The notes under the pieces were generated by a model. The model was not told the origin of the DNA. It saw only the letters and a program-made list of their open reading frames with translations, and ran no database searches. From Thiomicrorhabdus cannonii (lineage in GTDB: Bacteria; Pseudomonadota; Gammaproteobacteria; Thiomicrospirales; Thiomicrospiraceae): DNA of 64,000 nt. Below are positions 1 through 64,000 of this stretch, one piece after another (the stretch's first letter is position 1; every line of letters starts with the position of its first letter). Both the position numbers and the translations under genes were made by a program. The DNA is taken from positions 124,001 to 188,000 of the forward strand of contig NZ_JACBGH010000004.1 of the NCBI RefSeq assembly GCF_013391695.1. Direction: 5' to 3'.

Positions 1-26
1 CAACCATGCGCCAATCCATGCCCGAG

Positions 27-42
27 CCGGCCTGTTGAGTTT
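27..42 (-). repeat. AACAGGCCGG-family repeat, copy at left edge
   Basis: The exact 10-mer lies at 27-36 (reverse orientation) and is followed by the GAGTTT tail typical of the intergenic copies. It directly abuts the stop codon of the DUF3833 lipoprotein gene. Positions 1-26 are too short to assign. Confidence 0.85.
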
Positions 43-629
43 CACAGACCGCTCTCCAGTTCGCTGTCGCCCTGACTGAACTTGCTGAAAAACAGCGTCA
101 CCTCACCCACCTTAAAGCCCCACTTACTGACCTCGGCGCGGTTCAACAGCAGTTCCGGCGTTTGCAGAAACATCCAATCGTCAAACTGCACGTGAATGGA
201 ACTGTTTTTGTAGGGCAGATCGAGCGTATAACGCCAGTTAAGTGCATTGCCGGCTGATTCGCCATAGGCCTCGCCCACCACATCGGCGGCCCGGCCGACG
301 TAGCGGCCCTCGGCAGTGCGGGTAATCTGCCAGATGCGCGTCTGCCGCTCGCCGTTGTCGTAAATGAAACGTTCGTCCAGACGCAGCTGGTTGCCGATCA
401 CCTCGCCGCTGATCGCCACCTTGAAACGGCGCTCCACCCGACCGGAACGCGCCTGAAACTGCCCCCAGGCGTAAGTTTTGCCGTCAAAGTAGGCAAAGAG
501 GTCAAATTCCGGCGCGGTGTTACGGTACTCCTGAACATCCATGCTGCTGCATCCTCCCAATAATATCAACAGGCCGGTCAGCACAACCGCCGCCCAGCGT
601 TTAAACGGCATCGGCTTAAAGCGTGTCAT
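42..629 (-). CDS. DUF3833 family lipoprotein
   Basis: A 195-residue protein whose N-terminus is a short basic stretch, a hydrophobic segment and a lipobox (LGGC at about residues 22-25), so it should be a lipid-anchored envelope lipoprotein. The remainder matches what I know of DUF3833: a beta-rich domain with aromatic motifs such as NWRYTLDLPY and FDDWMF. Its molecular function is unknown. The ATG at 629 overlaps the end of the upstream cfa-like gene by 14 bp and has GAGG upstream; a second ATG at 611 is possible. It is the last gene of a four-gene minus-strand operon (FAD protein, DUF1365, Cfa-like, DUF3833), an arrangement common in photolyase-associated light-response clusters. Confidence 0.8.
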   Translation of the reverse strand: MTRFKPMPFKRWAAVVLTGLLILLGGCSSMDVQEYRNTAPEFDLFAYFDGKTYAWGQFQARSGRVERRFKVAISGEVIGNQLRLDERFIYDNGERQTRIWQITRTAEGRYVGRAADVVGEAYGESAGNALNWRYTLDLPYKNSSIHVQFDDWMFLQTPELLLNRAEVSKWGFKVGEVTLFFSKFSQGDSELESGL

Positions 630-1857
630 GCGCAGGTGCCTCAAAGGTGACTTGATGGACATTGATATGCCCGGTTTCAAAGCCGACGCTGCAATAGTCC
701 AGATAGTAATTCCACAGGCGTTGGAAAGCGCGGTCGTATCCGAGGCGCTCAAGCTGCTCGTGTTCCTGATTGAAACGGTGCTTCCACAGCTGGCAGGTAC
801 GCGCATAATCCTGTCCGAAGGCGAAACTGTCTGTCATCTGCAAACCCGCGTTATGCCCGAGTTCACGCAGTTGCGTCAGGCTTGGCAGCAGTCCGCCCGG
901 AAAGATATAGGTCTGAATAAAATCCACGCTGTTCTGGTAGCGTTGCGCGTGCGCTTCGTCGATGGTAATCACCTGCAGCACCGCCTTGCCGCCGGGCTTG
1001 AGCAGGCGTTGAATCTGCTCGAAATAGACCTGCCAATACTCCTTGCCGACCGCTTCGAACATCTCGATGCTGACGATGTGGTCGTAGCTGCCGGTTTCAT
1101 GGCGATAGTCCTGCAAAGCCACCTCAAACCGCGCTGCGTCGGCCGACTGCTGCAAGCGCTGCTGTGCATAAGACTTCTGTTCCACCGACAGCGTCAGCCC
1201 TTTGATCTCGGCCTGCTGCTGCAAGGCCAGTTCCATAAATCCGCCCCAACCGCAGCCGATTTCCAACAGTCGCTCGCCGCCCTTGAGCTGCAACTGCGCC
1301 AGAATACGCTGGTATTTGGCACGCTGCGCGCTGCCAAGATCCGTGTGCGTGTCGCTAAACAGTGCGCTTGAATAGGTCATGCTCGGGTCAAGCCACAAAC
1401 GGTAGAAGGCATTGCCCAGATCGTAATGAAAAGCGATATTGCGCCGGCTGTTACTCACCGAGTTGTGGCGGCGGCGATGCTGCCAACGCTCCAGGAATGT
1501 CAGCCATCTGCCGCCAAGCAGCGACTCGAACAGATGGCGGTTGTCATACGCCAGATGCATCAGTTGATAGAGTGACGGCGTTTCGAGCGCGCCTTCGTAA
1601 TAGGCCTGCGCAAAGCCCAGCTCGCCGCGCGTTTTCAGCAGCCAGTAGGTGCGCAGCGGCCGCACAATCACCAGTTCGGCGTGATACCCGGCCTGTCCAC
1701 TTTCAAAACGCCAGGTTTGTTCGCCAAGCGACAGTGTCAGACTGCCTTGGCGAATATCGTCAAACGGCAGACGCATCAGCAGCGCCTGCCAGGGCAAAGG
1801 ACGCAGCAAACGGCGCCACCATGCCAACCCCAAAGCGCGGGTACTCAGAGTTTTCAT
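616..1857 (-). CDS. cfa: Cyclopropane-fatty-acyl-phospholipid synthase-like methyltransferase
   Basis: A 413-residue SAM-dependent methyltransferase of the Cfa/mycolic acid cyclopropane synthase family, predicted to transfer a methylene or methyl group to unsaturated acyl chains of membrane phospholipids. The SAM-binding motif LLEIGCGWGG is near residue 190, followed by VSIEMFEAVG and VDFIQTYIFPGG, all typical of the family. An N-terminal alpha/beta region precedes the Rossmann domain. The start is set by TAATG coupling: the stop of the DUF1365 gene shares bases with this ATG. The operon context (amine-oxidase-like protein plus DUF1365) suggests a specialised lipid modification, possibly furan or branched fatty acid formation, rather than the stationary-phase Cfa. 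Confidence 0.85.
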   Translation of the reverse strand: MKTLSTRALGLAWWRRLLRPLPWQALLMRLPFDDIRQGSLTLSLGEQTWRFESGQAGYHAELVIVRPLRTYWLLKTRGELGFAQAYYEGALETPSLYQLMHLAYDNRHLFESLLGGRWLTFLERWQHRRRHNSVSNSRRNIAFHYDLGNAFYRLWLDPSMTYSSALFSDTHTDLGSAQRAKYQRILAQLQLKGGERLLEIGCGWGGFMELALQQQAEIKGLTLSVEQKSYAQQRLQQSADAARFEVALQDYRHETGSYDHIVSIEMFEAVGKEYWQVYFEQIQRLLKPGGKAVLQVITIDEAHAQRYQNSVDFIQTYIFPGGLLPSLTQLRELGHNAGLQMTDSFAFGQDYARTCQLWKHRFNQEHEQLERLGYDRAFQRLWNYYLDYCSVGFETGHINVHQVTFEAPAHDTL

Positions 1858-2648
1858 TATTGTTTCATCTCCGTATGACTGTAACGCACCGCACGCAAAG
1901 ACGCCGGTGTCTTGTGGAAACGCGCGCCCTTCAACCAGATTTTGAGCGCCCACCAATGGATCAGCGCCATGACCTTGAAGGTATTAAAGGGCTGCAGCAG
2001 TGCGGCTTTAAACACATTGGCGCCGGTCAGCGCCTGCCGTTTTCCGCTCTGCGTGGCGAGCAGACGCGGCTCGCCGTTTTCGCTTTCGTGAATCGCCAAT
2101 CGGTAATCCTCGGCGGGCGCGCTGAAACGGAAACGGTAACGGCACACCATGCCCAGAAACGGCGACACATGAAATACCTTGTCGGCGGCGGCCTTGACCT
2201 GCCCGTTTGGGGTGAGCGCAAGAGCACGGCCGCCATCCGCCAATACATAGTGATGCCACTGTCCGAAGGTATTGCTGACTTCGGCGATAATGCCGACCAA
2301 CGCCCCTGCCGCATCGTAGGCGTACCACATGGCCAGCGGATTGAAGGTCCAGCCCAAAAAGCGCGGCAGGCAGACCAGTTCAATCCGCGCCGCGGGTTCG
2401 GGCAAGCCGTATTGCGCCAGCAGAGCGTCCGCCCAAAGGCGCCACGGCCGGCCGTCACGCGCGCCGTAGTCTTTAAAATAGAGGCTCAACAGATTGAAAC
2501 GGTTCAGCGACAAGCCAGGCACGGCGGCCAGGTCTTCGGTCACGCGGTCGATGTCGATGCAGACGCTGAGCACCTTATAATTGAAGCGATAGGACACCTC
2601 GCCGAAACGGGCGTGCATCACCTCGCAGCGATACAGTCCGCTAGGCAT
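1857..2648 (-). CDS. DUF1365 domain protein
   Basis: A 263-residue cytoplasmic protein of the DUF1365 family, which almost always lies between an FAD/NAD(P)-binding amine-oxidase-like gene and a cfa-like gene, as here. Recognisable stretches are YRCEVMHARF near the N-terminus and the aromatic GWTFNPLAMWYAYD in the middle. The biochemical role is not established; association with furan fatty acid or other lipid modification is inference from context. The ATG at 2648 overlaps the upstream gene by 8 bp and the stop overlaps the cfa-like ATG, so the genes are translationally coupled. Confidence 0.85.
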   Translation of the reverse strand: MPSGLYRCEVMHARFGEVSYRFNYKVLSVCIDIDRVTEDLAAVPGLSLNRFNLLSLYFKDYGARDGRPWRLWADALLAQYGLPEPAARIELVCLPRFLGWTFNPLAMWYAYDAAGALVGIIAEVSNTFGQWHHYVLADGGRALALTPNGQVKAAADKVFHVSPFLGMVCRYRFRFSAPAEDYRLAIHESENGEPRLLATQSGKRQALTGANVFKAALLQPFNTFKVMALIHWWALKIWLKGARFHKTPASLRAVRYSHTEMKQ

Positions 2649-3969
2649 GGCGCACCCCGGCCTGTTCAATTTCCCACGGCAACGGCAGCTGCCAGCGGCG
2701 AGCCAGCTCCACCGCGCTTCTGAGGCCGTCCTCATGGAATCCGTAGCCGAGCCAGGCACCGGCAAACCAGATACCGGCCTCGCCCTGATGCTGCTGCACG
2801 GCGGATTGCGCCAGCGCCGCCGCCGGGTCGAATACCGGATGCTCGTAGACGATTTTTTCAAAGACTTTGTCGGCGGCAGGTTCGACGATTGGATTGAGCG
2901 TGACCAGCAAGGGTTCGCTTGCCTCAATGTGTTGCAGACGGTTCATCCAATAGGTCACCGCCACACGGTCTTCGGGCAGGCGGCTGTCGCGCAGATAGTT
3001 CCAGCTCGACCAGGCCAGGCGGCGCTTGGGCATCTGCGCCGCGTCGCGGTGCACATAGGCCAGATTGGTCTGATAGCGGAAATCGCGCAAGGGCGCGAAA
3101 ATCGGCTTGAGGGTATCGTCCAGCAGCGCAAAACTCTGGTCGGCATGACTCGCCAGCACCACCTGATCGAAACATTCCTGCGAACCGTCGGCAAAGGTGA
3201 TTTCCAACGCTTTGCCGACGCGACGCACATTCAGCGCCTCGGCCTGCAGGCGCACCTCGAAATCGGCCTGCTGCAACAACGCATCGATATAGCGTTGCGA
3301 GCCGCCCGTCACCGTTTCCCACTGCGGGCGCTCGCTGACATTGAGCAAACCGTGATTTTCAAAAAAGCGCAGAAAACTGCCCACCGGAAACTGCATCATG
3401 GTGGCGGTAGGACACGACCAGATGGCGGCGGCCATCGGCAAAAGATAATGCTCCCGCAGGGCTTTGCCAAAACCGTGGCGTTGCAGATAGTCACCCAAGG
3501 TCTGTGTCAGAGTGTCAGGCTGCTTCAGGTCGGCCTTGGCCTGCCGGTTGAAGCGCACAATCTCCGCCAGCATCTTCCAGTGCGCGGCCGACAGCAGATT
3601 GCGGCGCTGCGCAAACAGCGTGTTGAGATTGCTGCCGGCATACTCCAGACGGCCGCCGTCGATGGACACGGCAAAGCTCATTTCCGTAGGCTGAGTTGCC
3701 ACTCCAAGATGGGCCAACATGGCCGTCAAATACGGATAATTGGGGCGGTTGAAAACGATAAACCCGCTGTCCATCTCGTAGGATTCCGTCTTGCCGGGCA
3801 AACTCACCCGACGGGTGTTGGTGTGGCCGCCGAGCCGATTCGCCTTCTCCAGCAGCGTCACCTGATGACGCTGACTCAAAAACCAGGCACTGGCCAGGCC
3901 GCTGATACCGCTGCCGATGACCGCCACTTTCTGGGGCTGTGTAAGACGTTGCTTGAATTGCGTGTGCAT
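2641..3969 (-). CDS. FAD-dependent amine-oxidase-like protein
   Basis: A 442-residue flavoprotein with an N-terminal dinucleotide-binding motif (VIGSGISGLA, residues about 16-25) and the following LLEKANRLGGHT of the NAD(P)-binding amine-oxidase/phytoene-desaturase superfamily. Substrate is unknown; in this operon type it accompanies DUF1365 and a Cfa-like methyltransferase and probably reduces or desaturates a lipid chain (inference). ATG at 3969 is preferred because GGTGGGAT precedes it at good spacing; an in-frame GTG at 3981 is an alternative. It is the first gene of the operon and diverges from the SDR gene across an 87-bp region rich in TTATACA elements. The C-terminal codons coincide with one AACAGGCCGG repeat (2657-2666). 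Confidence 0.8.
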   Translation of the reverse strand: MHTQFKQRLTQPQKVAVIGSGISGLASAWFLSQRHQVTLLEKANRLGGHTNTRRVSLPGKTESYEMDSGFIVFNRPNYPYLTAMLAHLGVATQPTEMSFAVSIDGGRLEYAGSNLNTLFAQRRNLLSAAHWKMLAEIVRFNRQAKADLKQPDTLTQTLGDYLQRHGFGKALREHYLLPMAAAIWSCPTATMMQFPVGSFLRFFENHGLLNVSERPQWETVTGGSQRYIDALLQQADFEVRLQAEALNVRRVGKALEITFADGSQECFDQVVLASHADQSFALLDDTLKPIFAPLRDFRYQTNLAYVHRDAAQMPKRRLAWSSWNYLRDSRLPEDRVAVTYWMNRLQHIEASEPLLVTLNPIVEPAADKVFEKIVYEHPVFDPAAALAQSAVQQHQGEAGIWFAGAWLGYGFHEDGLRSAVELARRWQLPLPWEIEQAGVRHA

Positions 3970-4004
3970 TTTGTATCCCACCGTAAGAAATCGCTGGCTT
4001 TATT

Positions 4005-4056
4005 TTATACACAAGTTATACAATAAAGCCATACAAATTCAAAAATAGTTATACAC
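4005..4056. promoter_or_regulatory. Divergent regulatory region with repeated TTATACA elements
   Basis: TTATACAC at 4005-4012, TTATACA at 4016-4022, a related ATACAA at 4031-4036 and TTATACAC at 4049-4056 sit between the FAD-protein operon and the SDR gene. The same element lies inside the promoters near 8030 and 10220. I infer operators for a shared regulator, most plausibly a LitR/CarH-type light-responsive MerR protein given the photolyase-type gene content; no such regulator gene is in the window. Confidence 0.5.
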
Positions 4057-4881
4057 ATGAGCCATTCCCCTTTGCCATCACACAGCCTCGATGCCTCTCG
4101 GAAAACGCCGATACTCTGGCTGGTCGGCGCCTCCGAAGGCATCGGGCTGGCGCTCACCGAGATCGCCCTGCGACACGGCTGGCGGGTCATCGCCAGCGCC
4201 CGGCAAGCCGAACAGAACCCCACCCTGCAGGCATGGCAAAAGACGTTTCAGCCGCGCCTGACCCTGCTGAATCTCGACGTGACCGACAGCGCACAATGCC
4301 GCCATGCCGCGGAACGCGCCCGCAACACCTACGGAAAGATTGATATCTGGTTCTACAACGTTGCCAGTTACCGGCCGATGAATCTGGCGGAGTCCAATGT
4401 GGCGGACTATGAACAGATGAACCAGACCAACTATCTGGGTGCGGTGCGCTTGCTGCATGCGCTCTTGCCGAACAGCGCGCCGCACGCCGCTCAGCGGCCC
4501 GTTAAATGGGTCTGGAATATCAGCCTGGCCTCTTATTTCGGGCTGCCATACGGCGGGGCCTATTCTGCCCCCAAAGCAGCCCTGCTCAATCTGGCGGAAG
4601 CACTTGCTCCCGAACTGGCGACGCAAGGGATTCATTTGCAGGTGATTAACCACGGTTTCGTCAAAACGCGCCTCACCGCCCAAAACGACTTCGCCATGCC
4701 CGGCCTGATGACGCCGCAGGCGGCGGCGCAACGTATTTTCGACGCCATGCAATCATCCGATGCCTTTGAAGTGCGCTTCCCGCTGGCCCTCGGCCTGTGG
4801 CTGCGCCTGCTGCGCTGCCTGCCGAAAAACTGGAGTTTGAAACTCAGCGCCAAACTGCTCAAAAAAGGGGAAAAGCCATGA
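4057..4881 (+). CDS. Short-chain dehydrogenase/reductase
   Basis: A 274-residue classical SDR with the cofactor motif GASEGIG at about residue 23 and the catalytic Tyr-Lys pair in YSAPK near residue 170, preceded by the ISLAS serine region. The substrate cannot be told from sequence. The ATG directly follows the last TTATACAC element and has no recognisable Shine-Dalgarno sequence; since the Rossmann strand begins only about 18 residues later there is no obvious downstream start, so a leaderless or very short-leader mRNA is possible. The stop overlaps the ATG of the next gene (ATGA). SDR plus SnoaL-like pairs are common next to photolyase/DUF1365/Cfa clusters. Confidence 0.85.
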   Translation: MSHSPLPSHSLDASRKTPILWLVGASEGIGLALTEIALRHGWRVIASARQAEQNPTLQAWQKTFQPRLTLLNLDVTDSAQCRHAAERARNTYGKIDIWFYNVASYRPMNLAESNVADYEQMNQTNYLGAVRLLHALLPNSAPHAAQRPVKWVWNISLASYFGLPYGGAYSAPKAALLNLAEALAPELATQGIHLQVINHGFVKTRLTAQNDFAMPGLMTPQAAAQRIFDAMQSSDAFEVRFPLALGLWLRLLRCLPKNWSLKLSAKLLKKGEKP

Positions 4882-5360
4882 CCAGCCCGGCCTTGCAAAC
4901 CTATGTCGAGGCGTTTGAAACGCTTAATCCGCAAACCCTGCACACCCGACTGGCGCCGATGTTGCATGAACAGATCCATTTCAAAGACCCGTTCAATGAC
5001 GTGTTCGGCAAAACCGCCAGCCTGCAGATTTTCGAGCATATGTTCGCGACCCTCGATCAGCCGCGCTTCAAGGTGCGCCAGGCCGCGATGAGCGACACGC
5101 ACACCGCGCTGCTGCGCTGGCAGTTTCACTTCAACCGCCGGAATCAACTGACTTCGCACTGTATCGAGGGGATGAGCTGCGTGCGCTTCAATGCACAAGG
5201 CCAAGTCATCGAACATATCGACCACTGGGATGCGGCCGAGCAGGTCTATGCCAAGGTGCCGCTATTGGGCTGGGGGATAAAATGGATAAGACGCCGCTTA
5301 AGTGCGCCGCACAGCGTTTCGCAAAGGCAACCCGCAAAGTCAACGCGCAAAGGCGACTGA
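4878..5360 (+). CDS. SnoaL-like (NTF2 fold) domain protein
   Basis: A 160-residue protein with the pattern of a nuclear-transport-factor-2/SnoaL-like fold: an N-terminal helix, HFKDPFNDVFG, a central region around residues 70-85 (LLRWQFHF), and IEHIDHWDAAEQVY at the end of the fold. The C-terminal 25 residues are basic and probably unstructured. Such proteins are small-molecule binding or isomerase-like; the function here is unknown. It is translationally coupled to the SDR (ATGA overlap, with AAAAGGGGAAAAG as ribosome site) and followed 12 bp later by an AACAGGCCGG repeat. Confidence 0.75.
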   Translation: MTSPALQTYVEAFETLNPQTLHTRLAPMLHEQIHFKDPFNDVFGKTASLQIFEHMFATLDQPRFKVRQAAMSDTHTALLRWQFHFNRRNQLTSHCIEGMSCVRFNAQGQVIEHIDHWDAAEQVYAKVPLLGWGIKWIRRRLSAPHSVSQRQPAKSTRKGD

Positions 5361-5370
5361 AGGCCGGCAG

Positions 5371-5390
5371 ACCCGGCCTGTTGAGTTTTT
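5371..5390 (-). repeat. AACAGGCCGG-family repeat between convergent genes
   Basis: The exact core is at 5373-5382 (reverse), with the full flanks (ACCC before, GAGTTTTT after). It sits in the 48-bp gap between the convergent SnoaL-like and epimerase genes, where it could also act in transcript ending. Confidence 0.9.
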
Positions 5391-5408
5391 GGAACAGGTT
5401 GGCAGCGT

Positions 5409-6278
5409 CTATCCCAGCAAATCGGCCAAAGCCGCCTGCGCGCTGGCATAACGGAACTGGAAACCGGCCCGCAGCAGACGTGCCGGCACCACGGCCGCCG
5501 AATGGGTCAGCACCTGCGCGCCTTCGCCAAACAGCAGGCGCAGCTGCCAGGCCGGCAACGGCAGCCAAAACGGGCGATGCAGGACTTCCGCCAGGGTTCG
5601 CCCAAACTCGGCATTACTGAGCGGCTGCGGCGCACACAAGTTATACACGCCCTGCATCTGCGGCTGCTCCAACGCAAACAGCATAGCGGCGCACAGGTCG
5701 TCGATATGCACCCACGAGAAGCACTGCTTGCCACCCGCCACCGGACCGCCCAAACCGAGTTTGAAAGCCGGCAACATCTTCGCCAGGGCACCGCCGTCCG
5801 TACCCAACACCACCCCAAAGCGGAAAATCAGCGGGGCAGGCACCAGCTGCCGTGAAGCCGCCTCCCATGCCGCTCCGAGTCTGCCGAGTTCGGAATCATC
5901 CACGCCATCACAGCTTTCGTCGCACGGGGCGGTGCAATCGTTCTGCGGATAGATGCCGATGGCCGAGGCCGAAAAGATCCGCGCCGGCGGTTGAGCGCAC
6001 CGCGCCAAGGCTTCGGCCAGCATCGCATTGGTGTTGAGACGACTGTCCCATAGATCGCGTTTGTGCTTCGCCGTCCAGCGCTGCCCGACATTGGCGCCGG
6101 CCAGCATAATCAGCAGATCGCGCCCTTCGAGCAAAACCGCCAGCCCCTCCACATTGCTGAAGGCTTCGCGCCCCATGACCTCGACCTGATGACCGGCCTC
6201 ACGCAAATGCCGCCGCAGGTGCCGGCCGATAAAACCGGTTCCTCCCAAAATCAGAATGTTCTGTTGCGCCAATGCCAT
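5409..6278 (-). CDS. TIGR01777/YfcH-type NAD-dependent epimerase
   Basis: A 289-residue extended SDR of the TIGR01777 (SulA/YfcH) family. GGTGFIGRH near the N-terminus is the NAD(P)-binding loop; FSASAIGIYP and the WVHIDDL motif near residue 195 are typical, and the C-terminal QVLTHSAAVVPARLL matches the DUF1731 domain. The substrate is unknown. The ATG is immediately adjacent to the photolyase stop (6279), so the two genes are co-transcribed with DUF2256; this three-gene order supports membership of the light-response block. Confidence 0.85.
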   Translation of the reverse strand: MALAQQNILILGGTGFIGRHLRRHLREAGHQVEVMGREAFSNVEGLAVLLEGRDLLIMLAGANVGQRWTAKHKRDLWDSRLNTNAMLAEALARCAQPPARIFSASAIGIYPQNDCTAPCDESCDGVDDSELGRLGAAWEAASRQLVPAPLIFRFGVVLGTDGGALAKMLPAFKLGLGGPVAGGKQCFSWVHIDDLCAAMLFALEQPQMQGVYNLCAPQPLSNAEFGRTLAEVLHRPFWLPLPAWQLRLLFGEGAQVLTHSAAVVPARLLRAGFQFRYASAQAALADLLG

Positions 6279-7829
6279 TTAATACTCCTCCATCAGCCGT
6301 TTGGCCGTTTCACGAATCGCCGCCTGCTGTTCCGCCGACTTGGCCTGCCAGTTCTTAACCTGCATCCCTAATCGCGGGTGGCCTTGTAGCCAGTTTTCGT
6401 GGCGGGCGATAAAATCCCAATAAAGCGCGGTAAACGGGCAGGCCTGCTCACCACTCGCCTGCTCTGGCCGATAGCGGCACCGCGCGCAGTAGTTCGACAT
6501 ACGTTGAATATAAGCGCCGCTGGCGATATAGGGTTTGGAACCGACGATACCACCGTCCGCGAATTGCGACATGCCCAGGGTATTGGGGATTTCCACCCAC
6601 GCCACCGCATCGGCATACATCGCCAGATACCAGCGATGCACCGCCTGCGGCTCGACTCCGCGCAGCAAGGCAAACAGGCCGGTCACCATCAACCGCTGGA
6701 TATGATGACCATACCCTTCATGCAACACCGGCCGCAGCGCCTCGTGCAGACAGACATAATCGGTTTTGCCGTGCCAATAAACCTCCGGCAGCGGTGCTGC
6801 GGCCTGCAAGGCATTCATGTCCGCCCAGGCGTTGCGATGCGACCAATACAAACCACGCACATACTCCCGCCACCCCAGAATCTGGCGGATAAACCCCTCG
6901 ACCGCATTGAGCGGCGCACACCCCTGGCGGTAGGCGTTTTCGGCATCGGCAATCAGCTCGCGCGGATTGAGCAGCTTCAGATTCAACGCGGCCGAAATCC
7001 GGCTGTGATAGAGCGTGTCTTCGCCGAGCCACATCGCATCCTGAAAATCGCCAAACAACGGCAGACGCGTCTGCACAAAGTCCTGCCATTGCGCCAACGC
7101 CTGCTCGCGCGTCAACGGCCAGAGAAAATCCCCCCAGAATCCGGGCAGGCCGGGTAGATGGGCTTCTATCTCGGCACGCACCGCATTCATGACCTTGCCG
7201 CTGGCCGCATCCTCCAAGGATTCCAGCGGCGGCAAGGCACCCGGCCCCTGCTTGCCGAACGCCTGGCGGTTATCCTTGTCAAAATTCCACACCCCGCCTT
7301 CCGGTTGACCGTCGGCACGCAGCAAAATGCCGTGTTTACGGCGCAAATAGCGATACCAGTATTCCATACGCGGCTGTTTCTTGCCGGCAAGCCAGTGCGA
7401 AAACTCACCGGGTTCGGCCATAAAATGGCGGTCCGGCAACCAGTTCAGCGTCAGCTTTGCGGCACCTGCCGCGGCTTCCATCAGCTGTCTTACCCGGTTA
7501 TCCCCCGGCAGCACCGCATAGACTGCCTGCGGCCGATGACGTGCAATCGCCTGTTGTAACGCCTCGCCCAAATCGGCCAGGCGCTCATGCAGGAAACGGT
7601 AATCAACCCGCCAGCCCTGATCCTGCAGGCGCTGTGAGAACAGGCGCATGGCGCTCAAAAACAGCAAGGTACGCTGCTTGCTGGAGAGCGGTTCAGTGGA
7701 TTCACCAAGCACCTCGGCCATCCATACACAATCGCGGGTGCGATCGGCCTGTTCCCAGAGCGCACTGTCTTCATTGAGTTGATCCCCCAACACCAACAAC
7801 AGATGCCGACAGGGCAAGGTCTGTTTCAT
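6279..7829 (-). CDS. FeS-BCP type cryptochrome/photolyase (PhrB-like)
   Basis: A 516-residue protein of the deoxyribodipyrimidine photolyase-related (DPRP) group, the iron-sulfur bacterial cryptochromes and (6-4) photolyases. It carries four cysteines spaced C-x87-C-x2-C-x12-C (DYVC, then YCARC and ACPF), exactly the ligand spacing known for the [4Fe-4S] cluster of Agrobacterium PhrB. FAD and a lumazine antenna would be expected. It likely repairs UV (6-4) photoproducts using blue light, though a sensory cryptochrome role cannot be excluded. The ATG overlaps the DUF2256 stop (ATGA). An AACAGGCCGG copy lies inside the gene (6673-6682). Confidence 0.9.
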
Positions 7830-7978
7830 AACGGATTCTCCTTAACGCCCTGACGGCGACAGCGCTGCGAACAGTAACGTACGTTTTCCCAGTTGAGCCG
7901 CCACTTCTTGCGCCAGACAAACGGGCGCTGACAAACCGGACAGATTTTTTGCGGCAGATGTTCTTTGTGATGCGACAT
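7826..7978 (-). CDS. DUF2256 small zinc-ribbon-like protein
   Basis: A 50-residue protein with two cysteine pairs, CPVC near residue 13 and CSQRC near residue 37, plus the [15 protein letters not shown] stretch characteristic of DUF2256. It probably binds zinc. DUF2256 genes are commonly found directly upstream of FeS photolyases, as here; the functional link is unknown. The ATG at 7978 has AGGGGG at suitable distance, and the stop overlaps the photolyase start. Confidence 0.85.
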
Positions 7979-8023
7979 GAGCGCCCCCTGAACAAATTCA
8001 AATGTACACTTATTGTATAATAA
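7979..8023 (-). promoter_or_regulatory. Photolyase operon promoter region
   Basis: The upstream region of DUF2256 contains TATACAATAAGTGTACA on the minus strand, again with TATACA-type half sites, and faces the promoter of the small transcript at 8059. Core -35/-10 boxes on this strand are weak (TTGTCA then GTACAT). Assignment as a divergent co-regulated promoter is inference. Confidence 0.4.
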
Positions 8024-8052
8024 TTGACAAAACTTATACACAAAGATAGAGT
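8024..8052 (+). promoter_or_regulatory. Sigma-70 promoter with TTATACAC in the spacer
   Basis: TTGACA at 8024-8029 and TAGAGT at 8047-8052 are separated by exactly 17 bp, and TTATACAC occupies the spacer at 8034-8041. The promoter at 10210-10238 has the same design. A regulator bound in the spacer would control both. Confidence 0.65.
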
Positions 8053-8058
8053 AACAAG

Positions 8059-8186
8059 TGAAACATTAAAGTTTTAATGTTCTCTGCTCTAGGCGTAAAC
8101 AGGTAATGGCATCAAGCAACAAAGGGTGGGCTATATCTGAATTTACGCCGCTTTAGGCCTGGTCTGAAAGGCCGGGCCTCTTTTTC
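8059..8186 (+). ncRNA. Candidate small RNA 1 (paralogue of 10245-10376)
   Basis: Predicted transcript of about 128 nt starting 6-7 nt after the -10 box. It opens with a hairpin (ACATTAAA/TTTAATGT, 8063-8080), continues with TTCTCTGCTCTA shared with the second copy, has an 8-bp long-range stem (GGCGTAAA at 8092-8099 with TTTACGCC at 8142-8149), and ends in an intrinsic terminator (AGGCCTGG/CCGGGCCT then TTTTT). No open reading frame of note. It may be a free small RNA or an attenuated leader of the chemoreceptor gene 78 bp further on. Confidence 0.55.
8155..8185 (+). terminator. Intrinsic terminator of small RNA 1
   Basis: Stem AGGCCTGG (8155-8162) with CCGGGCCT (8172-8179), followed by CTTTTT. 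Confidence 0.75.
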
Positions 8187-8263
8187 AAGGATTTCTTTGA
8201 GTCGCTTTATCCCGTCTGCCTGACAGGGCAAATGGCCAATTTAAAACCCAACGGGGAGGGTTT

Positions 8264-10168
8264 ATGTTTTGCAGCAACCTCAAACAGCAACTGAACAGAC
8301 TGGAACAGGCTAACCTCGAAAAAGAGGCTGTTCTCAAGGCGATGGATCGCGCCCTGGCAATGATCGAATTCGATCCGCAGGGAAACATCCTCGGATGCAA
8401 CCATAACTTCCAGCAGGTCATGGGTTACAGCGAAGAGGCGGTGCGCGGCAAACACCACAGTCTGTTCGTGAGTAAGCAGGAAACCGCAAGTGCCGGTTAT
8501 GCCCGCTTCTGGCAAAGACTCCGCCAGGGCGAATTCTTTTCCGGACGCTACAAACGGCTGCGTCAGGACGGCACCGCCGTTTGGCTGGAAGCCACCTATA
8601 ATCCGGTGATAAATTCAAATGGCGAGGTCGTCAAGGTGATCAAACTGGCCACCGACATTACCGCTAAAGTCGAGCGTGAACTGTACGACAAAGCGCAAAT
8701 GGAGGCTTTGAACAAAGTCATGGCGGTCATCACCTTTGATCTGCAGGGCAATATCCTCGATGCCAACGATAATTTCCTCAAAGCCACCGGCTATCAACTC
8801 GATGAGATACAACACCGGCATCACCGCCTGTTTGTAACACCGGAATATGCGGCATCGGAGGAATACGCGCTTTTCTGGAAGCAACTGGCCCAGGGCATTC
8901 ACCAGGCCGGCACCTTTGAACGGCGCACCAAAAACGGCGAGCCGCTATGGCTGGAAGCGAGTTACAACCCTATTCTGGATGACGAAGGCCAGCCGTTCCG
9001 GATTGTTAAATACGCGACCGATGTGAGCCAAAACGAGAACACCCGCCTGCTCAGGGATGTGATTGATAACGCCGGCGACGTGCTGCAACGCTTTTCGCAG
9101 GGCGATCTGACCGCCAGAATGCGTGAGCATCTTGAAGAGGGTCAGGTCTGCATGTTCCGCCCCGAAATCAACCAGCTCACCCGCAGCATCGGTGAAATGG
9201 CGGAAAAACTCGATGAGGTCATCGCCTCGGCGATTGAGTCTTCCAACGTGGTGCAAAGCGCCGCCGGCGAAGTCAGCAACGGCGCGGCCGATCTGAACCA
9301 GCGGGTACAGGAGCAGGCCGCCGCGCTGGAGCAGACCTCCTCCACCATGCATCAAATGAATGCCAGCGTGCAGAACAACTCCGCCAACGCCAGACATGCG
9401 GCCAAAGTCTCCAACGATGCACAGCTGAAAGCCGGCGATGGCGTGAAGGTCATGCAACAGACCATCGAGGCGATTAACGCCATTCAGGAGGCCAGCACCC
9501 ACATCGCCGAAATCGTCTCGTTAATTGACAGCATCGCCTTCCAGACCAACCTGCTGGCGCTCAATGCCGCGGTGGAAGCCGCCCGTGCCGGAGAACACGG
9601 TCGCGGCTTTGCGGTGGTGGCCGGCGAAGTGCGCAACCTGGCGCAGAAATCGGCCGAAGCGGCCAAAGACATCAACAAGTTGATCAACGACAGCGTTGCC
9701 AAAGTCACCCAGGGAACCAAACTCGCCTCGGAATCGGGCGAGGCGCTGCAGGAGATCAACAACGCAATTCAGGCTATCGTGCAACTGATCAAACAAATCG
9801 CCGATGCGTCCGATGAACAGGCCACCGGCATTGAACAGGTCCATCAGGCCATCACCCAAATTGACGATGTGACCCAACAGAACGCCGCGCTGGTGGAGCA
9901 GACCTCTGCCGCCGCCGACAGCATGAACGAACAGGCCACCCGGCTTCGCGACAATATGCGTTTTTTCAAGCTGAGCGCGCATTCAAACCAAGCGGCGCCT
10001 TCGGCTAATCCCGCCATCAGAAGCGCGCCGCAAACCTTGACGCAACCCGCGAAACCTGTCGCCAAACCATCCGCAACGCTGGCGCCGGCAAAAACGGCGA
10101 CAAACACCGACCAGCCGATAAAGGCGGCCATACAGCAGGCACGGGATACCGAATGGGAGGATTTTTAA
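8264..10168 (+). CDS. Soluble PAS-PAS methyl-accepting chemotaxis protein
   Basis: A 634-residue chemoreceptor with no visible membrane segment. Two PAS domains (about residues 25-140 and 145-265; each with the sequence pair GNILxxNxNF and LEATYNP/LEASYNP) precede a signalling domain of about 250 residues whose hairpin tip contains [20 protein letters not shown]. An Ala/Pro-rich linker leads to a C-terminal EWEDF, which resembles the NWETF-type pentapeptide that tethers CheR/CheB. The PAS domains suggest sensing of redox, oxygen or light through FAD or another cofactor. GGGGAGGG gives a strong ribosome site. Small RNA candidates flank it on both sides, and TTATACA promoter elements link it to the photolyase block. 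Confidence 0.9.
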
Positions 10169-10209
10169 GGCGACTGCAAAAGAGTGGATGTATAGATTAA
10201 GTACAATAT

Positions 10210-10238
10210 TTGACAAATGTTATACAACTGAATATATT
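10210..10238 (+). promoter_or_regulatory. Sigma-70 promoter with TTATACA in the spacer, second copy
   Basis: TTGACA (10210-10215) and TATATT (10233-10238) are 17 bp apart, with TTATACAA in the spacer (10220-10227), mirroring the promoter at 8024-8052. Confidence 0.65.
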
Positions 10239-10244
10239 AAATCA

Positions 10245-10376
10245 CGAAGCATTAAAGTCTTAATGTTCTCTGCTCTAAAAGGCGACAAAAGGTCAAGTTT
10301 TACACCCTTGACTGAAGGCCTCTTTACACCGGGCCTTACGCAATTTTTCAGCCCCCTTGCGGGGCTGCCTTTTTGC
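10245..10376 (+). ncRNA. Candidate small RNA 2 (paralogue of 8059-8186)
   Basis: Predicted transcript of about 130 nt. Its 5' hairpin (CATTAA/TTAATG, 10250-10265) and the next bases TTCTCTGCTCTA are nearly identical to small RNA 1, while the rest diverges in sequence but keeps the same architecture: a second stem (GTCAAG/CTTGAC, 10292-10312), a third (AAGGCC/GGCCTT, 10315-10337) and a terminator hairpin. Conserved 5' region plus covarying structure and no coding capacity argue for an RNA function. It lies downstream of the chemoreceptor and upstream of no plus-strand gene. Confidence 0.6.
10350..10375 (+). terminator. Intrinsic terminator of small RNA 2
   Basis: AGCCCC (10350-10355) pairs with GGGGCT (10361-10366) and is followed by GCCTTTTT. 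Confidence 0.8.
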
Positions 10377-10477
10377 CGGGTTGCAGGCTCAATCACAGTA
10401 ACGATAGCAGAAAACGCGCTTTCAGAAGATGACTGGCATCAACACAGCACTAACGCTATTGCAACGCTATTGCAACG

Positions 10478-10996
10478 CTATATGCCGCTATAGTCCAACC
10501 AAACATTAAACGCCGAATCGCTCACTACAGCGGCGCCATCGGTAATAATCATACCGTCATCATCCGCATAGAGATGCATGCCCGGCATGACGGTCAAGCC
10601 GGTAAACGCCAAATCGCACGACTGTAGAGTTTCGCTCGCAGAAGACTCTCTAATCGGACAGGTTCCCAACCCCCAGATGGCCAACGGCAGCCCTTTTAGA
10701 AACTGCGCGTTCCTGACATAGCCATTGACCACCAGACCGCGCCAGTTGTTTCGAATCGCCAAATCTGCAATTTTACGGTCAACCACTGACACATAACGCT
10801 GCCCGCTATCAATAAACAGCACGCGTTTTTTTCCATCATTTTTGAGAACCTCTTCCACTTCGTCGGCACTGCCGGTCTTAAGCGTCTCAATATCGGCGCT
10901 AATCGACGTGGAACCGCCGTATGATTTAAACAATGGACTGACCACTTGAATATTACCGTGATAGGTATCGCAAATCTCTGCTGTGCCAAATATCAT
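10478..10996 (-). CDS. RraA/HMG-aldolase family protein
   Basis: A 172-residue protein of the RraA fold, which includes the RNase E regulator RraA and class II 4-hydroxy-4-methyl-2-oxoglutarate aldolases. GTAEICDTYHG near the N-terminus, VLFIDSG and RGLVVNGYVRN around residue 95 are recognisable. In the aldolases the last motif ends in Arg-Asp, and the Asp helps bind the metal; here it reads VRN, so classical aldolase activity is doubtful. The ribosome site AAGGAGATAAAG precedes the ATG. It lies 148 bp downstream of the DUF302 gene, beyond a probable terminator and a repeat, so it may be a separate transcript. Confidence 0.75.
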   Translation of the reverse strand: MIFGTAEICDTYHGNIQVVSPLFKSYGGSTSISADIETLKTGSADEVEEVLKNDGKKRVLFIDSGQRYVSVVDRKIADLAIRNNWRGLVVNGYVRNAQFLKGLPLAIWGLGTCPIRESSASETLQSCDLAFTGLTVMPGMHLYADDDGMIITDGAAVVSDSAFNVWLDYSGI

Positions 10997-11110
10997 CTTT
11001 ATCTCCTTATCCCGTCAAATCGCACCAATAACAACCGTTATGCACCACAAATATTGCATTTCAGCGTGTTTTTAGGGGCTTCGCTAGCTATACAGCATGA
11101 CCGATACCAA

Positions 11111-11128
11111 AATGAACAGGCCGGGTAA
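11111..11128 (+). repeat. AACAGGCCGG-family repeat
   Basis: Exact core at 11115-11124 with AATG before and GTAAAA after. It lies directly behind the terminator of the DUF302-ended operon, in the gap to the RraA-like gene. Confidence 0.9.
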
Positions 11129-11146
11129 AAAAGCCCCAACCGGCTT
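11127..11146 (-). terminator. Weak intrinsic terminator after DUF302
   Basis: On the minus strand AAGCC-GGTTGG-GGCTT is followed by a run of T. The stem is only 5 bp and overlaps the DUF302 stop codon. Confidence 0.5.
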
Positions 11147-11591
11147 AATGTTCCGCTGCGATATTGACCAAACCCGACAAAACGGCACTCAGCACCTCGA
11201 CCTGCGGGCATTCCGAAATGCCATATCGGTTAGCCAGATAGGCTAAATCGTTGTATGACAACCACACCATCCCGCTCTCATCCTCCCAAGCGAGAATTTT
11301 CAGCGGCAGATCCAATCCGATGGCCTGGCTCGCCGCCATCAAAGGCGTTCCTCCCTGGGGACTGCCGAAAATCAACAGCTCCGTCGGCCGCAACTGTTTG
11401 TCTACTTGAAGCGCCCCGGCTGCGTGGTCGATGCGGGCGAAAACCTTCATTCCGTGCGCTGTCACTTCGGCCTCCAGCTTATCGACCGACCGTTTAACGG
11501 AGTTAAGACTGGGAATCTTAACTAACCCTTTGTCACTGACGGTTTCGGCTTGATATTCGGACATATTCACATTACCTACATGGCTGAACAT
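11145..11591 (-). CDS. DUF302 domain protein
   Basis: A 148-residue protein of the DUF302 family (SVDKLEAEVTAHGMKVFARIDHAAGA, then ELLIFGSPQGGTPLM). These proteins are small cytoplasmic or periplasmic domains of unknown function, often found near redox or sulfur genes; no signal peptide is seen here. Start is coupled to the upstream rubredoxin-reductase gene by TAATG at 11591; a second in-frame ATG at 11564 (MSEYQ) is possible. It is the fourth gene of the predicted sigma-54-controlled operon osmC-like, ACAD-like, rubredoxin reductase, DUF302. Confidence 0.8.
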   Translation of the reverse strand: MFSHVGNVNMSEYQAETVSDKGLVKIPSLNSVKRSVDKLEAEVTAHGMKVFARIDHAAGALQVDKQLRPTELLIFGSPQGGTPLMAASQAIGLDLPLKILAWEDESGMVWLSYNDLAYLANRYGISECPQVEVLSAVLSGLVNIAAEH

Positions 11592-12961
11592 TAAGCGGAA
11601 TACAGCTCGTTATAAAGTTTATTGGCAGAGGCCACCAATTCACCACTCAGCGCAAAACCGATGACATTTTGCTCTTCCTTGTAGAACAGCTGCTGGTTGT
11701 CGCCCACATTGAGCGTCGTTTCCCACAAACCGTGCGTGGCATGCAGCGGCGGACTCAACATAATCGACAAACTGGGCGTCTTGGTCTTAATCAGCGTTGG
11801 CAGCACTTTAAATACCTGCTCATCAGCGCCAAATATATGCGAAGCCAGCGCTTTAACCTGCCTTCTAATAGGCTCCAAATAGGCCTGAATAACGCCATCG
11901 ATTTCAGCGCAATCGCCTATCGCATAGATATTCTCATCACTGGTGACACAGTGTTCATCAATACAGATGCCCAGATTCGTCTTCAGTCCAGCCTTTTTCG
12001 CCAATTCAGTATTGGGAGACAAACCAATGGCCGCCAAGACCAGTTCGGTTTGCAGCACTTCGCCCTGATCGGTTTTAAGAACATATTTCCCTTCATCACC
12101 GTAATCGATAGACTTCAGCTCTGAGTTGAAAACAATGTCGATACCACGACTCATGAGCTTCTCTTCCAGCCTGCGTGCAATCGCCTCCGGCATAATCTGG
12201 CTCATCAGATGCGCGCCCCGCACAATGAGACGCACCTTAACGCCATAAGATGCCAAATCTTCGGCCAATTCGGTCGCGATCAGACCGCCGCCAATCAGGG
12301 TCACCTCCTGTTTACCCTGAAGCTTGCCATAAAACTTCTTATAAGCCTGCAGATCATTGATGGTCATCACTTCATGCACGGCATCGCCTTCGATTCTTGG
12401 CATTAACGCCTTCGCTCCGGTCGCGATAATCAACTTGTCGTAAGCGAACGAGCCCGTGGTTGTCATGACTTTCTTGCGTGCGGTGTTGATCGACATAACC
12501 TTGGTTTTGGTTTTAACGCCGATATTCAACTCAGCCGCTTTTTGATTGGCGGTCGCTTCGGGAATATCATCGGGTGTTCTGTTTTGACCCAATGCCATCG
12601 ACAAAGCGGGCTTGGGATAGACCGTTCCATCATCCGCCGTCAACAGCGTGATGACCGCCTCATCGGAAACCGCGCGAATCGCTTCAGCCGCCTGCCAGCC
12701 GGCATAGCCGGAGCCGACAATCAGTACATCCGCCTTGGTGCTCGCTTTGCGCTTAGTTCCCTCACACGACGGTGCTGCAGATTTGGATTCATCGATCAGA
12801 ACAAAATCCGATTTACTGACCAAACACAAGGGACAGTACCAATCGTCAGGAATATCCTCAAAACGCGTGCCCGGCGCCAAACCTGAATCCGGATCGCCCA
12901 ATTCCTCGTCATAAATCAGACCACATGTCTTACAGATGTACTTTTTAAATGGCTGGCTCAT
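11591..12961 (-). CDS. Rubredoxin fused to FAD-dependent rubredoxin reductase
   Basis: A 456-residue fusion. Residues 1-56 are a rubredoxin with both CxxC iron ligands (CKTCG and CPLC). After a short linker, residues 70-456 form a pyridine-nucleotide oxidoreductase: FAD motif [15 protein letters not shown](P)H motif [13 protein letters not shown] and the second FAD motif YAIGDCAE. It should pass electrons from NAD(P)H through FAD to its own iron centre and on to a partner. The neighbouring acyl-CoA-dehydrogenase-like flavoprotein (9 bp upstream) is the natural candidate; alternatives are oxygen or peroxide detoxification. Confidence 0.9.
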
Positions 12962-12970
12962 AGCAATCTC

Positions 12971-14056
12971 CTAAGCCGCTGACAAGCGATCAATCTCTTT
13001 TCTTAAGTGCTTAATCGACGGGGTAACAATAATGACAAAATAGGCTTCGCGCTGCTTGCGATGCGGCGCGGCATCCATAATGTATCCCTTGGCGCCCGCA
13101 TGCTGCATGACCGAATCCGCAGCACGCTTACAAATTTCAGCTCCAAGCAGACGCGCCTCCAGAACCGAACGGATATAGTCTGCACCGGGCGTATAAGGTT
13201 CCTCGCACAACCCTTGAATCAAATCCAGCGCATCCTCGAGCTCTTCCCGCAACTCATCGGGCGAATCATCCAGGTACTCATTGATTTCGGACAGCGTCAA
13301 ATTGGCTTTGTTCATTTCATTGATCGCGCCCTGAATCACGCCGGCCGCCATGCCGGTTTGCAGCAGAATGAACCCCGCCTTGATTTTTTCCAGATAGGGC
13401 TTTAACGGATCTGCCAAAAGATATTTTTTGGGCAAGAATGCATTATCAAAAATCAACGAGTAGGTGCCCGTACCCTCCATACCGACAAACTTCACCATCT
13501 GTTTCATGGTCAACCCGTCCAGATCGCATGGAATCAACGCCATGACATCGCGAATGGGCGTGCCATCCTTTTTATGAAGCGTGAAAATCGACCCGAAGAA
13601 GTGCTTGGAGGAGCTCTCCAATAAATTTGAAACCCATGGAAGCGTACCGTTGATGACATAGCCATCTTCCGTTTCTTCTGCCGACAACTTCAACTCTTCA
13701 ATCCCGGCGAAATACTTCATCGGATTGGAAAGCGCCGTCGCACCAAAATATTCCCCGTTTACCATTTTTGGTAATACATTCTCTTTCAGCCACGTGTTCT
13801 CAGAGTTTTCGATATACCAAGCGCATACCGATTGCGCCCACATCATAAAACCTGTAGACATACACTCTTCTGAAACCGTTGCCATATCCGCAATCGTTCC
13901 AAACAGATTCAGGTCACCATTGTTTTGCGAAGGAATATGGTGACGAAACGCGCCCGCCTGACCGACCTTCTCCAAAATAGAGGTGGTGTACTCACCGTGA
14001 TCAATCGCTACCGTTAGCGGCTTTAAATCCTTCTGAACAATTTGTTTAATCATCAT
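12971..14056 (-). CDS. Acyl-CoA dehydrogenase-fold flavoprotein, atypical active site
   Basis: A 361-residue protein with the acyl-CoA dehydrogenase fold: the GMEGTGTYSLIFDNAFLP segment in the middle beta domain and the QHAGAKGYIMD segment in the C-terminal helix bundle. In true dehydrogenases the region after this carries the catalytic Glu (as in YEGTS); here it reads VTPSIKHL with no Glu, which resembles group D flavin monooxygenases such as DszC/SfnB relatives more than beta-oxidation enzymes. No acyl-CoA metabolism gene lies nearby. ATG at 14056 has AGAGGAT upstream. Substrate unknown. Confidence 0.75.
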   Translation of the reverse strand: MMIKQIVQKDLKPLTVAIDHGEYTTSILEKVGQAGAFRHHIPSQNNGDLNLFGTIADMATVSEECMSTGFMMWAQSVCAWYIENSENTWLKENVLPKMVNGEYFGATALSNPMKYFAGIEELKLSAEETEDGYVINGTLPWVSNLLESSSKHFFGSIFTLHKKDGTPIRDVMALIPCDLDGLTMKQMVKFVGMEGTGTYSLIFDNAFLPKKYLLADPLKPYLEKIKAGFILLQTGMAAGVIQGAINEMNKANLTLSEINEYLDDSPDELREELEDALDLIQGLCEEPYTPGADYIRSVLEARLLGAEICKRAADSVMQHAGAKGYIMDAAPHRKQREAYFVIIVTPSIKHLRKEIDRLSAA

Positions 14057-14106
14057 TGCAATCCTCTTGGCAAGGACTGGCCCGGCGCACCGGGCCAGCA
14101 TCTCTC

Positions 14107-14646
14107 TTATTTCTTCAATTCACCAGACATCTTCACAGAGTTCATATAGGTGTTAGCAACCGGTGACCACTTCATGGCATGGGCAACCAGTTCCTCAAGC
14201 ACCTCTTGAGATGTGCCTGGAGATTCAATTACGAAATAGGCGCGAACTTCCGTCACCCCCAGTGGCTTGTTAGGATCCAGGTCACCTGTCCCCCACACGG
14301 CAGTGATATTAATGTCGCCTTCCAAATGCACTTCCAGCTTAGTCAATGGAATACCACGGTTGGTTGCGTTAGCTTGCACACCCACAGACAAACATGAACC
14401 CAATGACAACAAGGCCATTTCAGATGGGTTTGGAGCCGTATCTTCACCTAACAATCCTGGCGGCTCGTCCACAACGATGGCAGGAAGATCACGAATATAG
14501 TTGAAGTTTTTGAATTGTCCTTCCAGTACGGTTTTGGACTTCAACGTCTTAACTGCATTCGGGTCGGCCTTACCGGCCTCACCTAACTTATCCAAACCGC
14601 TCTTATCAATTGGACGCAGGCATGATGGGATAACGATTTCTGACAT
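14107..14646 (-). CDS. OsmC-like protein lacking the resolving cysteine
   Basis: A 179-residue OsmC/Ohr-fold protein. The first redox cysteine is present in SLGSCLSVGVQA (about residue 85), but the second, normally in a CPV motif, is replaced (KWSPVANTY), so two-cysteine peroxidase chemistry is unlikely. Family members act on organic hydroperoxides or persulfides. AGGAGAAATCTC precedes the ATG at 14646; an upstream in-frame ATG at 14664 lacks such a site. It is the first gene of the minus-strand operon and has a clear sigma-54 promoter 74 bp upstream. Confidence 0.85.
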   Translation of the reverse strand: MSEIVIPSCLRPIDKSGLDKLGEAGKADPNAVKTLKSKTVLEGQFKNFNYIRDLPAIVVDEPPGLLGEDTAPNPSEMALLSLGSCLSVGVQANATNRGIPLTKLEVHLEGDINITAVWGTGDLDPNKPLGVTEVRAYFVIESPGTSQEVLEELVAHAMKWSPVANTYMNSVKMSGELKK

Positions 14647-14719
14647 GAGATTTCTCCTAAACAATTAAATAATTTATTGGTCTAAATCATTTTCGCTGAC
14701 CGAAAACTGTTAAGTACTT

Positions 14720-14735
14720 AGCTTCGGAGATGCCA
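14720..14735 (-). promoter_or_regulatory. Sigma-54 promoter of the osmC-like operon
   Basis: On the minus strand TGGCATCTCCGAAGCT carries GG and GC exactly 10 bp apart, the -24/-12 hallmark. It closely matches the porin promoter at 21019-21034, including the bases AAGCTAAGT at and after the -12 element. Confidence 0.8.
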
Positions 14736-14818
14736 GAATTTGAAATAATCTTTATAAACAATAGGTTAAGGCCACAAAAACTCATTTTTTTACATTTCAC
14801 ACCCCTTCTTGAACCACT

Positions 14819-14828
14819 TTGTTAACAA
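14819..14828. promoter_or_regulatory. TTGTTAACAA activator site 1
   Basis: Perfect 10-bp palindrome 84 bp upstream of the osmC-like -24 box and 106 bp upstream of the cynS one. Copies occur before each sigma-54 promoter in the cluster, so it is the likely binding site of the NifA-like activator encoded at 18927. Confidence 0.6.
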
Positions 14829-14860
14829 TTGACAACAATCTTTGGAAAAACACACTCCAT

Positions 14861-14872
14861 ATTGTTAACAAT
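14861..14872. promoter_or_regulatory. ATTGTTAACAAT activator site 2
   Basis: Perfect 12-bp palindrome 62 bp upstream of the cynS -24 box; best copy of the shared element. Confidence 0.6.
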
Positions 14873-14933
14873 TAAAACTAATCGCAGCCAAAAAAAGCAT
14901 AAAAACCTAGCAATAACATCATGTTAAAAAAGA

Positions 14934-14948
14934 TGGCACAACACTTGT
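14934..14948 (+). promoter_or_regulatory. Sigma-54 promoter of cynS
   Basis: TGGCAC-AACAC-TTGT, with the -24 GG and the -12 G at the canonical spacing; the final base is T instead of C. It lies 46 bp before the cynS start codon. Confidence 0.75.
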
Positions 14949-14993
14949 TAAATAGACAACGCACTCTATTACCAACCCAACGGAGAACTTAAA

Positions 14994-15437
14994 ATGTTGA
15001 CAAAACTAGAGATGACCGAAGCAATCATGGTTGCCAAATCCGAAAAATCATTAACATGGACACAAATTGCTGAAGCCGCCGGCTTGAGCGAGGTGTACAC
15101 CACGTCAGCCTGTTTGGGCATGAACCACCTGGATGCTGAACCGGCAGACAAAGTTGCTGCGATCCTGGGGCTAGACGCAAGCGTGTCCAAAGCATTACAA
15201 AGCTACCCAACTAAAATTTTCGAACAAGCCGTTCCTACGGATCCTCTGATCTACCGCCTGTACGAAATTGTCGGTGTCTATGGAGAAACCATGAAAGAAG
15301 TGATTCAAGAGAAATTTGGTGACGGCATTATGAGCGCCATTGATTTCACGATGGATATCGACAAAGAGAAGAACCCGGCCGGAGACCGTGTAGTCGTCAC
15401 AATGAACGGTAAATTCCTGCCCTACAAGGCCTGGTAA
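14994..15437 (+). CDS. cynS: Cyanase (cyanate hydratase)
   Basis: A 147-residue cyanase, which converts cyanate and bicarbonate to carbamate and CO2, giving ammonia. The catalytic Arg and Glu lie in IYRLYE (near residue 88) and the catalytic Ser in GDGIMSAI, as in E. coli CynS (R96, E99, S122). The N-terminal part is the usual helical domain (TWTQIAEAAGLSE). AACGGAG gives the ribosome site. It has its own sigma-54 promoter and its own terminator, and precedes an NrtA/CynA-type importer, so it supplies nitrogen (and CO2) from cyanate. No cynR is present; regulation by the NifA-like protein is unusual for cynS. Confidence 0.95.
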   Translation: MLTKLEMTEAIMVAKSEKSLTWTQIAEAAGLSEVYTTSACLGMNHLDAEPADKVAAILGLDASVSKALQSYPTKIFEQAVPTDPLIYRLYEIVGVYGETMKEVIQEKFGDGIMSAIDFTMDIDKEKNPAGDRVVVTMNGKFLPYKAW

Positions 15438-15483
15438 CTGTCAGCCCCAAACCATTAAAGCGCGGGGCAAACCCCCTGAAAAC

Positions 15484-15511
15484 AAAGCCCGTCTACACGA
15501 CGGGCTTTTTT
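15484..15511 (+). terminator. Intrinsic terminator of cynS
   Basis: AAAGCCCGTC-TACAC-GACGGGCTTT with a T run; strong 10-bp stem. Confidence 0.9.
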
Positions 15512-15561
15512 ATTCCGACTCAAAAAACCCATCTCAACAAACATCCAGCCAATGAACCAAA

Positions 15562-15584
15562 TTGTTAACACTTTGTTCCAAAGT
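15562..15584. promoter_or_regulatory. TTGTTAACA activator site 3 and adjacent palindrome
   Basis: TTGTTAACAC (15562-15571) is followed at once by ACTTTG-TTC-CAAAGT (15570-15584). It lies about 70-90 bp upstream of the possible sigma-54 promoter of the ABC operon. Confidence 0.5.
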
Positions 15585-15652
15585 GGACATGTTTGTACAC
15601 AACCATGAGGCTAAAAAACGATAACATATTGATTTATATGAAATATAAATTG

Positions 15653-15670
15653 TTGGCATTTATCATTGCT
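15653..15670 (+). promoter_or_regulatory. Possible sigma-54 promoter of the ABC operon
   Basis: TTGGCATTTATCATTGCT resembles the -24/-12 pair, but GG and GC are 11 bp apart, one more than canonical, so activity is uncertain. Confidence 0.4.
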
Positions 15671-15706
15671 ATATAACAATCGAAAACATGTAAAGGAATC
15701 AACACC

Positions 15707-16492
15707 ATGTCAGCTTCAAACATTTGGATTTCAGACCTTACACACTATTACAACAAAAAACAGAAAAGCCCTACGCTGGACAACATCAACCTGAGTATCC
15801 CTAAAGGACAGCTGACGGCATTGATTGGTCGAAGCGGTTGCGGCAAATCAACACTATTACAAATGATGGCGGGACTCTTGTTCCCCAGTGACGGCGCTGT
15901 TCGCATCAACGGACAGACCATCGTAAAACCGAGCGCAAAATGGAACATGATGTTTCAAAAACCGTCACTCTATCCGTGGATGACCGTGAGGGAAAACGCA
16001 GCTTTAGGCTTGGTATTTGCCGGCACTTACAAAGAGAAAGCCGACCGCGTTGAAGAGCTCTTGGATATGGTCGGTCTTAAAGAACACAAAGACAAAAACG
16101 TCCAACAGCTTTCGGGCGGGCAACAACAACGTGTTGCCTTGGCGAGATCTTTGGCAACCGAACCCGAAATCCTCCTGCTGGATGAACCCTTTTCAGCGCT
16201 CGATGCGTTTACCCGTACCGCCCTGCAAACAGAGGTCGCTCAAATCTGCCACGATCAAAACATCACCATGGTTCTGGTAACGCACGACATTGAAGAGGCG
16301 GTTGCCATGGCCGACAAAGTCATCATCATGAGCCACAACCCCGGAAAAATCGTTGGCGAAAAAGACATTCCGCTGCACTACCCACGAGACAGAAGCAGCA
16401 AAGATTTTGCAACACTTAAAGAAGAACTCTTTGCGGAGTTTGAAAAGATCGACTTAGAAAAGCAGCGTGAACTAGAGGCAATGGCGTCCTAA
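15707..16492 (+). CDS. ABC transporter ATPase, nitrate/sulfonate/cyanate type
   Basis: A 261-residue ATPase of the NrtD/SsuB/TauB group. Walker A GRSGCGKST, signature LSGGQQQRVALARS, Walker B LLLDEPFSALD and the switch His in VTHDIEEAV are all present. It energises uptake through the permease encoded two genes downstream. It is the first gene of a three-gene operon (ATPase, binding protein, permease); AAAGGAATC precedes the ATG. Substrate inferred as cyanate or a related nitrogen compound from the adjacent cyanase. Confidence 0.9.
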   Translation: MSASNIWISDLTHYYNKKQKSPTLDNINLSIPKGQLTALIGRSGCGKSTLLQMMAGLLFPSDGAVRINGQTIVKPSAKWNMMFQKPSLYPWMTVRENAALGLVFAGTYKEKADRVEELLDMVGLKEHKDKNVQQLSGGQQQRVALARSLATEPEILLLDEPFSALDAFTRTALQTEVAQICHDQNITMVLVTHDIEEAVAMADKVIIMSHNPGKIVGEKDIPLHYPRDRSSKDFATLKEELFAEFEKIDLEKQRELEAMAS

Positions 16493-16546
16493 TCAGCTGT
16501 ATCCATCACATCAAATAATCACGTTTAACATTCAGGAGAGACCACT

Positions 16547-17800
16547 ATGTGTCAATATTGCAGCCCAGACAATGAAATGTCACGACTAGATTATAAATTC
16601 AACCCAGCCAAAGGTCGCCGCGAATTCATCCTTGATAGCTTAGCCACAGCCGGAGGATTGGCGGCGGCTATGAGCCTCCCTAACCAAGCCTTTGCAGCCC
16701 CCGCCATGCCTAAAGATGAAGTGGTCAGAATCGGCTACATCCCGATTACCGATGCCAGCGCTTTGCTTGTTGCACATGGCATGGGCTTTTTTGAGGAAGA
16801 AGGACTAAAAGCCGAAAAACCCACGCTTATCCGCGGCTGGTCTCCGCTTATCGAAGGTTTTGCCGCCCATAAATTCAATTTGGTGCACTTCTTGAAACCG
16901 ATTCCTGTATGGATGCGTTATAACAACAATTTTCCCGTCAAAATCACCGGTTGGGCACACACCAATGGTTCCGGTTTAGTCGTGGGCAAACATACCGGCA
17001 TAAACGCCTTTGAAGAATTAGGTGGCATGCAGGTTGCCGTTCCTTACTGGTATTCGATGCACAATATCGTGCTGCAAATGGCGCTGAAAAATGCCGGATT
17101 GGAGCCTGTTATTCAAGATCAGAACCTGCCTCTTAAAAAGAATCAGGTCAACCTCCAAATCATGCCTCCTCCAGATATGCCGCCTGCCTTGGCAGCCAAA
17201 AAGATTGACGCATACATCGTAGCGGAACCTTTCAATGCGGCGGGTGAAGTGCTGGCTGGCGGGAAAATGCTGCGCTTTACCGGTGACATCTGGAAAAACC
17301 ACCCATGCTGCGTAGTGTGTATGCACGACGAAGATACAGAGCAGCGCAAAGAGTGGTCACAGAAAGTCATGAATGCGGTTGTCCGCGGCGCGGTTTACGC
17401 TCAGGAAAACAAAGAAGAAGTGGCCAAAATGCTTTCACGAGAAGGCAAACGTTATCTTCCAATGAAGGCTGATGTCGTGTTAAAAGCCATGACCGATTAC
17501 AGCGATGCCAGCTACGCCAATCCAGATGCCATCAAACACCCGGACTGGGGCGTTGGCCGCATCGATTTCAACCCCTATCCTTACCCGTCAGCAACCAAGT
17601 TCATTGTTGACCAGCTAAAAGAAACCTTGGTCACCGGCAACACAAGCTTCCTAAAAGAACTGGATACCGACTTTGTGACACAAGATCTGGTCAATTATGA
17701 ATTCGTCAAAAACGCGATGGATAAATACGGCGTGTGGGACAAGGTCAAAGGAGTGGATCTTAGCAATCCGACCCATCGTCAGGAGGTATTTGAACTATGA
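16547..17800 (+). CDS. ABC substrate-binding protein, NrtA/CynA-like, Tat signal
   Basis: A 417-residue periplasmic binding protein. The N-terminus has GRREFI at residues 23-28 followed by a hydrophobic stretch and AFAAP, which reads as a twin-arginine (Tat) signal, meaning export in folded form. The mature part starts with VRIGYIPITDASALLVAHGMG, close to the NrtA/CmpA family for nitrate, bicarbonate or cyanate. AGGAGAGACCACT precedes the ATG, so the 22-residue extension with CQYC before the twin arginines appears genuine. The CxxC extension and a later CCVVC are unusual. Cyanate is the best guess; thiocyanate, nitrate or sulfonates are alternatives. Confidence 0.85.
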   Translation: MCQYCSPDNEMSRLDYKFNPAKGRREFILDSLATAGGLAAAMSLPNQAFAAPAMPKDEVVRIGYIPITDASALLVAHGMGFFEEEGLKAEKPTLIRGWSPLIEGFAAHKFNLVHFLKPIPVWMRYNNNFPVKITGWAHTNGSGLVVGKHTGINAFEELGGMQVAVPYWYSMHNIVLQMALKNAGLEPVIQDQNLPLKKNQVNLQIMPPPDMPPALAAKKIDAYIVAEPFNAAGEVLAGGKMLRFTGDIWKNHPCCVVCMHDEDTEQRKEWSQKVMNAVVRGAVYAQENKEEVAKMLSREGKRYLPMKADVVLKAMTDYSDASYANPDAIKHPDWGVGRIDFNPYPYPSATKFIVDQLKETLVTGNTSFLKELDTDFVTQDLVNYEFVKNAMDKYGVWDKVKGVDLSNPTHRQEVFEL

Positions 17801-18633
17801 CAACAGCAGCAACCATTACCCCTAAAGCAGGATGGTTTGCAAACGCCATGAGCGGTTACGGCAAAATGCCTTTGTGGATGCAAAGTGCAACCAATGCCAC
17901 TCTAGGCATGACTATCCTGTTGGTTCTTTGGTGGATTGGCGGGCTCTTAATCGCCTCCAACCCGGATACCGAAGCGTTTGCCAATTTTGCGCCAGGACCA
18001 ACCCTGGTGTCTTTATGGCACCTTATCGAATCGGGCACCTTATGGGAAACCATCTACTCCAGCCTATATAGAATTATTATCGGGCTATTCTGGGGGATTG
18101 TGATTGGCGTACCCGTTGGCGTACTGGTGGGTTATTTCCTCAATTTCCGTCAAGTCGCGAATATGCCGTTCCAGTTCCTGCGCATGATCAGCCCGCTGGC
18201 CTGGATGCCGATTGCCGTATTGGCATTTGAAACCTGGGATCAGGCGATTATCTTTCTATTGGCGATGGCGACGGTTTGGCCGATTATTTTCGGTACGGCT
18301 CACGGCGTGCAACGCATTGACCCTAACTGGTTCAGAGTGGCTAAAAACCTCGGCGCAGACGGCTATCAAATGCTACGCCGCGTGATTATGCCGGCCATTG
18401 CACAGGACGTCTTCGCCGGCATCCGCCTGGCAATCGGTGTGGCGTGGGTGGTATTAGTACCGGCTGAGTATCTGGGCGTGACGTCTGGATTGGGCTACGC
18501 CATCAACGACGCTCGCGATACGCTGGATTATGACAAGCTGGCGGCCATCGTGGTGGTGATCGGCGTGATCGGTTACCTGCTGGACTTCATTGCCATGAAA
18601 TTGATCAAGCGCTATTCATGGCACGTTGAATAA
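17797..18633 (+). CDS. ABC transporter permease, nitrate/sulfonate/cyanate type
   Basis: A 278-residue inner-membrane permease of the NrtB/SsuC/TauC group with about six hydrophobic segments. The ATPase-docking loop is seen in AKNLGADGYQMLRRVIMP near residue 188. Its ATG overlaps the stop of the binding protein (ATGA), with AGGAGG just upstream, so expression is tightly coupled. It completes the importer. Confidence 0.9.
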   Translation: MTTAATITPKAGWFANAMSGYGKMPLWMQSATNATLGMTILLVLWWIGGLLIASNPDTEAFANFAPGPTLVSLWHLIESGTLWETIYSSLYRIIIGLFWGIVIGVPVGVLVGYFLNFRQVANMPFQFLRMISPLAWMPIAVLAFETWDQAIIFLLAMATVWPIIFGTAHGVQRIDPNWFRVAKNLGADGYQMLRRVIMPAIAQDVFAGIRLAIGVAWVVLVPAEYLGVTSGLGYAINDARDTLDYDKLAAIVVVIGVIGYLLDFIAMKLIKRYSWHVE

Positions 18634-18648
18634 GTTAATTCCCCCATC

Positions 18649-18683
18649 GTTGAAGCCATTGAACGTCACTCAATGGCTTCAAC
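18649..18683. terminator. Bidirectional hairpin between permease and rof
   Basis: A perfect 14-bp stem (GTTGAAGCCATTGA with TCAATGGCTTCAAC) and a 7-nt loop lies between the convergent permease and Rof-like genes and overlaps the last codons of the latter. There is no strong T run on either strand. Confidence 0.6.
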
Positions 18684-18881
18684 CTTTACCAGATTATCCA
18701 ATAAATATTCCTGCCCGGAGTCGTCCATGAGATATTCTCGACCATCTCTTACGTACAGATTGGCTATCTTGATGTTGACTCTCATCGAACCGCCATCAAC
18801 GTCATGAAACTCAAGATTAACCGGCTGATGCCGCATACAAAACAGCTCAAGCTGGTCGTACAATGCACAAGATATGGCCAC
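18666..18881 (-). CDS. Rof-like Rho-binding antiterminator
   Basis: A 71-residue protein resembling Rof/YaeO, the small Sm-like inhibitor of transcription terminator Rho: ISCALYDQLELFC at the N-terminus matches the Rof CDxYDxLELAC pattern, and EYLLDNLVKVEAIE the C-terminal strands. It starts at GTG (18881) with GAGGGG upstream. It is divergent from the NifA-like gene with only 45 bp between them, so the two promoters overlap. Why a Rho inhibitor sits in this cluster is unclear; a link to readthrough of the cluster's transcripts is speculation. Confidence 0.7.
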   Translation of the reverse strand: MAISCALYDQLELFCMRHQPVNLEFHDVDGGSMRVNIKIANLYVRDGREYLMDDSGQEYLLDNLVKVEAIE

Positions 18882-18926
18882 TTTCTTCCCCTCACAACCT
18901 TCTGATTCATAGAGCGAAATGATAAC

Positions 18927-20678
18927 ATGAACTCAACTAATCACATTGACTTCCACCACCCTCCAAAGGCCGACTTAGTGAAAAGCAACGAGTTATTGGA
19001 CATCGCAAATCACTCTGAATATCTGGTTATCAAAGAAGCTGCAGAACAGATTGAAAACGCCAACAACCCACAGAAAGCCATTCACTCGATTCTTAGCCTT
19101 ATTTCACGGCAAATGGGACTTAACCGCGGACGCGTTTTGCTTCAGGACGGGCCTTCAGGCTACCTGTACACGGCCTACTCATACGGTTTGACCAGCGAAG
19201 AGGTTTCACGAAGCCGTTTTGCCATCAATGAAGGGATTACAGGAAAGGTCATGTACACTGGTATGCCGATTATTGTTTCCGACATTGACAAAGAGGACGA
19301 CTACCTTTTCAGAACCGTCGACCGCCTGACCCTTCCGGAGGGAAAAGTCTCCTTTATTGCCACTCCCATCATTCGCAATAACATCGTCATTGGCGTACTC
19401 GCCGTCAACCGTTTAAGCACCCCAAACAGAAACAGACAGCTCGACAAAGACCTCGGATTGCTCAAACTGATCGCCCTGTTTATCAGTGAAATTCTGGCGG
19501 TTCACGCCATGATCGAACAACAGACACAGATTCTAAAAGAAGAAAACGAACAACTCCGGGCATTGGCTTTAGGCCAAGGCAGCCAGTACGGCATCATTGG
19601 CGAGAGTCCGGCACTGATTGCGACATTGAATAAAGTTTCACGGGCCACCAACACCTCTGTCACCGTCATGCTGCAAGGCGAATCGGGCACGGGGAAAGAA
19701 CGCTTCTCACGCATGCTTCATCTGGCCTCACACCGACAAGACGGGCCGTTTATTGCGATTAACTGTTCCGCCATTCCTACCGACCTGCTGGAATCCGAAC
19801 TATTCGGCCACGAAAAAGGCGCTTTTACCGGAGCGATTCAGGCAAAACAGGGCAAAATGGAACTTGCCAACCACGGCACCCTCTTCCTCGACGAAATCGG
19901 GGATATGCCACTTGATTTACAAGCCAAACTCCTGCGCGTACTTGAAGAGCGAAGCATTACACGCATTGGCGGAACCAAACCGATCCCGATTGATATTCGC
20001 ATTATCGTGGCAACCCACAAAGACCTCCACGAACAGGTCAATCAGGGGCGATTCCGACTCGACTTATTCTATCGTTTGAATGTCTTTCCAATCGAATTGC
20101 CCGCTTTGCGCGACCGTCAAGGCGACATCAAACTGCTTGCCCGCCATTTCCTCAACCAAGCCAACCAAGAATACGGAGCGAGTGCTGTTTTTGATCCGGA
20201 TGCGATGAAATTCCTCGAAAGTTACAATTGGCCTGGGAATATCCGCCAACTGGAAAATATCGTCAAGCGCGCCGTGTTACTGGCGGACAAGCATCGCTTT
20301 ATCTCCAGTGATCTCATCAATCTCATCATCGCTGAAGAACGCGGCATTATTCTAAAAGACGCATCGTCCGAAACAGATGTTCATACCCCATACAAAGCGC
20401 CTGCGGAAGCCCCAAGAGCAGAATTGCCCCCGCCTGCGCTTAAAGAACCCGCCTATTATGAGAGCCCTCAACCGGCTCATCATTTTGTGGATCCTTATCC
20501 CGATTCTCTCTTGCATGAGGATAGCAAAAGAGCCTATTGGAGGGTGTCTGAAAACGAAAAGGAAAGGCTTTTAAATGCCCTGCATGCTGCTCACGGCAAT
20601 AAAACCCGTGCTGCCATGCTATTGAATATGACGCCGCGCCAATTCGGCTATCGCTTGAAAAAACTCGACCTTGAATAG
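18927..20678 (+). CDS. NifA-like sigma-54 activator (GAF-AAA+-Fis)
   Basis: A 583-residue bacterial enhancer-binding protein. A GAF domain (about residues 45-195) is followed by an AAA+ domain with Walker A GESGTGKE, the sigma-54-contacting GAFTGA loop, Walker B GTLFLDEIGDM and an arginine-finger region, then a long Pro-rich linker and a Fis-type helix-turn-helix (GNKTRAAMLLNMTPRQFGYRLKK) at the C-terminus. The organisation is that of NifA, but the interdomain cysteines of oxygen-sensitive NifA proteins are absent. No nif genes are present. It most likely drives the sigma-54 promoters of the osmC-like operon, cynS, the importer and the porin through the TTGTTAACA sites. Confidence 0.9.
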   Translation: MNSTNHIDFHHPPKADLVKSNELLDIANHSEYLVIKEAAEQIENANNPQKAIHSILSLISRQMGLNRGRVLLQDGPSGYLYTAYSYGLTSEEVSRSRFAINEGITGKVMYTGMPIIVSDIDKEDDYLFRTVDRLTLPEGKVSFIATPIIRNNIVIGVLAVNRLSTPNRNRQLDKDLGLLKLIALFISEILAVHAMIEQQTQILKEENEQLRALALGQGSQYGIIGESPALIATLNKVSRATNTSVTVMLQGESGTGKERFSRMLHLASHRQDGPFIAINCSAIPTDLLESELFGHEKGAFTGAIQAKQGKMELANHGTLFLDEIGDMPLDLQAKLLRVLEERSITRIGGTKPIPIDIRIIVATHKDLHEQVNQGRFRLDLFYRLNVFPIELPALRDRQGDIKLLARHFLNQANQEYGASAVFDPDAMKFLESYNWPGNIRQLENIVKRAVLLADKHRFISSDLINLIIAEERGIILKDASSETDVHTPYKAPAEAPRAELPPPALKEPAYYESPQPAHHFVDPYPDSLLHEDSKRAYWRVSENEKERLLNALHAAHGNKTRAAMLLNMTPRQFGYRLKKLDLE

Positions 20679-20913
20679 ACCTTAGCGTTAGTAAGCCACG
20701 AAAAAGTTGCTCGCGTTTTATCAAACCCTCTCATCCCTCTATTGCTAAAGGCCGTCACCCACCCGGCCTGGCTAAATTATTTTTCGCTTCCCTCTTTATC
20801 ACAACGCTTATCAAACACAGACGCCCGCCTTTATTGGCTGAGAACAGGTTATTCTCTCATTAAGACGTCAACGCCTTAAGCCATGTAAACATAGGTAAAC
20901 AATGTTTAACCTT

Positions 20914-20922
20914 TTGTTAACA
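20914..20922. promoter_or_regulatory. TTGTTAACA activator site 4
   Basis: Fourth copy of the shared palindrome, 97 bp before the porin -24 box. Confidence 0.55.
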
Positions 20923-21018
20923 TTCAATAACACAAAAAATACCAATTTAAACTACAAATATAATGTATATTTTTAAATAAATATCACATCATATTGTTAT
21001 TAAAAGAAATACAAAAAA

Positions 21019-21034
21019 TGGCACTCCTAAAGCT
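21019..21034 (+). promoter_or_regulatory. Sigma-54 promoter of the porin
   Basis: TGGCACTCCTAAAGCT has GG and GC separated by exactly 10 bp and matches the osmC-like promoter at 13 of 16 positions. Confidence 0.8.
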
Positions 21035-21065
21035 AAGTCATTAGCAAACCAACAAGGAGAGCACT

Positions 21066-22283
21066 ATGAGAAAAAACGTTTTATCCCAACATATCCATTC
21101 CATTCTTCAGGCTTCTGCCCTGGGAGCCGGCCTGTTACTCGCGCCGGAATATGCTGCGGCTGCCGAGAGTTTTACAGAAGCCCTAACAGGGGGCAAACCG
21201 ACGGTCGATATCCGCATCCGTTATGAAGGCGTCGAGCAAGACACCAAGGAAGACGCTTCAGCCATCACGGCAAGAACACGTATCGGTTATCTAACGGGAG
21301 ACTATAAAGGCTTTAATGCGTTTGTTGAAATGTCAGATACGTCAGCACTGGGCGATCGCAAAGACTTCTATGTACCTGCTGGTCCTTATGCGGGCGGAGA
21401 CAGCGCAAAAGCCGTTGTACTTGCCCCATCTCTAACCGTTTTAAACCAAGCCTGGATTGGCTATACACTGGGTAAAACCAACGTAAAAGCGGGTAGACAA
21501 CGTATCACCATGGATACTCGCTTTTTGGGTAACGTCGGTTGGCGTCAAAAAGAGCAGACTTACCACGGTGTCAGCCTGAACACCAAAGACATTCCTAATG
21601 TCGATCTGAATTACGCCTATATCACTAATGCCAGCAATCCTGTGGGCGTCGACTCAGAAATGACCAGTCACGCTGCAAAAATCGACTTTACCGGCATTCC
21701 GTTTGGGACTTTAAGCGCGTATGGCTACTTCCTGGACTATGAAACCGGAACAGACAGCCAAACGCTGGGGGCCCGATTTGCAGGAAAATCTAAGTTAACA
21801 GACAATCTAGGACTTATTTACCATCTAGAGTACGCTTCTCAAAGCGAATATGCCGATAGCGACAACATCGGCGGCGATTATACGCATGGAAAGCTTGGGG
21901 TAGACTTTGGTAAAGCGACGGTATTGGTTGGCCAAGAAACATTAGGTGGTAACGGCAGCCATGCATTCCAAACACCGCTTGCCACCCTTCACCTTTATAA
22001 CGGCTGGGCAGATATGTTTCTTGCCACGCCAGCGAACGGTCTAGTGGACAAATACATCAACCTATCCGGCAGTGCCTTTGGCTTAAAACTAGCGGCCACG
22101 TACCATGACTTTACTTCGGATAAAGGCAACATCAATTACGGCACAGAGTACGATCTACTGGCACTTAAAAAGTTCGATAAGACCTACACTGCCGGCATTA
22201 AATACGCGTCGTTTGCAGCTTCGAATGACTATACCTACAAAGATACCAATAAAATTTGGGTGTGGGGTGAAATGAAATTTTAA
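21066..22283 (+). CDS. Outer-membrane porin
   Basis: A 405-residue beta-barrel protein. The N-terminal about 34 residues form a signal peptide ending AAAAES. The mature part alternates in short amphipathic strands (DIRIRYEGVEQ, ARTRIGYLTGDYKGFNAFVEM, LNQAWIGYTLGKTNVKAGRQRI) and ends in Phe, as outer-membrane barrels do. It resembles alginate-export/OprD-like porins; the substrate is not visible. Ribosome site AAGGAGAGC. Its sigma-54 promoter and activator site link it to the cyanase cluster, so it probably admits the same solute the ABC importer takes up. One AACAGGCCGG copy lies in the signal-peptide codons. Confidence 0.85.
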   Translation: MRKNVLSQHIHSILQASALGAGLLLAPEYAAAAESFTEALTGGKPTVDIRIRYEGVEQDTKEDASAITARTRIGYLTGDYKGFNAFVEMSDTSALGDRKDFYVPAGPYAGGDSAKAVVLAPSLTVLNQAWIGYTLGKTNVKAGRQRITMDTRFLGNVGWRQKEQTYHGVSLNTKDIPNVDLNYAYITNASNPVGVDSEMTSHAAKIDFTGIPFGTLSAYGYFLDYETGTDSQTLGARFAGKSKLTDNLGLIYHLEYASQSEYADSDNIGGDYTHGKLGVDFGKATVLVGQETLGGNGSHAFQTPLATLHLYNGWADMFLATPANGLVDKYINLSGSAFGLKLAATYHDFTSDKGNINYGTEYDLLALKKFDKTYTAGIKYASFAASNDYTYKDTNKIWVWGEMKF

Positions 22284-22347
22284 TCCTTCATGACTTCATT
22301 TAACGTGTTTTCCAATTTCGCCTAGTGGTCTTATGGCCACAACCCGG

Positions 22348-22371
22348 AAAGCGACTTAATCGTCGCTTTTC
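22348..22371 (+). terminator. Intrinsic terminator of the porin
   Basis: AAAGCGAC-TTAATC-GTCGCTTTT followed by CTT. The rest of the 279-bp gap to the tRNA shows nothing else clear. Confidence 0.75.
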
Positions 22372-22562
22372 TTATTCACCATCTATCAAAAATTTGCCAA
22401 ACCACGCGGCAACGTATCCGCCTCTCCCTGTTATCCTAAACACCAGAAATCAACAGCCTCCAATATAAACAACAACACAGATCAAGAGAACCTGTTCTTT
22501 TGAACGCATTTGCACTATAAATGCCTTTCCGAAACCCTTATAATACAAAACCCTTAAAACAC

Positions 22563-22639
22563 GCGCCCGTAGCTCAGCTGGATAGAGCGCTCCCCTCCGG
22601 AGGGAGAGGCCGGGAGTTCGAATCTTCTCGGGCGCGCCA
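22563..22639 (+). tRNA. tRNA-Arg (anticodon CCG)
   Basis: A 77-nt cloverleaf with acceptor arms GCGCCCG/CGGGCGC, D arm GCTC/GAGC, anticodon stem CTCCC/GGGAG with loop CTCCGGA (anticodon CCG, codon CGG), T loop TTCGAAT and encoded CCA end. Confidence 0.95.
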
Positions 22640-22713
22640 TTATTCCATACGCCATCCAATTACGGATGCGACCGTTCCTCCTTCACTACAACACCCAAGC
22701 TAACTCAGACCTT

Positions 22714-22950
22714 ATGACTGTTGATGAAGCACTTGAACAACTGCCGGAAATTTTAAAACGGAATTTGGACCGCAATCTTTGCGTCTGTAATGAAGTGCCT
22801 AAAATCAGGGTGATTGCGGCGATCGCGGAAGGTGCACACGACCTTGAAGCCGTGCGACAGAAAACCTATGCATCGGACGGCAACGGCTGCTGCCGCAGAC
22901 AAATTGAAGACCTGTTGGAGTGCCTGGCCTCGCCTGAAAGCGGCGACTGA
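22714..22950 (+). CDS. BFD-like [2Fe-2S]-binding domain protein
   Basis: A 78-residue protein with CVC near residue 22 and GNGCCRRQIEDLLE near the C-terminus. This cysteine layout resembles the BFD-like [2Fe-2S] domain (bacterioferritin-associated ferredoxin), which often has CxC and CxxC; here the second pair is adjacent (CC), so cluster binding needs proof. ATG at 22714 is preferred; an upstream in-frame ATG at 22666 lies just after the tRNA. No good ribosome site precedes either. Function not known. Confidence 0.65.
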   Translation: MTVDEALEQLPEILKRNLDRNLCVCNEVPKIRVIAAIAEGAHDLEAVRQKTYASDGNGCCRRQIEDLLECLASPESGD

Positions 22951-22952
22951 GT

Positions 22953-24452
22953 TTATTCGAGCTCGACGCCGTTATTGTGCAAAATCGCCTCTTTGGCGAA
23001 GTTGAGATCGGCCTGAAACTCTGCATACACGGTGTATAACGGCTCACCCTTGCGCACCGCCTGATCCAATTTTTTGTGCAAATACACCCCCGCCCCCTTG
23101 TCCAGAGGCGCACCGGCCAAACTGGCGATGCGGGCGATCTGCAGGTTATCGATGGCGCAGACACGGCCGTCTTTTTCGGCGAGCACATCAAACGTCAACT
23201 TGCCCGGTGTCAGCACCTGCTCCTTCTTGCCCTGAGCGAGAATAATCGCGTTAAACTTCTCCAGCGCCCGCCCCGAGTCGAGAATGTCGCGGGCAATCTC
23301 ATAGCCTTTACCGCCGCGCACATCGGGGTCAAATTCGATAATCCGCCCGGCCAGACGCAACGCTTTTTCACGCAAATCCTGCGGGGCGGCCGGGGCATTC
23401 TCCAACACCTGCAACACATCCCGCGCTTCCAGAACAGGCCCGACACCGCGCCCCACCGGCTGTCTGCCGTCGGTAATCACCACGTCGATCTGCAACCCGA
23501 GGTTATCGCCCACATACTCAAACAATTTGCGCAAGCGCATCGCCGACTGCTGCGAGCGCACCTTGGCGGTCGGCCCCACCGGAATGTCCACAATCAGATG
23601 CGTCGCGCCGGCGGCGAGTTTTTTGGACAGGATGGAAGCGACCATCTGCCCCGGAGAATCCATCGCCAAAGGGCGTTCCACCGCAATCAACACATCATCC
23701 ACCGGTGCCAGTTTGGCGGTTCCGCCCCACGCCAGACTGCCGCGCAATTCACGCACGATTTTCTGCAACTGCTTGATGCTCAGTTCGACCTGGCTGAACA
23801 CCTCCATGGTATCGGCCGTTCCGGCCGGCGAGGTGATCGCACGGCTGGAGGTTTTGGGCATAAACAGGCCGTGAGCCGCCACAATCGGCACAATCAGCAT
23901 ACTGGTGCGGTTGCCCGGAATCCCGCCGATACAGTGCTTGTCCACCACCAACGGCTCCTCCCAATCAATGCGCTCGCCGGTGTCCACCATCGCCTGCGTC
24001 AGATACAGCACCTCATCCCGATCCATGCCGCTTTCGGCGCACGCCACCAGATAGGCGGTCATCTCGATTTTGGAGTAACGGTTGTCGGCAATGTCGCGGA
24101 TAATTTCAAGGTACTGCTGGTAGTCGAGCGATTCGCCGGCGATCTTGCGATGCACATAGGAAAACGACTTGGGTTGCGACGCCGGACAGATACGCACCGG
24201 CGCCCCTTCCGGCAAACCGAACTGGGCGAACACCTGCTCGCTCAAACCCAACTCGCCGGGCGCCACAAACGCGTCGTCGTCAACCACATTCAACACCGCC
24301 AATACCGAATGGCCGTCATCCTTGGCATGCACCTCGATCTTGCTCAGCGCCTGAAACCCTTCAATCTGATAGACTTCGCACTGCCGGTGCAGATAGGCCA
24401 CGTTTTCTTTGTGGGTATCAATCGCGATGCGTCGCAGTTTTAAATTGGCCAT
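22953..24452 (-). CDS. Thymidine/AMP phosphorylase family protein
   Basis: A 499-residue nucleoside phosphorylase. It has the family signature [16 protein letters not shown] near residue 205 and [16 protein letters not shown] for phosphate binding. The extra N-terminal domain of about 85 residues makes it the long form shared with archaeal AMP phosphorylases and their bacterial relatives annotated as putative thymidine phosphorylase, rather than the 440-residue DeoA. It therefore may split thymidine or AMP with phosphate. It converges on the BFD-like gene (2-bp gap) and stands alone. Confidence 0.85.
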
Positions 24453-24617
24453 GCTTTCCTCGGCTAACGTTTAGCTTGTATGCGTTTATCATTCTACCCC
24501 AAGCCACCGCGTAAACCGACGATTGCCACGCTCTATATTTGGATAAATTATATTAATTATTAACGATAAAAATAATTTATTAAAATAACCGGAAAACACC
24601 CTGTCACGGATACGATT

Positions 24618-25757
24618 ATGCTTGCCCATTTACGCCTTACCCCGCTGCCGCTTGCGCTCATCCTACTGAGTCCGCTGCTGATTTTTGCCTTGCTGCAACC
24701 GGCCAAAGGCCTGCCGACGAGCGCCCTGCTGCTCTATATCGGCGCCTTGATGGGCGCGGCATTGAACTATTTTCACTTCGGTTTCAGCAGCAGTTTCCGC
24801 GAGCTGCTGAGCGCGCGCAAAACCAGCGGCATGCGCGCCATTGTGTGGATGCTCGGCATCGCCATTGTGCTCTTCGCACCGCTTTTGGCGATGGAAAACT
24901 GGCAGCAACAGAACTTTAACGGCTTTATCCGCACCATCGGCCTGGCACTGCCGGTCGGCGCCTTTATTTTCGGTATCGGCATGCAGATCGGCTGCGGCTG
25001 CACCTCGGGAACGCTGAACCGTGCCGGACAGCTGCAACCGCTCTCCTTCACCACCCTGCTGTTCATGGTCATCGGCGGCACTTTCGCCGCCTACAGCTAC
25101 GATACCTGGAATAACTGGCCGGCACTGGAGCCCTTCGCCTTTCAACTCTCTTTCGGCTGGATTTTAGGATTAGTGCTGCAACTGGGACTTTTAGCGGCGC
25201 TCTACCTATTGCTTTCACGTCTGGAACAGCAGCGCCATGCACGCATTGAAGCGCTGTGGAAAAACCCAACAGGCCACCCCTTTCTGCTGGCGGGCATCAG
25301 TTTGGCAATCCTCAACGCCTCGCTATTGTTCATCAGCGGCCAGCCGTGGTCGATCGCCTCGATCTTCCCTTACTGGGGCAGCCGTCTGATTGATCTGCTC
25401 AATCTGCCGCTGGATTGGAGTTTCTGGAGCTATACGATGGAAAACGCCACGCGCATGAACCAAAGCTGGCTGGACAACCCGGTCAGTCTGACCACGTTGG
25501 GCGTGATTTTGGGGGCTTTGACCGTATCGCTGATCAAGCCGCGCGAAAAAGTCGCCGTCACATTGCGCGGCCTGAGCGCCAGCATGATTGGCGGGGCGAT
25601 TATGGGATTGGGTGCGGTGATGGCCTCCGGCTGCAATATCGGCGCCTTTTTCAGCGGCATCGCCTCGGGCAGCGGCCACGGCTGGGTGTGGCTGGTATTT
25701 GCGTTAATGGGTAATTATATCGGCGTTAAAATCCGCCAGCAGGTGCGCTTAGGATAA
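24618..25757 (+). CDS. YeeE/YedE family sulfur-compound transporter
   Basis: A 379-residue membrane protein with about nine to ten hydrophobic segments and two internal repeats, each with a conserved Cys-containing loop: GCGCTSGTLNRAG (about residue 130) and ASGCNIGAFFSG (about residue 340). Members such as TsuA take up thiosulfate, with the cysteines forming relay sites. Long two-repeat form. It stands alone between a divergent phosphorylase gene and an inverted-repeat element. Confidence 0.85.
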   Translation: MLAHLRLTPLPLALILLSPLLIFALLQPAKGLPTSALLLYIGALMGAALNYFHFGFSSSFRELLSARKTSGMRAIVWMLGIAIVLFAPLLAMENWQQQNFNGFIRTIGLALPVGAFIFGIGMQIGCGCTSGTLNRAGQLQPLSFTTLLFMVIGGTFAAYSYDTWNNWPALEPFAFQLSFGWILGLVLQLGLLAALYLLLSRLEQQRHARIEALWKNPTGHPFLLAGISLAILNASLLFISGQPWSIASIFPYWGSRLIDLLNLPLDWSFWSYTMENATRMNQSWLDNPVSLTTLGVILGALTVSLIKPREKVAVTLRGLSASMIGGAIMGLGAVMASGCNIGAFFSGIASGSGHGWVWLVFALMGNYIGVKIRQQVRLG

Positions 25758-25765
25758 AGCCAAAT

Positions 25766-25860
25766 AAACCACGAAGTACACTAAGATCACGAAGATTTCA
25801 ATCAAGGTGAAAAACGTCTCTCAATCCGGTCTTCGTGCGCTTCGTGTACTCTGTGGTTTA
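25766..25860. repeat. Long inverted repeat built from CACGAAG-like units (A)
   Basis: A 30-bp arm rich in ACGAAG/CACTAAG units (25766-25794) is mirrored by CTTCGTG/TTCGTG units (25831-25860), 36 bp apart, between the convergent YeeE and ArsJ genes. It would fold to a long hairpin. Confidence 0.8.
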
Positions 25861-25886
25861 GAAATTCAATCAATGATTAATCAAAA

Positions 25887-27074
25887 TTAAATTTCCTGCG
25901 GTGCGATACGCCCGGCCAAAGCGCCGGCAATCACCACAAACGCCGCCGCCAAGAACAGACAGGCTTCCATGCCGCCCACCTGATAGACATAACCCGACAA
26001 CAAAGTGCCGGCCAAACGCCCGCCGGCATTGGCCATGTAGTAAAAACCCACGTCTTTCGACGCGCCATCGGCGTCGGCGTAAGCCACAATCAGGTAGGAA
26101 TGTACCGCCGAGTTCAGGGCAAACGCCACCGCAAACACCATCAAGCCCACCAGCAACACCCATTTGGTTTCAAATTGCAGCACCAAACCCATCGCCACCG
26201 GAATCGCCGCCAACGCAAACGCGAGCTTCATGGCCGTGACCGAGGTGGGCAAGGTTTTCGCCTGCTTGCCGGTCAGTTTTGGCGCCATCGCCTGAATCAG
26301 ACCGTAACCGATAATCCACAACGCCAGATAAGCGCCGATCTCGGCATGGCTCCAGCCGAGCACACCCGCCAGATAGACCGGCAAGGCGACCACAAACCAG
26401 ATGTCGCGCGCGCCGAACAGGAAAAACCGCGCCGCCGACAGACCGTTGATGGCTGGGCTTTTCGAGAAAAGCTGTGTGAATTTCGGCTTGTTTTTCGCCT
26501 GTCCCAAACGGTTATCCAGAAACAGCAGCGACACCAGCAACGCCAAACTCAACAGGCCGGCTAGGCTATACAGCGCATTTTCAAAACCGATCGTCGTCAA
26601 CAGCAAACCGCCGATAAAGAAGCCCACCCCTTTCAAGGCGTTTTTGGAGCCGGTCAAGAGCGCCACCCATTTATACAGGGTGCCGTCGGCGTCATTCGCC
26701 AGACTTTTAATGCTGCTTTTGGCGCTCATTTTATTGAGGTCTTTGGCAATGCCCGACAGCGCCTGCGCCACCATCACATAGGCGACCGTGAGCCAGTCGG
26801 GATTGAGCGTCAGCATCAGCAGCGCGACTATCTGCAATATCAACCCCACGTCCATGGTCACTTTCAGACCCAAGCGAGCGCCGAGCCAACCGCCCAGCAG
26901 ATTAGTGACAATGCCAAAGAACTCATACAACACAAACAGCAAGGCCAACTCAAACGGACTGTAACCCTGCTGATAGAAAAACAGCAGCACCAACATGCGC
27001 AAAGCGCCGTCGGTCAGCGTAAACGCCCAGTAATTGGCGGTGACAATAGCGTATTGTTGTATGGGATTCATCAT
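25887..27074 (-). CDS. arsJ: Organoarsenical efflux permease ArsJ
   Basis: A 395-residue MFS transporter with 12 predicted segments, containing the ArsJ-typical start QYAIVTANYWAFTLTDGALRMLVLLFFY and DLNKMSAKSSIKSLA. ArsJ exports 1-arseno-3-phosphoglycerate, made when GAPDH uses arsenate in place of phosphate. The gap gene lies directly upstream on the same strand, the usual pairing, though separated here by an inverted-repeat element (27095-27241). One AACAGGCCGG copy is in its coding sequence (26551-26560). Confidence 0.92.
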   Translation of the reverse strand: MMNPIQQYAIVTANYWAFTLTDGALRMLVLLFFYQQGYSPFELALLFVLYEFFGIVTNLLGGWLGARLGLKVTMDVGLILQIVALLMLTLNPDWLTVAYVMVAQALSGIAKDLNKMSAKSSIKSLANDADGTLYKWVALLTGSKNALKGVGFFIGGLLLTTIGFENALYSLAGLLSLALLVSLLFLDNRLGQAKNKPKFTQLFSKSPAINGLSAARFFLFGARDIWFVVALPVYLAGVLGWSHAEIGAYLALWIIGYGLIQAMAPKLTGKQAKTLPTSVTAMKLAFALAAIPVAMGLVLQFETKWVLLVGLMVFAVAFALNSAVHSYLIVAYADADGASKDVGFYYMANAGGRLAGTLLSGYVYQVGGMEACLFLAAAFVVIAGALAGRIAPQEI

Positions 27075-27094
27075 TGACTCTTTTAAGAATTTTT

Positions 27095-27241
27095 AACCAC
27101 AGAGGCACAGAGACACCGAGTATTTAGAACAGTTCAAGTGCCAAAAAACTCAACAGGCCGGCTCGGAATATTTTGCGCTTGAATTCAACCATCAATTGCA
27201 ACACAACCAAACCTCCTCAGTGTCTCGGTGTCTCTGTGGTG
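27095..27241. repeat. Long inverted repeat built from CACAGAG-like units (B)
   Basis: Arms at 27095-27120 and 27216-27241 are nearly perfect inverted copies made of CACAGAG/CACCGAG units. The 95-bp loop carries an AACAGGCCGG repeat at 27152-27161. Unlike the other two elements it lies inside an operon, between gap and arsJ. Confidence 0.85.
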
Positions 27242-27251
27242 CAACGTGTCG

Positions 27252-28274
27252 TTATTCGCCCAGTAACTGATTCGCCAAACCGGCTTTGACCGCCAGCTCC
27301 ATCATGCGCGCCACGTAGCCGATTTCATTGTCGTACCACGCCAGCACTTTCAACTGCGTGCCGTCGACCACCATCGTGGAGGGCGCATCAATCACCGACG
27401 AACACAACTCGCCTTCGTAATCCACCGACACCAGCGGGCGCTCTTCGTACCCCAGAATATCCTTCAGATAGGTTTCCGATGCCGTTTTGAACAAAGCGTT
27501 GACCTCTTCCACCGAAGTTTCGCGCTGCATCTCCAGCACCAGATCGGTCAAAGAGGCGTTCATCAGCGGGACGCGCACCGCGATGCCGTTCAAGCAGCCG
27601 TTCAGCTCCGGAAAAATCGTGCCGATTGCCGTGGCCGAACCGGTCGAAGTCGGAATCAGCGATTCGAACCCGGCGCGTGCGCGGCGCAGATCCTTATGAC
27701 CGTGATCGACCACCTTCTGCGTGTTGGTGCGGTCGTGCATCGTGGTGATCATGCCGTGCTTGATACCGATCTGCTCATGCAACACCTTGATGACCGGCGC
27801 GATGCAGTTGGTGGTGCAGGAGGCGGCGGTGATAATGCTGTCTTCTCCGGCCACAAAAATGCCGTCATTGACACCCATGACGATGTTCTTGATACCCTCT
27901 TTCATCGGCGCGGCCACAATCACCTGTTTGACGCCCTGCTCCAGATACGGCTGCAAACTTTCGCGGGTGCGGAATTTGCCGGTGCATTCCAATACCACAT
28001 CCACTTCCAACGCCGCCCAATCGGTCGCAGCGATCTCCTTATTCTGCGAATAACTGATTGCATGCTCGCCGATAATGATCTGATCGGCATCTTCATGCGC
28101 CTCATGGTGCCAACGGCCGTGCGCCGAATCGAAATTGAGCAGATGCGCCGAACCGTACGCATCGGTGGCGATCTCATTGATATGCACAAACTCCACTTCC
28201 GGCCAATCATAGGCCACACGCAACGCCAGACGCCCCATGCGCCCGAAACCGTTAATCGCCACTTTTACCGTCAT
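27252..28274 (-). CDS. Arsenate-linked glyceraldehyde-3-phosphate dehydrogenase
   Basis: A 340-residue GAPDH with the NAD motif NGFGRMGR and the catalytic Cys in ASCTTNC. In arsJ operons this enzyme converts glyceraldehyde-3-phosphate plus arsenate to 1-arseno-3-phosphoglycerate, the ArsJ substrate. ATG at 28274 is chosen for AAAAAGGAAACAG upstream. Neighbours (ArsR, permease, Cys-rich thioredoxin, ArsJ) support a dedicated resistance role rather than glycolysis. Confidence 0.92.
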
Positions 28275-28353
28275 GACTGTTTCCTTTTTCTCAATTTGAA
28301 CGGCGGCTATTACACCCGATTGAGATGACAATCAGGTGACAAGCCCATGAAAG

Positions 28354-29010
28354 TTAGTCGGCCGCCTTCAACCAAGTCTCAACCTGCTCGGCACTGGGCA
28401 TACCACCGGCATGGACGACCTTTTCATCCATCACGATAGCCGGCGTGCTCATCACCCCATAAGCGGCGATTTCGGCCACATCTTCAACCTTCACGATGCA
28501 GACTTCACGATCCAGTTTTTCCGCCACCTGCTCGATCAACGCGGCGGTATTGTTGCAGGTGGCGCAGCCCGTGCCCAATACCTTGACAACCAGCGCATCG
28601 CTACCGCAACAAGCATGGTTTGATGAACTGTCACAGCATGCCGTTTTAGGCTCGCTGTCGCCACAGCAACCAGTTTCACCGCCGCAGCACCCGGCCTGTT
28701 GAGTTTTTTCAGCCGTTTTTTCAGACTCGCAGCAAGCGTTATTGTCGCTGCAACATCCTCCGCTTTTCGCTGTGGATTCCGCATCGCACACCACGCCGCA
28801 AGCCACACATTCACCACGGGCGTTTTTGAACATCGGACAGAAACCCGTAAACGACGCCTGAATGGCATTGACCGCCATCAAAATCATCAGCCATAAAAAC
28901 GAAACCTTGGTCAGGTCGATCTGCCCCATAAAATGCGATACCGCCAACAGAACCAACATCATCACGGCAAAAAAACGCAACGGGCGATTGCCCTTCACTG
29001 CAATAGTCAT
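28354..29010 (-). CDS. DUF2892 membrane anchor, Cys-pair linker and redox thioredoxin fusion
   Basis: A 218-residue three-part protein. Residues 1-60 hold two hydrophobic segments of the DUF2892 type (PLRFFAVMMLVLLAVSHF, then a second ending ASFTGFCPMFKN). Residues 68-140 are a linker with six CC pairs and a CVACGVVC motif, plausibly binding As(III) or soft metals. Residues 141-218 are a redox-active thioredoxin-fold domain with CATC (VLGTGCATCNN). The start at 29010 has GGAGAAAGAG upstream. Position between the permease and gap in the ars operon suggests arsenic handling at the membrane. The repeat core AACAGGCCGG encodes part of the linker (QQAG). Confidence 0.8.
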   Translation of the reverse strand: MTIAVKGNRPLRFFAVMMLVLLAVSHFMGQIDLTKVSFLWLMILMAVNAIQASFTGFCPMFKNARGECVACGVVCDAESTAKSGGCCSDNNACCESEKTAEKTQQAGCCGGETGCCGDSEPKTACCDSSSNHACCGSDALVVKVLGTGCATCNNTAALIEQVAEKLDREVCIVKVEDVAEIAAYGVMSTPAIVMDEKVVHAGGMPSAEQVETWLKAAD

Positions 29011-29045
29011 CTCTTTCTCCTTTTGAATCACAAAGTGCTTAAAAT

Positions 29046-30017
29046 TTAAGCATAAAAATAATTGAAACCATAACCCACCAGCATAAAGGCCACCGCCAAG
29101 ACACCCGCAAACAATCCCAACGCCGGCCAGCGAATGACCTTTCTTAAAATCAGCAGTTCCGGCAACGACAATGCGGCAATGCTCATCATCAGCGCCAAAC
29201 TGGTTCCCAACGGCACGCCCTTGGCCAACATCGCCTCCACTACCGGAATCACGCCGGTGGCATTGGAATACAAGGGCACGCCCAACAACACCGCCGCCGG
29301 CACGCTCCACCAATTACCGGCATCGGCCAGATGTTCGCTGACCCAACTCTCCGGCACATAACCATGAAACAGCGCCCCGACGGTAATACCAATCACCACC
29401 CAATGCCAGATGCGTTTGACGATCACCTTGACCTCGTTCCAGGCAAACTGATGACGCAACTGCCAGCCTTGCACCACCGCCTGCTGCTCCTGCTGCTGAC
29501 GACGTTTGATCTCCCAAACGTAAGACTCTACCCAGCGCTCCGGCTTGAACCAGCCGATCACCACCGAACCGACATACGCCACGACCATCCCCGTTAACAC
29601 ATAGGCCAAAGCCACCTGCCACCCCAGCAGCGTAATCAACAGCACCACCGCCACTTCGTTAACCATCGGACTGGCAATCAAAAACGCAAAGGTGATGGTC
29701 AGCGGAATACGCGCCTCGACAAAACCGATAAACAAGGGAACCGACGAACACGAGCAGAAAGGGGTGATAGAACCCAACGTGATCGCCAGCGAGCGCCCCA
29801 ACCAGAGCGGTTTGCCCATCACACTATCGCGGATTTTCTCGGTGGAAACATAAGCACGCAGCAATCCCATCAGATAGATGATCAGCACCAGTAGAAAGAA
29901 AAGTTTGGCAATGTCCGCCACCCAGAAACTCACCGCCTGCGCCAGCGCCGTGTGCGCCGACAGTCCAAGCAACTGCAGCGCAATCCAATTTCCCAAAGCA
30001 TCAAACAGGGATAACAT
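29046..30017 (-). CDS. SO_0444/ArsP-type permease (DUF318)
   Basis: A 323-residue permease with about eight membrane segments and the family motif TPFCSCSSVPLF near residue 88, where cysteines bind the exported metal or organoarsenical. Family members include ArsP (trivalent organoarsenical efflux) and SO_0444 (Cu/Zn efflux). The gene starts next to the ArsR-type operator and heads the minus-strand ars operon, so arsenic is the likely substrate. Confidence 0.8.
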   Translation of the reverse strand: MLSLFDALGNWIALQLLGLSAHTALAQAVSFWVADIAKLFFLLVLIIYLMGLLRAYVSTEKIRDSVMGKPLWLGRSLAITLGSITPFCSCSSVPLFIGFVEARIPLTITFAFLIASPMVNEVAVVLLITLLGWQVALAYVLTGMVVAYVGSVVIGWFKPERWVESYVWEIKRRQQQEQQAVVQGWQLRHQFAWNEVKVIVKRIWHWVVIGITVGALFHGYVPESWVSEHLADAGNWWSVPAAVLLGVPLYSNATGVIPVVEAMLAKGVPLGTSLALMMSIAALSLPELLILRKVIRWPALGLFAGVLAVAFMLVGYGFNYFYA

Positions 30018-30032
30018 ACTCTATCTCATTTT

Positions 30033-30055
30033 GTATATTCGCATATACGGATATA
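30033..30055. promoter_or_regulatory. ArsR/SmtB-type operator
   Basis: An imperfect palindrome around GTATATTCGCATATACGG between the divergent permease and arsR genes fits the ATA-rich dyad bound by ArsR-family repressors. Confidence 0.6.
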
Positions 30056-30165
30056 TAATATTCAGGAGAGATACAAACCGCAAGCGGAATTCGCCTTTTG
30101 GAAGCAAATCCTGCAAAATGCACCCTATGAAACATTGACCCAATTAAATATCAACACATGGAAAT

Positions 30166-30543
30166 ATGAATACGGACCTCAATCACAACCCGCAACTGGA
30201 AGCCCTGACGCAAACCTTCAAGGCGCTCTCTGAACCGGTGCGCCTGCGTATCGTGCACCTGCTGTTGCAGCGCGACAACCTGTGCGTCTGCGATCTGACG
30301 GAAGTCCTGGCGCTCAACCAAAGCACCGTTTCACGCCATCTGGCCACCCTTAAAAACGCCAATGTGGTGCGCGCCTGGCGCGAAGGCACCTGGATGCATT
30401 ACGCCATCCAGCCGGACACGCTCAGCCTGCTGCAGTTAGAGCTAATGAAACAACAGTTGGGGACGATTCTGGCTGACGACCTGGAGGAACTTGCAACCTA
30501 CGAACAGCAACCCAGAAAATGCTCGCTGCCTTCTGCGGACTAA
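30166..30543 (+). CDS. arsR: ArsR family arsenic-responsive repressor
   Basis: A 125-residue winged-helix repressor. CVCDL in helix 3 (about residues 40-44) matches the As(III)-binding cysteines of E. coli ArsR (C32-V-C34), and STVSRHLATLKNANVV is the recognition helix. As(III) binding would release the divergent promoter and induce the ars operon. The following 173 bp to the Mqo-like gene show no gene. Confidence 0.9.
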   Translation: MNTDLNHNPQLEALTQTFKALSEPVRLRIVHLLLQRDNLCVCDLTEVLALNQSTVSRHLATLKNANVVRAWREGTWMHYAIQPDTLSLLQLELMKQQLGTILADDLEELATYEQQPRKCSLPSAD

Positions 30544-30716
30544 ACGCTGCCAAGCGCGTGCCGCATATAAAAACCCGGCAAAAAAACATGCGTTTTTATC
30601 CGTAAGCGCCTCAAAAAACAGTGACTTAAAGATCACTTTGCCCACTTTCTTAGACCAGAATTTTATATAATAGTCTGCTTATGTCCTTTCACCTTATCAC
30701 CTTAAGAGTTGGGTAA

Positions 30717-32069
30717 ATGAAAAATAGAGTGTTTGATGTCGTCATTGTGGGCGGCGGAATTTCCGGTTGTGCGCTCACCTATGTGCTGTCTAAATACAGC
30801 GATGTGAAATCCATTGCCGTCCTCGAAAAGTACGGCTCGCTCGCTCCGCTTAACTCCAATGCGCGCAGCAACAGCCAGACCTTGCACTGCGGCGACATCG
30901 AAACCAACTACACCCTGGAAAAGGCCATCATCGTCAAACGCCAGGCCAATATGCTGGTCAACTACGCCAAGCAGGTGGAAAAGAACGACTTTATTTTCAA
31001 ATTCCCCAAAATGATTCTGGCGGTGGGTGAGGACGAGTGCGCGCGCCTTGAAGAGCGCCACCACAAATTTGCCGACGCCTTCCCTTACATGGAACTGTGG
31101 GATGCGGAGCGCATCGCCGAAGTCGAGCCGGCCGTTGCCCTGAAAGACGGCAAGCCGCGCCCCGAGAAAATCCTGGCGTCCGGCTGTACCGACGAATATT
31201 CGGCGGTCAACTACGGCAACCTGTCAAAATCGTTCATCAACAGCGCGCGCAAATACGGCAAGGAGATCAATGTCTCCTTGAGCTCGCAAGTCACCAAGAT
31301 CAAACGCTTCGACGACCACTATGAACTGACCACGCCGCAAGGCACCTTTTTGGCCAGCTTTGTGGTGGTATCCGCCGGTGCGCACAGCCTGCTGCTGGCC
31401 AACCAGCTGGGGCATGGGCTGAATATGTCGATTTTGCCGATGGCGGGCAGCTTCTACTATGTACCGAAGATTCTGAACGGCAAAGTCTACACCATGCAGA
31501 ACGACAAACTGCCGTTTGCCGCCCTGCACGGCGACCCAGATCTAGTGGAAATGGATAAAACCCGCTTGGGACCAACGGCACTGGTGCTCCCTAAACTGGA
31601 ACGTTACACCGGCGGCACCTACTGGGATTTCTGGAAGAGCCTGAAGCTCGATTTCAAAGTCATCAAAGTCTTCTGGGACCTGATGAAAGACAGCACCATC
31701 CGCAACTACATCTTCCGCAACTTTGCGTTTGAGATTCCGTGGTTGCGCACCCGTCTGTTCGCCAAGGACGCGCAGAAAATCCTGCCTGATCTGAAACCGC
31801 AGGATTTGGAATACGCCTCCGGAATCGGCGGCTTGCGCCCGCAGGTCATCGACAAAACCGAGATGAAACTGAAGCTCGGCGAAGCCAGCATCGTACCGGA
31901 AAACGAAAACCTGATTTTCAATATGACCCCGTCGCCGGGCGCCACCACCTGTTTGGGGAACGCCTACCGCGACGCGCAGATTATCGCCGAACGTCTGGGC
32001 ATCCACCTCAACAAAGAGCAACTGGTCGAAGACCTGCTGGACGGCGAAGACCTGCTGTTCTTCAAATAA
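30717..32069 (+). CDS. FAD-dependent malate:quinone oxidoreductase-like protein
   Basis: A 450-residue flavoprotein with the FAD motif VIVGGGISGCALTYVLSKY at the N-terminus, SNARSNSQTLHCGDIETNY and a C-terminal SPGATTCLGNAYRDA that binds FAD. It is closest in my recognition to the malate:quinone oxidoreductase (Mqo)/L-2-hydroxyglutarate oxidase group, which oxidises malate and reduces the quinone pool at the membrane surface. No membrane segment is seen. Related 2-hydroxyacid oxidases are an alternative. Confidence 0.65.
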   Translation: MKNRVFDVVIVGGGISGCALTYVLSKYSDVKSIAVLEKYGSLAPLNSNARSNSQTLHCGDIETNYTLEKAIIVKRQANMLVNYAKQVEKNDFIFKFPKMILAVGEDECARLEERHHKFADAFPYMELWDAERIAEVEPAVALKDGKPRPEKILASGCTDEYSAVNYGNLSKSFINSARKYGKEINVSLSSQVTKIKRFDDHYELTTPQGTFLASFVVVSAGAHSLLLANQLGHGLNMSILPMAGSFYYVPKILNGKVYTMQNDKLPFAALHGDPDLVEMDKTRLGPTALVLPKLERYTGGTYWDFWKSLKLDFKVIKVFWDLMKDSTIRNYIFRNFAFEIPWLRTRLFAKDAQKILPDLKPQDLEYASGIGGLRPQVIDKTEMKLKLGEASIVPENENLIFNMTPSPGATTCLGNAYRDAQIIAERLGIHLNKEQLVEDLLDGEDLLFFK

Positions 32070-32080
32070 GTCTGCGTTAA

Positions 32081-33118
32081 ATGCCAGTCAACGCCCTGCC
32101 CACGCACCTGATTACCGGCCTGCTGGGCAGCGGCAAAACCACTCTGCTGCGTCATCTGATCTCGCAAAAACCGGCTAACGAACGCTGGGGCATTCTCATT
32201 AACGAGTTTGGCGACATTGATTTGGACGCCGCCACCCTGCAAGCGACCAACAGCGGCGAACACGTACACATCCAGGAAGTTTCCGGCGGCTGCGTCTGCT
32301 GCACCGCACAACACGGCCTCACCCAAGCATTGCACACTCTGTTGCAACAACCGCTCGACCGGCTGTTTATCGAACCCACCGGGCTCGGCCATCCGGCCAA
32401 ACTGCTCGATACCCTAAAGCGCACCGCCTTTGCACGACCGCTCGCTCTGCAGGCCGTGGTCTGCGTCATCACCCCTTCGCAACTCACGCCGGAACGCTGG
32501 CAGAAATCGGCGGTGATGCGCGATCTGGTCACGCTGGCCGATCTGATTGTGCTCAATAAAACCGACCAGGCCGGGTCTGAACTGCAGCAGCAGGCGGTCG
32601 CCTTGCTCAACGGGCTTTACCCGCCCAAAACAGCCGTTATCGCCACCCAGTTCGGCCGCCTGGACTGGACGCAACTGCAGCGCCCGCACCAACCTGCGCC
32701 CTTGCTGTTTCTGCAAGGGCTGGATGAACACGCCGAGCACCTGGCCTGTGCAAATACAAAATACACCAGCAGCCTGCCGCAACACCCGGCCTGCTGGGTT
32801 TCTCACGACGCAAAAACCGCCAGATTACGCGCACTCGGCTGGATTTTCAGTGCCCAAACGCAGTTCAACCGCATCGCCCTTAAAGCCTTTTTTAACGAAA
32901 TCTCGCCCCATCTGGCACGCGCCAAGGGCCTGCTTAAAACCGGCAACGAGTGGCAGCTGATCAACTGGAGCGACGGCCAACTCACCTTCGAAGACATCGC
33001 CTGGCGGCAGGACAGCCGCTTGGAGCTGCTCTTCAACAACGAGGTCGAACTCACGGAAAACGACCTTGAATTGTCTCTGGCCGCCACCATTAACAATCTT
33101 AATAACAGAGCAAAATAA
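32081..33118 (+). CDS. COG0523 (CobW-like) GTPase, putative metal chaperone
   Basis: A 345-residue G3E GTPase. Walker A GLLGSGKTT, metal motif GGCVCCT (CxCC) and a base-recognition LNKTD are present, with a C-terminal CobW-C domain. Members such as ZigA/YeiR deliver zinc to proteins under zinc limitation. The next gene, folE2, encodes the metal-promiscuous GTP cyclohydrolase that replaces zinc-dependent FolE, a pairing typical of zinc-starvation loci. No clear Zur box was found; the gene lies 11 bp behind the Mqo-like gene. Confidence 0.85.
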   Translation: MPVNALPTHLITGLLGSGKTTLLRHLISQKPANERWGILINEFGDIDLDAATLQATNSGEHVHIQEVSGGCVCCTAQHGLTQALHTLLQQPLDRLFIEPTGLGHPAKLLDTLKRTAFARPLALQAVVCVITPSQLTPERWQKSAVMRDLVTLADLIVLNKTDQAGSELQQQAVALLNGLYPPKTAVIATQFGRLDWTQLQRPHQPAPLLFLQGLDEHAEHLACANTKYTSSLPQHPACWVSHDAKTARLRALGWIFSAQTQFNRIALKAFFNEISPHLARAKGLLKTGNEWQLINWSDGQLTFEDIAWRQDSRLELLFNNEVELTENDLELSLAATINNLNNRAK

Positions 33119-33285
33119 TCGGAATTAAGGCGATGCCATTTCCCAAAGTTTGCTAGAATTGCTCTTCATTTTCATTTAGATGAGACTTTTTTGACGCTTT
33201 TATGGCAACAGATTCAAACTGTTACCGCGCCAAAAGTCCCATTGGCACGGCAGAAAACTGCCTCTTACAAGTCGAAGGAAATTGC

Positions 33286-34248
33286 ATGACCAAGCACATG
33301 CCCGATATCGCATGCCAACCGCATCACGGTCCATCCGGTCAACTCAACTGGGTAGGAATGAGCGGGATTGAACTCCCGATTTTAGTCAAACAAGCCCAAG
33401 CAGACGGCTCCGCCGCCGTTGAAGTGCGCCTGTCCTCGCAAGCGCAGGCCTACGTCAACCTGATCGACCCGCAAAGCAAAGGCATTCACATGTCACGCTT
33501 GTATTTGCTGCTTGATCAGCTCGCCACGCAGGAAGCCTTGACACCGAATCGCGTCAAAACCATTTTGGACAAGTTTGTCGAATCGCATCAAGGCTTGAGC
33601 ACACACGCCTTTGTCGAATTCAAGTTCGATTACTACGAACGCCGCCTCTCGCTCAAAAGCGACAACAGCGGCTGGAAACACTACCCGACCACGCTGCGCG
33701 GTGAGCTGCGCAACGGCCAATTCGAGTGCGAGCTTTCCATCGAAGTGCCCTACTCTTCAACCTGCCCCTGCTCAGCCGCGTTATCGCGCCAGCTGATTCA
33801 GGAAGCGTTCGAAGCGCAGTTTGCCGGAAAGTCGCTGGACTACAATACGGTTCTGGCCTGGCTGGGCACGCCCGAAGGCATCAACGCCACACCGCACAGT
33901 CAGCGCTCCTACGCGCAGGTTAAGGTCAAAGTGCAGGCCGGCGACCAGCTGGAAATCTCCGACTTGATCAACCACATCGAAGACGCGCTGCAAACGCCGG
34001 TACAAGCCACCGTCAAACGTGAAGACGAACAGGAATTCGCCCGCCTCAACGCCAGCAACCTCATGTTCTGCGAAGACGCGGCACGCCGCCTGCAAAACCG
34101 TCTGGACAACAGCGCCGAGTATCTCGACTTCTGGGTACGCGTCAACCACCTCGAAAGCCTGCATCCGCACGATGCCGTGGCCATTGTCACCAAGGGCATC
34201 GAAAACGGCTACAACGACGAGCCCAACTATATGGATCCGATGAAATAA
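33286..34248 (+). CDS. folE2: GTP cyclohydrolase I type 2 (FolE2)
   Basis: A 320-residue FolE2, the first enzyme of folate synthesis (GTP to dihydroneopterin triphosphate). The catalytic Cys lies in STCPCSAALSRQ near residue 155, and PDIACQ at the N-terminus is typical. ATG at 33286 follows GAAGGAAATTGC; an in-frame ATG at 33202 gives a 28-residue extension without family support. FolE2 uses several metals and is often induced when zinc is scarce. Confidence 0.92.
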   Translation: MTKHMPDIACQPHHGPSGQLNWVGMSGIELPILVKQAQADGSAAVEVRLSSQAQAYVNLIDPQSKGIHMSRLYLLLDQLATQEALTPNRVKTILDKFVESHQGLSTHAFVEFKFDYYERRLSLKSDNSGWKHYPTTLRGELRNGQFECELSIEVPYSSTCPCSAALSRQLIQEAFEAQFAGKSLDYNTVLAWLGTPEGINATPHSQRSYAQVKVKVQAGDQLEISDLINHIEDALQTPVQATVKREDEQEFARLNASNLMFCEDAARRLQNRLDNSAEYLDFWVRVNHLESLHPHDAVAIVTKGIENGYNDEPNYMDPMK

Positions 34249-34277
34249 CCATCGTTTCCTGTAGCCAAAAACAAAAT

Positions 34278-34300
34278 AGCCCGCAAATGCGGGCTTTTTT
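34278..34300 (+). terminator. Intrinsic terminator of folE2
   Basis: AGCCCGC-AAAT-GCGGGCT with a six-T run. Confidence 0.9.
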
Positions 34301-34325
34301 ATGGCGCTAAAACCTTACTCAACAA

Positions 34326-34343
34326 AAACTCAACAGGCCGGGT
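34326..34343 (+). repeat. AACAGGCCGG-family repeat
   Basis: Exact core at 34332-34341 with full AAACTC and GTTATT flanks, between the convergent folE2 and MBL genes. The rest of this 230-bp gap shows nothing clear. Confidence 0.9.
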
Positions 34344-34478
34344 TATTTCAAATGCGCCAACCCAACCTAAACCGATTTGGGAGATGATTTGCGTGAAGGT
34401 CAAGGCGGATTCGAGAGACGTTTAGTTAAACTAAACGAACTCGAATCCAACGCAGAAATTCACCAAATCAGACCCAAA

Positions 34479-35570
34479 TCAGAAGTCGCCGCCAGTGAGC
34501 TCGCGGTACACATGTCTCGCGTTAGTCGGTGCCGCCTGATCGAACACCGGACGGTCTTTGTACATCGACTGGTCAATCGCCTCGGCAGCGTCGCCGTTAC
34601 CGCCGGCATCGACCACCTTCTTGACCTGCTGATGCAGGTATACCAGATAATCGTAGGTCTGATGTTTAATCGTCTCGAGGCTGGCCGGCGTGCCGTGCCC
34701 CGGAATCACCGTGGTGTCGGCCGGAATTTGCCCCAGCATGTTCTTAAACGACGCTTCCCATGCAAAGGAGTCGGTGTAGTTGAAGAACACCGGCATACGT
34801 TCGTTGAAGCCTAAATCGCCGGACAGCAGCAGTTTGCGCGACGGCACATAGACACTGGTGGAAGCGGGCGTGTGGCCCGGGCCGAAATCTTTCAGAATGA
34901 CTTTCTCGCCGTCGCCGACGTCTATCGTCAACTCGCCGTCGTAGGTCGTGAATTTGTCGGAAACATTACGCGCCGGGTCGGTGATCTCTCTGCCGACACG
35001 GGTTCCCCACTCTTCCTTGATGAAATCAAACGCTTCGTCAAACTGCTGGTTGGCCATGGTGCTGGAATAGAGGTTTTTGACACCCACATCCACCCAGTAA
35101 CTGGCGCCGAGATAGGCATGCCCCTGGTTGTTTTCAACCGCCACCCATTTGACCGGTTTGTTGGTGACCTTTTTGATCTGCTGATGCAGGCTGTACGCCA
35201 AGGCCGGATTGGCGCCGGCGTTAAACACAAACACACCGTCTTTGAAGACGATAAACGACAGGTTGTTATTCAAGCCGAAGTTGGAGGGGTTGTGCCAGAT
35301 CATGCTGCCCACCACGGCATACACACCCGGCATCACTTCCTGGGGTTGCGGAATCGGCAGAACCTTGCCGATATACCCGGCGCTCTTTTCGGTTTTAATG
35401 ACATCCTTGGCATAAGTATCGATCGACTCATGCATCATCGGGCTGATATTGGCCAGCTCCTTGGCATAGGCCTCAAAGCCCGCCACATAAGGATCCTCAT
35501 GAGCTGCAAAAACTTGATGAGCGTATAGCAGTGCTGACGACGTTGCCAGCGCAATGATAGTTTTCTTCAT
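34479..35570 (-). CDS. Exported MBL-fold protein with degenerate zinc motif
   Basis: A 363-residue metallo-beta-lactamase-fold protein with a cleavable signal peptide (MKKTIIALATSSALLYAHQVFA), so periplasmic. Later zinc-ligand motifs are visible (DFGPGHTPASTSVYV, LLLSGDLGF, IPGHG), but the usual HxHxDH is replaced by ENNQGHAYLG, which keeps only the last His. It may bind one metal or none in the usual way. It resembles the SoxH-like or quinoprotein-relay group in overall layout. ATG at 35570 has AAGGAGGAAAGC upstream. Confidence 0.75.
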   Translation of the reverse strand: MKKTIIALATSSALLYAHQVFAAHEDPYVAGFEAYAKELANISPMMHESIDTYAKDVIKTEKSAGYIGKVLPIPQPQEVMPGVYAVVGSMIWHNPSNFGLNNNLSFIVFKDGVFVFNAGANPALAYSLHQQIKKVTNKPVKWVAVENNQGHAYLGASYWVDVGVKNLYSSTMANQQFDEAFDFIKEEWGTRVGREITDPARNVSDKFTTYDGELTIDVGDGEKVILKDFGPGHTPASTSVYVPSRKLLLSGDLGFNERMPVFFNYTDSFAWEASFKNMLGQIPADTTVIPGHGTPASLETIKHQTYDYLVYLHQQVKKVVDAGGNGDAAEAIDQSMYKDRPVFDQAAPTNARHVYRELTGGDF

Positions 35571-35634
35571 GCTTTCCTCCTTGACCATAGTGACCGCTAC
35601 ACATCATAACATTTTCAATTTTAGGCACTTATCA

Positions 35635-36738
35635 CTAAGTTCTATCGAGCAAATTAGAATTTTTATGCTCGTAGACATCGAAAATGGTGATGGCCATCGC
35701 CGCAATCACCGGGCCGAAAAACAGCCCGATCACCCCAAAATGGATCAGACCGGCAAAGGTCGAAAGCACCGTCAGCAGCGTATGATTGGCCACCGCCAAG
35801 CCATGCCCTTTTTCACCCAACGAGCGCGTAATCGCACTCATCATCACCGGACGCATAATGTTGTCGATGACAAATCCGGTCACCACCACACCCCAGAAAG
35901 CAATAATCGCCGCAGTCCAATAATCGCCCTGCAAACCGGCCAACACCGCCACCGGAATCCACACCAGGGCCGCGCCCACCACCGGAATAAACGACGCCAC
36001 CGCAATCGCCAAACCAATGAACAGGCCGGGTAACCCCAAAAACCACGCCACCAGCGCAAACGACAGCCCCTGCATCAGCGCAATCCCCAGTACCGACAGC
36101 GTCAGCACCGTCGACAGACTGGCAAAACGGTCCATAATCATCTTGTCGTAATAGTTTTCGAGCGGCGACAGCACCTTGATGTGATGGGCGATGCGGTGGC
36201 CGTCGCGGTAAAAGAAAAACAGCGCAAACACCGACAACCCCAAAAAGGTCAGAAACGACGAGGTACTGCCGACAATGCCCTCCAACAAGAAAAACGTGAC
36301 TTTCTGCGCGCCGGCAATGATCTTCTCGGAATTGGCGCGCAACTGTTCCAACGCGCTCAACTGCGCCTCCTCGCCTATCGGCAGGTGGCTTAACAGACTC
36401 TTGTTAAGCTGCACCAGACTCTCGGCGTTCTGCTGCGCAAACCAGCTCTGGGCATCGCCGTATAAGTGCCCCACCTGCAAACTCACCTCCACCAGCAGAT
36501 AGGTCACCGGCGCAATCACCCCTAAAAACACCAGCAAACTCATGCCCGAAGCCGCCAGCGTCGGTGAGTTTTTGCAATGCGGCAGTAATTTGCTATAAAA
36601 ACCGTAAGTCGCGGTTGCCAGAATCATCGCGAAGAACAACGCTTCCAAAAAAGGCGCAAACAGCCACAACAGACCAAACAGGGCGAGGATGAGTAAAATC
36701 AGTAAAAAGCCTTCCTCATAAGGCGCATTTGCACGCAT
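35635..36738 (-). CDS. AI-2E family transporter
   Basis: A 367-residue inner-membrane protein with seven to eight hydrophobic segments and the AI-2E/PerM family regions (LPGLFIGLAIAVASFIPVVGAALVWIP and GFVIDNIMRP). Members transport autoinducer-2 or act in Na+/H+ exchange; the substrate is unknown. One AACAGGCCGG copy encodes part of LPGLFIG. Divergent from ppnN with 44 bp between. Confidence 0.85.
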   Translation of the reverse strand: MRANAPYEEGFLLILLILALFGLLWLFAPFLEALFFAMILATATYGFYSKLLPHCKNSPTLAASGMSLLVFLGVIAPVTYLLVEVSLQVGHLYGDAQSWFAQQNAESLVQLNKSLLSHLPIGEEAQLSALEQLRANSEKIIAGAQKVTFFLLEGIVGSTSSFLTFLGLSVFALFFFYRDGHRIAHHIKVLSPLENYYDKMIMDRFASLSTVLTLSVLGIALMQGLSFALVAWFLGLPGLFIGLAIAVASFIPVVGAALVWIPVAVLAGLQGDYWTAAIIAFWGVVVTGFVIDNIMRPVMMSAITRSLGEKGHGLAVANHTLLTVLSTFAGLIHFGVIGLFFGPVIAAMAITIFDVYEHKNSNLLDRT

Positions 36739-36782
36739 AATAAACTCCGAGAAATCATAAAAAAACCAAAGAGTACCCTATC

Positions 36783-38153
36783 ATGAACGCCTATATTGAA
36801 AAAGTCACTATCCGTCCTGAAGGCTCCCTGCAGATTCTCTCCGCTCAGGAGGCCGAGCAGTTAAGCGATACCAGCGCCGGAGGCCTGAACGCGATTCTGC
36901 GCCAATGCGCCTTGGCGGTACTCAATACCGGCGCACGCGGCGACAGCGCCCACGCGCTGCTGCAGGAACATGGCGAATTCACGATTCAGGCGATTGTGAA
37001 AGGGCGCGGCGTACAGCTGATTATCGAAAATCCGCCGCAGCACGCCTTTGTGGACGGCGAAATGATCGAAGGCCTCAAAGAGCACCTCTTTGCCGTGGTG
37101 CGCGACCTGATCTATTCGCGTAACGAAATTCTCGATCTCGGCCAGCTCGACCTGACCCGCAGCGAACACATCACCAACGCGGTGTTTCTGGTGGCGCGCA
37201 ACGCCCAGCTGCTGCGTCCCAATATCCTGCCCAATGTGGTGGTCTGCTGGGGCGGCCACTCCATCCCGCTCGAAGAGTACCACTACTGCAAACATCTGGG
37301 CTACGAGCTCGGCCTGCGCAATCTGGATATCTGCACCGGCTGCGGGCCGGGCGCCATGAAAGGCCCGATGAAAGGCGCCGTGCTCGGTCACGGCAAACAG
37401 CGTTACCCCAATGCTCGCTATATCGGCCTGTCCGAACCGGGTATCATCGCCGCCGAAGCGCCTAACGCCATCGTCAACGAACTGTGCATCATGCCCGACA
37501 TCGAAAAACGTCTGGAGGCTTTTGTGCGCATCGGCCATGCGATTGTGGTGTTCCCCGGCGGCGCCGGCACGATGGAAGAGATCCTCTACGTGTTGAGCCT
37601 CAAACTGCACCCCAAAAACGCCGACATGCCGCTGCCCATTTTCCTGAGCGGCCCGGAAAGCAGCCGCGCCTATTTCGACAGCGTGCTCGACTTCATCGAA
37701 ATCACCCTCGGCAAAGCCGCCTGCGAGCATCTGCAGATTCTAGTCAACGAACCGGAAAAGGTCGCCAGCCAGGTCAAAGCGGCCATGGAAACCGTCCGCC
37801 AGGACCGCAAGGCGAGCAGCGATGCCTACTACTTCAACTGGCGACTGCATCTGGATGCGGATTTACAAATGCCGTTTGAACCGACCCACGCCAATATGGC
37901 CAACCTCAACCTGCATAAAAACCAGCCGGCCCACCAGCTCGCCAGCCAGTTGCGCAAAGCGTTTTCGGGCATAGTGGCGGGTAATGTCAAGGCCGACGGC
38001 GTGCGCGAAATCGAAAAACACGGCCCCTTCGAGATTCACGGCGACCCTGAAATCATGCAGGCCATGGACAAGCTGCTGGAAAGTTTTATTGCACAAAAAC
38101 GCATGAAGATTGACGCAAGCAATTATAATCCTTGCTACAAAATTATCCGCTGA
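36783..38153 (+). CDS. ppnN: Pyrimidine/purine nucleotide 5'-monophosphate nucleosidase
   Basis: A 456-residue PpnN (YgdH), which hydrolyses the N-glycosidic bond of nucleotides to bases and ribose 5-phosphate and is tuned by (p)ppGpp. The LOG-family motif PGGAGTMEEI is near residue 260, with flanking N- and C-terminal PpnN domains; length equals the E. coli protein. Confidence 0.93.
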   Translation: MNAYIEKVTIRPEGSLQILSAQEAEQLSDTSAGGLNAILRQCALAVLNTGARGDSAHALLQEHGEFTIQAIVKGRGVQLIIENPPQHAFVDGEMIEGLKEHLFAVVRDLIYSRNEILDLGQLDLTRSEHITNAVFLVARNAQLLRPNILPNVVVCWGGHSIPLEEYHYCKHLGYELGLRNLDICTGCGPGAMKGPMKGAVLGHGKQRYPNARYIGLSEPGIIAAEAPNAIVNELCIMPDIEKRLEAFVRIGHAIVVFPGGAGTMEEILYVLSLKLHPKNADMPLPIFLSGPESSRAYFDSVLDFIEITLGKAACEHLQILVNEPEKVASQVKAAMETVRQDRKASSDAYYFNWRLHLDADLQMPFEPTHANMANLNLHKNQPAHQLASQLRKAFSGIVAGNVKADGVREIEKHGPFEIHGDPEIMQAMDKLLESFIAQKRMKIDASNYNPCYKIIR

Positions 38154-38169
38154 ACGAACTGTGACGACT

Positions 38170-39420
<1,251 letters not shown>

Positions 39421-39455
39421 CCGCGCATAAAACCGCGTCGTTTTTCGGCTGACAG

Positions 39456-39506
39456 AAACTCAACAGGCCGGGTAGAGAATATCTTTACCCGGCCTATTCA
39501 GTTTTT
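39456..39506. terminator. Hairpin formed by two AACAGGCCGG-family repeats
   Basis: The exact core at 39462-39471 and an inverted variant (CCCGGCCTATTCAGTTT, 39487-39503) pair across a 15-bp loop between the convergent helicase and EI24 genes, like uptake-sequence terminators in other genera. Confidence 0.8.
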
Positions 39507-39525
39507 AAAGACTTAAATTTTGCGT

Positions 39526-40305
39526 TTAATGTGAGTCGGTTTTCACCGTCGTTTGCGGCTGCGACGACAGAATATCAAAGTAGTAGTGCGCCAGCGCAAT
39601 CACCGCCAGCACCGGGGCGAACAGGCTCAATAGCGGCAGCAGGCTCAGGGCGAAGAAACCCGCCAAGGTCAGGGTTGAGGTGCCGTTGCCCAAACCTTTC
39701 ACCTGATTGAACAGCGCTTCCGGCAGAATCACCTGCCCGACATCGAGCACCACGGAATAGCGGAAGAACAGAAAGCCGAGCAGCCAGAACCAGACGATAT
39801 TGATCAGCGGAATAAACAGCATCGGAATGGTCACCAGAAACAGCAGCAACATCAGCAGGCCGAATTTGGTCAGCTTCCACAGCATGCCGCCAATCGAACC
39901 GTGACCGCTGTACGGCGTATGCGGGTAATGTTTGTCATGCACCACCTTGACCAGCGAATCGGTCATAAAGCCGGTAATCACCATCGCAAACAGCAGCACC
40001 AGATAACTGCCCAACAGAAACCCGAGCACGCCGGCCACCAAGGTCACCACAAAGCCGATGATCCACAGCAGCAGACCGCCGATTAACGGAATCGAGCCGA
40101 TGGTGTTTTCGGCGTTCTGCGACCAGGTCGTAAACTCCACCACCATCGTATTCTGCGTAACCCAGTCACTGAACAGCAGCACCCCGAACAGGCCATAACC
40201 CAATAGCGACACCAACACAATCGCCGCCGCAAACGGGATAAACAGACGCCACAAAATCGCCGGCTCTTTCAGGTCGGCCAGCGTTTTCCAGTAAAGCTCT
40301 ACCAT
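39526..40305 (-). CDS. EI24/CysZ-like membrane protein
   Basis: A 259-residue membrane protein of the EI24 domain family with about five to six hydrophobic segments and the family region LFFRYSVVLDVGQVILP. The family includes the sulfate channel CysZ, but no cys genes are adjacent. It starts 9 bp behind the aldehyde dehydrogenase gene, so they share a transcript. Confidence 0.75.
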   Translation of the reverse strand: MVELYWKTLADLKEPAILWRLFIPFAAAIVLVSLLGYGLFGVLLFSDWVTQNTMVVEFTTWSQNAENTIGSIPLIGGLLLWIIGFVVTLVAGVLGFLLGSYLVLLFAMVITGFMTDSLVKVVHDKHYPHTPYSGHGSIGGMLWKLTKFGLLMLLLFLVTIPMLFIPLINIVWFWLLGFLFFRYSVVLDVGQVILPEALFNQVKGLGNGTSTLTLAGFFALSLLPLLSLFAPVLAVIALAHYYFDILSSQPQTTVKTDSH

Positions 40306-40314
40306 GCAGCCGCC

Positions 40315-41685
40315 TTATTTAATCCAGATCGATTTGATATTGGTGAACTCGCGGATGCCATGCACCGACAGTTCGCGACCGTAACCGGAGTTCTTGACGC
40401 CGCCGAACGGCAAACGCGGATCCGAAAAGGTGCTGCTGTTGATATAGGTCGCGCCCGATTCCATGCCGCGCGCCATCGCCTCGGCAGTGGCCAGATCCCC
40501 CGTCCAGATGGAACCGCCCAGACCATAATCCACGGCATTGGCGATCCCCAGAGCGTGCGCCGGTTCGGAGGCTTTCAACACCACCGCCACCGGCCCGAAC
40601 AGCTCTTCGTTGTAGGCCGGCATATTGCTGGTCACATCGGTCAGAATGGTCGGCGCGTAATAAGAGCCCGGGCGATCCAACTGATAGCCGCCGGTGACGA
40701 TTTTCGCCCCCATTTCCACCGAACGCATCACCTGATCGTGCAGTTCGTCCAGCAGATCCTGACGTGCCATCGGCGCCAGAGTGGTCTCTTCATCCATCGG
40801 GTCGCCGGCTACAAAGTGGTTTTCAACCGCCTCTTTGAATTTCTGGATAAAATCGTTGGCGATAAACTGATCGACAATAAAACGTTTGGCGGCGATGCAG
40901 CTCTGCCCCATATTGCTGAAACGCCCTTTGACCGCCCCTGCAATCACCTTGGACATGGGCGCATCGTCGAGCACAATAAACGCGTCCGATCCGCCCAGTT
41001 CCAGCACACATTTTTTCAGCTCGGAACCGGCAATCGCCGCGACCTTGCGGCCGGCCGGCTCGCTGCCGGTCAAACTCACGGCACGCACCGCCGGATGGCG
41101 AATGACACTTTCGACCTTATCGGAGCCGATCATCAGGGTGGTGAAGATGTAATCGGGGAAGCCGGCCTTGCGGAACACCTCTTCGATTGCCAGCGCACAT
41201 TGCGGCACATTGGAGGCGTGTTTCAGCAGGCCGATATTGCCCGCCACCAGCGCCGGCGCCGCAAAGCGGAACACCTGCCAGAACGGGAAGTTCCACGGCA
41301 TCACCGCCAGCACCACGCCCAACGGCAGGTAGGCCACATAACTCTTGCTGGCGTCGGTTGCCACCATCTCGTCCGCCAGAAAGGCCGGGCCGTGTTCGGC
41401 ATAGAACTCGCACACCCACGCCGACTTTTCGATTTCCGCCATCGCTTCGGCATAGGTCTTGCCCATTTCCAGCGTAATCAGCTCGGCCAGCAAATCGGCA
41501 TCGTCGCGCAACACCTCGGCCACATTGCGCATCAGAGCGCAGCGGTCTTCAATCGGCGTCAACTTGGCCCAGTCGGCAAAGGCGTAACCCGCCTCGGTCA
41601 CCACTTCATCCAATGTTTCCTGATCCCAGGTGTCAAATTCGGCCAACAACTCGCCGTTGGCAGGATTAATGGATTGCATTGTCAT
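40315..41685 (-). CDS. NAD(P)-dependent succinate-semialdehyde dehydrogenase-like
   Basis: A 456-residue aldehyde dehydrogenase. The catalytic Cys is in NMGQSCIAAKRF (about residue 262), the general-base Glu in LELGGSDAF, and the motif PWNFPFWQ is present. Sequence pattern and length fit the short succinate-semialdehyde dehydrogenase (Sad/GabD) group; the true aldehyde is not certain. Ribosome site AGGAGAAACC. Confidence 0.85.
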   Translation of the reverse strand: MTMQSINPANGELLAEFDTWDQETLDEVVTEAGYAFADWAKLTPIEDRCALMRNVAEVLRDDADLLAELITLEMGKTYAEAMAEIEKSAWVCEFYAEHGPAFLADEMVATDASKSYVAYLPLGVVLAVMPWNFPFWQVFRFAAPALVAGNIGLLKHASNVPQCALAIEEVFRKAGFPDYIFTTLMIGSDKVESVIRHPAVRAVSLTGSEPAGRKVAAIAGSELKKCVLELGGSDAFIVLDDAPMSKVIAGAVKGRFSNMGQSCIAAKRFIVDQFIANDFIQKFKEAVENHFVAGDPMDEETTLAPMARQDLLDELHDQVMRSVEMGAKIVTGGYQLDRPGSYYAPTILTDVTSNMPAYNEELFGPVAVVLKASEPAHALGIANAVDYGLGGSIWTGDLATAEAMARGMESGATYINSSTFSDPRLPFGGVKNSGYGRELSVHGIREFTNIKSIWIK

Positions 41686-41700
41686 AAACGGGTTTCTCCT

Positions 41701-41734
41701 AAAAAAACAAACCCACTTGAGAAGCCAAGCGGGT
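41701..41734 (-). terminator. Intrinsic terminator after the EAL-HDOD gene
   Basis: On the minus strand ACCCGCTTG and CAAGTGGGT pair around a 6-nt loop, followed by a T-rich run that leads into the SSADH ribosome site. Confidence 0.75.
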
Positions 41735-41765
41735 CGTTGTCACTGAATCTTTTTTGTTATGGCGG

Positions 41766-42971
41766 TTAAGCCATCACCGCCTCTTGCGCCCAGGCGCCGG
41801 CGGCCAGGAAGTTTTTACTGATCTGCACGATGCCGACCCCCTCAAAACTCACCTCTTCGGCTTCATCGGCCTTGTTTTGCAGGGTCTTGAGAATATTGAG
41901 CACCTCGCCTATCGGCCCTTCGTGCTTGACCAGGGCCAGGTTCAACTCCTCGCTTAACGGCAAAGCCGCCACCACCTCAATAATCGGGGTTTTGAAGTAG
42001 GCGTCCAGATTCGATAACAACCCGGCGAGGAAATAGCTGTCTTTTTCTTTGGCATGTCCGCCCTGCTCGGCCATCAGCTCGCAGAACTTGGCGTTCAGCA
42101 GCGAGGTGGTCAACAGCGCCTGCGGCACATCTTCCATATTGGACAACATCAGCAGGTTCACCCAGAACTTCAGGCGCTTGAGCCCCATATAGCGCAAACC
42201 GTCGGCAATCTTTTCAACACGCACCGGCATATCGTTGGCGGGGTGGTTGATGGCCATGAGCAGTTTATGACTTAAACCGACATCCTGCGAAATAATCTCA
42301 CTGAGTTCGTCAAACTGGGTGTTGGGCGAATTGACCTTGGCCATCAGCTGCAACAGATTCAGCTTGTTGCCGGAAAGCTGATTGCCGTTGACCACCGTCG
42401 GATTGGTGAAGAAATAGCCCTGATAATAATCAAAATCGAACTGCTTCAGATAATCGAACTCTTCCTCGTTTTGAATGGCATCGGCAATCACCTTAATGCC
42501 CTTGTTATGGAGCTTCTCCACCATCAGGTGAAGCTGCAGCTCGTTGAAATGGCTGACCTTGATTTTGACATAAGAGGTAATGGTAGCGAGTTTCTCACTC
42601 TCCGCATCATCGATGTAATCGTCCAGCAGAAAGTGATACCCCTTCAATTTGAGTTCCTTGAGCGAACGCAAGGTGGCGGAATCCTTGAGCACCTCGGTGC
42701 CGATTTCCAGCAATACCAGATGATCAGTTCCGAATTGCGGAATGCTTTCGGGTTTCAGCAGCGGCGTGGGAAGATGCAGCATGCAGGGATAACTGCCCAC
42801 CAGCGCATGAAATCCGAGATCGTTTTCGATTTTGTCGATCAACGCCTCGGTGGAAGGAACCGAATGGCCATTGGGATTCATCCCCAGATGAAAGCGCAAT
42901 TCGTAGGCGAACAACCCCATATTCTGATCCAATACCGGCTGCCGCCCCACATACACTTCCGACTTGCGCAT
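41766..42971 (-). CDS. EAL-HDOD (YuxH family) signalling protein
   Basis: A 401-residue protein: a degenerate EAL domain at the N-terminus (VYVGRQPVLDQNMGLFAYELRF; the catalytic EAL triplet and metal ligands are not kept) and a C-terminal HDOD domain (residues about 190-390). Such proteins bind rather than cleave cyclic di-GMP and act in motility or surface control. ATG at 42971; ribosome site weak. Another HDOD protein is encoded at 58819. Confidence 0.85.
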   Translation of the reverse strand: MRKSEVYVGRQPVLDQNMGLFAYELRFHLGMNPNGHSVPSTEALIDKIENDLGFHALVGSYPCMLHLPTPLLKPESIPQFGTDHLVLLEIGTEVLKDSATLRSLKELKLKGYHFLLDDYIDDAESEKLATITSYVKIKVSHFNELQLHLMVEKLHNKGIKVIADAIQNEEEFDYLKQFDFDYYQGYFFTNPTVVNGNQLSGNKLNLLQLMAKVNSPNTQFDELSEIISQDVGLSHKLLMAINHPANDMPVRVEKIADGLRYMGLKRLKFWVNLLMLSNMEDVPQALLTTSLLNAKFCELMAEQGGHAKEKDSYFLAGLLSNLDAYFKTPIIEVVAALPLSEELNLALVKHEGPIGEVLNILKTLQNKADEAEEVSFEGVGIVQISKNFLAAGAWAQEAVMA

Positions 42972-43050
42972 CTTTTCTGATCCTATCCTTATCCAATAAC
43001 CCCAACTGTACGCGGTTTTTTGGGGACATTCAAGCATCCAACCGCGCAAA

Positions 43051-43085
43051 AACCCGGCCTGTTGAAAACCCAGCAGGCCGGGTAG
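43051..43085 (-). terminator. Hairpin of two AACAGGCCGG-family repeats after pyrC
   Basis: CCCGGCCTGTTG (core exact at 43054-43063) and CAGCAGGCCGGG form a strong inverted pair with a loop of about 6-7 nt directly after the pyrC stop. Confidence 0.85.
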
Positions 43086-43095
43086 GGAGCCGCTT

Positions 43096-44439
43096 TTAAC
43101 GGTTAAACAACAAACGCTGTCCCGGCGTGAACTCGGCAAACTGCCCTTGGTGGTATTTCAACTCACCCGAAACAAAGGTACCGATGACGCTCGACTTGAA
43201 GGTATGCCCTTCCCACGGCGACCAAGCGCATTTGTAGAGATTATGCGCCTTGTCGTCGGTATGCGGTTTGTTCATGTCCACCAATACCAAATCGGCCCAG
43301 TAGCCTTCACGGATAAAGCCGCGGTCCTCAATCTGGTAACGGATGGCGACATTGTGTGCGGTTTTCTGCACCACCGTTTCCACGTCAAACACACCGTCAT
43401 GCACCATATCCAGCAGCGCGCTCAACGACTGCTGCACCTGCGGCAGACCCGACGGCGCTTTGAAATAACTGTTCGCCTTCTCTTCCAGCGTATGCGGCGC
43501 GTGGTCGGTGGCGATGATGTCGATGCGTCCCTCTTTCACCGCCTGACGGATTGCATCGCGGTCGGACTGTTTTTTGACCGCCGGGTTGCATTTGATCAGA
43601 CTGCCTTGGGTTGCATAATCGGCATCGCTAAACCACAAATGGTGGACGCACGCCTCAGCAGTGATTTTTTTGCCTTCCACCGGGCCGGGCGCAAACAACG
43701 CCAACTCTTCGGCGGTGGTGATGTGCAGCACATGCAAATCGGCGCCAGTCTCTTTGGCCAATTCAATCGCAAAATTGGACGACTTGTAACAGGCTTCGCG
43801 GCAGCGGATGTCAGGATGGGCCGACATCGGCACATCCTCGCCGTACTGCTCGCGGTATTTGTCCTCATTCGCCTTGATCATCGGCGTGTCTTCGCAGTGA
43901 GTGGCGATCAGCATCGGGCTGTGCGTGAAGATTTCGCGCAACGCCTGTTCGCGATCCACCAACATATTGCCGGTAGACGACCCCATAAACACCTTCACGC
44001 CGCAAACATTGCGCGGGTTGACCTTTTTCAACTCTTCCACGTTGTCATTGGTCGCGCCAAAATAGAACGAGTAGTTGATCCACGACTTCTGTGCACCGAT
44101 GGCGTATTTAGCTTCCAGATTCTCAATGGTGGTCGTCGTCGGATTGACGTTAGGCATATCCATAAAAGTGGTGGTGCCGCCGGCCAACGCCGCTTTCGAT
44201 TCCGAAGCGATATCGCCTTTGGCGGTCAGGCCCGGCTCGCGAAAGTGCACCTGATCGTCGATAAAACCGGGCAGCAGCAGCAGTCCCTGCGCGTCGATCA
44301 CCTTATCCGCGGCCGCTTCGATATGAGGCGCGATTTTGGCAATCCGGCCGTGTTCGATCAACACATCGGCCACCTGTTGCTGCCCCTCGTTGACCAGGGT
44401 AGCCTGAGAAATCAAAATGCTTGGTAAGTCGCGACTCAT
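43096..44439 (-). CDS. pyrC: Dihydroorotase
   Basis: A 447-residue amidohydrolase with metal-binding HFREPG near residue 65, IATHCED and ATDHAPHT motifs. The length and motifs are those of the class I dihydroorotase, which closes carbamoyl-aspartate to dihydroorotate in pyrimidine synthesis. pyrE lies 8 kb away. Confidence 0.92.
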   Translation of the reverse strand: MSRDLPSILISQATLVNEGQQQVADVLIEHGRIAKIAPHIEAAADKVIDAQGLLLLPGFIDDQVHFREPGLTAKGDIASESKAALAGGTTTFMDMPNVNPTTTTIENLEAKYAIGAQKSWINYSFYFGATNDNVEELKKVNPRNVCGVKVFMGSSTGNMLVDREQALREIFTHSPMLIATHCEDTPMIKANEDKYREQYGEDVPMSAHPDIRCREACYKSSNFAIELAKETGADLHVLHITTAEELALFAPGPVEGKKITAEACVHHLWFSDADYATQGSLIKCNPAVKKQSDRDAIRQAVKEGRIDIIATDHAPHTLEEKANSYFKAPSGLPQVQQSLSALLDMVHDGVFDVETVVQKTAHNVAIRYQIEDRGFIREGYWADLVLVDMNKPHTDDKAHNLYKCAWSPWEGHTFKSSVIGTFVSGELKYHQGQFAEFTPGQRLLFNR

Positions 44440-44488
44440 ACTTCGGTTCCTATTTTTATGGACGGTTGGCGCCTGTCATCCAGACTTA

Positions 44489-44650
44489 AGAGAGCTTTGC
44501 ACGAGGTGGTTGCACGAATAAAAATGGTTAAAAATCGCCTGATTTTTGTTGAAAAACTTGCTAATAGCCAGCTATTCGCTGCGTTTTTCGCCTCAATCAG
44601 CCAATTTTTTCCTCATTTTTCTTTTGCGCCCCACTCGTGCAAAGCTCTCT
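44489..44650. mobile_element. 162-bp MITE with 17-bp terminal inverted repeats
   Basis: Perfect 17-bp ends (AGAGAGCTTTGCACGAG, 44489-44505; inverse 44634-44650) are flanked by a TTA direct repeat (44486-44488 and 44651-44653), as in target duplications of IS5-type elements. Ends of the CTTTGCACG type are familiar from IS5-family transposons (recognition, not searched). The element has no transposase and sits in the divergent pyrC/yidD region. Confidence 0.8.
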
Positions 44651-44675
44651 TTAAAATAAAACTTATTTTAACGTG

Positions 44676-44702
44676 AAGCCCAATCCGATTGGGGCTTTTT
44701 TA
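44676..44702 (+). terminator. Orphan intrinsic terminator
   Basis: AAGCCCAAT/ATTGGGGCTT with a T run, pointing rightward, but no plus-strand gene precedes it for kilobases. It may end an unseen small transcript or be the leftover of a gene disrupted by the MITE. Confidence 0.75.
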
Positions 44703-44795
44703 AACAAGCAAAACGCATACAGTCTTAAGAGTTTCAACACACTAAACGCGTTAAAATAACGCTTATTTATCACCTTACCGCGCGAGGAGACGGGC

Positions 44796-45101
44796 ATGAA
44801 TCCCTTTAAATGGCTACTGATCGGCCTGGTGCGTTTCTACCAGCTCTTTATCAGCCCGCTGCTCGGGCCGCGCTGCCGCTTTTATCCGAGCTGCTCGCAT
44901 TACGCGATCGACGCCCTGCAGCAACACGGCGTCTTATGCGGCACCTGGCTGGCGATCAAACGCATCGGCCGCTGCCATCCCGGCAATCCGGGCGGAGTCG
45001 ATCCGGTACCCACCTGCGGCTGCCGAAAACATTGCCAGGAGCCGCTGCCGGAAGACGACGCCAACGCCCCCCAAAATCCTCCTGACAAACCTCATCAATA
45101 A
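44796..45101 (+). CDS. yidD: Membrane protein insertion efficiency factor YidD
   Basis: A 101-residue YidD, assisting YidC-dependent membrane insertion. The signature [11 protein letters not shown] lies near residue 28, and an amphipathic N-terminal helix precedes it. GAGGAGAC is the ribosome site. Normally near rnpA/yidC, here isolated upstream of ppk1. Confidence 0.93.
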
Positions 45102-45235
45102 CCGTTATCCAGCGGAATGTTTAAATTCATCGGGGTGTCATATTTTGCTGCCAAAATAGGCTACAATGAAATGATGACTCAACCGCCGGGCGATCCATTG
45201 CGGGATCGCTCCAGCACCAGCCAGGTAACCCGATT

Positions 45236-47401
45236 ATGCTTGAAACCGCGCCAGAAACCCTTGATGTTCAAACCTTAGAAGAGATGGTTCCAGAAGAACC
45301 GAACTACCCGCGTTACATCAACCGCGAACGCAGTCTGCTGGAGTTTAACCGACGCGTTTTGGCGCAGGCGCAAAACCCCGACATTCCGCTATTGGAACGC
45401 CTCAAGTATCTGTGCATCTCCAGCAGCAATATGGACGAGTTCTTCGAGGTGCGCCTGGCCAGTCTGTACGAACTGAAAAACGATCCGGCGGCGCGCACCA
45501 AACCGGACGACATGGTGCCGCAGGAAGCCATCAACATGCTCAACGCCGTAGCCCACGAGCTGGTGGAGGAGCAGTACCACACCCTTAACAATGTGCTGAT
45601 TCCGGAGTTGCAGAAAGAGAACATCCGCTTTGTGCGCCGCAACCACTGGAACGAACAGCAACGCGAGTGGATTCGCAACTTCTTCGTCGAGTCGCTGCAT
45701 CCGGTGCTAAGCCCGATGGGATTGGATCCGTCACACCCTTTCCCCAAAATCCTCAACAAAAGTTTGAACTTCATCGTCTCATTGGAAGGCAAAGATGCGT
45801 TTGGCCGTTCCAACGGTCTGGCCATCGTCCAGGTACCGCGCTCCTTGCCGCGCATTATCAAGCTGCCTCCGGAAGCGACCAGCGGCGAAAACGACTTCAT
45901 CTTTCTCTCCTCGATTCTGCACGCCAATGTCGCCACCCTGTTCCCGGGCATGACGGTCACCGGCTGTTACCAGTTCCGCGTGACGCGCAACACCAACCTG
46001 TTTATCGACGAAGAGGAAGTGGACGACATCATGCGCGCCCTGCAGGGCGAACTCAGCGGCCGCCAGTACGGCGGCGCCATCCGTCTGGAGGTGGCCGACA
46101 ACTGTCCGCGCCATATGGTGGACTACCTGCTCGACCAGTTCAAACTCAACGAGGATGCGCTCTATCAGGTCAACGGCCCGGTCAACCTGCACCGTTTGAA
46201 TGCCGTCCCTGACATGGCCAACCGCCCCGACCTGCTGTTTGCGCCCTTTACCGCCAAACTCTACAAGCAGCCCAAGGCCAGCAAAAACGGTTTCCGCCTG
46301 TTCAACCGCAAAAAAGGTCCGGAAAGCCTGTTTGAACGCATCCAGCGCAAAGACATTCTGTTGCACCACCCTTACGACTCGTTTGCGCCGGTCATCGACT
46401 TTTTGCAGGCGGCCGCCACCGACCCTGACGTACTGGCGATCCGCATGACGCTGTACCGCACCGGCAGCAAGTCGGCGATTATCGACGCCTTGGAAAAAGC
46501 GGCGCGCAACGGCAAAGAGGTCACCGCCGTGGTCGAACTGCGCGCCCGCTTCGACGAAGACACCAATATCATTCAGGCCACCCGTCTGCAGGACGCCGGC
46601 GCGCATGTGGTGTACGGCGTGGTGGGCTACAAAACCCACGCCAAGATGATTCTGGTGGTGCGCCGCGAGGGCGAGAAACTGCGCCACTACACCCATCTGG
46701 GCACCGGCAACTACCACACTATTACCTCGCGTTTTTATACCGACTTCGGTCTGCTGACCGCCAATCCGGCGGTTGGGCGCGACACTTCCAAAATCTTCCA
46801 GCAGCTCACCAGCCTCGGCACCACCGACGGCCTTGAGGTGCTGCTGCAATCGCCGTTCACCCTCTACTCCGGCATGCTCAAGCGCATCCGCCGCGAAGCG
46901 CAAAACGCGCAGGAAGGCAAACCGGCACGCATTATCGCCAAAATGAACGGTCTGCAGGAACAGGGCATTATCGATGCGCTGTACGAGGCCTCGCAGGCCG
47001 GCGTGCAGATCGACCTGATTATCCGCGGCATGTGCAGCCTGCGCCCCGGCGTACCCGGCCTGTCGGAAAACATCCGCGTCACCAGCATCGTCGGGCGCTT
47101 TCTGGAGCACCACCGTATCTATTATTTTGAAAACAGCGGTGCCGCGCCGGAACTTTACTGCTCCAGCGCCGACTGGATGAGCCGCAACCTGTTGTCGCGC
47201 GTGGAAACCTGCTTCCCGATTCTGGATGCCGACAACTTCCAGCAGGTCTATACCGAAGGTCTGGCGATCTATCTCGAAGACAATGTCAACGCCTGGGAAC
47301 TGCAGGCCGACGGCAGTTACATCCAACGCTTACAGGGCGAACAGACGCCTTTCTGCGCGCAGCAGTCGCTCATCGAAAAATACAGCAGCACATCCATTTA
47401 A
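45236..47401 (+). CDS. ppk1: Polyphosphate kinase 1
   Basis: A 721-residue Ppk1, which polymerises ATP gamma-phosphates into polyphosphate. The autophosphorylated His lies in YKTHAKM (about residue 465), and the second conserved His in FLEHHRIYYF. All four domains seem complete. A -10-like TACAAT lies upstream at about 45161. Forms a pair with the exopolyphosphatase gene 190 bp downstream. Confidence 0.95.
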   Translation: MLETAPETLDVQTLEEMVPEEPNYPRYINRERSLLEFNRRVLAQAQNPDIPLLERLKYLCISSSNMDEFFEVRLASLYELKNDPAARTKPDDMVPQEAINMLNAVAHELVEEQYHTLNNVLIPELQKENIRFVRRNHWNEQQREWIRNFFVESLHPVLSPMGLDPSHPFPKILNKSLNFIVSLEGKDAFGRSNGLAIVQVPRSLPRIIKLPPEATSGENDFIFLSSILHANVATLFPGMTVTGCYQFRVTRNTNLFIDEEEVDDIMRALQGELSGRQYGGAIRLEVADNCPRHMVDYLLDQFKLNEDALYQVNGPVNLHRLNAVPDMANRPDLLFAPFTAKLYKQPKASKNGFRLFNRKKGPESLFERIQRKDILLHHPYDSFAPVIDFLQAAATDPDVLAIRMTLYRTGSKSAIIDALEKAARNGKEVTAVVELRARFDEDTNIIQATRLQDAGAHVVYGVVGYKTHAKMILVVRREGEKLRHYTHLGTGNYHTITSRFYTDFGLLTANPAVGRDTSKIFQQLTSLGTTDGLEVLLQSPFTLYSGMLKRIRREAQNAQEGKPARIIAKMNGLQEQGIIDALYEASQAGVQIDLIIRGMCSLRPGVPGLSENIRVTSIVGRFLEHHRIYYFENSGAAPELYCSSADWMSRNLLSRVETCFPILDADNFQQVYTEGLAIYLEDNVNAWELQADGSYIQRLQGEQTPFCAQQSLIEKYSSTSI

Positions 47402-47418
47402 GCCAAGACCCAAAATTG

Positions 47419-47450
47419 TTTTATCCCCTTTTTCGATAAAAGGGGGTAAA
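47419..47450 (+). terminator. Hairpin after ppk1
   Basis: TTTATCCCCTTTT and AAAAGGGGGTAAA pair with a short loop; a T run follows only at 47460. Confidence 0.55.
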
Positions 47451-47589
47451 CTATGGGCTCTTTTTTTGGGGCTTCGCTCGTAGTTTGATCATTTCTCGCA
47501 CCCGTTTTTAAGCCTTCTGAAGCCACCTGCTGCCGTTTACGGCCGCATCCGGTGATGCAAAGCGGCTGCGACCTTTAAGCGTTTACACC

Positions 47590-49128
47590 ATGAATGACAC
47601 TGTAACACCGACGCCGGCACCTGATGCGCCGCAAAACCTCGACAATACGCTGTATGCGGCGATTGATCTGGGCTCCAACAGTTTTCACATGATTATCGCC
47701 CGTGAAGTCCACGGCCAGATGCAGGTAGTCGACAAACATAAAGAGATGGTGCGCCTGCGCGCCGGCCTGGACGAAGAGGGCAAACTCAGCGAAAAGGCCT
47801 TTGTCCAGGCGATCGAATGCCTGCAACGCTTCGGCCAACTGATCAACAACATCCCTACGCAGAACGTCCGCGCGGTGGGCACCAACACGCTGCGCAACGC
47901 CAAAAACAGCCGCGAATTCCTCAAAGAAGCCCGCAAAGCCCTCGGCCACAGCATCCAGATTATCGCCGGCCAGGAAGAAGCCCGCCTGATCTATCTGGGC
48001 GTGGCGCATGGCATGCCCAACAACGACGAACAGCGCCTGGTCATGGATATCGGCGGCGGCAGCACCGAATACATTATCGGCAAACACTTTGACCACCACC
48101 ATCTGACCAGCACGGAAATGGGCTGTGTGAGCATCACCCAGACTTATTTCCCGCACGACATCGTCAGCAGCTTCACGATGCAGCAGGCCATTTCGGCGTG
48201 CCGCCAAACGCTGCGCCCGCACCGCGTCAAACTCAAAAAACTGGGGTGGGACATCGCCATCGGCGCCTCCGGCACCATCAAATCCATCGGCCAGATTCTC
48301 GAGCAGAACGGCTGGTGGGACAACGGCATTACCCTCAACGGACTGTATAAGTTGCGCGACGCCCTGATTCTCGCGGGGCATGCCGATGCGCTGCAGTTGG
48401 AAGGGCTGAAAGACGACCGCCGCCCGGTGTTATCGGGCGGACTGGCGGTGCTGATCGCCACTTTTGAAGAGCTGGGCATCAAACAGATGCAGGTTTCGGC
48501 CAACGCCTTGCGCGAAGGCCTGATTTTTGACACCCTGGGGCGCCTGTTTTCCGACGACGTGCGCGAAATCAGCGTCAATGCGATGCAGCAATGGATGCGG
48601 GTTGACGTGCAGCAGGCCAATCATGTCGCGCAAACCGCGCTGGCGCTCTACAAACAGGCGCACAACAGCTGGCAGCTGCGCAACAGCGAATACGACTACC
48701 GCAAGCTGCTCACCTGGGCCGCCAAACTGCACGAGTGCGGCATTGCCATCAGCTACAAACGCTACCGTCACCATAGCGCCTATTTGATTGCGCAGGCGGA
48801 AATGGCCGGCTTTGACCAGCAGGAAAAACAGATGCTGAGCATTATGCTGCTGAACCACCGCGGCAAATTCATTGCCGAGGCGTACGACGTGATTGATACC
48901 GAACGCGACAAACTGCTCTATCTGACGGTCTTGTTGCGTTTGGCGGTGCGCATCCACCGCGGCCGCGATTTCGAGGAAATCGAGCCGACCCTCTATATCG
49001 AAGACAACAACCAGATTCATCTGGAGTTTGAAGACAACTGGCTGGAACAGCACCCGTTGACGCGTCTGGATCTGGAAGTCGAAGCCAAACGCCTCGAAGC
49101 AGCCGGCTTTAAACTGACATTTGTCTGA
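47590..49128 (+). CDS. ppx: Exopolyphosphatase / guanosine pentaphosphate phosphatase
   Basis: A 512-residue Ppx/GppA family phosphatase. AAIDLGSNSFHMIIA is the N-terminal ASKHA nucleotide/phosphate loop, MDIGGGSTE the second, and a C-terminal HD-like domain follows. It degrades polyphosphate or pppGpp and works against Ppk1. Confidence 0.93.
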   Translation: MNDTVTPTPAPDAPQNLDNTLYAAIDLGSNSFHMIIAREVHGQMQVVDKHKEMVRLRAGLDEEGKLSEKAFVQAIECLQRFGQLINNIPTQNVRAVGTNTLRNAKNSREFLKEARKALGHSIQIIAGQEEARLIYLGVAHGMPNNDEQRLVMDIGGGSTEYIIGKHFDHHHLTSTEMGCVSITQTYFPHDIVSSFTMQQAISACRQTLRPHRVKLKKLGWDIAIGASGTIKSIGQILEQNGWWDNGITLNGLYKLRDALILAGHADALQLEGLKDDRRPVLSGGLAVLIATFEELGIKQMQVSANALREGLIFDTLGRLFSDDVREISVNAMQQWMRVDVQQANHVAQTALALYKQAHNSWQLRNSEYDYRKLLTWAAKLHECGIAISYKRYRHHSAYLIAQAEMAGFDQQEKQMLSIMLLNHRGKFIAEAYDVIDTERDKLLYLTVLLRLAVRIHRGRDFEEIEPTLYIEDNNQIHLEFEDNWLEQHPLTRLDLEVEAKRLEAAGFKLTFV

Positions 49129-49142
49129 AAACAACGCCTCAA

Positions 49143-49160
49143 AAACTCAACAGGCCGGGA
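49143..49160 (+). repeat. AACAGGCCGG-family repeat, outer left arm
   Basis: Exact core 49149-49158; together with the inverted copy at 49349-49366 it brackets inverted-repeat element C. Confidence 0.9.
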
Positions 49161-49172
49161 GAGAAGCGATTT

Positions 49173-49338
49173 CACCACGAAGGTCACGAAGAACACGAAG
49201 TTTTCCTAAAAAACCGACGTATCGACTTAATACATCTTTTTGATTCAAAAGTTTTTTAAATCAAGCGTGAAACAGAAAAACAACGCCGGCAACTGATTAA
49301 CATCCAAAGTCTTCGTGCTCTTCGTGACCTTCGTGGTT
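49173..49338. repeat. Long inverted repeat built from CACGAAG units (C)
   Basis: Arms CACCACGAAGGTCACGAAG... (49173-49200) and the near-perfect inverse (49311-49338) enclose a 110-bp AT-rich loop between the convergent ppx and reductase genes. Confidence 0.85.
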
Positions 49339-49348
49339 AACTCATCCA

Positions 49349-49366
49349 ACCCGGCCTGTTCAGTTT
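49349..49366 (-). repeat. AACAGGCCGG-family repeat, outer right arm
   Basis: Exact core 49351-49360 in reverse orientation; pairs with 49143-49160. Confidence 0.9.
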
Positions 49367-49391
49367 TGAAACACGGCTTGTGACTCCGCCT

Positions 49392-50483
49392 TTAATAGAT
49401 ATCCAACTGCAAGCGGCGCGCCTTGCGTAGAGTCTGCCAATAGTCGCGCGCCTCTATTTCATCCATTTCACCGCATTGCATAAACAACGCGATAAACGCC
49501 GCCTCCACGCCTTTGGCGAGCTGATCCTGACTGCCGCACACATACACATGCGCACCCTGCTGCAACCAATCCCACAACGCCGCCTGATGCTGCGCCATCT
49601 CATGCTGTACATAGTGTTTTTCTGCCTGGTCACGCGAAAACGCCGTATTCAACCGCAGTTTGCCCTGCGCCTGCCAAGCCTGCAAAACATCGCCAAACAG
49701 AAATGAACAGGCCAGGTGGGTTTCGCCAAAAAACAGCCAGTTCTGTCCGCTGTCGGATTGCGCTGCGCGCTGCTGCATAAAGGCGATATAAGGCGCCAGC
49801 CCGGTGCCGGCGCCGAGCATAATGATCGGCGTTTGATGGTTGGCCGGCAGTTTGAAGGTGGGATTGGGCTTTAACTCCACCTCAACCGCCTCACCAATCT
49901 GCAGCTGACTGACCAGAAAACTCGCCACCCCGAAGTGCATGCGCTCGGACACCGCGGCATTTTGGTAGGCAACCAAACGTATCAGCAGATGCACCTCATT
50001 GCCCACCGCCACCTGCGCCGAGGCGATGGAGTAATAACGCGGCGCCAGAGGCGAGAGCAGCGCCAAAAAGTCGGCACCCAGTTCACACAGCGACGGAAAG
50101 GCATCCAGCAGGTCGAGAATATCGCGGCCGTAAGCGTAATCGATCATCGCCTGACGATCCGCCCAGTCGCCCAACTGATACTGGCGTTGCAGTTTATTGA
50201 GAATGGCCGGATTGAGCTGGGAGATTTCCAGATGCTCGGTCAAGGCAACGCGACTGGAGACTTGGCCAGCGCGGCGCACTTCGACGCGTTCATCGCCGCT
50301 CAGGCGTAAACGCTGCAGCAGCGCCTCGACCCATTCAGGCTGGTTTTGGACGCTCAAGGTCAGCCAGTCGCCCGGCTCGTAATGCAGCGTTTCACCGGCA
50401 GGCGGCGTTAAGACAAGGTGATAAATGGTTTTGTCATCACACGCAGGCGTGAGATTGATCAGCTGTTTGACTTGCAGTTGCAT
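49392..50483 (-). CDS. CysJ-like ferredoxin-NADP reductase flavoprotein
   Basis: A 363-residue FAD/NADPH reductase matching the C-terminal part of CysJ/cytochrome P450 reductase without the flavodoxin domain. FAD motif RYYSIASA (about residue 150), MLGAGTGLAPY for NADPH, and VYVCGSQDQLAKGVEAAF are present; the end LQLDIY carries a Tyr rather than the CysJ-type terminal Trp/Tyr-rich tail. Electron acceptor unknown. No sulfite reductase gene is adjacent. Confidence 0.85.
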   Translation of the reverse strand: MQLQVKQLINLTPACDDKTIYHLVLTPPAGETLHYEPGDWLTLSVQNQPEWVEALLQRLRLSGDERVEVRRAGQVSSRVALTEHLEISQLNPAILNKLQRQYQLGDWADRQAMIDYAYGRDILDLLDAFPSLCELGADFLALLSPLAPRYYSIASAQVAVGNEVHLLIRLVAYQNAAVSERMHFGVASFLVSQLQIGEAVEVELKPNPTFKLPANHQTPIIMLGAGTGLAPYIAFMQQRAAQSDSGQNWLFFGETHLACSFLFGDVLQAWQAQGKLRLNTAFSRDQAEKHYVQHEMAQHQAALWDWLQQGAHVYVCGSQDQLAKGVEAAFIALFMQCGEMDEIEARDYWQTLRKARRLQLDIY

Positions 50484-50528
50484 CTAAGAACACTCTCTTG
50501 GCGAAACACTTCCCGCATTGTAACACGC

Positions 50529-50563
50529 AAAAAGCCCTTCGCCAGGAAGCGGCGGGAAGGGTT
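50529..50563 (-). terminator. Intrinsic terminator of the coiled-coil protein gene
   Basis: On the minus strand CCCTTCCCGCC pairs with GGCGAAGGG, followed by CTTTTT. Confidence 0.75.
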
Positions 50564-50565
50564 GG

Positions 50566-51069
50566 TCAGCGGATATGTTCCATCAGCACCGTCATCCAGG
50601 GTGCTGTGACCAGAATCGTCACCGCCGACATCAAGCCCGCCACCACGCCGATTCCGACCTGCATGGTCACATTGTTCTGCTTGATTTCGATGTCAGCCAT
50701 TTGACGCTCCACCGAGCTGAAAATATCCACCTGTTTTTTCAGCAGACCGTTAAGCGTTCGAATCTGTTTGAAAAGCAGTTGCTGTTCTTTTTCGATCTGC
50801 TGACGTGACTTGATGCCCTGTTCCTCTAGCGTGCGCATCTGCTGCGCCATTTGCCCGATAGAACTGTCCATCTGCGCCACCAGATTCTTCAGCGCAGTTT
50901 TGTCTTCATTGAGCCATTCAAAATCCGGCGTGACCATATCCGACATATCCATATCGTCGTACTTGCTCTTGCCTTGTGCCGGACTTTTGCCCATGTGGCG
51001 GCGCATCGCCTGTTCCAGCAACACGCTTTTCGATCCCAGAGGTTCAATGTTTCTTAAATCAATCGCCAT
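50566..51069 (-). CDS. Coiled-coil membrane protein of unknown function
   Basis: A 167-residue protein I do not recognise. Residues about 55-130 are a long amphipathic helix with heptad pattern ([20 protein letters not shown]...), followed by one membrane segment near the C-terminus ([20 protein letters not shown]). The N-terminal 50 residues are polar and include an acidic YDDMDMSDM patch. Start ATG at 51069 with AGGGAG upstream. It is divergent from nfo. Confidence 0.75.
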
Positions 51070-51206
51070 GTTTTTCTCCCTGTGCTTGTTATGCGCCACA
51101 CCGTCAATTTTTTGTCAGTGCGATTCGGTATAATCTTCTGTTATTGGCCTTAACGCAGAGAGCGTGCCAACTTGGCGCGACTGAAAAAATTCACAAGGAA
51201 AAAAAC

Positions 51207-52052
51207 ATGAAATATATCGGAGCCCATGTTTCCGCCGCCGGCGGTGTCGAAAACGCGCCGCTGCGCGCCCATGAAATCGGCGCCACCGCCTTTGCGCTGT
51301 TTACCAAGAACCAGCGCCAGTGGAAAGCCGCGCCTTTAACGCAAAAGAGCATCGAACAGTTCAAAGCCAATTGTGAACGCCTCGGCTACGGCCCCAAACA
51401 GATTCTGCCGCACGACAGCTATCTGATTAACCTCGGCCATCCGGACGTGGATGCGCGCCAGAAATCGCTCGACGCCTTTATCGACGAACTGCGGCGCTGC
51501 GAGCAGCTTGGCATCGACCGCCTCAATTTCCATCCCGGCAGCCACCTGCGCGAAATCTCCGAAGAGGCCTGTCTGGATCTGATCGCCGAATCGATCAATT
51601 TTGCGCTCGAGCAGACGCAAGGCGTGATCGCGGTCATCGAAAACACCGCCGGACAAGGCTCCAATCTGGGCTATCAGCACGAACAGCTCGCCTACCTGAT
51701 CGACAAGGTGGAAGACAAAACCCGCGTGGGCGTCTGCTTCGATACCTGCCACGCCTATGCGGCGGGTTACGACCTGAAAAACGATTATGAAGGCGTCATG
51801 GCCGACTTTGCAAAGGTCGTCGGTTTTGAGTATTTAAAAGGCATGCACCTGAATGATTCCAAAGCCAAGCTCGGCCAGAAACTCGACCGCCATCACAGCC
51901 TGGGCGCAGGCGAAATCGGCTGGCAAGCCTTCAGAAAAATCATGCAGGACCCGCGCATTGACGACATTCCGCTGACGCTGGAAACCATCAATCCGGACAT
52001 CTGGGCCGAGGAAATCCAAACCCTCAAAGGGTTTATGAATTCAACGGGGTAA
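51207..52052 (+). CDS. nfo: Endonuclease IV
   Basis: A 281-residue AP endonuclease of the xylose-isomerase-like TIM fold that cleaves at abasic sites in base-excision repair. Zinc-ligand regions [27 protein letters not shown] and LNDSK are visible. ATG at 51207 follows AAGGAAAAAAAC. Confidence 0.95.
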
Positions 52053-52065
52053 AATAGACTTTACC

Positions 52066-52085
52066 ACCCGGCCTGTTGAGTTTTT
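52066..52085 (-). repeat. AACAGGCCGG-family repeat after nfo
   Basis: Exact core at 52068-52077 with GAGTTTTT tail, between the nfo stop and its terminator. Confidence 0.9.
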
Positions 52086-52124
52086 AAAAACGGCGTTTTG
52101 CAAAAAAGTTGCGGCGCCGTTTTT
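52086..52124 (+). terminator. Intrinsic terminator of nfo
   Basis: AAAAACGGCG and CGCCGTTTTT form the stem, with the T run inside the right arm. Confidence 0.75.
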
Positions 52125-52171
52125 GCATGGAGTAAGATAATCGCACTTTGTTTACACCATGAATCCTATCA

Positions 52172-52807
52172 ATGAATAAAAACCAGTTTATCGAATTCGT
52201 CATGCAAGCCGGCGTGCTGAAATTAGGCGAATTCACCCTCAAGTCGGGACGCAAGAGCCCCTACTTCTTCAATGCCGGCCTGTTCAATACCGGCGCGCAA
52301 CTCTCCACACTGGCACAAGGTTATGCCGCCACCCTGGCAGAATCGGGCGTGGATTTCGACGTGCTGTTCGGCCCGGCCTATAAAGGCATTCCGCTGGCGG
52401 CAACCACCTGCGTGGCGCTGTCTGAAAAACACGGCATCGACAAGCCTTATGCCTTTAACCGCAAAGAAGCCAAAGACCACGGCGAAGGCGGCAATATCGT
52501 CGGCCACGCCCTGCAAGGCAAAGTCATGATTATTGACGACGTCATCACCGCCGGCACCGCCATCCGCGAAGCCATCGACATTATCAAGGCCAACGGTGCC
52601 GAACCGGCCGGCGTGTTGATCGCGTTGGACCGCATGGAAAAAGGTAAAGGCAACCTTTCGGCCATTCAGGAAGTGGAAGCGGAATACGGCATCCCGGTGA
52701 TCAGCATCATCAATCTGCACGACATCATCGCCTACATTCAAACCCAGCCCGATATGCAACACTATCTGGACGCGATGATGGCCTATCGCAGCGAGTATGG
52801 CATCTAA
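52172..52807 (+). CDS. pyrE: Orotate phosphoribosyltransferase
   Basis: A 211-residue PyrE making orotidine monophosphate from orotate and PRPP. The PRPP loop [13 protein letters not shown] is near residue 120, FNAGLFNTG at the N-terminus. The conserved NAGLF codons contain one AACAGGCCGG copy (52275-52284), which may be coincidental given protein conservation. In Pseudomonas pyrE is also near argB. Confidence 0.95.
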
Positions 52808-52846
52808 GTATGCCGCGATGTTGTCCGCAATCGATCAGGAGGTAAA

Positions 52847-53356
52847 ATGTCGAGACTCAGAGAACTGTTGATACTGCGTCACGCCAAATCGGACTGGAAA
52901 GACCCGACCCTGGCCGATATAGACCGTCCATTGGCCGGGCGGGGCAAAAAAAACGCCTCCAAAGTCGGCAGATGGATCGAACAGCAAAACCTGATTCCCG
53001 ACCTGATTCTCTGCTCCCCTGCCAAGCGCGCCCAACAAACCTTAAAACGCGTCTGTGTTGAATGCGGCGCCCAAACCCAAACCGTTGGCGCGTTGTATAT
53101 GGCCGACCTCGACACCCTGCTCAAGGTGTTGGCTGACGCCCCCGATGTCGACCGGCTGATGATTGTCGGCCACAACCCCGGCCTGGAACGCCTGTTCAAC
53201 TACCTTAACTGCCACATGGACGAAAGCACCGTGACGCTTTTTCCGACTGCGGCACTGGCCCACTTCATCCTGCCTGCCGACTGGCATAATTTATCTTGCG
53301 GCGCCGGCAAACTGTCGCAGTTCGTGCGCCCCAAAGAAATCCTGCTGAAAGAGTAA
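52847..53356 (+). CDS. SixA-type histidine phosphatase
   Basis: A 169-residue phosphatase with LILRHAKSDW (catalytic RHxK) near the N-terminus and the second His in IVGHNPGLE. SixA removes phosphate from phospho-His domains such as ArcB; the partner here is unknown. GGAGGTAAA is the ribosome site. 39 bp behind pyrE. Confidence 0.85.
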   Translation: MSRLRELLILRHAKSDWKDPTLADIDRPLAGRGKKNASKVGRWIEQQNLIPDLILCSPAKRAQQTLKRVCVECGAQTQTVGALYMADLDTLLKVLADAPDVDRLMIVGHNPGLERLFNYLNCHMDESTVTLFPTAALAHFILPADWHNLSCGAGKLSQFVRPKEILLKE

Positions 53357-53533
53357 CCTCCAGATTTCATTCTGCTTTTTCCTGTCGGCAAGACTTAATT
53401 CAAATCATTTATGGTGTTTATAAGGCCCAAAATATTTTCTTCGGGCCTGCCTAAAACCTAGGCATTGCTTTTCTAAAATGCTATTCTGTTTGTAGCTTGA
53501 TTTAGCCCACCTATCAAAACAAAGGAAGATGCC

Positions 53534-54160
53534 ATGAAAACAAAATTACTCCCTTTAGCAGCTGTTCTAGCCCTAGCTTCGATTCAAGCACAGGCTGCAG
53601 ACATCCCATCCGAAGGCACTAACGCCTACGTCGTCGACTACCGCGGCTTGGTAGTACGTGACGGTTTCGGCGGTTGTGTACGTTCTATCGATTGGACCAA
53701 AGAAACGGCGATCGCCAAGTGTGAAGGCTGGGAAGAGCCTAAGCCAGAGCCGGCTCCTGCTCCAGTTGTCGTTCCAGCACCGGCACCAGAACCTGCTCCG
53801 GTTGTTGAACAGGTTAAAGAAGATGCTCCTGCGGCTTTCCGCGGTTTCTTCGACAACAACAAAACGGTATTGAAAGACGCCGCCAAAGAAAAACTGGATA
53901 TCTATGCTGACTATATGGCGCGTCACCCAAATACCAATATCAAGGTAACGGGTCATACTGACTCCGCCGGTAGTGAAGCATACAACCAGCAACTGTCCGA
54001 AAAACGTGCCAATGCCGTTAAAGCCTATCTGGAAAGCAAAGGCATTGACGGTGCGCGCATCGAAACGGCCGGCATGGGTGAAACCAGTCCGGTAGCGACC
54101 AACAAAACCAAAGAAGGTCGTGCTGAGAACCGCCGCGTAGAGATTGAAGTGATTAAATAA
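53534..54160 (+). CDS. OmpA-family outer-membrane/periplasmic protein
   Basis: A 208-residue protein with a signal peptide (MKTKLLPLAAVLALASIQAQA), a short N-terminal domain, a Pro/Ala-rich linker (about residues 68-95) and an OmpA C-terminal peptidoglycan-binding domain (VTGHTDSAGSEAYN, ENRRVEIEV). It anchors the outer membrane to the wall. There is no N-terminal barrel, so it is likely periplasmic or loosely associated. Good ribosome site AAGGAAGAT. Confidence 0.9.
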   Translation: MKTKLLPLAAVLALASIQAQAADIPSEGTNAYVVDYRGLVVRDGFGGCVRSIDWTKETAIAKCEGWEEPKPEPAPAPVVVPAPAPEPAPVVEQVKEDAPAAFRGFFDNNKTVLKDAAKEKLDIYADYMARHPNTNIKVTGHTDSAGSEAYNQQLSEKRANAVKAYLESKGIDGARIETAGMGETSPVATNKTKEGRAENRRVEIEVIK

Positions 54161-54177
54161 TCCTTTGCCTCTCCACT

Positions 54178-54206
54178 AAAAAAGGCCGCAATTGCGGCCT
54201 TTTTTG
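54178..54206. terminator. Bidirectional terminator of the OmpA-family gene
   Basis: AAAAAAGGCCGCAATTGCGGCCTTTTTT forms an almost loopless hairpin with A and T tracts on both sides, between convergent genes. Confidence 0.9.
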
Positions 54207-54232
54207 CTTTCGTCGGCTTTGTCTGCTGCAAA

Positions 54233-54994
54233 CTACATCCACGCCTTGGCAATCAACGAAATACCGACCAGAACCGTCACCACCTCAAAGCTGCGCTTAA
54301 CCAGCTTATTGCCTTTGACAATCGCAAAATGCGCACCCAGATACCCGCCGATAAGCGATCCCAAAATCAGCGCCGGCAGCCAATCCCAGCGGATTTCCCC
54401 CAAAATGCCCAGCGTGATCGCCCCCGAGCCGTTCCAGAAAATCCCCACCAGAATCAGCGTATAACCCACCGCAGTTTTGTAGTCCAGCCCAAACCAGCGC
54501 ACCAGCCACAAGGTTACAAACAGTCCCGTTCCGGAGGTTAATGAGCCGTTTAAAGCGCCAATCAAAAACAATACCGCACCGCCGATCAATAAGCCCGAAA
54601 GGTCACGGTGCTGATGGTTTTCAGACTGCCCCAAATTGGGTTTAAACCACGAATACAGCCCCAAACCCAAGGTCAGCACCCCCAACAGGAACTGTGACAC
54701 GCGGTCATCCACCTGCAGGATAATACTGGCACCCAATACCACTCCCGGCAGGCCGGTGGCCAGAATAAACGCCGAAAAGCGCCAGTCGAAGCTCGAAGAG
54801 CGCAGATGGCGCGCCGTTGCCCCCAATCCGAGAAAGACGCTGGCGACCTTATGGGTTGCCAGCGCGATGCCAAACGGCAAGCCAAGGAATAACAGTGCCG
54901 GCAACTGCAACAAACCCGCACCACCTCCCGCCAGCGCCGAAAACAGATTGGCAATCAGGGAGATAACAAACAACAAAATCTGATCAAACAGCAC
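54233..54994 (-). CDS. TauE/SafE family sulfite exporter-like protein
   Basis: A 253-residue membrane protein with about eight hydrophobic segments and GGGAGLLQLPALLFLG near the N-terminus, typical of the TauE/SafE family. Members export sulfite or sulfoacetate; the substrate is not visible here. Confidence 0.85.
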   Translation of the reverse strand: MLFDQILLFVISLIANLFSALAGGGAGLLQLPALLFLGLPFGIALATHKVASVFLGLGATARHLRSSSFDWRFSAFILATGLPGVVLGASIILQVDDRVSQFLLGVLTLGLGLYSWFKPNLGQSENHQHRDLSGLLIGGAVLFLIGALNGSLTSGTGLFVTLWLVRWFGLDYKTAVGYTLILVGIFWNGSGAITLGILGEIRWDWLPALILGSLIGGYLGAHFAIVKGNKLVKRSFEVVTVLVGISLIAKAWM

Positions 54995-55018
54995 GTTCTA
55001 ACCCTTTTCAGGCGGAAA

Positions 55019-55060
55019 TAAAAAAGCCCCTCACCCCTGCTTTCACAGAGTTGAGAGGCC
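55019..55060 (-). terminator. Intrinsic terminator of mscS-like gene
   Basis: On the minus strand GCCTCTCA and TGAGGGGC pair, followed by TTTTTT. Confidence 0.7.
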
Positions 55061-55079
55061 CACTAAACAACCTGACGAC

Positions 55080-55901
55080 TTAAGCGTCGGTCTTATCGTT
55101 TTTATGCAGGTGCACATCCATTTGCGGATACGGAATGCTGATGCCCGCTTCGTCAAACGCCAGTTTGACCTTTTCGTTCATACTCCAGTACACATCCCAG
55201 TAATCGGCGGAATTGACCCACGGACGCACGATGAAATTGACGCTGCTGTCGGCCAGCTCGGACAGCGCCACCACCGGTGCGGGGTCTTTCAGAATACGCT
55301 CGTCTTCGGCCACCAGCTTTTCCAGAATCGCTTTGACCTGACGGATGTCGTCTTCGTAGCTGACGCCAAACACCATATCCACACGACGCGTATCGCGTGC
55401 CGAATAGTTGGTGATGGAACCGGAATAGATGGCGCCGTTAGGCACGATAATTTCCTTGTTGTCACCGGTGCGCAGGGTAGAACTGAAAATATTGACCGTC
55501 TCGACCACACCGGTCACACCACCGGCTTCAACAAAATCGCCGGCTTTGAACGGTTTGAAGACCAGAATCATCACCCCGGCTGCAAAGTTCTGCATGGAGC
55601 CTTGCAATGCCAGACCGATCGCCAAACCGGCCGCACCGATCAACGCCACCAGCGAGGTGGTATCCACGCCCAACTGATCCAACGAGGCGATAATGACAAA
55701 CAGCATCAAGACCGCATTCACAATGGAGCTGACAAAGTTAATCAGCATTTCGTCCATGGTTTTGGCACGTCCCAGCAGCTTTTTAAGCACTTTGACGACC
55801 AGTTTCACTACCCATCTACCGACCACAAAGATCAGCAATGCCAGCGCGATTTTGATTCCCCAAGGAATCGCATACTCATTCAACATCATATCCAGTTCCA
55901 T
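55080..55901 (-). CDS. Small-conductance mechanosensitive channel (MscS)
   Basis: A 273-residue MscS-type channel. Three N-terminal membrane segments are followed by the pore helix region GLAIGLALQGSMQNFAAG and the beta domain (FKPFKAGDFVEAGGVTG, VPNGAIYSGSITNYS). It opens under hypoosmotic shock. Size matches E. coli MscS. Confidence 0.93.
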   Translation of the reverse strand: MELDMMLNEYAIPWGIKIALALLIFVVGRWVVKLVVKVLKKLLGRAKTMDEMLINFVSSIVNAVLMLFVIIASLDQLGVDTTSLVALIGAAGLAIGLALQGSMQNFAAGVMILVFKPFKAGDFVEAGGVTGVVETVNIFSSTLRTGDNKEIIVPNGAIYSGSITNYSARDTRRVDMVFGVSYEDDIRQVKAILEKLVAEDERILKDPAPVVALSELADSSVNFIVRPWVNSADYWDVYWSMNEKVKLAFDEAGISIPYPQMDVHLHKNDKTDA

Positions 55902-55929
55902 AATGCCTCCTCAGACCAGAACTATAAAG

Positions 55930-56868
<939 letters not shown>

Positions 56869-56887
56869 TTAATCAAATAGTGGGAGT

Positions 56888-57373
56888 TCAATCGCGGAAG
56901 TTATTAAACTGCAATGGCATTTCCAGATCTTCCATGCCGCGCAGCAGTTGCATCACTTGCTGCAGGTCGTCGCGTTTCTTGCCGGTGACGCGCACACTGT
57001 CACCCTGATTGGCGGCCTGCACCTTCAGCTTGGAATCTTTGATCGCCTTGATGATTTTTTTAGACAGGGCGGCATCCAAGCCCTCGCGCATTTCGATCAC
57101 CTGCGTGGCGGTTTTAAGCTGGATGTTGGGGTCCTTGACCTCCATGCACTTGACGTCGATACCGCGGCGGTTGGCTTTCTCCACCAGAATGTTGTACATC
57201 TGCTCCAACTGAAACTCGGACTCCGTCTTCACCGTGACCGTCGTTCCTTTCAGCTCGTAGCTGCTGTCGGTTCCTTTAAAGTCAAAACGGGTGGTCACTT
57301 CCTTATTGGCCTGATCCACCGCGTTGGTGAGTTCGTGTTTATCCAGTTCCGAAACAATATCAAATGAAGGCAT
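56888..57373 (-). CDS. YajQ family nucleotide-binding protein
   Basis: A 161-residue YajQ with PSFDIVSELDKHELTNAVDQ at the N-terminus and RVTGKKRDDLQ at the C-terminus. The family binds nucleotides or RNA, and some members bind cyclic di-GMP. Ribosome site GGAGAAAAA. Likely co-transcribed with argB. Confidence 0.93.
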   Translation of the reverse strand: MPSFDIVSELDKHELTNAVDQANKEVTTRFDFKGTDSSYELKGTTVTVKTESEFQLEQMYNILVEKANRRGIDVKCMEVKDPNIQLKTATQVIEMREGLDAALSKKIIKAIKDSKLKVQAANQGDSVRVTGKKRDDLQQVMQLLRGMEDLEMPLQFNNFRD

Positions 57374-57387
57374 TTTTTCTCCTCAAG

Positions 57388-57417
57388 CACCCGGCCTGCT
57401 GAGTTTTTTCAGGCCGA
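57388..57417 (-). repeat. Variant AACAGGCCGG repeat with hairpin
   Basis: CCGGCCTGCTGAGTTTTTTC carries one mismatch to the core; CGGCCTG and CAGGCCG form a stem. It lies in the divergent gap between yajQ and the aminotransferase gene, which otherwise shows nothing clear. Confidence 0.7.
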
Positions 57418-57593
57418 TTTCAATCCAGTTCAAATGCTTTATTCTATCACTAGTTTTCCCGGCTAAAAGCGCCTAAAACGGCTAATTTCGGTTATTTTTC
57501 GACATCTTGCGCCGCCTTTTCCAAACAGACGTATAATAAGCGACACGATTTTATCGATGATAACCGAATGTGCCGAATGTACTGAATGTAATT

Positions 57594-58793
57594 ATGCCCA
57601 CCAAGATACCCGCCCACACCCTGCCGCTTTCCCGTTCAGCCCAATCGATCGCTCCCTTTAGAGTCATGAAAATTCTCGGCGAAGCTAAGGCGTTGGAAGC
57701 GCAAGGTCGGGACATCATCCATATGGAAATCGGCGAACCGGACTTTCCCTCGCTGGCGTGCGTCAACGAAGCCGCCTTTGCCGCTACGCAACAAGGCCTG
57801 ACCCACTATACCCCCACGCTCGGCCTGCCGGCATTACGTCAAAAACTCGCGGAGTTTTATGGCCACTTCTATCAGGCGCACGTCGATGCGGCGCGCATTC
57901 TCATCACCCCCGGCTCGAGCAGCGCGCTGCAGCTGACATTGACGGCCCTGCTGAATCCGGGCGACAAGGTGCTGATGGGCGATCCAACCTACCCGTGCAA
58001 CCGCCAGTTTGTCGAACTGCTGCACGGCCAGGTCGTCAGTGTGGCGCTGAATGAAAGCTGCAACTACCAGCTCACCCTGGCGCAGCTGCAGCGGCACTGG
58101 CAAGCCGACATCAAAGCGGTGATGGTCGCCACCCCGGCCAACCCGACCGGCACACTGATCGAGCAGTCCGAACTCTTTGCTATGGCGCAGTTTCTGGCTG
58201 AACGCAATACTTGGCTGATTGTCGACGAAATCTATCAGGGACTGGTTTACGGACGCCCGGCGGAAAGCGTGCTGGCGCACGCCGGTCTGCCCGACAATGT
58301 GATTGTCATCAACTCGTTTTCCAAATTCTTTGGCATGACCGGCTGGCGACTGGGCTGGTGCATCGCACCTCTGGCATTGATGCCGATTCTGGACCGGCTG
58401 GCGCAGAATCTCTATCTGGCAGCGCCCACGCCTTCGCAGTACGGCGCCTTGCGGGTCTTGGAGGCGGATGCCTTGGCAGAACTGGAACAACGCCGCCAAA
58501 TCTTTGAGCGCCGTCGCCAAGTGTTGATAGAGAGCATGCAACAGGCGGGATTCAAGCTGAAAACGCAGCCGCAAGGGGCTTTTTACCTGTATTGGGATGT
58601 GTCGGACTATACCGATAATGCGGAGGCATTGGCGGTCGACATTCTGGAAAAAACCGGCGTCGCCTTAACGCCGGGAACCGACTTTGGAAAACAAGAAGGC
58701 CATCACCACCTGCGGCTCGCCTATACCACCGAGGAGAAACGTTTGATTGAAGCGGTACAGCGCATCAAAACGTTTTTGAGCGCCCTGCCGTAA
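57594..58793 (+). CDS. PLP-dependent class I aminotransferase
   Basis: A 399-residue fold-type I aminotransferase. The PLP lysine lies in NSFSKFFGMTGWRLGW (about residue 238), with the NPTG motif at TPANPTGT. It resembles the aspartate/aromatic/MalY-type and YbdL-like groups; amino acid specificity unclear. ATG at 57594 is preferred; an in-frame ATG at 57570 is possible, and no good ribosome site is seen for either. Confidence 0.85.
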   Translation: MPTKIPAHTLPLSRSAQSIAPFRVMKILGEAKALEAQGRDIIHMEIGEPDFPSLACVNEAAFAATQQGLTHYTPTLGLPALRQKLAEFYGHFYQAHVDAARILITPGSSSALQLTLTALLNPGDKVLMGDPTYPCNRQFVELLHGQVVSVALNESCNYQLTLAQLQRHWQADIKAVMVATPANPTGTLIEQSELFAMAQFLAERNTWLIVDEIYQGLVYGRPAESVLAHAGLPDNVIVINSFSKFFGMTGWRLGWCIAPLALMPILDRLAQNLYLAAPTPSQYGALRVLEADALAELEQRRQIFERRRQVLIESMQQAGFKLKTQPQGAFYLYWDVSDYTDNAEALAVDILEKTGVALTPGTDFGKQEGHHHLRLAYTTEEKRLIEAVQRIKTFLSALP

Positions 58794-58818
58794 ACACCTA
58801 AGTAAACACCTAAACAAT

Positions 58819-59640
58819 TTACGCGCTGAACACAATCAGACTCTTACGAACCGTATCCACCACATCCTTGCCGATCATCAGGTCCTCTTGCGCCTGAGCC
58901 AGATACTGGCGCGCCTCTTCGGTCACGTAAGTGCCGTAAGAAACCTCGTTGACAATCGAGTTGGCCACCTGCACCATCGATGCCATGCCGCGCATTTTGT
59001 CGTTGGCAATCACCTCCGGGGAACGGTGATGCAGCATAATTACGTTCAACATTTCCACCGGAAGCTGCCATTTCTTGCCGATCAAAAGGCCGATATCGCC
59101 ATGGTTTGAGCCGTAAAACTTGTTCTCCAGACTCATCCCTCTAATGGGATTGGCATGCACCTTCAAAAAAACCTTGGGGTAGTTCTCGGGGTCTTTAGAG
59201 GCCAGCAACAGACAACCCGCATTATGGAACAGTCCCAGCAGATAGGCCTCATCACGCGAAACCCCTTCCAGATACTCGGACAACTCCGCACAGCAAAAGG
59301 CGACATCCTTGGAGTGTTCGACAATCTCCTCAAAGTGACGGCCACTGAAAAGATTGTTCAAGGCCGCGGCCACCACCAGGTTTTTCAGGTTAATCAACCC
59401 CAGCACATCCACGGCTTCACGAATCGATTTGACCGGCACCTTGAGTTTCATCACCGGCGAGTTAACCAGACGCATGACCTCGCCGGAAAGCTTGACGTTA
59501 CTTTCTATAATGCGCGTTATGTCCTGAAAGTTTGGAAATTTGCTTGCCAGCACCGCATCCAGCTCCAGAATCTCTTTGGGCAGGTCAGGAATTTTGACTC
59601 CCTGAATCGCCTGCACCGCGGCACGTAATTTTTGTTCCAT
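58819..59640 (-). CDS. HDOD domain protein
   Basis: A 273-residue protein mostly made of one HDOD domain (IPDLPKEILELDAVLAS..., VLGLINLKNLVVAAAL, LGLFHNAGCLLLA). HDOD is a degenerate HD domain without phosphodiesterase residues, used in signalling scaffolds. No partner domain is present. Gap of 131 bp to algC shows nothing. Confidence 0.85.
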   Translation of the reverse strand: MEQKLRAAVQAIQGVKIPDLPKEILELDAVLASKFPNFQDITRIIESNVKLSGEVMRLVNSPVMKLKVPVKSIREAVDVLGLINLKNLVVAAALNNLFSGRHFEEIVEHSKDVAFCCAELSEYLEGVSRDEAYLLGLFHNAGCLLLASKDPENYPKVFLKVHANPIRGMSLENKFYGSNHGDIGLLIGKKWQLPVEMLNVIMLHHRSPEVIANDKMRGMASMVQVANSIVNEVSYGTYVTEEARQYLAQAQEDLMIGKDVVDTVRKSLIVFSA

Positions 59641-59771
59641 TTTGCCACTCTACTCTCAATTTACCGGACAATATTAATCAGCTTTGATGGCGCTCACTAG
59701 CAGAAAGATTTTATATTGTCATCAATAAAAATATTTAATAAGACGTTTTACCAATTCACTCAACGCCATCT

Positions 59772-61151
59772 TCAAAACGGCAGTTTCAAATCCGGTTTAA
59801 CTTGCAACATCAGGGTTCTGAATGCCTCCTGAATGCGCTTGAGCGCTTCGGGGGTTTCGCCCTCAAAACGCATCACCAGCACCGGCGTGGTATTGGACGG
59901 ACGCACCAGCCCCCAACCGTCGGCAAAATCGGCGCGGATGCCGTCCAGATCAAACACCTTGGCATCCGGAAAATGCGCCACCGCTTTGAACTGTTCCATA
60001 AACGCATAATGCTCGCCTTCGGCAAATTCCACATCCATCTCCGGCGTGTTATAGGCATCCGGCAGCGCCGAAAACAAGGCGTGCGCACTGCCCGGTTGAC
60101 TCGCCACAATCTCCAGCATGCGCGCTGCGGTGTAGATGCCGTCGTCAAACCCGTACCAGCGCTCCTTGAAAAAGATATGCCCCGACATCTCGCCCGCCAG
60201 CGCCGCGCCGGTCTCTTTCAGTTTGGCCTTGATAAACGAGTGGCCGGTTTTCCACATGGTCGGCTTGCCGCCGTCCGCAGCGATCTCTTTGGGCAACAGC
60301 GAGGAACATTTGATGTCGAACAGAATCTCCGCCCCCGGCACACGGCTCAACACATCACGCGCATAGAGCATCATCTGGCGGTCGGCATACAACACCTGCC
60401 CTTCATTATCGACGACACCGCAGCGGTCGCCGTCGCCGTCAAACGCCAAACCGATGTCGGCTTGAAGTTCTTTGACCTTGGCAATCAGCTCCACCAGATT
60501 CTTCGGCTTGGCCGGATCGGGATGGTGATTGGGGAAAGTGCCGTCAACGTCACAATACATCTCGGTGACATCGCAGCCCAGATCGCGCAGAATTTGCGGC
60601 GCATAGGCACCGGCCACGCCATTACCCGCATCCACCACAATTTTGAGCGGGCGCTTAAGGTGAATGCCAGTCACAATCGCATGATGATAAGCCGGCGCAA
60701 TGTTAAGTTCGCTGAAACGGCCCGCACCTTGGGTGAAATCGTCATTCTGGATGCGTTTCAGCAGGGTTTGAATCCACTCGCCGGAGAGCGTGGTGCCGTT
60801 GACCACCATCTTGATGCCATTGTAATTCGGCGGATTATGCGAGCCGGTAATCGCCGCGCAGGAGTTCACGCCCTCCAAGGTGGCCGCGGCAAAATAGACC
60901 ATCGGTGTGGTCACCTCACCGATATAAATCACGTCCACGCCGGCGGCCTGCAGGCCTTTGGCCAAGCGCTCGATAAAACGCGGCCCCGACAAGCGGCCGT
61001 CGCGGCCGATGACGATTTTGGTCTGCCCCGACAAAATCACCTCGGAACCCAACGCCCGGCCTATCAACTCCACGGTTTCGTCGGTGAGCGCCTCATCCAC
61101 GACTCCGCGAATGTCATAGGCTCTAAAAATGCTTTCCACTACCTGCTCCAT
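59772..61151 (-). CDS. algC: Phosphomannomutase/phosphoglucomutase AlgC
   Basis: A 459-residue alpha-D-phosphohexomutase. The phosphoserine is in AITGSHNPPNYNG (about residue 103), the metal loop in DGDGDRCG, and the sugar loop in GEMSGHIFF. It supplies sugars for exopolysaccharide, LPS and alginate-type polymers. It follows dut, as in Pseudomonas (dut-algC-argB). Confidence 0.94.
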   Translation of the reverse strand: MEQVVESIFRAYDIRGVVDEALTDETVELIGRALGSEVILSGQTKIVIGRDGRLSGPRFIERLAKGLQAAGVDVIYIGEVTTPMVYFAAATLEGVNSCAAITGSHNPPNYNGIKMVVNGTTLSGEWIQTLLKRIQNDDFTQGAGRFSELNIAPAYHHAIVTGIHLKRPLKIVVDAGNGVAGAYAPQILRDLGCDVTEMYCDVDGTFPNHHPDPAKPKNLVELIAKVKELQADIGLAFDGDGDRCGVVDNEGQVLYADRQMMLYARDVLSRVPGAEILFDIKCSSLLPKEIAADGGKPTMWKTGHSFIKAKLKETGAALAGEMSGHIFFKERWYGFDDGIYTAARMLEIVASQPGSAHALFSALPDAYNTPEMDVEFAEGEHYAFMEQFKAVAHFPDAKVFDLDGIRADFADGWGLVRPSNTTPVLVMRFEGETPEALKRIQEAFRTLMLQVKPDLKLPF

Positions 61152-61171
61152 ACGTTTTCCCTACTTGCTTC

Positions 61172-61191
61172 AGACCCGGCCTGTTCAGTTT
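61172..61191 (-). repeat. AACAGGCCGG-family repeat between dut and algC
   Basis: Exact core at 61176-61185 with CAGTTT tail in the 49-bp gap of a minus-strand operon. Confidence 0.9.
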
Positions 61192-61200
61192 ATTTGAAGT

Positions 61201-61662
61201 TCATTTAGTGCCGGTAGAACCGAAACCACCCTGACCGCGCTCGGTGGCATCGCCGAACTCTTCCACTTGCGTGAACACCGGTTGCAATACCGGGACAATC
61301 ACCATCTGCGCAATACGCTCGCCAACCTGCACCGTATAAGGCGTGTCGCTGCGGTTCCAGCAGGACACCATCAAAGGCCCCTGATAATCGGAGTCGATCA
61401 GCCCAACCAGATTACCCAGCACGATGCCGTGCTTGTGCCCCAAACCGGAGCGCGGCAACAGCATGGCGGCCAGGCCGGCATCGTCCAGATGAATCGCCAT
61501 GCCGGTCGGAATCAGCACCGTCTGCCCCGGTTCGATCGTCAATTCCGCCTCGATACAAGCGCGCAAATCCAAGCCGGCGGAACCTTTGGTGCCGTAATGC
61601 GGCATTTCAATTTCTTTGCCTAAACGCGGGTCCAAAATCTTGTATTGCACTTGGATGGTCAT
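61201..61662 (-). CDS. dut: Deoxyuridine triphosphatase
   Basis: A 153-residue trimeric dUTPase. Motifs [31 protein letters not shown] and the C-terminal GFGSTG are all present. ATG at 61662 has AGGAAGAAGAG upstream. Hydrolyses dUTP to keep uracil out of DNA. Confidence 0.95.
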
Positions 61663-61816
61663 CTCTTCTTCCTCATTTGCTTCAGCATTCAAATGGCCAC
61701 TATTCTAACCCAAACTTTAGGACGGATATGCAGAAACAGAAAGCATCGACAAAACCCGCAAAACATGCACAATGAAAGACCTAGATACTCATCAATATCG
61801 CCGCAAAGGAGACCGT

Positions 61817-62713
61817 ATGCGCCCTACCCCTGCAATCAAACCGCTTCTTAAAGGACTCTGCCTAGCCGGCCTGTTCACTTTTGGCTGGCTGCAAAACGCA
61901 CAGGCCGACAGCATCCACCTTAAAGACGCCGGCTTCGCCACCCCCGAATCGATGGAGTATTACGCCGCCGAAGACGTCTATCTGGTCGCCAATATCAACG
62001 GCAGCCCGTTTGAAAAGGACGACAACGGTTTTATCTCCAAAGTCAGCCCGGACGGCAAAGTCGTCGCGCTCAAATGGCTGGACGGCGAAGCGGCCGATGT
62101 GGCCCTGAACGCCCCCAAAGGCATGACGATTCTCAACAACCGCCTGTACATTGCCGACATCGACCGCATTCGCGTGTTTTCACTGCCTGACGGCAAACAG
62201 CTTAAGGACATCATGGTGCCCGGCAGCAGCTTTATGAACGGTTTGAGCGTGGCTGACGACAACGCCCTTTACGCGACCGACAGCGGCATGGCGCCGGGTT
62301 TTAAACCGTCGGGAACGGACGCGGTGTACCGCATTTCAACCAGCGGCAAAATCGAAACCCTGCAAAAAGGCGCTTTGGGCCATCCTAACGGCATTATTGC
62401 CAACAACAAAGGTTCGGTGATGGTGACTCTGGGCAGCGGCCAGGCCTACTTTATGGATGCAAACGGCCACGTCGATGCACGCATGACCCTGCCGTTTAAC
62501 CGCTTGGACGGCCTGCTGAAAATGGCCGACGGCCGCTTCATCACCTCCAGCTGGGCGGCCAAAGCCATTGTGGCCATTAACCCCGACTACACCTTAAGCA
62601 CCTTGGCTGAAGGCTTGGAGTCACCGGCTGACCTTGGCTATGACGACAAGCGCAACCGCCTGCTGGTGCCGCTGTTTTTGAAAGACGAAATCGTGATTAT
62701 TCCTCTGGAATGA
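61817..62713 (+). CDS. Exported beta-propeller (SMP-30/NHL-like) protein
   Basis: A 298-residue protein with a signal peptide (MRPTPAIKPLLKGLCLAGLF...AQA). The rest repeats short propeller-like blades (NNRLYIADIDRIRVFSLPDG, NALYATDSG, HPNGIIANNKGSVMVTLGSG, ESPADLGYDDKRNRLLVPL), like SMP-30/gluconolactonase or NHL proteins. Enzymatic residues cannot be assigned, so function is unknown. ATG at 61817 follows AAAGGAGACCGT. One AACAGGCCGG copy lies in the signal-peptide codons. Confidence 0.75.
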   Translation: MRPTPAIKPLLKGLCLAGLFTFGWLQNAQADSIHLKDAGFATPESMEYYAAEDVYLVANINGSPFEKDDNGFISKVSPDGKVVALKWLDGEAADVALNAPKGMTILNNRLYIADIDRIRVFSLPDGKQLKDIMVPGSSFMNGLSVADDNALYATDSGMAPGFKPSGTDAVYRISTSGKIETLQKGALGHPNGIIANNKGSVMVTLGSGQAYFMDANGHVDARMTLPFNRLDGLLKMADGRFITSSWAAKAIVAINPDYTLSTLAEGLESPADLGYDDKRNRLLVPLFLKDEIVIIPLE

Positions 62714-62724
62714 TCACCCAAAGC

Positions 62725-62746
62725 CGGGGGAGGTTAGCCGCCCCCG
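62725..62746 (+). terminator. Possible hairpin after the propeller gene
   Basis: CGGGGG and CCCCCG pair around a 10-nt loop; no clear T run. Confidence 0.45.
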
Positions 62747-62898
62747 TTCTCTTGTTGGCTCAGCCCCCTTAAAACGGCTTCTGGCCGTACTAAATTGATT
62801 TATTTGGGTTTATAGGAATGATGCGTTAAGCTAACCGACAGTACACCGAAACATCTCAATAGACATTCCCCTGCACACTTGTGGTGTTGAGAAAGCAA

Positions 62899-64000
62899 AT
62901 GAAGCCAAGCATCCTGTCAGAAAAATCGTTTTTCAATCTTCAGCTGAGCAGTTCATTGGCTTTCACGTCGCTGCTGGCCTTGATCTTAACGGCGTTTTTT
63001 ATCTACAGCCAATGGCACAGCTATCTCACCCAGTCTCAGGCCTTCAGAAAAAGCTTTTCCGACACCCAATTCTCCATGCTGAATGAGGCGGTGACCCAGG
63101 AAAAAAACTATATCGAATCCTTAATCGGTAAACGCCAATTCGATGTGCAACAGCAGCACAGCGTGTTGGAACGCCTCCGCCAATTGCGAATCGGTCCCAA
63201 TAAAAACGGCTACTTCTTTGTACTGAAGCTCAACAGTATCAACGGCGGCGAAGACTTTGCGCGCCATCTGCTACTGCCCATCGACCCCTCCCAGGAAGGC
63301 CAACCGATGAGCTCCCACGATACCGACAGCCAGGGCAATTATTATCGCAAAGACTATCTGCATCAGCTTAAAGAGCACGGCAAGGCCGAAGCGCGTTACT
63401 GGTACGACAAGCCCGGCAGCGATTTCGCCAGCCAGAAAATCAGCGTGATCTACTGGATTAAGCCGGTGAATTGGATTGTCGGCGCCGGCCTCTACCTGGA
63501 TGATCTGGAGAGTGTCATCCATGAACAGGAGCAACAACTGCGAAAGGCGTTTTTTATGCAGGCCGCCACCGCCTTTTTAATGACCCTGCTGTTTTTGATA
63601 ATCGCCACCAGCATTAACCTCTATCTGCAAGGCAAGCTCAAAATCCGCTTTGCCGCACTCAAATCGCAATTGACCGAGTCGCAGAAACAGCTGGAAGATT
63701 TCAACCTGAATCTGGAAAAAGAGGTGGCGCAGAAAACCCGTGAACTGGAAAATCTCTATCAGCGTGATCCGCTGACCGGGCTTTTCAATCGCAGCAAGCT
63801 GCTGTCCGACCTCGAAAAACACGCCTCTGCAAGCCCTACAAAAGGGTTTATTCTTATCGATATCGACGGTTTTAAAGAACTCAACGACCTTTTCGGCAAC
63901 GAAATGGGCGATCGCCTGCTTGTTTGCCTGGCAAAAAATTTGCAGACCCTCATCCCCGACACCCGGGAGGTTTACCGGGTTGGCGGCGACGAGTTCCTGG
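62899..64000 (+). CDS. Cache-GGDEF diguanylate cyclase, cut by window end
   Basis: An open frame of 367 codons that runs off the window. A membrane segment (residues about 14-33), a periplasmic Cache domain (NGYFFVLK..., YWIKPVNWIVGAGLY), a second segment (about 220-240), a coiled-coil and a GGDEF domain starting at DPLTGLFNR follow; the GGDEF motif itself is reached (VGGDEF) at the very end. It is predicted to make cyclic di-GMP in response to a small ligand. The start may be this ATG or an in-frame GTG at 62884. Confidence 0.85.
   Translation, partial: MKPSILSEKSFFNLQLSSSLAFTSLLALILTAFFIYSQWHSYLTQSQAFRKSFSDTQFSMLNEAVTQEKNYIESLIGKRQFDVQQQHSVLERLRQLRIGPNKNGYFFVLKLNSINGGEDFARHLLLPIDPSQEGQPMSSHDTDSQGNYYRKDYLHQLKEHGKAEARYWYDKPGSDFASQKISVIYWIKPVNWIVGAGLYLDDLESVIHEQEQQLRKAFFMQAATAFLMTLLFLIIATSINLYLQGKLKIRFAALKSQLTESQKQLEDFNLNLEKEVAQKTRELENLYQRDPLTGLFNRSKLLSDLEKHASASPTKGFILIDIDGFKELNDLFGNEMGDRLLVCLAKNLQTLIPDTREVYRVGGDEFL

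Follow-up and report, generated by a model that had tools for sequence, protein, structure and literature searches.

Two small-RNA-like units, here called R1 and R2, lie around a chemoreceptor gene of Thiomicrorhabdus cannonii in the window, that is, the whole stretch of 64,000 nucleotides that was analysed; their promoters match, and neither shows signs of coding for protein. Genome comparison establishes operator-like arrays, a LitR-LOV-photolyase-RudS neighbourhood and a conserved R2 core, and what emerges is a new family of structured RNAs apparently under the control of a light switch. We consider it probable (about 0.68) that a LOV-LitR blue-light regulon includes R1 and R2 as non-coding RNAs, with light-released transcription and action in trans through a 5' seed and loop docking.

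Two units with matched promoters around a chemoreceptor gene

R1 (8059-8186) and R2 (10245-10373), both on the plus strand, enclose a gene of the same strand for a methyl-accepting chemotaxis protein with two PAS domains (8264-10168), the start codon of which lies 78 nt past the R1 terminator. The 5' ends are predicted, for R1 from the position of the -10 box, and the 3' ends are those of the terminators, located ~130 nt from the predicted starts. A promoter scan identified TTGACA-17-TAGAGT at 8024-8052 (+) for R1 and TTGACA-17-TATATT at 10210-10238 (+) for R2; with their respective -10 boxes, R1 agrees with 10 and R2 with 11 of 12 consensus positions. The R1 intrinsic terminator (8155-8186, +) consists of a hairpin of 11 pairs (8155-8179) followed by a T run, and that of R2 (10349-10373, +) of a hairpin of 7 pairs (10349-10367), likewise followed by a T run. 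Between positions 7000 and 11500, promoter-like sites number 6 (2.4 in shuffled sequences, sd 1.6) and terminator-like sites 15 (6.3, sd 2.3).

The two units align without gaps from ~8000/10186 through the end of TTCTCTGCTCTA, a region spanning the promoter/operator and the 5' hairpin, and BLAST with positions 8001-8100 retrieves R2 at an E-value of 4.3e-10 (77% over 77 nt). TTCTCTGCTCTA, identical in R1 (8080-8091, +) and R2 (10266-10277, +), occurs in the whole genome exactly twice, at these two places. Folding yields a 5' hairpin, P0, in each unit (ACATTAAAGTTTTAATGT at 8063-8080 in R1 and GCATTAAAGTCTTAATGT at 10249-10266 in R2, both +), built in both around ATTAAAGT(T/C)TTAAT. The sequence-only reading, which had described two blocks of one design (TTGACA, 17-bp spacers with TTATACA, -10 boxes, a 5' hairpin and terminators) sharing an identical sequence, is in these respects borne out.

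Past the promoter and 5' module the two units diverge: R1 folds into one long stem-loop, GGCGTAAA...TTTACGCC (8092-8149, +), which has no match to the R2-core model described below, and R2 into two short hairpins. The middles are accordingly not two versions of one stem arrangement, as had been proposed, and the term 'twins' applies to the promoter/operator and the 5' module only. Both units fold better than most of their shuffled counterparts, with z -3.85 and 0 of 200 shuffles equally good for R1, and z -2.43 and 3 of 200 for R2. R1 has stops in all three frames; in R2, one frame is open and continues through the terminator. Rfam gave no match above the gathering threshold at either unit and, at loose E-values, sub-threshold chance matches only; no match to R1 was found in plasmids, and none to R2 in phages.

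The R2 core and its relatives

The R2 core, P1-P2-P3-P1' (10276-10349, +), matches a covariance model at 50.8 bits (E 2e-11), R2 itself being one of the six sequences behind that model. The layout of the family comprises the 5' hairpin P0, a closing stem P1 (weak in R2) and, identified by folding and alignment, the hairpins P2 (GGTCAAG-TTTTACACC-CTTGACT in R2, 10291-10313, +) and P3 (AAGGCC-TCTTTACACCG-GGCCTT, 10315-10337, +), each with a UUACA-type loop. The six sequences (R2 and the RNAs of genomes G007, G009, G010, G016 and G030) were aligned by sequence alone; they were picked by eye for visible UUACA hairpins and are not a blind sample, five of them having been reached via the operator or via a hydrolase gene. 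Fifteen hydrolase upstream regions were read, and those of G008, G024, G033, G011, G025, G002, G023, G019, G043 and G036 were left out of the alignment, as was the RNA of G013. In the alignment of six, both hairpins are in register with UUACA in both loops, 82.7% of the cells in P1, P2 and P3 pair, and 14 of the 25 pairs are changed on both sides. On none of the five measures does a single one of 500 shuffles come as high, and a shift of one column lowers the pairing to at most 51.8%.

A run of the model over 39 sources brought in G023 (E 2.4e-8) and G025 (E 6e-8), neither of which had been used in building it, as well as G013 (25.2 bits, E 0.0007) and G002 (20.5 bits, E 0.016). In the same search R1 was unmatched up to E 10, and G024, G011, G033 and G008 were unmatched despite RNA-like stretches upstream of the hydrolase. 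Over 369 whole genomes, searched with stricter filters that missed G023, 13 genomes had a match at E ≤0.1, and seven of these, all from the same genus (the genome studied here, G007, G009, G010, G016, G025 and G030), scored 4e-7 or better. The G025 match is the best in its whole genome (E 3.9e-7) and is preceded, 55 nt upstream, by a site with 12 of 13 operator positions. The matches outside the genus (G141, G242, G177, G226, G237 and G052) and a second match in G025 have at most 9 of 13 operator positions upstream and were treated as chance. The R2-type core is thus carried by seven relatives, in six of which an operator-like site lies upstream (13 of 13 positions in G030, as in R2 itself; 12 in G010, G016 and G025; 11 in G009; 10 in G007), with a poor best site of 9 of 13 in the seventh, G023. 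As judged from these scores, the conserved core RNA recurs mostly after LitR/CarH-like operators.

Adding G023 and G025, both included because the model had found them, gave a sequence-only alignment of eight in which P2 and P3 show compensatory change at all 15 pairs, with 86.4% of cells paired; no shuffle out of 500 was equally high, every slid control was lower, and RNAalifold, unaided, predicted exactly the same 15 pairs. P1, which aligns poorly, was left out of this count; in the model-fitted alignment A9 it is 90% paired, a figure that leans towards the model. All nine RNAs examined, R1 included, can form a 5' hairpin, a comparison made without a shuffle control. Since the sample is of eight sequences, two found by the model and six picked by eye, the structural claim rests on the count of compensated pairs and on the slid controls. 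On these grounds the R2 core is very probably a conserved structured RNA, the representative of an apparently undescribed family of UUACA-loop RNAs confined so far to one genus. Selection on structure, which had been suggested for both units, is strongly supported for R2 by the compensatory changes across relatives and does not extend to R1, unmatched by the R2-core model. R1 falls outside the UUACA-loop family as defined here, sharing with R2 the promoter and the 5' module only. The finding is real; for R2 it goes beyond the sequence-only reading, and for R1 it falls short of a twin.

In all eight cores, one or more reading frames stay open over the two loops. A coding role was rejected: such a frame contains a start codon in only three of them (G010, R2 and G025), and the frame in which the loops are read is not constant. 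With five of the eight members lacking an ATG-, GTG- or TTG-started frame across both loops, and all R1 frames stopped, the earlier view that neither unit codes for protein holds.

Hydrolase loci: leader or free-standing RNA

In four genomes (G024, G011, G010 and G030), operator sites with up to one mismatch precede a non-coding stretch that leads to an alpha/beta-hydrolase gene, and in G013 such a site lies ahead of hydrolase-gene fragments. A search for the hydrolase recovered 26 loci in 25 of 62 genomes; in seven of the 26, the 450 nt upstream contain an operator-like site agreeing at 12-13 of 13 positions, against an average of 0.0 in 40 shuffled sets, and 11 of the 26 upstream regions were scored for operators only. 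A second, larger operator-driven RNA was observed in G013 (L164/L180), G024 (L178/L181) and G011 (L168/L182), with a GTGGA..TCCAC 5' hairpin and a closing stem CCCCAAG..CTTGGGG followed by a U-rich stretch.

The arrangement at these loci bears on the best-surviving alternative, namely that the RNA is a cis-acting leader, an attenuator- or riboswitch-like 5' element of the downstream gene, in which case R1 would attenuate the chemoreceptor gene and R2 would be a copy whose gene was lost. The core does sit between the operator and the hydrolase start in five relatives (G010, G009, G016, G007 and G030), several members have a U-rich stretch after the closing stem, and the 78 nt between the R1 terminator and the chemoreceptor start likewise speak for a leader. 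However, in R2, G023 and G025 the RNA is free-standing: a terminator-like hairpin follows it, and no gene is in line right after. The genome studied here has kept the RNA with no hydrolase match at E 1e-20; the G025 hydrolase lies 1.3 Mb from the RNA behind an operator-like site of its own, where no core was matched; and in G013 a related RNA persists with nothing but short hydrolase fragments next to it. Because the RNA can exist without the hydrolase gene, the comparison favours an independent role, a relic being possible, and we regard a leader as unlikely, though it is the alternative with most in its favour. Action in trans, rather than as a leader only, is somewhat the better bet.

Operators and the light-regulator neighbourhood

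The R1 operator (8003-8040, +) contains the half-sites TGTACA at 8003, TGTATA at 8014 (a pseudo-repeat), TTGACA at 8024 (the -35 element) and TATACA at 8035, and the R2 operator (10189-10226, +) contains TGTATA at 10189, AGTACA at 10200, TTGACA at 10210 (-35) and TATACA at 10221. The steps between half-sites are 11, 10 and 11 bp in both, and the outer repeats are imperfect. A published account of CarH operators gives the rule as tandem 11-bp repeats of the form 5'-nnnnTnnACAn-3' with the -35 element in one repeat (PMC9304148). At 8024/8035 and 10210/10221, two TnnACA half-sites follow in tandem at an 11-bp step, the first being the -35 element, which fits operators of LitR/CarH-like form. A further putative LitR-type operator, TATACA-N5-TATACA with an 11-bp step (4006-4022), lies between divergent genes, with amine-oxidase, DUF1365 and cyclopropane-synthase genes on one side and SDR and SnoaL genes on the other. 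Upstream of R1, the photolyase-related DPRP gene of the light cluster (6279-7829, minus strand) is followed by a DUF2256 gene (7847-7978, minus strand), which is divergent from R1 and adjoins its operator region.

The exact operator core TTGACAAANNTTATACA occurs in the genome only at R1 and R2. As sites with up to three mismatches are no commoner in this genome than those of a reversed-pattern control (70 versus 69), own-genome matches are meaningful at the exact sites only. In the window alone, the same tolerance gives 5 sites versus 0.94 expected, a number reached by 1 of 100 shuffles, and with up to one mismatch the 62 family genomes together hold 24 sites versus 22 for the reversed pattern.

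About 2 kb before the window, the genome has its one match to a relative's LitR (G000:C4:121134-121925, 39% identity). The corresponding gene (~121062-121928 of G000:C4) encodes a protein with a MerR_1 domain and a partial CarH match below the curated cut-off. Beside it lie genes for a short PAS/LOV protein, a two-domain TudS/DUF1722 (RudS-type) protein and a DNA photolyase; the PAS/LOV protein carries the cysteine motif CRFLQG. The Pfam search of the regulator returned MerR domains only and no B12-binding_2 domain, a domain reported for the P. mendocina LitRs in passages of PMC9758184, and we therefore call it LitR-like and not class II. According to the same passages, class II LitR is in P. 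mendocina the effector of a short LOV protein, which when illuminated inhibits DNA binding by LitR (PMC9758184), and RudS genes are described in another paper as often located in light-responsive operons (PMC11417400).

Given LitR/CarH-like operators and, just before the window, LitR-like, LOV, photolyase and RudS-type genes, the two units are probably members of a blue-light regulon of the LOV-LitR kind. Light control of the two units is deduced from position and operator form, and the operators together with the LOV-LitR pair next door give light and dark conditions a concrete relevance. We rate control of R1 and R2 by LitR as likely. That these are ordinary sigma-70 promoters, or sites of another MerR regulator, with light uninvolved, is improbable: TTGACA is indeed the -35 consensus itself, and neither the three-mismatch sites of this genome nor the one-mismatch sites of the family exceed the reversed pattern, but the half-site arrays extend past the promoter, the same element stands at the amine-oxidase/SDR divergence, operator-like sites are enriched upstream of the hydrolase, and the LitR-LOV pair adjoins.

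The shared 5' module and candidate targets

Conservation in relatives, on which the sequence-only reading had staked its case, was found for the R2 core in seven relatives; the shared 5' module was clearly found only in its own genome. The pattern TTAATGTTCTCTGCTCTA, with up to two mismatches, occurs in 7 of 95 genomes including this one. Among the nine sites in the other six genomes, one (L017, G063) also has a CATTAA...TTAATG-like hairpin, but within an open frame of 424 aa and with no such promoter; the remaining sites, judged by eye, have neither hairpin nor promoter. The exact 16-mer was found in 63 stretches of the contig collection, 5 with a CATTAA-like word just upstream and 1 with 10 of 13 operator positions, the two features never occurring together. 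BLAST with the module in 62 genomes produced weak matches, of which, outside this genome, only those in G009 and G030 fell below 0.003, both covering the promoter part only. A covariance model of the operator and the module, the kind of search that had been recommended for the 5' hairpin, recovered from 369 genomes under stricter filters R1 and R2 themselves and, near E 0.09, a match each in G030 and G017, with no strong match in the 368 other genomes (best E 0.086). Conservation of the module outside this genome was rejected on the outcome of the pattern, exact-word, BLAST and covariance searches. Synteny with the DPRP gene was likewise rejected, the module being present upstream of that gene at its own locus alone of the 12 scanned (own included); at L094, a one-mismatch TTCTCTGCTCTG lies 888 nt out from the DPRP gene, without a hairpin.

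Several further features were observed. Downstream of the DPRP gene in G019 (L087), after a small open frame, there is an array of 12-13-nt units GTGGGTGCAAAAT, with 15 copies of GGGTGCAAA within ~200 nt. A near-identical dispersed repeat of ~150-200 nt around AACTCGGCTGTAGAGCCGAGAA has two copies in the genome studied here (L006, G000:C3:62913, and L007, C4:45990). In the window, positions 10478-14664 hold RraA-like and DUF302 genes first, then genes that we take to encode a rubredoxin-linked reductase, an acyl-CoA dehydrogenase and an OsmC protein.

Together with the UG preceding it, the shared UUCUCUGCUCUA could form a 14-nt duplex, with one G-U pair, at the ribosome-binding site of an apparently mraY-like gene (L237, G000:C9:31918-31931). 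Genome-wide, 14-nt seed complements with G-U allowed number 4 outside R1 and R2, versus 5 for the reversed pattern, and two of the four fall on ribosome-binding sites, those of the mraY-like gene and of a 132-aa gene. These complements are interesting and not significant, as purine-rich sites favour chance complements to the seed, and target prediction with the shared motif, an approach suggested earlier, thus yields a chance number. Because the 5' module is clear only in its own genome, the seed role of the 5' stretch rests on two copies.

A further reading takes R1 and R2 as leftovers of a duplicated promoter, transcribed in response to light without RNA function and with terminators that only insulate the neighbours. 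It is quite improbable: R1 and R2 do have the promoter and 5' module in common and not the middle, R1 is outside the structural family and the module has no strong match elsewhere, but this account fails for R2, the core of which is compensated across eight genomes, and could apply only to R1.

UUACA loops

In the alignment, the P3 loops are of 7 nt and the P2 loops of 9 nt with a mostly mismatched outer pair, so that P2 loops were compared by their inner seven positions. All 16 loops have UACA at positions 3-6, with U at position 2 and a pyrimidine at position 1 in 15 of 16 each, and all take the form YYUACAN or AUUACAA. YUACA words number 16 versus 1.8 expected in single-letter shuffles (largest value 9 in 2000 shuffles), the motif having been chosen after it was seen.

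Protein-titrating RNAs of the CsrB/RsmZ kind have repeated hairpins that show one fixed loop motif, GGA. The R2 family resembles them in its repeated hairpins with a fixed motif and differs in having UUACA-type loops and two hairpins only; an RNA titrating CsrA/RsmE was rejected on the absence of GGA from the 16 hairpin loops. Of the features of Hfq-dependent sRNAs, a terminator with a U run is present.

All 16 loops resemble the anticodon loop of tRNA-Val(UAC) in the register of U33, UAC and A37, and CUUACAA of E. coli valT recurs in P2 of G016 and P3 of G030. The 7-nt loop Y-U-U-A-C-A-N is common to both, whereas the stems and surroundings of the R2 family are not those of a tRNA, and a tRNA or tRNA-like identity was rejected, ARAGORN calling no tRNA at these RNAs. 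It is a long shot that R2 and its relatives are blue-light-induced mimics of the anticodon arm, in which two hairpins per RNA would copy the loop Y32 U33 U34 A35 C36 A37 N38 and titrate, or be modified or cut by, a factor recognising the tRNA-Val(UAC) loop. The likeness may be coincidental, as a protein site or a kissing loop would look alike. If true, mimicry would link responses to light with the handling of tRNA; the RudS-type gene next to the light sensor, for a tRNA 4-thiouridine desulfidase, makes such a link too.

Discussion

For R1 and R2 as RNAs of a LOV-LitR regulon, we envisage that in the dark a LitR/CarH-family repressor would occupy the half-sites overlapping the -35 element and the spacer. 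Under blue light, the short LOV protein would pull LitR off the operator, and RNA polymerase would then make two ~130-nt RNAs ending at the intrinsic terminators. Both RNAs would act in trans, the shared 5' stretch UUCUCUGCUCUA serving as a seed that pairs with purine-rich ribosome-binding sites, while an RNA-binding partner would dock on the two invariant R2 loops. That the loops bind a partner is a tentative suggestion.

The closest known systems are the LOV-LitR pair of Pseudomonas mendocina (PmSB-LOV/PmlR2) and PplR of P. putida. As described in PMC9758184 and PMC11417400, these too pair a short LOV gene with an adjoining LitR gene, include genes for a photolyase and a RudS-type protein, and have TGTACA-like half-sites, one overlapping the -35 element. 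Unlike the 11-bp tandem kind seen here, which is that of CarH, their half-sites are of the form T(G/A)TACA-N12-TGTA(C/T)A, and the passages, titles and abstract beginnings consulted mention no small RNA in these regulons (PMC9758184, PMC11417400). The CarH operators of Thermus, Bacillus and myxobacteria share with R1 and R2 the tandem 11-bp TnnACA repeats with the -35 element inside one; according to the same source they control carotenoid genes, whereas those of R1 and R2 precede RNAs and have one 10-bp step and a pseudo-repeat (PMC9304148). Pos19 and StsR of Rhodobacter sphaeroides are alike by description, as small RNAs tied to photo-oxidative stress. Pos19, of the RpoE regulon and titled a small coding RNA, is by the same description unlike R1 and R2, and the abstract beginnings mention no LitR link for either.

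Light switches of the LitR/CarH and LOV kinds are known to control protein genes; the titles and abstract beginnings of the literature searched name no RNA as an output of such a switch, which is not proof of absence. The R2 family adds a structured RNA shared by eight genomes within a single genus and preceded in most of them by what looks like such a switch, in which the stems vary freely and the loops are invariant. The invariant UUACA loop raises the question of what reads it under light, and if that reader is a tRNA-recognising factor, light damage would be linked to translation control through RNA mimicry.
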